A DNA stretch of 20,339 nucleotides from a virus: the IMG/VR virus record IMGVR_UViG_3300027973_000263, positions 1-20,339 of that record. One strand, given 5' to 3'. The notes under the pieces were generated by a model. It saw only the letters and a program-made list of their open reading frames with translations. It made no database searches and was not told the origin of the DNA. A program made the position numbers and the translations under genes. Shown in pieces: positions 1-20,339 of the stretch. Each line of letters opens with the position of its first letter. The first letter of the stretch is position 1.

Positions 1-4
1 AATA

Positions 5-1375
5 ATGTTTGGTGCTACTCCATTAAATAATATTAAAGGTAGTGACTATCCAATACCTAAATTTCAATCAGCAAATGGACAATTTGCCGCACCTGGACCA
101 CGTATTTTGTATCGTGCTGAAAATACTATTACTTTCAATATTTACAATGATGACTTTGGTAATGTGATACCATATACAATTGATTTATTTAGCCATTACA
201 CAACTGCTATTCCAACTATTGCTGATGAAGATTTAAACTTTGGTCAAGAAATTCCATTGCATTACATAAATTCTACACCTTGGAAAACATTATACGCACG
301 TTATTGGAATGATTACATTGCTGACATTTATGCTCCAGATGCGCGTATCTTAGAAGGTTTCTTTGCGTTAGACTTTGCCGACATTTATCAATTCAAATTC
401 AATGATAAAATCTTTATTAAAGATTCGTACTGGCGCATCCTTGAAATCAGCGATTATGTGGTGGGGATGCAAGATACGGTCAAAGTTAAATTGATTAAAA
501 TGGTGAGCGCGACCCCCGATTGTTTGCTGAGTCCAAAGCCAGTTATTGGTATAGATGGCAATATTATTTGGGAAGATGCAGAAGGTGAAATACAACCAGC
601 AACTGAAACGTGTTGCAATAATTATGGCTACTATTGGGTAGGTTCAGAATGCTATGCAACTCCAAGAGATGCAAAAGGTAGAGGAGGTAAACCTAAAATG
701 TTTTCAGAACTTATTACTACTCTTTCAAATATTGAAACAAGACCAGTTAATAAATCAGCATATATAGCTGATAATGCAATTGTGCAAGAAACTAATGAAA
801 GAACTTTTGTCAATGGGAATAATATTTTTGTTGGTGGTTCTAATAGTGGTAGTATTGTTAGTGGTTCAAGTAATATAGTTGTTTCTGATTTAGGAAGTGT
901 AATGGTTCTTGGAACATCAGCAAGGGCAATCAATAGAGGTGTAACCATTGGAGGGGATGGTAGTTATGCAGGTCAATACCAAAGCGGAATTCTTCAACTC
1001 AATGGATTTGGTACTTGGACAAATAGCACAACAGCAATTGATTTATTTTCAAATGGAACGGCCATAACAATGCCTGACAATTCAGTATGGTATATTAAAT
1101 TGATGATTGTTGCATCCCACGCAGACGGCACTGGTATTGATTTTGGAGTAACTGCTGAATTCAATTTCAACATTCAAAATTCAGGTGGTATCTCACTCAA
1201 AAATGTAACTTTGGTAGATACATATTCAGCAGGAATTTCAGGAGATATGGAAGTTGATATGAATATAAGCGGTTCAACTTTTAATCCAATTGTATACCTT
1301 AAAAATTCAAGCTATCCAATACCAGATGTCAACATTACAGCGCAACTAATTTACACACAATATCACTATGAATAA
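5..1375 (+). CDS. Tail/baseplate-type structural protein, probably 5'-truncated by the window edge
   Basis: The frame is already open at the window edge, so the ATG at position 5 may be internal and this may be only the C-terminal part of a longer protein. Residues 1-175 look like the end of a Bacteroidota phage baseplate/tail protein: aromatic-rich, with a conserved-looking LYARYWNDYIADIYAPDAR stretch and DSYWRILEISDY. A short Cys-containing linker follows (CC near 203, C near 217). Residues about 270-320 are rich in G, N, S and V with short periodic repeats (NNIFVGGSNSGS, NIVVSDLGSVMVLG), the pattern of a beta-helix or trimeric fibre shaft. Residues 330-456 look like a beta-sandwich fibre tip. 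It sits directly upstream of the tape-measure gene, which fits a tail-tip or fibre role. The family match is from memory; the exact virion position is inferred. Confidence 0.6.
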   Translation: MFGATPLNNIKGSDYPIPKFQSANGQFAAPGPRILYRAENTITFNIYNDDFGNVIPYTIDLFSHYTTAIPTIADEDLNFGQEIPLHYINSTPWKTLYARYWNDYIADIYAPDARILEGFFALDFADIYQFKFNDKIFIKDSYWRILEISDYVVGMQDTVKVKLIKMVSATPDCLLSPKPVIGIDGNIIWEDAEGEIQPATETCCNNYGYYWVGSECYATPRDAKGRGGKPKMFSELITTLSNIETRPVNKSAYIADNAIVQETNERTFVNGNNIFVGGSNSGSIVSGSSNIVVSDLGSVMVLGTSARAINRGVTIGGDGSYAGQYQSGILQLNGFGTWTNSTTAIDLFSNGTAITMPDNSVWYIKLMIVASHADGTGIDFGVTAEFNFNIQNSGGISLKNVTLVDTYSAGISGDMEVDMNISGSTFNPIVYLKNSSYPIPDVNITAQLIYTQYHYE

Positions 1376-1550
1376 CCCACAACAAACTTTTAAGAATATT
1401 TGCGAGATGCAAAAAATGGGCATTAAGTCAAGCCATCCATCAAGCGAAAATAAGTTACCAAATTGGCTAACCAAAGGCATCAATTATAGCATTGTTGCTA
1501 CTTTAATTATAGGCACTATTTACTTAATTAAAATGATTTTCAATGGCTGA
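1368..1550 (+). CDS. Small single-pass membrane protein
   Basis: This 60-residue protein has a polar N-terminal half and one hydrophobic helix at the C-terminus (about residues 40-58, YSIVATLIIGTIYLIKMIF). No signal peptide is visible. The start overlaps the end of the upstream structural gene by 8 nt, and the stop overlaps the start of the tape-measure gene by 8 nt. Such overlaps imply translational coupling and argue that the gene is real despite its size. I do not recognise a family. Its place inside the tail module suggests a small structural or assembly protein. Confidence 0.65.
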   Translation: MNNPQQTFKNICEMQKMGIKSSHPSSENKLPNWLTKGINYSIVATLIIGTIYLIKMIFNG

Positions 1551-3282
1551 CAATAATGTGGTAATAACGGTAGACGTACAAGGTAACGCGACCGAGAAAA
1601 CTCAATCATTAAGGGCGCAAATGAAGGCGCTCCGTGATGAGTTGGGAAGGTTACCCGAAGGCACGGCGGAATACAACAAAGTAGCAAAAGAACTTGGTCA
1701 ATTGACTGATAAAGTTGGTGACTTGGGTAAGGAGGTAAACACCTTAGCAGGCGATCCACTAGAGCGATTGAACAACTCCTTTGGTATGATTGGCTCATCC
1801 ATTATGTCATTGGATTTTGGTGGTGCAATTACAGGTCTTCAAGGAATGTCCTCTGCCATTTCAGATGTAAAGATGGATGATATCATTGGAGGTATTAAAG
1901 GTCTTGGGCAATCGTTTCTTGATTTGGGCAAAGCCTTATTGAATAATCCAATTTTTTTAACAGCTACTATTCTAACTGCTATTGGTGTTGCGTTGTATGA
2001 GTATGGTCAAACAATGCCATTTGTAACTGATGAAACAAAGCAATTAGCAGCAGCCACAAAAGAGGCAACAGATGCAAGTATTGGTGCATTGAAAGCATTT
2101 GATTTGGAGGAAAGAAAGTTACGTGCATTGGGTGTTGCTGAAAAAGAAATTATTGCTATACGTAGAGAGAAAACAAAGCAAGTTATCAATGATTCAAAAA
2201 AGCAACTTGAAGCGGAATTAAAAATATTACAAGAGCAGGAAGCATCTCAAAAAAGTTCATCTGAAAGACAAGCTAAATACATACTTGGAGGTCAAGCCTT
2301 AATTGGTATAGCATTGGAAAAGAGTGGTGAGTTATTTGGATTGGTGGCCAGTAAAGAAAAAGTAGAAGAACAAAAGAAAAATATTGACGACTTAAAAAAT
2401 AAAATTGCTGAGTATGAGGTACAGATTCTTGAATTGAATAAGAAGGAAACTGACCTAATAACAAAGCAACAAACTAAATCTACTGAAAGAGTAAAGCAAG
2501 AAGAAAAGAATTTAATTGATAGGAAGAAACTTACTGAAAAATATTTGAGGGAGGAGAGTGATGTGGTCTTTATGGAGGAAGAAAAGAAATCACTTACTGA
2601 AATTGATTTTGAAAATAAAAGACAAGAAAATGCACGAATAGCAGCGGTACAATTAGGTGAAATCAAAACTCAATATGCGAGTGAATATGCAAAAAAACAA
2701 GCGCAAATTGAGTTAGAAGAAGCGGACAAATCTTCTGCTCAAAAATTAGCAGCTGAACAAGCCTATCAAGCGGCAAAATTACAAATTGCTCAACAAGCAT
2801 TTGGTGCATTGATGGACTTAAATTCATTCCTTACTGATAGTGGTTTGGTTAATGCTAAAAAGTCTTTCCAAATAAATAAGGCCTTAGGTATAGCACAAGC
2901 ATCCATCGCAACTTATGAAGGTGCTGCCAACGCATTTACAACAGCTTCAAAGTCTCCTATTGCTATTGCCTTTCCGGGTTATCCTGCAGTGATGGCAGGG
3001 GTAGCAGTTGCAGCAGGTTTGGCAAAGGTTGCTAAAATAGCAGCGACTAAATTTAATCCAGGTTCAACTACACCTCCTTCACCAAGTGGGGGTGGTGGTG
3101 GTGGCGGTGGTGGTGTGGGTTCGGGTGGTGGTTCAACATCTGCTCCTGCATTGGATTTATCATTCCTAAACAATAAACAAACCAAAGCGCAACCGATACA
3201 ATCGTACGTTTTAGCTACTAACGTAACATCGGCGCAAGATGCACAACAGAAGATTTTAGACCAATCAAAACTAATAAAATAA
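1543..3282 (+). CDS. Tail tape-measure-like protein (short)
   Basis: This 579-residue protein has the layout of a tape measure. The N-terminal region (about 15-70) is helical and polar with heptad-like Leu spacing. A hydrophobic segment lies near 130-152 (NNPIFLTATILTAIGVALY). Long charged coiled-coil stretches rich in E, K and Q run from about 165 to 420. A second hydrophobic patch lies near 470-505 (AVMAGVAVAAGLAKVAKIAA), followed by a Gly-rich run near 515-535 encoded by GGT/GGG repeats (3088-3137). Tape measures set tail length during assembly and often carry hydrophobic segments for DNA ejection. At 579 residues it is short, so if it spans the tail the tail should be short for a siphophage. 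Coupling to the gene at 1368 and the tail-like upstream gene support the call. Confidence 0.75.
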   Translation: MADNNVVITVDVQGNATEKTQSLRAQMKALRDELGRLPEGTAEYNKVAKELGQLTDKVGDLGKEVNTLAGDPLERLNNSFGMIGSSIMSLDFGGAITGLQGMSSAISDVKMDDIIGGIKGLGQSFLDLGKALLNNPIFLTATILTAIGVALYEYGQTMPFVTDETKQLAAATKEATDASIGALKAFDLEERKLRALGVAEKEIIAIRREKTKQVINDSKKQLEAELKILQEQEASQKSSSERQAKYILGGQALIGIALEKSGELFGLVASKEKVEEQKKNIDDLKNKIAEYEVQILELNKKETDLITKQQTKSTERVKQEEKNLIDRKKLTEKYLREESDVVFMEEEKKSLTEIDFENKRQENARIAAVQLGEIKTQYASEYAKKQAQIELEEADKSSAQKLAAEQAYQAAKLQIAQQAFGALMDLNSFLTDSGLVNAKKSFQINKALGIAQASIATYEGAANAFTTASKSPIAIAFPGYPAVMAGVAVAAGLAKVAKIAATKFNPGSTTPPSPSGGGGGGGGGVGSGGGSTSAPALDLSFLNNKQTKAQPIQSYVLATNVTSAQDAQQKILDQSKLIK

Positions 3283-3283
3283 A

Positions 3284-3880
3284 ATGAAAGAAGAAGAAGT
3301 AAAAGTCATTGAGTACACCATTGATGACAGTGGATACCTTGGAGTTCACGCAATGAGCCTTGTTGAAAATCCTGCTATTGAAGTGGATTTTGTAGCACTA
3401 TCCAAAACTCGCAAACAACAACAAGCTGCGGTTGAAGAAGGTGAGCGTAAAATGGTATACGGCGCAGTGATGCTACCTGAACAATTGATATACCGAGTTG
3501 ATACCGCAGGCCGTGAGTACTACTGCAAATATTCAAAGGAGACAATCAACAAGATAGCGCAGGAATATCTAAAAAGAAATATGCATCACAATAGCAACCT
3601 TGAGCACGAGATACCAGTTGCAGGTTGCACCGTTGTTGAGTCGTGGATTACAGAAGGACAATTTGACAAAAGTCAAAACTTTGGATTCTCCTTCCCGGAA
3701 GGAACGTGGTGTATTGGAATGAAGATTGATAACGATGAGGTTTGGCAATCCATTAAGCAAGGAGATGTTAAAGGCTTTTCACTTGAAGGATTCTTTACTG
3801 AGATTAGTGATGAATATATGACGCAGCAGGAAATCGAAAAGATAATGAGAGAACTTGAAAACGAGTTAAGCGGATTGTAA
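3284..3880 (+). CDS. XkdF-like prohead maturation protease
   Basis: The 198-residue protein resembles the XkdF-like putative serine protease family (peptidase S78-type), which trims scaffold and capsid proteins during head maturation. Visible marks are a mid-protein helix followed by NSNLEHE (His108, likely catalytic), VVESWI (118-122), the FPEGTWCIGMKI strand region (137-148), and KGFSLEGF (163-170, with Ser166 as likely nucleophile). The N-terminus has the SLVENPAIEVDFVAL segment often seen before this domain in Bacteroidota phages. The gene starts one base after the tape-measure stop and is followed by a hairpin-rich gap, then scaffold-like and capsid genes. That neighbourhood supports the assignment. 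The catalytic residues are inferred from family pattern. Confidence 0.8.
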   Translation: MKEEEVKVIEYTIDDSGYLGVHAMSLVENPAIEVDFVALSKTRKQQQAAVEEGERKMVYGAVMLPEQLIYRVDTAGREYYCKYSKETINKIAQEYLKRNMHHNSNLEHEIPVAGCTVVESWITEGQFDKSQNFGFSFPEGTWCIGMKIDNDEVWQSIKQGDVKGFSLEGFFTEISDEYMTQQEIEKIMRELENELSGL

Positions 3881-3883
3881 TGT

Positions 3884-3944
3884 ACTCGTTCAGCATACCG
3901 TAAGATCTGCTAGCGAGTCAATTTATTACACCAGTGCAGGTGTA
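3884..3944 (+). promoter_or_regulatory. Two tandem hairpins after the protease gene
   Basis: Hairpin one pairs ACTCGTT-AGCA (3884-3895, one bulged C) with TGCT-AG-CGAGT (3908-3918), about 11 pairs including one G-U. Hairpin two pairs TACACC (3927-3932) with GGTGTA (3939-3944) around a 6-nt loop. They begin three bases after the protease stop codon and precede the stronger hairpin at 3961-3986. They could protect or process the mRNA 3' end. No ORF of note covers them, and no TAnnTTTG box is seen in this gap. Confidence 0.4.
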
Positions 3945-3960
3945 TTGTTTACCCGACAAA

Positions 3961-3986
3961 AAAGCCCTCCACGTTTGGGGGGCTTT
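3961..3986. terminator. Intrinsic terminator-like hairpin, stronger on the minus strand
   Basis: AAAGCCCTCC (3961-3970) pairs with GGGGGGCTTT (3977-3986) around the 6-nt loop ACGTTT, a 10-pair stem with one G-U wobble. On the plus strand the stem is followed by CTCGTTG, a poor U tract. On the minus strand it is followed by TTTTTTGT, a good one. It separates the tape-measure/protease transcript from the scaffold/capsid genes. The rest of the gap to 4080 is AT-rich, with a small AGTAG/CTACT inverted repeat near 4035-4052 and an A-rich leader before the next ATG. Confidence 0.6.
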
Positions 3987-4080
3987 CTCGTTGAAACAAC
4001 TAAACAAACTTAAACAAAAACTATGCTGGAACAAAAGTAGGTGTTTTGCTACTAATAGGTAGAAAAATAAAAAAGTAAAT

Positions 4081-4665
4081 ATGAACAAAGTAACAGAAAT
4101 TGTTTCTAAGTACGCAGATAGATTGAAGGCATTTGGCATCCAATTGTCTGCTGAAGGAGAAATAACAAAAGAGGCACAGATGGCAATGGCTATTCTTGCC
4201 GATGGCACAGAGGTTTACTCTCCAAATGCTGAATTCGCTGTTGGTAGCGAGTTATTCGTAATGGATGCAGACGGCAATCCAGTACCTGCTCCCGATGGTG
4301 AGCATACAACTGCCGAAGGCAAAGTAATCGTTGTAAGCGGTGGAGTAATCGCTGAGATTAAAGAGCCAATGATGGAAGAAGAATCTGCTCCAGTTGCAGA
4401 AGAACAAGCTGCATTTGATGGTGTTAGCCGTGAAGAATTCGAGTCAACAATCAACTCTTTGGTTGAGGCATTTGAAGCTAAGATTGCGTCATTGAATGCT
4501 GAGAAAGAAACTCTTTCTGCAACCATTCAAAAGATGGCAAAGCAACCTGCTACAGATAGCGTAAAGAAGTCAGTTGCAGTTGCTCAAAGCGCACCTCTTG
4601 ACTTGGCTAAAATGGATTCTAAAAATAGAATCTTCTCAATCATAAATAAATACAATCAAAAATAA
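4081..4665 (+). CDS. Scaffold-like head assembly protein
   Basis: The 194-residue protein lies between the prohead protease and major capsid genes, the usual place for a scaffold. Residues 1-33 are helical. Residues about 37-95 form a beta-rich module with LADGTEV, FVMDADGNPVPAPDGEH and GKVIVVSGGVIAEI, recurrent in Bacteroidota phage structural proteins. Residues 95-165 are acidic and then coiled-coil (EEFESTINSLVEAFEAKIAS), as expected of a scaffold core. The C-terminus (174-194) is short and basic, a typical capsid-binding end for scaffolds. An A-rich leader (AAAAATAAAAAAG) precedes the ATG, as usual in Bacteroidota. The scaffold role is inferred from position and composition; an internal or decorating head protein is the alternative. 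Confidence 0.65.
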   Translation: MNKVTEIVSKYADRLKAFGIQLSAEGEITKEAQMAMAILADGTEVYSPNAEFAVGSELFVMDADGNPVPAPDGEHTTAEGKVIVVSGGVIAEIKEPMMEEESAPVAEEQAAFDGVSREEFESTINSLVEAFEAKIASLNAEKETLSATIQKMAKQPATDSVKKSVAVAQSAPLDLAKMDSKNRIFSIINKYNQK

Positions 4666-4677
4666 AAAAAGAAAAAA

Positions 4678-5607
4678 ATGGCTGATTCATTATCAATCAA
4701 CAGTTCAACCTACGCGGGTGAATTAGCGTTGCCATACATCAACGCGGCTATCTTATCAGGAGATACTTTAGCTAAAAATTATGTAACTCTTAAAGAGGGT
4801 ATTAAGTACAAGGCAGTGATGAAGAAGTTGTCCAATGCGGCATCTTTGGTACAAGCTGCATCTTGCGACTTTTCACAAGCTGGAGACTTGCAATTGGATG
4901 AGTCAGTATTGACTGTATCAGATTTGAAGGTTAACTTGGAATTGTGCAAAGCTGAATTTGCACGTGACTGGGAGGCATCTCAAACAGGTCGTGGATTTAT
5001 CAACGATGTAGTTCCTGCAAACTTCTCTGATTTCTTGATCGGTTATGCTGCTGCTAAAGTTGCTGAAAACATTGAGTATACAATTTGGCAAGGTAACATC
5101 ACTGCTGGTTCTACTTATCCGGCTTTCAACGGATTTCAGAAAACTATTAATGTAAATTCTACTTACTATCGTAATAGTTGGACTGCAGGTGCTATGGCAG
5201 TTGGTACTGTAATTGCTAATTTAAACCAAGTAATTAATAACTTACCAGTTGCATTGATCGGGTCATCTGAAACTAAATTGTATATGAACCGTGCAACTGC
5301 TCAATTCTATCGTCAAGCTGTTAGCGCATTGGGTTACGCTAATTTGTACCAAGCCAGTGACGAATTCAACTTGCAGTTCAATGGTTACGACATTTATGTT
5401 TGTCCAGGTATCAGCAACGGAACAGTAATCGCAGCACAACCATCTAATTTGTTTGTTGGTGTTGATGCAAATTCTGACTTTGCTGAAGTACGAGTTGTAG
5501 ATATGACTTTGACCGATGCATCTGATAACGTACGTATGGCTATGAGATTCCGTGTAGGAGTTCAAGTCGGTGTATTGGGTGACGTTGTTTATTGCTACAA
5601 CGCTTAA
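4678..5607 (+). CDS. Major capsid protein
   Basis: The 309-residue protein matches the Bacteroidota phage major capsid type, expected to have an HK97 fold. Recognisable segments are the N-terminal helical arm with LPYINAAILSGDTLAKNYVTLKEGIKYK, split here only as a landmark at residues 18-45, then LTVSDLKVNLELCKAEFARD (78-97), AAKVAENIEYTIWQGN (125-140), and a C-terminal beta domain ending GVQVGVLGDVVYCY. Length is normal for the family. It follows the scaffold-like gene by 12 nt of A-rich leader and is followed by a strong intrinsic terminator, which suits a highly expressed structural gene. No truncation or missing domain is seen. Confidence 0.85.
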   Translation: MADSLSINSSTYAGELALPYINAAILSGDTLAKNYVTLKEGIKYKAVMKKLSNAASLVQAASCDFSQAGDLQLDESVLTVSDLKVNLELCKAEFARDWEASQTGRGFINDVVPANFSDFLIGYAAAKVAENIEYTIWQGNITAGSTYPAFNGFQKTINVNSTYYRNSWTAGAMAVGTVIANLNQVINNLPVALIGSSETKLYMNRATAQFYRQAVSALGYANLYQASDEFNLQFNGYDIYVCPGISNGTVIAAQPSNLFVGVDANSDFAEVRVVDMTLTDASDNVRMAMRFRVGVQVGVLGDVVYCYNA

Positions 5608-5627
5608 TTAATTAACCACAAGTAAAT

Positions 5628-5661
5628 GGGAAGGTGGTTAGTTCTACCTTCCCTTTATTTT
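5628..5661 (+). terminator. Intrinsic terminator after the capsid gene
   Basis: GGGAAGGT (5628-5635) pairs perfectly with ACCTTCCC (5646-5653) around a 10-nt loop, and is followed by TTTATTTT. It lies 21 nt after the capsid stop codon. It should end or attenuate the capsid transcript before the tail-tube-like gene. Confidence 0.8.
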
Positions 5662-5687
5662 AATAACTATAAAAAAAATATAAAATT

Positions 5688-6230
5688 ATGGCTTGTGAAT
5701 TAACCGCAGGATTTCAATTAGATTGTAAAGATACAATCGGAGGAATCAAAGCAATATACTTGCAACAACACTCTCTTTTTTTGAGTGGAGTAACCATTGA
5801 TGCAGGAAGCGAAGAAGTAAGCGCATTGCCTGAGGAAGATGTATATAAATACATTTGTCCAAAGCATACTGGTAGCTTCACCGAAGAAGTAGCATCCAGC
5901 GTTGAGAATGGAACTATTTTCTATACTCAGACTGTAACCGCTACATTCTTTAAGTTGACTGCGCCACGCAGAAAGGAATTGGAATTAGTTGCAAAGAATC
6001 GTTTGGTTGTTTTTGTACAAGATAACAATGATAATATCTGGATGGTAGGTCGTATGGATGGTGCTGAAGTGACTGCAATGACTACCGCAACTGGAGTTGC
6101 TAAAGGTGACCTTAACGGATATACAATTACCTTCACTGCTGAAGAGGCACACAAAGCGTATCGTTTGGAATCGTTTACAAACAATCCATTCGATAACTTT
6201 GATGTTACTGTTGTAAACCCAACTATTTAA
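5688..6230 (+). CDS. Tail-tube-like structural protein
   Basis: The 180-residue protein belongs to a recurrent Bacteroidota phage family recognised by its opening (MACELTAGFQLDCKDTIGGI), the central block VENGTIFYTQTVTATFFKL (72-90) and the LVVFVQDNNDNIWMVG (104-119) plus DLNGYTITFTAEE (140-152) blocks. The predicted fold is an all-beta tube-type domain. Position between the capsid and the portal block is consistent with a major tail or tube protein, but a head-tail joining role is possible. The ATG has an A-rich leader (ATAAAAAAAATATAAAATT). The family is recognised from memory; the tube function is an inference. Confidence 0.65.
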   Translation: MACELTAGFQLDCKDTIGGIKAIYLQQHSLFLSGVTIDAGSEEVSALPEEDVYKYICPKHTGSFTEEVASSVENGTIFYTQTVTATFFKLTAPRRKELELVAKNRLVVFVQDNNDNIWMVGRMDGAEVTAMTTATGVAKGDLNGYTITFTAEEAHKAYRLESFTNNPFDNFDVTVVNPTI

Positions 6231-6239
6231 TTAACTTTG
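6211..6239 (+). promoter_or_regulatory. Candidate Bacteroidota promoter before the 134-aa gene
   Basis: TAACTTTG (6232-6239) matches the TAnnTTTG minus-7 box, and a TTG lies at 6211-6213 with an 18-nt spacer, inside the 17-23 nt range. Transcription would start near or just before the GTG at 6246, implying an almost leaderless mRNA. The -33 half overlaps the upstream coding sequence, so this could be chance. Confidence 0.35.
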
Positions 6240-6245
6240 TAGGTA

Positions 6246-6650
6246 GTGAATTATCTGCAAACTAATACCGCCTCGCAAACCCTCCTTCTCTCTTTAGAGG
6301 AGGGGGTTTTGCTTTTACCTCCATTTACCGATTACTTACTTGTGATTCAAAATGAAATCACACTACAACTCTTTCCGGTCATTCCTATTTTAATTGATAG
6401 CAATGAGCGCATCACAACTTTGAGTATCAACACTGATACAGATGAGCCTGAGGAAGGATGCGTTTTAATTACTCAAAGTGGTCGTTACAATTATATTATT
6501 TACGGTCAAAATTCTAATAGCAATCTTGATCCTGAGGATGCTGTTGTAGTTGGAGAATTGAAGCGTGGATTCATTGAATTCACAGCACTTACCGAGTACT
6601 TTGACCAACCGAACCTAACCATACCTAACGATATCGAATACAATGGCTAA
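6246..6650 (+). CDS. Conserved Bacteroidota phage small structural protein (GTG start)
   Basis: The 134-residue protein starts at GTG. No in-frame ATG exists near the start, and the opening NYLQTNTASQTLLLSLEEG matches the N-terminus I associate with this family, so GTG is preferred. The body has a beta-rich pattern with LVIQNEITLQ, GRYNYIIYGQNS (79-90) and DPEDAVVVGELKRG (95-108). It ends in IPNDIEYNG and overlaps the portal start by 8 nt. It lies between the tail-tube-like and portal genes, so a virion component or head-tail adaptor is likely; the function is not known to me. A terminator-like hairpin (6278-6310) lies inside its first codons. Confidence 0.65.
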   Translation: MNYLQTNTASQTLLLSLEEGVLLLPPFTDYLLVIQNEITLQLFPVIPILIDSNERITTLSINTDTDEPEEGCVLITQSGRYNYIIYGQNSNSNLDPEDAVVVGELKRGFIEFTALTEYFDQPNLTIPNDIEYNG

Positions 6651-8664
6651 CATTGACGAAATAAAACAACGCATTGGAGCAACTCAAATAGAGATGTCCA
6701 AGTACGTTAAAATTGATCCCATTGAGAGAGAAGATAGAAAGGGATGGGTTAACTATGGTGAAGGCAATGCCTTCCCACAATACTTGATTGAACTTTACAA
6801 TGAGTCACCAATACACGGAGCATTGGTGAACTCAATTAGTTATATGATTGCAGGCCGTGAATTAACGGCATCCACACCACAAGCGGTGAAAGAAATTAGC
6901 CGTTTGAATTTAGACTCAATAATCCATCCGACCTCACTCGATTTGAAGTTGCAAGGTGGCTTTTATTGGGAGATTATATGGTCAATGGATAGAAGTACCA
7001 TTGCACAAATCAATCATTTACCATTTGAGAACTGCCGACTAGCTTGTAGCGACGAGGAAGACGATGTAGTTGGTGTGTGGTATTCACGTGACTGGACTGA
7101 TACACGCAAAAAGAAAAATACACCTCACTTTATTCCGATGTTTGATGTGAACACGAATGAAGCTGAGCCAAAGCAAGTTCTATTCGTGCATAGCTTGATG
7201 GTGGGAAGTGAATACTATCCGAAGCCTGACTATGTGGGTGCGATAAATGAGATTGAAAAGATGCGCCAACTTAGCGAGTATCAAGTCAATTTAATTCTTA
7301 ACGGATTTTTCCCATCACTTATAGCATCTTTCAACAATGGCATTCCATCATTGGAGGAGCAGCATATGATTAAGAACCAATTGCAGATGTCCATACAAGG
7401 TTCGGAGAATGCTGGTAAGGTATTGACATTCTTCAACGAAGAAAGAGACAGAGGTGTGGAATTTACTCCATTTCCGGTTAGTGATATGGATAAGCAATTC
7501 ACCACGTTGGTAGACCAATCAATGGAGGCCATTTTGGTGAGCCATAGAGTAACATCTCCTTTGTTATTTGGTGTACGTGCAGGCGGTGGATTGGGTAGCA
7601 ATACCGATGAGATGAGAACGGCAATGCGTATTTTCCAACGTCAAGTTATTGAGCCATTTCAGAGACTAATTACAAGCGCAGTTGATGAAGTATTAGCATC
7701 ATTTGGTGTGTTTGCAAGTTGTTCAATAGTGCAAAATGATTTGTTCGCAGATGAAAACGTAGTTGATGCAACGGGTGAAATAACGCAACCAGTTGATGTA
7801 GCAAGTCAAGCGTTGAATGGAGCGCAAATTGCATCACTACTTGAAATTATTGTTCAGACTACTGCAAATGTCTTGACTATTCCAAGTGCAAAGGCCATCA
7901 CAAGAGCAGCATTTCCGATGTTGGGAGATGCAGAAATCAATAACATATTCGATAACCTTTCCAATGTTGTGATTGATCCTACTCAGGTAGTCCAAAAAAA
8001 AAAAGTTGAGTGCGAACACCAAAGCATTTCTGAAACAAATGCGATTGAATTAGATAGCATTGCAGAGGAGTTAATTCAACTCGGTGAAGATGCAAATGAG
8101 GATTGGATTTTGATTGATGAGTACGATGTAGATTATGATGAGGATGATTCAGAGAATGAAGCTATCTCACACATCTTTGATGCGGTCGAAATTCATCAAG
8201 TAAGCACAGGTACAGCTAGACCAAACGCAGTAAGTGACCAAGATGCCACAATAGACGAGCGTAAGTATTACACACGTTACAGATACAGTGGTAAAATCAC
8301 AGATGTCACGCGACCTTTTTGTACTAAAATGCTACAAGCTGACAAGCTATATAGAAAGGAAGATATAATGGCAATGAACAATAGGGCGGTTAATCCAGGA
8401 TGGGGGCCCAATGGTGCGGATACTTACTCATGTTGGTTGTATAAAGGAGGCGGTAATTGCCATCATATTTGGAAAAAGCAATTATACATAAGTGCAAAAG
8501 GTTTTGGATTGGATTTGAATAGTCCAAATGTCCGCACTCAGGCTTGGACAAGAGCCGAGAAAGCAGGTTACAAAATTCGCAATAATTATTTGGTAGAAAA
8601 GAGACCTATTGATATGCCATACAATGGGTTTTTACCTACCAATCCACGTTTCGGTAACAAATAA
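6643..8664 (+). CDS. Portal protein fused to a MuF-like minor head domain
   Basis: Residues 1 to about 380 are a phage portal: early NYGEGNAFPQYLIELYNESP (37-56), a VNSISYMIAG helix, the wing segment, and VSHRVTSPLLFGVRAGGGLG (299-318) before the crown helices. The portal forms the dodecameric vertex ring through which DNA is packaged. After a linker (about 450-540, acidic DEYDVDYDEDDSENE) comes a second domain with DVTRPFCTKM, NPGWGPNGADTYSCW and GGGNCHHIW. This Cys/His pattern resembles the SPP1 gp7/Mu F head-morphogenesis domain. A run of 11 A (7994-8004) lies at the portal end of the linker; one extra A in the mRNA would give an immediate stop. At 673 residues it is longer than a lone portal. 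The portal call is confident; MuF homology is a pattern-based inference. Confidence 0.8.
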   Translation: MANIDEIKQRIGATQIEMSKYVKIDPIEREDRKGWVNYGEGNAFPQYLIELYNESPIHGALVNSISYMIAGRELTASTPQAVKEISRLNLDSIIHPTSLDLKLQGGFYWEIIWSMDRSTIAQINHLPFENCRLACSDEEDDVVGVWYSRDWTDTRKKKNTPHFIPMFDVNTNEAEPKQVLFVHSLMVGSEYYPKPDYVGAINEIEKMRQLSEYQVNLILNGFFPSLIASFNNGIPSLEEQHMIKNQLQMSIQGSENAGKVLTFFNEERDRGVEFTPFPVSDMDKQFTTLVDQSMEAILVSHRVTSPLLFGVRAGGGLGSNTDEMRTAMRIFQRQVIEPFQRLITSAVDEVLASFGVFASCSIVQNDLFADENVVDATGEITQPVDVASQALNGAQIASLLEIIVQTTANVLTIPSAKAITRAAFPMLGDAEINNIFDNLSNVVIDPTQVVQKKKVECEHQSISETNAIELDSIAEELIQLGEDANEDWILIDEYDVDYDEDDSENEAISHIFDAVEIHQVSTGTARPNAVSDQDATIDERKYYTRYRYSGKITDVTRPFCTKMLQADKLYRKEDIMAMNNRAVNPGWGPNGADTYSCWLYKGGGNCHHIWKKQLYISAKGFGLDLNSPNVRTQAWTRAEKAGYKIRNNYLVEKRPIDMPYNGFLPTNPRFGNK

Positions 8665-8675
8665 AAATTAAGAAA

Positions 8676-9251
8676 ATGCCAATACCACAAGAAATATTAC
8701 TCATCAATGAGGACTACATCAAGAAATTTACTCCATTGACTGATGCAGTTGATCCCAATCTTATTCGTCCTGCCATCTATCTTGCACAAGATAAGTATTT
8801 GACTAACTTTTTGGGTACAAATTTGACGGTAAGATTGAAGGATGATGTTGCCAATGGCACGTTATCTGGAGACTATGAGACACTACTCAATGAATATGTA
8901 TTGAAAGTTGTGTTATGGTGGACTATGGTTGAACTTTACCCATCTCTTTTATACAAGCACGACAACGGTAACTTGGTAAGCAGACAAAGCGAGGACACAA
9001 CTCCAGTAACGAAGTTCGAAATGGAGTCTTTGAAAGAAGCTGCACGACAGAATGCAAGATGGTACACACAAAGAATGGTTGATTATTTGTGTTTTAATTC
9101 AACTTTATTTCCCGAGTACACAAACAATACAGACAACAACATCTTCCCAGACCGCAACCCATACGGAAAGAGCAACTTTTTAATATCTAATTCATATAGA
9201 CAATGGCGAACAAGAATCAATCTCCAAGACTTTCTGCCCCCATCGTACTAA
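8676..9251 (+). CDS. DUF6712-like head-tail connector/completion protein
   Basis: The 191-residue helical protein follows the portal gene by 11 nt. Its opening (ILLINEDYIKKFTPL), the helix NLIRPAIYLAQDKYLTNFLG (24-43), the LLNEYVLKVVLWWTMVEL segment and the closing YGKSNFLISNSY fit a Bacteroidota phage family (DUF6712 type) usually found next to portal and capsid genes and thought to be a head-completion or connector protein. An A-rich leader precedes the ATG. The match is from memory and position; no enzymatic motif is expected. Confidence 0.65.
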   Translation: MPIPQEILLINEDYIKKFTPLTDAVDPNLIRPAIYLAQDKYLTNFLGTNLTVRLKDDVANGTLSGDYETLLNEYVLKVVLWWTMVELYPSLLYKHDNGNLVSRQSEDTTPVTKFEMESLKEAARQNARWYTQRMVDYLCFNSTLFPEYTNNTDNNIFPDRNPYGKSNFLISNSYRQWRTRINLQDFLPPSY

Positions 9252-9310
9252 AACGAAGGGAGTATGAAAAACTTTTGAAACAATACCTTAAAAAACAAGA
9301 GAAAAGATGA
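9203..9310 (+). CDS. 35-residue basic microprotein upstream of the holin
   Basis: This 35-codon ORF starts inside the end of the connector gene and ends in an ATGA overlap with the holin start (ATG 9307, TGA 9308-9310). It fills the otherwise empty 55-nt gap. The product is strongly basic and helical (it contains KRREYEKLLKQYLKKQEKR). The ATGA junction, repeated at many real junctions in this window, suggests translational coupling that feeds ribosomes to the holin. I know no family. It could be a lysis regulator or only a coupling leader peptide. Confidence 0.5.
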   Translation: MANKNQSPRLSAPIVLKRREYEKLLKQYLKKQEKR

Positions 9311-9714
9311 AAGTAAAGTTGTGGTTATTGGGTATTGCAACGGTCTTTTTGCCAATCAAAGAACTTATGATAACCATAGGTTTTTTGGTTGCGATGGATA
9401 TGATTGTTGGCATTTGGAAAGCTATCAAATTAGGTCAGCGAATTAGGTCTCGCAGGATGAGTGATACCATCACAAAGTTGATGTTGTACCAAATCGCAAT
9501 TGTGAGTGGATTCCTTATTGAGACATATGTCATTGAACAACTTATCCCCATCACTAAGTTAATAGCTACCATTGTGGCTATCATAGAATTCAAATCAATT
9601 ATCGAAAGTATTGAGTCAGTGACCGGAAAGGATTTGTGGTCAAAGATTAAAGCTATTATAGGTAGAAAGAGCGAAGATTTAACCGATGCAATAACTGATG
9701 GAAAAGGTAAGTAA
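9307..9714 (+). CDS. Phage holin (holin family 4-like)
   Basis: The 135-residue protein has hydrophobic segments at about 5-40 (WLLGIATVFLPIKEL then MITIGFLVAMDMIVGIW) and 59-93, separated by a basic loop (KLGQRIRSRRMSD), and a charged C-terminal tail. This matches the family-4/toxin-secretion holins, including the D-x-x-x-G-x-x-K-A motif (DMIVGIWKAIKLG). Holins make timed lesions in the inner membrane so that the endolysin can reach the cell wall. The gene overlaps the endolysin start by 17 nt, the classic holin-endolysin pairing. Confidence 0.82.
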   Translation: MKVKLWLLGIATVFLPIKELMITIGFLVAMDMIVGIWKAIKLGQRIRSRRMSDTITKLMLYQIAIVSGFLIETYVIEQLIPITKLIATIVAIIEFKSIIESIESVTGKDLWSKIKAIIGRKSEDLTDAITDGKGK

Positions 9715-10159
9715 GTACGTAAGCTACTTTGAGGTCACTCATAGCAAACAAGCGAAGGCATTGAAGATTGGGAACATTCCAAACGCTGAACAATTGGCAA
9801 ATCTGAAGCTCGTTTGCACCAACATATTTGATAAAGTGCGAGAGCATTTTGGTAAGCCAATTGGAATCTCATCAGGCTTCCGCAGTATTGAACTTAATAC
9901 ACGAATTGGTGGTTCAAAAAGTTCACAGCATATGCAAGGAATGGCACTTGATATTGATGGAGATATTCACGGTGGCATAAATAACAAAGAATTATTTGAA
10001 TGGATAAGAAAAAATTGTACATTTGACCAACTCATATGGGAGTTCGGAAGTGAGAATGCACCTGCTTGGGTACACGTAAGTTACAACAAAGAAGGGAATA
10101 GAGGTCAAGTGTTACGTGCAGTTAAGATGGGTGGACGGACAGTGTACCAACCATTCTAA
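9698..10159 (+). CDS. Endolysin, M15-type D,D/L,D-peptidase
   Basis: The 153-residue protein is a single-domain zinc peptidase of the M15 (VanY/M15_3-like) type, which cuts peptidoglycan stem peptides. Zinc ligands appear as His78 and Asp85 in SSQHMQGMALDID and His126 in WVHVSY. The SSGFR turn (58-62) carries the usual arginine. No signal peptide or wall-binding domain is present, so export depends on the holin. Length fits minimal endolysins of this class. It overlaps the holin by 17 nt and is followed 9 nt later by the phosphoesterase gene. Confidence 0.85.
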   Translation: MEKVSKYVSYFEVTHSKQAKALKIGNIPNAEQLANLKLVCTNIFDKVREHFGKPIGISSGFRSIELNTRIGGSKSSQHMQGMALDIDGDIHGGINNKELFEWIRKNCTFDQLIWEFGSENAPAWVHVSYNKEGNRGQVLRAVKMGGRTVYQPF

Positions 10160-10168
10160 ATATAACAT

Positions 10169-10588
10169 ATGCCTGAAAGTCAAAAGACAAAAATCGCGCG
10201 TGAATTGCGTGAGCGTTTTCCCGACACACCAACATTGACGTTGGCTAAGAAATTATCCAAAGAACATTTCGAAACATTCTTGGGAGTTGAAGATGCAAGA
10301 GGTGTGCTGCGTTACATTGAAGGCAAAAGAGGTAAGGTTTTACAAAAAGAAATTAGTGATAAATCTTTGTTTAGAACTGATGAAAGACCACGCAACCCAT
10401 TTAAGTTACCAAAGTCGTATGCCAAAGGTCGTAAGCACATTGACATTAAAGGTAAAAAGATATTGATACTATCCGATATTCATATTCCTTATCACGACAT
10501 CGATGCGTTGTCTACAGCCATCCAGTGCGGCATTGATGAAGGAGTGGATACGGTGGTGCTGAATGGAGTGCATTGGACTGTCATATGA
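10169..10588 (+). CDS. Metallophosphoesterase, N-terminal part (gene split by apparent frameshift)
   Basis: Residues 1-55 form a helical DNA-binding-like region (ELRERFPDTPTLTLAKKLS... RGVLRYIEGKRG). A linker with PKSYAKGRKH follows, then the calcineurin-like phosphoesterase starts with LILSDIHIPYHD (Asp103 and His105 as first metal ligands). It then reaches VVLNG and goes out of frame (VHWTVI, stop 10588). The expected next motif is GDxxD. Restoring one A between G10568 and T10569 would give GGA-GAT-GCA-TTG-GAC, joining to the downstream frame (LDCHMISDF). As written the metal-binding Asp is lost and the product stops at 139 residues. Such enzymes hydrolyse phosphate esters with two metal ions. 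A sequencing error, a real mutation or recoding are all possible. Confidence 0.7.
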   Translation: MPESQKTKIARELRERFPDTPTLTLAKKLSKEHFETFLGVEDARGVLRYIEGKRGKVLQKEISDKSLFRTDERPRNPFKLPKSYAKGRKHIDIKGKKILILSDIHIPYHDIDALSTAIQCGIDEGVDTVVLNGVHWTVI

Positions 10589-11163
10589 TTTCTGACTTTG
10601 TTAAGGATCCAAAGAAAAGAAAATTTAAGGATGAGTTGTACGCAATGCGTACTTTCATTTATGAATTGAGGCAGACTTTTCCAGATGCCGAAATAATCTA
10701 TAAAGAAGGTAATCACGAAGAAAGATACTGGAGGTATATGCGTGTGAAAGCACCTGAGTTATTTGACATTGACGCATTTGATTTCGCCTCATTGTGTCAT
10801 TTAGATAAACACAACGTGCAGTGGATAGAAGGTAAAAATAAACTAAACGTAGGCGGCCTATCAATATTTCACGGCCACGAATTTGGGAAGCAATTTATGC
10901 CATCTGTAAACGTTGCGAGAGGTCTATTTTTGAAGACAAAAGCAAATGCTATGTGCGGACATCACCATCAAACGGCTGAACACACTGAGCGAGATGTAAA
11001 CGGCAAAGTTATCACGTGCTGGGGTGTGGGTTGTCTATCCGAGTTGTCACCTGACTATAATCCATACTCAAAATACAATCACGGATTTGCTATAATTACA
11101 AAAGGCAATGGAAAAGAATTTAACGTCAAAAATTATCGCATCAATTGCGGGGTTATTTATTAG
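10573..11163 (+). CDS. Metallophosphoesterase, C-terminal part (out-of-frame continuation)
   Basis: This frame continues the phosphoesterase after the apparent base loss. It opens with DCHMISDFVKDP, then carries EGNHEERYWR (GNHE, 46-49), FHGHEFG (His100, His102) and MCGHHHQTAEHTE (129-132), the remaining metal-binding motifs of the calcineurin-like fold. No ATG precedes the conserved part; the nominal start is TTG, so this is best read as a fragment of the gene starting at 10169. Its end overlaps the next gene's start by 56 nt. Combined length would be about 330 residues, normal for the family. Confidence 0.7.
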   Translation: MDCHMISDFVKDPKKRKFKDELYAMRTFIYELRQTFPDAEIIYKEGNHEERYWRYMRVKAPELFDIDAFDFASLCHLDKHNVQWIEGKNKLNVGGLSIFHGHEFGKQFMPSVNVARGLFLKTKANAMCGHHHQTAEHTERDVNGKVITCWGVGCLSELSPDYNPYSKYNHGFAIITKGNGKEFNVKNYRINCGVIY

Positions 11164-11413
11164 TTTTTTATTGTACAATTTTGGGAAAAATTCATGCAAT
11201 AAAGAACCAGGTGTAATTCATCGCAACGATACAATTGTTGTATTAAAAGCAAGAGTTGATACCTTGAAATTGGAACGCATTAAACTAAAAACAATTTATG
11301 AAAAGGACATTGATACTATCTATATGTATGATTCTACTGCCATTGATAGCGCATACACAAAAGCAATTGAGCGACTCATTGAATTGGAACAAGCTGGATT
11401 CTTTACGAACTGA
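11108..11413 (+). CDS. Membrane-anchored coiled-coil protein, i-spanin-like
   Basis: The 101-residue protein has one N-terminal membrane helix (about 9-25, IIASIAGLFISFLLYNF) preceded by Lys residues, then a periplasmic helical region with VLKARVDTLKLERIKLK. This is the topology of an Rz-type inner-membrane spanin. It starts within the phosphoesterase end, and its last 116 nt overlap, in another frame, the next gene, as in Rz/Rz1 pairs. It follows holin and endolysin genes. The spanin role is inferred from topology and place, since spanins share little sequence. Confidence 0.55.
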   Translation: MEKNLTSKIIASIAGLFISFLLYNFGKNSCNKEPGVIHRNDTIVVLKARVDTLKLERIKLKTIYEKDIDTIYMYDSTAIDSAYTKAIERLIELEQAGFFTN

Positions 11414-11672
11414 AAGACGATTAGTTGTGTTAGCAGTTACATCACTTGAATATCACAAGCAAATGAATGCCAATCTTTGTTTGGAGAATCAAACATTAAA
11501 GACGATTAACCTGCGTAATGAGTCATATATAGAACAATTAGAGGCTCATTTGTCCCATTTAAGACAAGTTAATGATGATGAGGTAAGAGCAAAAAAAAAG
11601 TGGCGCAATGCCACTCTTTTGATTGTTGGTGCTAATGTCATTTTTTTGACATCATTTTTTTTAAGTAGATAG
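11298..11672 (+). CDS. Signal peptide plus coiled coil plus C-terminal membrane helix, spanin-like
   Basis: The 124-residue protein begins with a signal peptide (MKRTLILSICMILLPLIAHT, likely signal peptidase I cleavage before QKQ; the Cys at residue 10 has no good lipobox). A coiled-coil region follows (about 28-95, with LRTERRL and LEAHLSHLRQ), then a C-terminal membrane helix (about 103-122, NATLLIVGANVIFLTSFFL). That layout recalls u-spanins, except that the lipoprotein anchor is missing. The first third is nested in the preceding gene in another frame. Its last 35 nt overlap the convergent gene at 11638, and the leftward terminator lies inside its coding sequence. A nine-A run (11591-11599) encodes KKK. 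Confidence 0.55.
   Translation: MKRTLILSICMILLPLIAHTQKQLSDSLNWNKLDSLRTERRLVVLAVTSLEYHKQMNANLCLENQTLKTINLRNESYIEQLEAHLSHLRQVNDDEVRAKKKWRNATLLIVGANVIFLTSFFLSR
11591..11615 (-). terminator. Terminator of the leftward operon, inside the convergent spanin-like gene
   Basis: On the minus strand AGTGGC (11615-11610) pairs perfectly with GCCACT (11604-11599) around a 5-nt loop and runs straight into nine U residues. It lies 23 nt after the stop of the last leftward gene. On the plus strand the same hairpin is followed by CTTTTG, so it may also slow rightward transcription. Confidence 0.75.
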
Positions 11673-11847
11673 CAAAGTCCAACGCTTCCTCGTAAGCGTG
11701 CTGCATCCATTCTTTCTCTGATAAATTAGCGTTATCTACCGTTGTGCCGTACTTCATCCTTCCCATTTTTTCGCGTGAGATAAGGTCTGCAATGACCTCT
11801 TTGTAGATGTCCGACTGGCAGTTGTCAAAATCGTGAGTTATATTCAT
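11638..11847 (-). CDS. MazG-like small protein (NTP pyrophosphohydrolase-like)
   Basis: The 69-residue protein carries MGRMKYGTTVDNANLSEKEW followed by HAYEEALDFAIYLKK (50-64), a pattern common in phage MazG-like proteins, where the EExxD helix binds magnesium for nucleoside triphosphate pyrophosphate hydrolysis. It is shorter than a full MazG unit, so it may be an oligomer or a degenerate form. It overlaps the upstream gene by 4 nt (ATGA-type junction) and is last in the leftward operon. Activity is inferred from the motif only. Confidence 0.6.
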   Translation of the reverse strand: MNITHDFDNCQSDIYKEVIADLISREKMGRMKYGTTVDNANLSEKEWMQHAYEEALDFAIYLKKMMSKK

Positions 11848-12194
11848 ATTTTAACTTGTAATTTGGGTTGTATTTCTTGTTGTGTGCGGATATATTCAGT
11901 TAATTCGGGTAGCATCCAATATCCATATTCCGCCAAAAGTGATGTAAATTCAGACATTTGGCGAGTTATGTCGGGCAGTAAAGCACCATCTGCATCCCAA
12001 AGAGCAGTAATTGTCTTGCCGTGTTCACGCTGAATCGACTCATTGAGTCTCTTTAATAGCATTTTAGTTTGATGGTTGTAGAACCATTTGATTTCCTCGC
12101 ACTCATCGCCTGCGTAAATGGAAGCCTGAAGCCACATCAGTAGGTTTAACACCTTGATTTTTTCTAACTCATCCTGAGTAATTTCAGTTTTCAT
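11844..12194 (-). CDS. Hypothetical helical protein
   Basis: The ATG at 12194 gives 116 residues starting MKTEITQDELEKIKVLNLL. A longer version from 12284 would sit on top of the upstream gene, so the shorter start is chosen; it lies 2 nt after that gene's stop. The protein is mostly helical, with WLQASIYAGDECEEIKWFYN and an acidic-polar middle (ALWDADGALLPDITRQMSEF). No membrane helix or known motif is visible. I do not recognise the family. Confidence 0.6.
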   Translation of the reverse strand: MKTEITQDELEKIKVLNLLMWLQASIYAGDECEEIKWFYNHQTKMLLKRLNESIQREHGKTITALWDADGALLPDITRQMSEFTSLLAEYGYWMLPELTEYIRTQQEIQPKLQVKI

Positions 12195-12195
12195 T

Positions 12196-12405
12196 TTATT
12201 TAGTTTTAGTGATGTCTTTAAGTTGCTTGTAAATTGATTTTCCAATTTCACCCCAGTACATTTCACAATCGAATTTTTCATCATTCATTGTGAATGGTGG
12301 ATCAACAAAGTAGGCTTGATAAAATTCATCTTCTTTTGCTGTGTATCTGTAGCAATTCTGCTTTATTGGGCAATTAGTACCCTTACATTTTGTGATGTCT
12401 GCCAT
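12196..12405 (-). CDS. Small Cys-containing protein, possible zinc knuckle
   Basis: The 69-residue protein has a Cys cluster at the N-terminus (C7, C12, C18 in CKGTNCPIKQNCYRYTA) and one later Cys (C47 in FDCEMYW), which together could hold one zinc ion. This small family recurs in Bacteroidota phages; no function is known to me. A TATATTTG box with a TTTG 21 nt upstream ends 4 nt before the ATG, so the gene may have its own promoter apart from the long leftward transcript. Confidence 0.65.
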   Translation of the reverse strand: MADITKCKGTNCPIKQNCYRYTAKEDEFYQAYFVDPPFTMNDEKFDCEMYWGEIGKSIYKQLKDITKTK

Positions 12406-12409
12406 AGTT

Positions 12410-12442
12410 CAAATATAATTACGCAAATGCATACTTTCCAAA
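12410..12442 (-). promoter_or_regulatory. Candidate promoter inside the leftward operon
   Basis: On the minus strand TTTG (12442-12439) and TATATTTG (12417-12410) are separated by 21 nt, the same arrangement as at 17722-17754. The -33 half lies in the end of the terminase gene. Transcription would start at or near the ATG at 12405, so the mRNA would be leaderless or nearly so. It could drive the three small genes at 12405-11638. Confidence 0.5.
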
Positions 12443-13705
12443 ATTCTTTTTTAATTCGTAAAATGCCCTCATCATTATTGCGTCTGCAAAGTCGGGAGAG
12501 ATACCGTGCCTTTTTTTCAAATCTTCTTTGTTGGTTACTCTCAGCTTTCCATCGCTATCAATCTTTTCCCTACGTATCATCTCCAATTCCTTGACAATAA
12601 TGTCCTTGTAAGTTGATTCAAATGTGATTGCGTTACTGGATATCAATTCGCCTAACTTAAAATAGCAGTCGCATTTCAAATTCATATAATTGTCACGAAC
12701 TGCTTTTGATCCGTTCAGGAATCCTTTGCAATGGAGATAATCTTTGCACCCCCCCCCGATGCCATCCTCATCCACCAGTACGTTAGATAATCTTACTGAG
12801 TGATTTTTAATAAGGTCATTGATGGTATCTACCACCTCATTTATTGGTTTGTGTTTTAACACAACAAACTTTTCAGCGTGTAAGTTATTCCACACAACTA
12901 TCACTGTTCTATCGTCACCCATTCGTGCGATGTCGGCAGTGATAAACTTATCTCCCAATGTAGTGGATGGGCGAAAGCATCGCAGTAAATCATCGTACTC
13001 ATACAATCTATCCTTTGTCTCATCGTAATCCCAATCTCCTTCCAACAATCTTTTCCGGTCAATATCGGGAAGCATCTGTAATGACTCAATGTAGACTGGA
13101 GAGATGTGTGGGTTATCCGTTGGTAGTGCCTGAATGAATCTTCTATCTTTCCTTATTGAGCCATTGCGCTGCGCATCAAAGAACTCTCTGTATAACCATC
13201 CTTTGTGGGGATTGCAGGTCAATAGTCCTTTCGGGTTATCATTGATTAGTTTGTATCTGACACGTGAATTCAAAATGTTTATGCATTTTTCAGTTACCTC
13301 ACTGGCTTCATCTACAAAGTAGTCAGTAATCTCAAGCGAACCAAAGCGACCAAAGTCGGGATCACTTGGCATATCCGCCAAGTCCATCAATATAATTTGT
13401 GAGCCATTGTACCAATTGATTACGTGGTCTTGACCATTGTACGTGAAATGTTTTCCTGCGATGAGATTATATTTAGTGCATAATTCAAAGAACGTAGCAA
13501 GTGTGGATAGTCGCAACTTTTTAAGTTCAGCACGGCCTATAAGACCTCTGGTGCCTGGATACTTTAACCGTCTTTTTATTTGCCAATCGCAACCTAAAAA
13601 AGATTTTCCAGAACCAGCACTTCCGCCATACAATAATTGCCTGCATTCGTTATCAATTGCAAGGTATGAGAGCGCCTCTTTTTGTTTGTCGTGGAATTCA
13701 ATCAT
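12419..13705 (-). CDS. Terminase large subunit
   Basis: The 428-residue protein is a complete large terminase. The ATPase half has Walker A GGSAGSGKS (27-35), Walker B YFVDEASE (129-136) and the coupling motif LLTCNP (161-166). The nuclease half has Asp258 in ADIARMGDDRT, Asp312 in VLVDEDGIGGG and Asp405/Asp408 in SPDFADA. It motors DNA into the prohead through the portal and cuts concatemers. It is on the strand opposite to the structural genes, in the leftward operon, and its start overlaps the methyltransferase end by 8 nt. A run of nine G encodes IGGG and is in frame. Confidence 0.93.
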   Translation of the reverse strand: MIEFHDKQKEALSYLAIDNECRQLLYGGSAGSGKSFLGCDWQIKRRLKYPGTRGLIGRAELKKLRLSTLATFFELCTKYNLIAGKHFTYNGQDHVINWYNGSQIILMDLADMPSDPDFGRFGSLEITDYFVDEASEVTEKCINILNSRVRYKLINDNPKGLLTCNPHKGWLYREFFDAQRNGSIRKDRRFIQALPTDNPHISPVYIESLQMLPDIDRKRLLEGDWDYDETKDRLYEYDDLLRCFRPSTTLGDKFITADIARMGDDRTVIVVWNNLHAEKFVVLKHKPINEVVDTINDLIKNHSVRLSNVLVDEDGIGGGCKDYLHCKGFLNGSKAVRDNYMNLKCDCYFKLGELISSNAITFESTYKDIIVKELEMIRREKIDSDGKLRVTNKEDLKKRHGISPDFADAIMMRAFYELKKNFGKYAFA

Positions 13706-14276
13706 AGTGCATTTGGTTTATTACTTTGAAAATCTCATAAGCGACCTGAGGAACTATTGCATTTCCATATCCTTTGATGGATTCTTGCCTCCATTTTGAA
13801 AAGGTAATTCCGTCCAATTGGGTGGAAATCCCATCATTTCTGCCACAAATCGGGGATTGAGTTGGGAATCTTTCGAATGATAATTCTTTTCTTCGTCTTC
13901 CATTTGGCAATAAATTGACTTCATTGATACTCTCCTTGTTGGGAAATTGTCCAACAATGTTGGTGGATATGCTCTCGTTGAATCGCTCACGGTTGGAGTT
14001 GAAAGAAGTCCCTTGTCTAACATTCGCGTCAAAGTCATTGAGTGCATTGACCCCTCTTTTATTTGCGTTGATTTCATTGATGCACTCGCATTGGTGCTGT
14101 CGAAGGTTGTCGGTGTTGGTAGCATTCCTTTGTACAACATCATTGATAAATCTTGCTGCCTGTCTTTTTGTATTCGATTGTTCCAATACTTCTCGCTGTG
14201 TCCATGTTTGTATTCTCCCGCTATTGGTGTTGGTAGCAATGAACCATATTCGATCTTTCGAAGACCACTCCCCCAT
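13698..14276 (-). CDS. Cytosine-5 DNA methyltransferase, C-terminal part in a second frame
   Basis: This frame carries SKDRIWFIATNTNS (motif VIII type), a polar Asn-rich target-recognition-like region with NSNRERFN, then FPTQSPICGRNDGIS and motif X as GYGNAIVPQVAYEIF, and ends 8 nt into the terminase start. Motif X at the end and the coupled junction indicate that this is the original end of the gene. A -1 shift within GAA-AGA near 14262 would join it to the N-terminal frame (VVFE to KDRIWF), giving about 310 residues. No proper start precedes the conserved part, although an ATG exists at 14276. It is most likely a remnant, unless recoding occurs. Confidence 0.65.
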   Translation of the reverse strand: MGEWSSKDRIWFIATNTNSGRIQTWTQREVLEQSNTKRQAARFINDVVQRNATNTDNLRQHQCECINEINANKRGVNALNDFDANVRQGTSFNSNRERFNESISTNIVGQFPNKESINEVNLLPNGRRRKELSFERFPTQSPICGRNDGISTQLDGITFSKWRQESIKGYGNAIVPQVAYEIFKVINQMHYD

Positions 14277-14281
14277 TCCAA
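13754..14281 (-). other. Third overlapping reading frame that also looks like methyltransferase sequence
   Basis: Over the same DNA another open frame of about 175 codons reads SLLPTPIAGEYKHG, GMLPTPTTFDST and GLLSTPTVSDST, a threefold repeat, then LNPRFVAEMMGFPPNWTELP. The latter resembles motif IX of C5 methyltransferases, and the LPTP repeats resemble target-recognition regions of other phage methyltransferases. It ends before motif X. Its nominal start is TTG. It is listed because both frames look protein-like; it is probably not translated on its own. Confidence 0.35.
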
Positions 14282-14628
14282 TTAGTAAGCCCACGAACGT
14301 TTTCGCCCACAACGTAGGATGGCTCAATCTCTTGAATTGCTCTGAGCATATGCGGCCAGAGATGTCGCTCGTCGTCTTTCCCAAGTCTCTTTCCTGCTGA
14401 TGAGTATGGTTGGCAGGGGAATCCACCGGTAAGGATGTCAATTGATCCTTGGTGAATAGTGAAATCTGTTTTTGTGATATCTTCATAACTTAATGATTTT
14501 GGAAAATGATAATGTAATACTTGGCGTGGGAATGGCATCCATTCGCAATGAAAGATGTTATCCCATCCCATCCATTCGGCAGCTAAATCAAAGCCACCAA
14601 TTCCGCTGAATAATGAGCCGTGCCTCAT
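14221..14628 (-). CDS. Cytosine-5 DNA methyltransferase, N-terminal catalytic part (broken gene)
   Basis: Residues 1-124 are a clear C5-methyltransferase start: SAM-binding motif I LFSGIGGFD (6-14), catalytic motif IV GGFPCQPYSSAG (68-79, Cys72 as nucleophile) and motif VI ENVRGL (109-114). After NWNGGVVFE the frame ends at 14221 with an unrelated tail. Motif VIII-like KDRIWFIA is found at once in another frame, and about 30-40 residues normally found between VVF and HRRDR appear to be missing. The gene therefore looks damaged by a small out-of-frame deletion. The start overlaps the upstream gene by ATGA. Phage enzymes of this type usually protect phage DNA from host restriction. Confidence 0.8.
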   Translation of the reverse strand: MRHGSLFSGIGGFDLAAEWMGWDNIFHCEWMPFPRQVLHYHFPKSLSYEDITKTDFTIHQGSIDILTGGFPCQPYSSAGKRLGKDDERHLWPHMLRAIQEIEPSYVVGENVRGLTNWNGGVVFERSNMVHCYQHQ

Positions 14629-15392
14629 AACCCATTCTTTATTTTTTGTTGCAAGATATGGCTATCCATAATGTCGGAGTAGATGAGCCTTGATAATTCA
14701 CACTGGTAGTCATCTTTGAACTTTTGGCGGCTCAATTTATCCAATCTTTTCGCCTTGTAAGCACTAATCGCCTGAGCATCCAATGTCTTTTTGTATGCCA
14801 TGAATTGCCATTTCTTCCAATCTTCATCTGGCCACATCTCATCTCTAATTATCTTTTTATCATAGAAGGTGCGAACCTTCATCGGTGCTAACATCAAGAC
14901 AAAATCTCTTTTGTTTTCTCTCCACAATCTGATATCCTCATTGAAGGTCTCTGTCCAATCAACTGGTTCATCTATTGTATTAGATGGCAACTCTATCTTT
15001 GCTTTCTTTTTGTCAATTGCCAAGTTGGTTTTCATCTTGAAATCATTGTACGATTTCAGGACATCGGATAAGAATGCAACCGACATCATTCCAAACGACT
15101 CAACTCTTTCCCATTCGTTACCAACTGCATTAAGCTGGAACGCCAATGCCATTTCGCCTGTGGTTAAGTATGGGTAGTGCGTCTGCATAGTAACGTATAG
15201 CAAGTTAGTTTCCTCATCGGATGGAAGATTCTTGATACCATACAGCACAATACCATATGCGATTGATTGTTTGAAAATTGAAAGCGTTATATCGCAAATT
15301 CGAGGTGACTCAAGACTTGTGATAAATGCCTTTTCGTTATGAGTTAACCCACTGTTGTAGGCTGTCTCTTTGAATTCTACCAATTGTTTCAT
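14625..15392 (-). CDS. Probable replication-associated helical protein
   Basis: The 255-residue protein is helical and charged. The central block YPYLTTGEMALAFQLNAVGN followed by ESFGMMSVAFLSDVLKSYNDF (about 73-118) recurs in Bacteroidota phage proteins coded beside replication initiators. The C-terminal half (KKWQFMAYKKTLDAQAISAY) is basic. No nucleotide-binding motif is seen. It is preceded by a gene with a replisome-organiser-like C-terminal domain (56-nt overlap) and followed by the methyltransferase (ATGA overlap). A helicase-loader or initiator-partner role is a guess from context; no function is established. Confidence 0.6.
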   Translation of the reverse strand: MKQLVEFKETAYNSGLTHNEKAFITSLESPRICDITLSIFKQSIAYGIVLYGIKNLPSDEETNLLYVTMQTHYPYLTTGEMALAFQLNAVGNEWERVESFGMMSVAFLSDVLKSYNDFKMKTNLAIDKKKAKIELPSNTIDEPVDWTETFNEDIRLWRENKRDFVLMLAPMKVRTFYDKKIIRDEMWPDEDWKKWQFMAYKKTLDAQAISAYKAKRLDKLSRQKFKDDYQCELSRLIYSDIMDSHILQQKIKNGL

Positions 15393-15699
15393 TGTGTTGA
15401 TTTTTAGTTGTTACAAATTTACTCAAATCCCAAGCTGACCTCACAGCAGCTTTCCAATCTTTCATTTTATTCTTGCCATACTTCCATCCAGTGTTAGTGT
15501 AGTGACTGATAAACACATCCGCAAAATGAAGCGCATCTTCTGAATTAGCATTGGGCATTCTTTCGAGAAAGTAGTCGGCCACATCTTCAAGTGATGGCGC
15601 AATGAAACGACATTCTTTCGATTTTGTTAGTTGGATTTCCAACTGGCTCACTCTCTCGCTTAACGAGCGAACCTCTGAGATTAAAATATTGATGTCCAT
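15337..15699 (-). CDS. Replisome-organiser-type C-terminal domain protein
   Basis: The ATG at 15699 gives 120 residues; an upstream TTG at 15705 is less likely. Residues 1-28 form a short coiled coil (ISEVRSLSERVSQLEIQL). Then comes PSLEDVADYFLERM and DVFISHYTNTGWKYGKNKMKDWKAAVR, the pattern found at the end of many phage replication proteins (P-x-x-EEV ... GW-x-x-GK-x-x-x-DWKAAVR). It may bind DNA or recruit the helicase. It overlaps both neighbours (113 nt with the DnaA-like gene and 56 nt with the 255-aa gene). A TAAATTTG box (15421-15414, minus strand) near its end could serve the next gene, but no -33 partner is seen. Confidence 0.65.
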   Translation of the reverse strand: MDINILISEVRSLSERVSQLEIQLTKSKECRFIAPSLEDVADYFLERMPNANSEDALHFADVFISHYTNTGWKYGKNKMKDWKAAVRSAWDLSKFVTTKNQHNETIGRIQRDSLQQWVNS

Positions 15700-16132
15700 T
15701 TTCAAGCATTAGTTTAGTTGTGTTGCAATTATAGCCATTTTTCTCAAATGCCAAGATAAAATCATTAACGATGAATTTGAATTGAGCATCTGTGGTGTAC
15801 AGATTGCAGCATTTTTTCACTGAATGGATAACCGTTGCGTGGTCTATGCCATATGAATCACCAATACATTTGAGCGTTTTGTTGTATTCAGCAAAATATG
15901 TAAATGCAATACAGATAGCACGTGCGTCAACAATTGCTCTTTTGCGTGTGCGACTTTTAATCTGAGTCTCATTGACATCCATAAGTTCACTGCACGTTTG
16001 AAAAAGAATCTCATCTACCTTCTTCATACTTTTGATATGCTCTAGGTCTTTCGATTTCACAACAATCAATTCACGTAGTTCAGCAAGTTGCCTTTCGATT
16101 GCGGTTATTGTGTGGAATATCATCTCATTCAT
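15587..16132 (-). CDS. DnaA domain IV-like DNA-binding protein
   Basis: The ATG at 16132 gives 181 residues; a GTG at 16153 would lengthen it slightly. Residues 1-37 are helical. Residues about 40-130 match DnaA domain IV, which reads DnaA boxes: TRKRAIVDARAICIAF (62-77) and LKCIGDSYGIDHATVIHSVK (87-106), including the DHATV signature. The AAA+ ATPase part of DnaA is absent. The protein may mark the phage origin or compete with host DnaA; this is inferred. The last 50 residues have no known motif and overlap the next gene. The start overlaps the XRE gene stop (ATGAATGA). Confidence 0.75.
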   Translation of the reverse strand: MNEMIFHTITAIERQLAELRELIVVKSKDLEHIKSMKKVDEILFQTCSELMDVNETQIKSRTRKRAIVDARAICIAFTYFAEYNKTLKCIGDSYGIDHATVIHSVKKCCNLYTTDAQFKFIVNDFILAFEKNGYNCNTTKLMLENGHQYFNLRGSLVKRESEPVGNPTNKIERMSFHCAIT

Positions 16133-16394
16133 CTTGACCTCCGAACTTTTCACCGAACTTTTCTCCGTACAAATAGTTTACTGGTTCGTGTTCGTTTTCT
16201 TTTTCAGCTACCGCCAATGATATCAATTCACATTTATCAACTCCAATCAACTTGGATAACTTATCAATGTGATTGATACTCATTGTGATTGGGTAGTTTT
16301 CATACTTGCGACCAGTTGGCCAAGTTACTCCCATCGCCTTCGCAAATTCGTAAGTGGATGGGTAGTGGGTTCTTATTAGTGTTCTAAATTTCAT
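16125..16394 (-). CDS. XRE-type helix-turn-helix regulator
   Basis: The 89-residue protein has a helix-turn-helix of the Cro/CI type: STYEFAKAMGVTWPTGRKYE (13-32) covers helices two and three, and NHIDKLSKLIGVDKCELIS (41-59) completes the domain. The C-terminal tail has a GEKFGEKFG duplication coded by a 12-nt tandem repeat (16141-16164). No cleavage domain is present, so it is a Cro-like or small repressor type. It lies mid-operon, upstream of the replication genes, with an inverted repeat 33 nt before its start that could be an operator. Confidence 0.75.
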   Translation of the reverse strand: MKFRTLIRTHYPSTYEFAKAMGVTWPTGRKYENYPITMSINHIDKLSKLIGVDKCELISLAVAEKENEHEPVNYLYGEKFGEKFGGQDE

Positions 16395-16426
16395 AATGTT
16401 TTCTTAAGTAATTAAATAAATCTTTC

Positions 16427-16464
16427 GGGCTATCAAAGTTGATAACCCCCCCTAGAAAGGGAGG
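16427..16464 (-). promoter_or_regulatory. Two overlapping hairpins between the SSB-like and XRE genes
   Basis: In the minus-strand RNA, CCTCCC (16464-16459) pairs with GGGGGG (16452-16447) around a loop containing the SSB-like stop codon. Just beyond it, GGGTTATCA (16448-16440) pairs with TGATAGCCC (16435-16427), a 9-pair stem with one G-U. The two share two G residues, so they compete or stack. They could end, attenuate or separate transcription ahead of the XRE gene. The TATCA/TGATA dyad could also be a protein-binding site. No U tract follows directly. Confidence 0.4.
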
Positions 16465-17102
16465 TCATCACTGTTGTTAGATTTGCCATCGTGGATAGCG
16501 TCTTTGTACGGATTTTCACCGGTAGTCAAATAGATTTCAAATGCCTGAGCAGTAGCGCAAATCAATCCAATCTGTTGATTCATTGGTTCACCTTCACCTT
16601 TGTGGAGATCAACTGCTGCCTTCAAAGCTACCGCGCGAGCGATGTCTGCGGACTTATCTTCTTTGACAAATGACTTTGCAGCACCGCCACCATTCCACGC
16701 TGGTCTTTGCTCCTTTGCAAATTTGATATTCCAGTACCTACCGTTCTGCGTGTATTCGTACTGCTTTTCATCTCCAACTTTGAAGGGAGGTTCTTGGGAA
16801 GCGGCAAAGCATCCACCGACATCGCCATTCTCCATTTCTACTTCGAACTTAAAAAGTTCTTTCCACGTGCCATTGTTTTGAATGGACTTGATTTTTGATG
16901 TTTTCATCTTGTTTTTATTTTGATTTTTAATGATTTCTTGATACTTTTTTTCTAAATCTGTTTCGAAGTCAATATGCATCATCACACCTCTATAAGCAAC
17001 TGTGATGAGTCTACCTTGACTAAATTCGTATTCTTGGCGTTTACGTTCACGGTATGAAAGCGGTTTGCCACTTTTGAATTCATCCCAATATTCCCAACTC
17101 AT
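16452..17102 (-). CDS. SSB-like single-strand DNA-binding protein with N-terminal extension
   Basis: From Met66 onward the 216-residue protein looks like an OB-fold DNA-binding protein: KTSKIKSIQNNGTWKELFKF, GDVGGCFAASQEPPFKVGDE and YTQNGRYWNIKFA, then a helical region with IARAVALKAAVDL, and an acidic tail ending SNNSDDLPF. That tail is like the SSB C-terminal tip that recruits replication partners. Residues 1-65 read as a separate small basic domain (YRERKRQEYEFSQGRLITVAYRG). The ATG at 17102 overlaps the upstream gene (ATGA), which favours the long form. The A-rich stretch before Met66 (16907) looks like a Bacteroidota leader, so a second start there is possible. Confidence 0.7.
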   Translation of the reverse strand: MSWEYWDEFKSGKPLSYRERKRQEYEFSQGRLITVAYRGVMMHIDFETDLEKKYQEIIKNQNKNKMKTSKIKSIQNNGTWKELFKFEVEMENGDVGGCFAASQEPPFKVGDEKQYEYTQNGRYWNIKFAKEQRPAWNGGGAAKSFVKEDKSADIARAVALKAAVDLHKGEGEPMNQQIGLICATAQAFEIYLTTGENPYKDAIHDGKSNNSDDLPF

Positions 17103-17272
17103 CTTCTATAGGTTTTTTCTTTTAGGAGTGCCTCCATCCGTTCGAATGGTTTGCGTGGTGAACTGTCCGCAATGTGCTGAGCAATCGCGTTAAAGTCAAA
17201 CTGCTCATTCGGTAGACTGGATGACATCACACAGATGTACTTGCGTGGGTAGGTCAAATCAAATGCTTTCAT
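17099..17272 (-). CDS. 57-residue hypothetical protein
   Basis: This short gene opens with MKAFDLTYPRKYICVMSSSL and ends with KPFERMEALLKEKTYRR. It fills the gap between two longer genes, starts 14 nt inside the upstream gene and ends in an ATGA overlap with the SSB-like gene. Those junctions make it very likely real. The protein is soluble, with no known motif. Confidence 0.65.
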   Translation of the reverse strand: MKAFDLTYPRKYICVMSSSLPNEQFDFNAIAQHIADSSPRKPFERMEALLKEKTYRR

Positions 17273-17492
17273 AATGGATATGTGTTTTCATTTTTTCAAC
17301 CAATGCCTTTGCTTCTTCTTCATTCGCCCAATAAGTTGGGTATTGATTTTCGAGCCATTGACCTATAAGATAACGTATAAGCATTGTTTCATCAGTTGTC
17401 AATAGATGCACTGTAGAATTCAAAGGACAATTATCTTTGCTGAATTGATCAAGGTTATCACCTACCAACTCTATTTGTTTTCTGTTATACAT
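17259..17492 (-). CDS. Hypothetical 77-residue protein
   Basis: The protein is helical and acidic (LLTTDETMLIRYLIGQWLEN, then NEEEAKALVEKMKTHI). It starts with ATG 3 nt after the stop of the upstream gene and overlaps the next gene by 14 nt, as expected for early-operon phage genes. No membrane segment, Cys cluster or known motif is visible, so no function is suggested. Confidence 0.6.
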   Translation of the reverse strand: MYNRKQIELVGDNLDQFSKDNCPLNSTVHLLTTDETMLIRYLIGQWLENQYPTYWANEEEAKALVEKMKTHIHYESI

Positions 17493-17495
17493 AAC

Positions 17496-17696
17496 TCAGA
17501 TAATTTGAAAGATAAAGATTTCAGTTGCGCAAGGACCTTGATTGCCATCGTGAGCAAATGCCCATCCATCGGCATCGTAACCATAATCCAAACTCATTTC
17601 ATTTGCTTTGTCTAACACGTAGCGGTTAGCCATTGATAGCGATTCGTAGTTACGAACTTCGGCATTGATGCCCTCTTTGATGTGTACTTGATACAT
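17496..17696 (-). CDS. Hypothetical 66-residue protein, first gene of the leftward operon
   Basis: The product opens MYQVHIKEGINAEVRNYESL and has LDYGYDADGWAFAHDG near the middle, a mixed alpha/beta pattern. It is the first gene after a strong promoter match at 17722-17754, about 20 nt downstream of the expected transcription start. First-position early phage genes often act on the host, but nothing in this sequence shows that. Confidence 0.6.
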   Translation of the reverse strand: MYQVHIKEGINAEVRNYESLSMANRYVLDKANEMSLDYGYDADGWAFAHDGNQGPCATEIFIFQII

Positions 17697-17721
17697 AGTG
17701 TTTTGTTTTAATTGTTATGTG

Positions 17722-17754
17722 CAAATATATGTAAATCTTTTTTAATAATCCAAA
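17722..17754 (-). promoter_or_regulatory. Bacteroidota-type promoter of the leftward operon
   Basis: On the minus strand TTTG (17754-17751) and TATATTTG (17729-17722) are separated by 21 nt, a full match to the TTTG/TAnnTTTG consensus. The rest of the 166-nt divergent gap (17697-17862) is very AT-rich with T runs. A weaker plus-strand candidate, TTTG at 17825-17828 and TAATTTTA at 17851-17858, lies just before the ATG at 17863. Confidence 0.7.
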
Positions 17755-17862
17755 TTTATTTTAATGAAAAATGAAAATATTTTTAGTTTTTCAATGTTTT
17801 CAAGGGTTTCAAGATGCATTTTTTTTTGTTCATCCTATTGAAATTCGTCTTAATTTTATCAA

Positions 17863-18258
17863 ATGAAAGGAAAAATCATACAAAGTATGAAGCCGAGAGC
17901 CAAAAAACCATTGGCAGGTGAAGCTGGAGTTCAGTTTGCGATTGTTCAATATATAAAAGTAATGTATCCGAATGCCTTGTATTGCGCATCTGCGGGCGGT
18001 ATGTTTACAAGTATGAAGCAAGCAATCAAGATGAAAATGACTGGCTATGTGAAAGGATTTCCAGACCTTCAAATATGCGAACCCAACGAAAAATATCACG
18101 GGTTATTTATAGAGGTCAAGACGGATAAAGGAGTTGTAAGCAAAGAGCAAAAGGAATGGATCAAGCAATTGAACAAACGTGGGTATTATGCTACTTATGT
18201 GAAAGGTAGCGAAGATGCCATTAAATTGATAGATGCATATTTTAAAAACGCAATATGA
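17863..18258 (+). CDS. VRR-NUC domain nuclease
   Basis: The 131-residue protein is a minimal VRR-NUC domain of the PD-(D/E)xK superfamily. Key marks are the N-terminal helix with Glu20 and Gln24 (GEAGVQFAIVQYI), GFPDLQI (Asp68), FIEVKTDKG (Glu84, Lys86) and SKEQKEWIKQLNKRGYYATYV (Gln96), ending in a helix. Such stand-alone domains in phages cut branched or junction DNA during replication and recombination. It is first in the rightward operon and overlaps the sigma-like gene by 26 nt. Metal-site residues are all present. Confidence 0.85.
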   Translation: MKGKIIQSMKPRAKKPLAGEAGVQFAIVQYIKVMYPNALYCASAGGMFTSMKQAIKMKMTGYVKGFPDLQICEPNEKYHGLFIEVKTDKGVVSKEQKEWIKQLNKRGYYATYVKGSEDAIKLIDAYFKNAI

Positions 18259-18715
18259 CCAACATCGCAGGTTAGCCATTAACCTATGCGCAGGTAACGT
18301 TTACGAAGCTGACGACCTGCTTCACGATACTTTGTTGTGCATCTTTGAAAATGGCAATGAGATAAGGAATAGCGAACACTATATCAACCACGCGCTGAAA
18401 ATCGCGCACTGGTCTAATCGCAGTCATTACCATAACACAATCCGTAAGTTCAACCAGATGAGTGATGAGCCTACTGAGTCACAATTGCGTGACTACGAAT
18501 CGGTAACCGTGTGGTTGGGTGACCGTATCACCAATGAGCAGCTTGATATATTGATTAGTCGTCTTCCTTTCTTTGAGCGTGAGGTATTTTATCTTTATGC
18601 CTTAAATGACTTTTCTTACAATGACCTGAGCATTGATACTGGCATACCAAAGAAAGTGCTATATAACGCCGTTAAATACGCAAAAAACGAAATAAAAAAA
18701 GCAATAGTCATATGA
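18233..18715 (+). CDS. ECF sigma-70-like transcription factor
   Basis: The 160-residue protein has the two-domain layout of a small sigma factor. The region 2-like part includes GNVYEADDLLHDTLLCIFEN (21-40) and NHALKIAHWSNRSHYHNTIR (52-71). The region 4-like part includes ISRLPFFEREVFYLYALNDF (108-127) and a helix-turn-helix with YNDLSIDTGIPKKVLYNAVK. It may redirect host RNA polymerase to phage late promoters, or be a degenerate sigma-like DNA-binding protein. It overlaps the nuclease gene by 26 nt and the next gene by ATGA, so it is co-translated with them. Confidence 0.7.
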   Translation: MHILKTQYDQHRRLAINLCAGNVYEADDLLHDTLLCIFENGNEIRNSEHYINHALKIAHWSNRSHYHNTIRKFNQMSDEPTESQLRDYESVTVWLGDRITNEQLDILISRLPFFEREVFYLYALNDFSYNDLSIDTGIPKKVLYNAVKYAKNEIKKAIVI

Positions 18716-19209
18716 ATAAAATCATTGAGATGGCAAATATGCGGATGGCCATATGCAAAGAATGTCCGGTATACAATTCGACTACCCGAACGTGTGGCAC
18801 ACCACTAAATAAACTTAATCCATTTGCTACACCAGTTACACTTGATGGTGTGACCTTCAAACCCTGCGGATGTTTCTTAGACCTTAAAACTAAAATGACC
18901 TTTCAGGATTGCCCAGGTGGTAGATGGCCTGTTGTGGTGGATAGTGAAAAGAAAGCGCAGGCGAAAGAGTTGGTGCAATCGGTAAAGGCAACCAATGTAC
19001 TCACTGATTCACAACGCAAGTTGTTAGCCGAATTCGATGAGTTAATGAAAGGTAGTAAGGGCAAAGTGAGTAGCTGCGTTCCGTGCGTGAATAAGATGAT
19101 AGATGACCTTCACAACCAACTAAAAAGTGAGGAGGTGCTACTTAGTGAAGAACAAACCCCACAACCCAAAAAACGTGGAAGAAAATCAAGAAAATCAACA
19201 ATACGATGA
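18712..19209 (+). CDS. Cys-rich, zinc-binding-like protein with basic tail
   Basis: The 165-residue protein has an N-terminal Cys cluster (ICKECPVYN, RTCGTP, PCGCFL, DCPGG) suited to one or two zinc ions, a helical middle (about 77-113), a second Cys pair (SCVPCVNKM, near 121-124) and an AT-hook-like basic end (PKKRGRKSRKS). It looks like a nucleic-acid-binding protein. Related Cys-rich proteins are frequent in Bacteroidota phages, without a known function. It is joined by ATGA overlaps to the sigma-like gene before it and to the membrane protein gene after it. Confidence 0.6.
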   Translation: MNKIIEMANMRMAICKECPVYNSTTRTCGTPLNKLNPFATPVTLDGVTFKPCGCFLDLKTKMTFQDCPGGRWPVVVDSEKKAQAKELVQSVKATNVLTDSQRKLLAEFDELMKGSKGKVSSCVPCVNKMIDDLHNQLKSEEVLLSEEQTPQPKKRGRKSRKSTIR

Positions 19210-19403
19210 GTCTGCTTCATTTCTTTTTTACGTGTTATATACTGACCGCCTTATTACTTATTGGACTGATGACAATCATGATCCTAAGGCGAACTCTACC
19301 TTTTTCAATTGAAAATTTAATAGGTATGGTATTCACTGCATTTTGTTGGCCAGTAGTGTTGGCAATGACTATAATCGAAATATTTAGAGATAATGAGAAT
19401 TAG
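19206..19403 (+). CDS. Small two-helix membrane protein
   Basis: The 65-residue protein has two hydrophobic helices, at about 4-27 (LHFFFTCYILTALLLIGLMT) and 37-58, split by a short basic loop (LRRTLPFS), and a charged end (EIFRDNEN). It overlaps the previous gene by ATGA and the next by 11 nt. Possible roles include superinfection exclusion or membrane modification, but nothing in the sequence decides this. Confidence 0.6.
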   Translation: MSLLHFFFTCYILTALLLIGLMTIMILRRTLPFSIENLIGMVFTAFCWPVVLAMTIIEIFRDNEN

Positions 19404-19704
19404 TTTTGATTTTGACGGGGTATTGTCTACCGCTAAAGGCAAAGAGATGGCCATTAAAGCCATTGAAAATAATAATCAGGTGTGGATATTGACGGCACGA
19501 AAAGACTCCGAAAATGAGGATGTATTTTCTACGGCTAAAAAGTTAGGCATACCACGTCATCATATCATCTTCACCAATGGAAAAGACAAATGGTCGTTTG
19601 TTATGCGCTATAAAATCGATGAGCATATTGATAACAACCAGGAGCAGATTGATAAGATTCTAAAAAACACCTTAGCGAAAGGAACATTATTTGTTGATAA
19701 CTAA
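19393..19704 (+). CDS. HAD-superfamily phosphatase-like protein
   Basis: The 103-residue protein starts with HAD motif I (ISFDFDGVLST, Asp6 nucleophile and Asp8), then VWILTAR (motif II, Thr34), a Lys at 64 or 66 (motif III) and an acidic end region with IDEHIDNN (Asp76, Asp80; motif IV). It is a minimal capless HAD fold, typical of small phage phosphatases that act on nucleotides or DNA ends. It overlaps the membrane-protein gene and is the last gene before the non-coding region. Substrate is not predictable from sequence. Confidence 0.7.
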   Translation: MRISFDFDGVLSTAKGKEMAIKAIENNNQVWILTARKDSENEDVFSTAKKLGIPRHHIIFTNGKDKWSFVMRYKIDEHIDNNQEQIDKILKNTLAKGTLFVDN

Positions 19705-19729
19705 GTAGGCAACCATTCAACTGAATTAC

Positions 19730-19737
19730 TATCTTTG
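19730..19737 (+). promoter_or_regulatory. TAnnTTTG promoter box before the structured region
   Basis: TATCTTTG is a full match to the Bacteroidota minus-7 box. It ends 4 nt before the first stem of the structured region, placing the expected transcription start at the base of that stem. No TTG is found at the usual distance upstream. Confidence 0.45.
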
Positions 19738-19740
19738 TGG

Positions 19741-20072
19741 TGTTGAGAGTGATTAGTATTCCCCCTTTCATTTTAACTCTCAACAAAGTTATAATGATTG
19801 GGGGACTTTCTTTTATGGCGGTGCGAATACGCTTGGTAAAGGAAAGAATGCGTTACAAGGGGATGATGGCACAGCGCAGCGGTAGCATTAAGGACAAAGC
19901 CGCAAGACCATCACACGAGCCGAGAATCGTGTTAAAGTAGTGTCCAGGTCAAAGGTCAACGGTGACACTTTGAAACTTGAAGGTGAGGGACTCATTCGAC
20001 AGATTGAATCTTAATCATCAAAGGGGAATGACCACTGAGGTGAAAGTCAGTAGGATATTCTCATTCCCTTTT
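19741..20072 (+). ncRNA. Candidate structured non-coding RNA of unknown class
   Basis: About 330 nt without a convincing gene hold a set of pairings. TGTTGAGAGT (19741-19750) pairs with ACTCTCAACA (19776-19785). Its loop segment 19760-19772 pairs with 19793-19805 (TCCCCC with GGGGGA, TCATT with AATGA), forming an H-type pseudoknot. TGATGG (19864-19869) pairs with CCATCA (19908-19913) and encloses GCGGT/GCCGC (19879-19883/19899-19903). CACGA/TCGTG (19914-19918/19927-19931) and AGTGTC/GACACT (19939-19944/19964-19969) follow. A long 3' hairpin closes the element. The region also looks richer in G and C than its surroundings. I do not recognise it as tmRNA, RNase P RNA or 6S RNA. No known function can be assigned. 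Confidence 0.55.
20020..20072 (+). terminator. Terminator-like hairpin at the 3' end of the structured region
   Basis: AAAGGGGAATGA (20020-20031) pairs with TCATTCCCTTTT (20061-20072), 12 pairs with one G-U. Inside it ACTGA (20034-20038) pairs with TCAGT (20047-20051). The T run is short and belongs to the stem, so termination strength is uncertain. Confidence 0.5.
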
Positions 20073-20109
20073 GGTTCAGGATCTATTCTCTAGATTAAAT
20101 ATTATTACT

Positions 20110-20117
20110 TATATTTG
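20110..20117 (+). promoter_or_regulatory. TAnnTTTG promoter box before the last gene
   Basis: TATATTTG matches the Bacteroidota minus-7 box and ends 9 nt before the ATG at 20127. No TTG element lies 17-23 nt upstream. It follows the terminator-like hairpin, so it would start a new transcription unit with a very short leader. Confidence 0.45.
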
Positions 20118-20126
20118 TTATTATAT

Positions 20127-20339
20127 ATGATTATACTACCTGCTCAAATTGAATCAATAAAGTCACGCAAGGATAGAACTACAGCTATTGTAATAGGCAC
20201 TAATGAATTAACTCCTGATCAAGCTGGGCAAATATTCAGTCTTCAAAATTCGTTCGTCTATTGCGCTCTAAAAGAGGAGGAGTTCGCTACTAATGAAAGG
20301 GACATATTAAATGATTTGAAAGCTGACTTTGAAATAGAA
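20127..20339 (+). CDS. Conserved hypothetical phage protein, 3'-truncated by the window
   Basis: An ORF opens at ATG 20127 and stays open for 71 codons to the window end. The protein begins MIILPAQIESIKSRKDRTTA, then IVIGTNELTPDQAGQIFSLQ and an acidic stretch (ALKEEEFATNERD). I associate this layout (LPxxIES..SRKDRT...GTxELTPDQAGxLF) with small proteins in the replication and recombination region of Bacteroidota phages; their function is unknown to me. It starts a new rightward unit after the structured RNA region. Confidence 0.65.
   Translation, partial: MIILPAQIESIKSRKDRTTAIVIGTNELTPDQAGQIFSLQNSFVYCALKEEEFATNERDILNDLKADFEIE

What the first reader, a model, noticed from the sequence alone, without database searches (positions are those of the whole stretch)
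19730..20072. Promoter plus pseudoknot plus nested hairpins plus terminator: a candidate undescribed phage ncRNA
A TATCTTTG box ends 4 nt before a perfect 10-bp stem. The loop of that stem pairs with sequence downstream, giving an H-type pseudoknot (19741-19805). Several more stems follow, and the element closes with a 12-bp terminator-like hairpin. No convincing protein ORF spans the region, although it lies among tightly overlapping genes. Size and layout suggest a discrete transcript of about 330 nt. It could be a regulatory RNA, a tmRNA- or 6S-like mimic, an anti-defence RNA, or the RNA partner of a protein coded beyond the window. The class is unknown; pairings were found by eye.
Basis: partly seen in the sequence, partly recalled or inferred. 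Interest (0 to 1): 0.8.

Follow-up and report, generated by a model that had tools for sequence, protein, structure and literature searches.

The report
Phage RNA gene with swappable body
A virus of Bacteroidetes-type bacteria carries a real, previously uncatalogued structured RNA gene, and its relatives keep the same knotted front end while swapping the rest of the RNA among three unrelated forms, which suggests an interchangeable RNA tool whose target is not yet known.

Summary
The finding is real. The window (a 20,339-base IMG/VR virus record) holds a structured RNA gene at about 19742-20090. A Bacteroidetes-type promoter (TATCTTTG, 19730-19737) predicts the transcript start at 19742, the first base of helix S1. 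The H-type pseudoknot is confirmed by compensatory changes in both helices over 37 distinct relatives. The body ("B1", 19808-20071) is confirmed over 24 relatives: 98% of cells paired, 18 pairs changed on both sides. No ORF is conserved and no Rfam family passes its cut-off. In all 57 distinct leader-bearing stretches the leader is followed by exactly one of three unrelated bodies (B1 22, B2 19, B3 16), some with a tRNA-Leu-like insert. Body type is unlinked to the tree of the neighbouring gene (16 changes; shuffled mean 15.7), so bodies are swapped like cassettes. Three further phages have a leader of unrelated sequence but the same topology. The "terminator" is weak: a real hairpin, but only 3-4 U. 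My best reading is a trans-acting phage RNA with a constant promoter and 5' pseudoknot and an exchangeable effector body, probably directed at the host or its defences. That function is inferred; expression is untested.

The parts
19730..19737 (+). TAnnTTTG -7 promoter box (TATCTTTG). In Flavobacterium this box lies at -12 to -5, so +1 is predicted at 19742
   Evidence: box (TAnnTTTG in 44, CAnnTTTG in 7) and exact 4-nt spacing to S1 kept in 51 of 51 BLAST-collected loci; position from PMC9723704
19742..19749 (+). S1 5' strand of the leader pseudoknot (GUUGAGAG), starting at the predicted +1
   Evidence: covariation, A1
19777..19784 (+). S1 3' strand (CUCUCAAC)
   Evidence: covariation, A1
19761..19772 (+). 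S2 5' strand (CCCCC-UU-UCAUU)
   Evidence: covariation, A1
19793..19804 (+). S2 3' strand (AAUGA-UU-GGGGG)
   Evidence: covariation, A1
19807..19814 (+). U-rich tract after the pseudoknot; in B1 partly taken up by the 5' strand of hairpin P2
   Evidence: P2 pairs
19808..19844 (+). B1 hairpin P2, seven double-changed pairs
19865..19912 (+). B1 domain GATGG/CCATC (19865-19869/19908-19912) enclosing GCGG/CCGC (19879-19882/19900-19903)
   Evidence: outer helix invariant, inner helix covaries
19913..19932 (+). B1 hairpin P4 (ACACGA/TCGTGT)
   Evidence: two double-changed pairs in 10 of 24 sequences
19942..19991 (+). B1 GUCC/GGAC enclosing hairpin P6 (19949-19973)
   Evidence: P6 five double-changed pairs
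20020..20071 (+).
   Evidence: U run only 3-4 nt
20072..20090 (+). strongly conserved 3' tail ending GGATCTATTCTC; true 3' end unknown
   Evidence: A2
20110..20117 (+). second TAnnTTTG box (TATATTTG), promoter of the next gene
20127..20339 (+). start of the conserved downstream gene (118 aa when complete, function unknown), cut off by the window end
19393..19704 (+). upstream gene, weakly 5'-nucleotidase/HAD-like

Best explanation
It is a phage noncoding RNA gene built as a cassette. Shown: a pseudoknot leader and a structured, non-coding body in the window; relatives keep the leader and carry one of three unrelated bodies at the same spot, with body type independent of the neighbouring gene's tree. 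Inferred from sequence: the host primary sigma factor starts transcription at 19742, the first base of S1, so the 5' end is tied into the loop of a G:C hairpin. Inferred: this knot protects or presents the 5' end, the body is the working part acting in trans on a host molecule, and frequent replacement of the body reflects an arms race (host takeover or counter-defence) and not a fixed phage function such as packaging.
For: Covariation of leader and body. Leader without body never seen, 57 of 57, and each has exactly one body type. Body type on the downstream-gene tree: 16 changes, shuffled mean 15.7, least possible 2; phages with 92-93% identical downstream genes carry different bodies. A second leader of unrelated sequence with the same topology, the same UU/UU internal loop and the same +1 position (L060, L061, L069). 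No conserved ORF. The gene that follows varies between phages and has a TAnnTTTG box before it in 35 of 54, which argues against a cis element made for one gene.
Against: No transcript data. In 19 of 54 loci no TAnnTTTG box separates the body from the next ORF, so the RNA may be co-transcribed as a 5' leader. The U-rich tract after the pseudoknot could end transcription there, making the leader alone the main product. Nothing points to a particular host target.
Confidence: 0.5

Rival explanations
1. A cis-acting leader: the pseudoknot at the very start of the transcript is an attenuator or a put-like antitermination element that sets how much RNA polymerase runs through into the downstream genes, and the bodies are further leader structure.
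For: S1 starts at the predicted +1 and S2 abuts a U-rich tract, which in loci with a tRNA-like insert is a nearly pure U run. 19 of 54 loci lack a TAnnTTTG box before the next ORF. The locus lies on the same strand as the gene that follows it.
Against: Three unrelated bodies and tRNA-like inserts are not expected of one cis mechanism. The next gene is not constant. Most loci have a new promoter box after the body.
Confidence: 0.25
2. The leader alone is the functional small RNA (about 65-75 nt), ended at the U-rich tract by a pseudoknotted terminator; the bodies are separate RNAs made by read-through.
For: Leader conserved with all bodies, U-rich tract directly after S2, two sequence-unrelated leaders with the same fold.
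Against: No leader without a body (57 of 57), no TAnnTTTG box seen between leader and body in the loci read, and in B1 the U tract is re-paired into covarying hairpin P2.
Confidence: 0.15
3. A large-RNA structural element of the GOLLD/ROOL sort: an RNA-only assembly that encloses or carries something (tRNA, ribosome, other) late in infection.
For: Phage RNA with pseudoknots, unknown function, sometimes with a tRNA-like module in a linker, as described for GOLLD (PMC12286853).
Against: No Rfam match to GOLLD or ROOL; about half the length or less; body swapped among three unrelated folds.
Confidence: 0.07
4. A protein-coding or chance feature.
For: A 67-aa ORF overlaps the region in the window.
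Against: ORF not kept in relatives; compensatory changes exceed every shuffle and every slid control.
Confidence: 0.03

Closest known systems
GOLLD and ROOL RNAs (phage 'ornate' RNAs)
   Same: phage-encoded, pseudoknotted, function unknown, tRNAs nearby or in a linker; GOLLD has one constant and one variable region (PMC12286853)
   Different: no sequence or model match; about 340 nt against 659 nt for the ROOL env-120 RNA and over 800 nt for many GOLLD RNAs; here the constant part is a 5' pseudoknot at the transcript start and the rest comes in three unrelated forms
Rfam RF02932 Betaproteobacteria-1 RNA
   Same: its first two hairpins resemble the start of B1 in two relatives (31.8 and 26.8 bits); true members also lie in phages
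   Different: below the gathering score (49.4) everywhere; the window and nearly all other B1 records searched give no match; no counterpart of the leader
HK022 put antitermination RNA (from memory)
   Same: structured RNA at the 5' end of a phage transcript
   Different: put is two stem-loops, here an H-type pseudoknot; no test of antitermination possible
tRNA-Leu (Rfam RF00005) for the inserts found in relatives
   Same: acceptor, D and T arms match (35-37 bits against cut-off 29)
   Different: anticodon arm replaced by unrelated stems in most copies; absent from the window

Membership tests
Any Rfam 15 family | match at or above the curated gathering score | tested here: not met
   (whole window, none); best is MIR5643, 23.1 bits against 94
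tmRNA / tRNA | ARAGORN or Rfam match | tested here: not met
   none in the window
6S RNA | Rfam covariance model match | tested here: not met
   no 6S family listed
GOLLD / ROOL | Rfam covariance model match | tested here: not met
   and, for B2/B3 loci, 18
GOLLD / ROOL | assembly into RNA-only oligomeric cages | not testable with these tools
   needs cryo-EM
Betaproteobacteria-1 RNA (RF02932) | score of 49.4 bits or more | tested here: not met
   window no match; among the other B1 records searched only L047 (26.8 bits) and L064 (31.8 bits) match, both under the cut-off; true members score 76-83
Bacteroidetes primary-sigma promoter | TAnnTTTG box at -12 to -5 | tested here: met
   box present in window and relatives with fixed spacing; use of the promoter itself not tested
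H-type pseudoknot | two interlocking helices, both supported by compensatory change | tested here: met
Rho-independent terminator at 20020-20072 | stable stem followed by a run of about 6-8 U | tested here: not met
   stem present, U run 3-4 nt and not conserved
put-type antitermination RNA | makes RNA polymerase read through terminators | not testable with these tools
   needs a reporter assay

The most novel reading that the evidence does not exclude
A phage RNA 'cartridge' system: a fixed promoter and 5' pseudoknot present interchangeable, non-homologous RNA effectors that neutralise different host defences, an RNA counterpart of the protein anti-defence loci whose genes are swapped between related phages.
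Probability: 0.3. Interest if true: 0.9.

Novelty: new variant of a known kind. Interest (0 to 1): 0.7.

Why it matters
Few phage noncoding RNAs have a known role. Here one locus gives a natural experiment: the same 5' knot with three unrelated bodies, exchanged often among otherwise close relatives, plus a second leader that keeps only the fold. That separates which part must be constant from which part is under pressure to change, and so makes the question of what such phage RNAs do directly testable by swapping bodies in one phage.

Tried and rejected
tmRNA, tRNA and 6S in the window: none. Leader in bacterial genomes: pattern scan of GTDB gave two stretches, L166 and L167, both chance, and model R1 found nothing in those two genomes or in 395 genomes of the phylum; by the tool's own warning an empty answer without a positive control shows little. 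Similar DNA in cultured phages and plasmids: none. Betaproteobacteria-1: a lead, not met; of the 33 stretches from my consensus pattern 4 proved true members, the rest that I read look like chance, many of them one repeated coding sequence. Pairing of the leader's C run with the 3' hairpin was considered and dropped because it is not kept in relatives such as L022/L103. B2 as a coding gene: its frame shifts between relatives at the TTCGC..GCGAA loop and the N-terminal changes are mostly amino-acid changing, so dropped. DNA-packaging RNA (phi29 pRNA-like): considered and rejected, since a motor part would not be replaced by unrelated folds.

Full report
What the window is. The record is a 20,339-base virus contig from IMG/VR. 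It carries portal, head and terminase genes and promoter boxes of the Bacteroidetes type. The finding lies near its end, between a small 5'-nucleotidase/HAD-like gene (19393-19704) and a conserved gene of unknown function that starts at 20127 (no Pfam or PHROG match; 35% identical relative in Cellulophaga phage phi19:1).

Check of the observation. Box, 10-bp stem, pseudoknot partner, further stems and 3' hairpin are all in the sequence. The transcript folds 4.0 standard deviations below dinucleotide shuffles. Two details differ: the box is 3 nt, not 4, from the stem, and the 3' hairpin lacks a proper U run.

Relatives. The downstream protein brought in 80 viral loci, most with a version of the locus. 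A pattern for the leader found 60 stretches in the viral collection, all in phages of this group as far as I could read them; the two stretches found in GTDB genomes are chance. No match was found among cultured phages or plasmids.

Leader. On 37 distinct leaders the two helices of the H-type pseudoknot are 93.2% and 98.8% paired, with 8 pairs changed on both sides; the covariation score is 0.286 against 0.082 in shuffles and at most 0.048 in slid structures. The slid and shuffle controls do not remove relatedness fully, but single pairs switch between C-G and G-C in 15 of 37 sequences in each helix. In Flavobacterium the TAnnTTTG box spans -12 to -5 (PMC9723704). That puts +1 at 19742, the first base of S1, and the spacing is identical in 51 of 51 loci that were collected by BLAST and not by a pattern. 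So the first base of the RNA is predicted to lie inside a helix that closes on the loop of hairpin S2.

A second leader. Three phages (L060, L061, L069) have no match to the leader model but have, at the same place..TTTG-4 nt-GUGGAC.. AUUCCG-UU-GGGGG CA GUCCAC A CCCCC-UU-CGGAAU, U tract, body B2. The sequence is unrelated, yet the topology, the UU/UU internal loop, the U tract and the start of S1 at the predicted +1 are the same. A last scan found the same three contigs only. This says that the fold, not the sequence, is what counts, though it rests on three sequences.

Body. B1 (24 sequences) has eight helices, 98.2% of cells paired, 18 pairs with changes on both sides against 7.9 in shuffles and 0-4 in slid structures. 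Hairpin P2 is the clearest: seven double-changed pairs, and in loci where a tRNA-like insert separates leader and body its 5' strand is a different sequence that still pairs. No reading frame is kept. B3 (14 sequences) has 28 double-changed pairs in its consensus fold and a long-range pseudoknot with one switched pair. B2 (19 sequences) has less evidence: three double-changed pairs in the consensus fold, one of them in what I read as a small pseudoknot.

Architecture across relatives. Of 57 distinct class-1 leader stretches, 22 are followed by B1, 19 by B2 and 16 by B3, none by nothing and none by two; five of these have a tRNA-like insert between leader and body, always with B1 or B2, and further insert-bearing loci (L026, L035, L042, L059) escape the strict pattern. 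The inserts match tRNA at 35-37 bits against a cut-off of 29 in L026, L136 and L039, keep acceptor, D and T arms of tRNA-Leu type, and in most copies have unrelated stems in place of the anticodon arm. Body type shows no link to the tree of the downstream gene: 16 changes, shuffled mean 15.7, as low in 140 of 200 shuffles. The tree is short (354 columns) and poorly resolved inside, but starred branches alone force several changes, and pairs with 92-93% identical downstream genes differ in body.

How it most likely works. Shown: conserved promoter-like box, pseudoknot, structured non-coding body, exchange of bodies. Inferred: start at 19742; a stable transcript of about 330-350 nt; the leader guards or presents the 5' end; the body acts in trans; exchange reflects an arms race. 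The main rival is a cis leader that controls read-through. I cannot decide between them from sequence. Against a cis role: unrelated bodies, changing next gene, and a new promoter box after the body in 35 of 54 loci; for it: the missing box in the other 19 and the U tract after the pseudoknot.

Known families. No Rfam family passes its cut-off in the window. GOLLD and ROOL are the nearest in kind, not in sequence (PMC12286853). Betaproteobacteria-1 is the only weak lead: 31.8 bits in L064 and 26.8 in L047, none in the window or the other B1 records searched, while true members found in other phages score 76-83. I do not file B1 there.

Limits. No expression data, no complete genome for the window, one unannotated viral collection, and homologues that are close relatives. 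Percentages of paired cells count sequences, not independent events.

Noticed in passing
L112 (minus strand), L121 (minus strand), L007:3904-3997: The tRNA-Leu-like element also stands alone: in L112 and L121 it follows the terminase gene on the other strand, in L112 directly behind a TATATTTG box; in L007, a more distant phage, it lies between small genes. Most copies lack a usable anticodon arm.
   Followed up: partly
L178, L182, L183, L188: True members of Rfam Betaproteobacteria-1 RNA (76-83 bits) lie in phage contigs: in L188 next to a Cro-like repressor gene, in L182 upstream of small genes, one NinB-like by eye, and of terminase.
   Followed up: partly
window 13698-14628, minus strand: A C5-cytosine DNA methylase N-terminal part (135 aa, PF00145 at 7.5e-30) is followed by overlapping ORFs in other frames with no match; possible frameshift or truncation.
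   Followed up: no
window 10169-11163, plus strand: A phosphoesterase-like gene appears split into two overlapping frames (139 and 196 aa); frameshift or sequencing error.
   Followed up: no
window 18233-18715: A small sigma-factor-like protein (PHROG 1740, 4.7e-9) is encoded about 1 kb upstream of the RNA on the same strand; it might drive late promoters.
   Followed up: no
L021, L023, L024, L026, L033, L067, L105: Different small ORFs or larger genes (one of about 356 aa in L105 and L115) sit directly after the RNA body in different phages, so the stretch after the RNA is itself a variable gene slot.
   Followed up: partly
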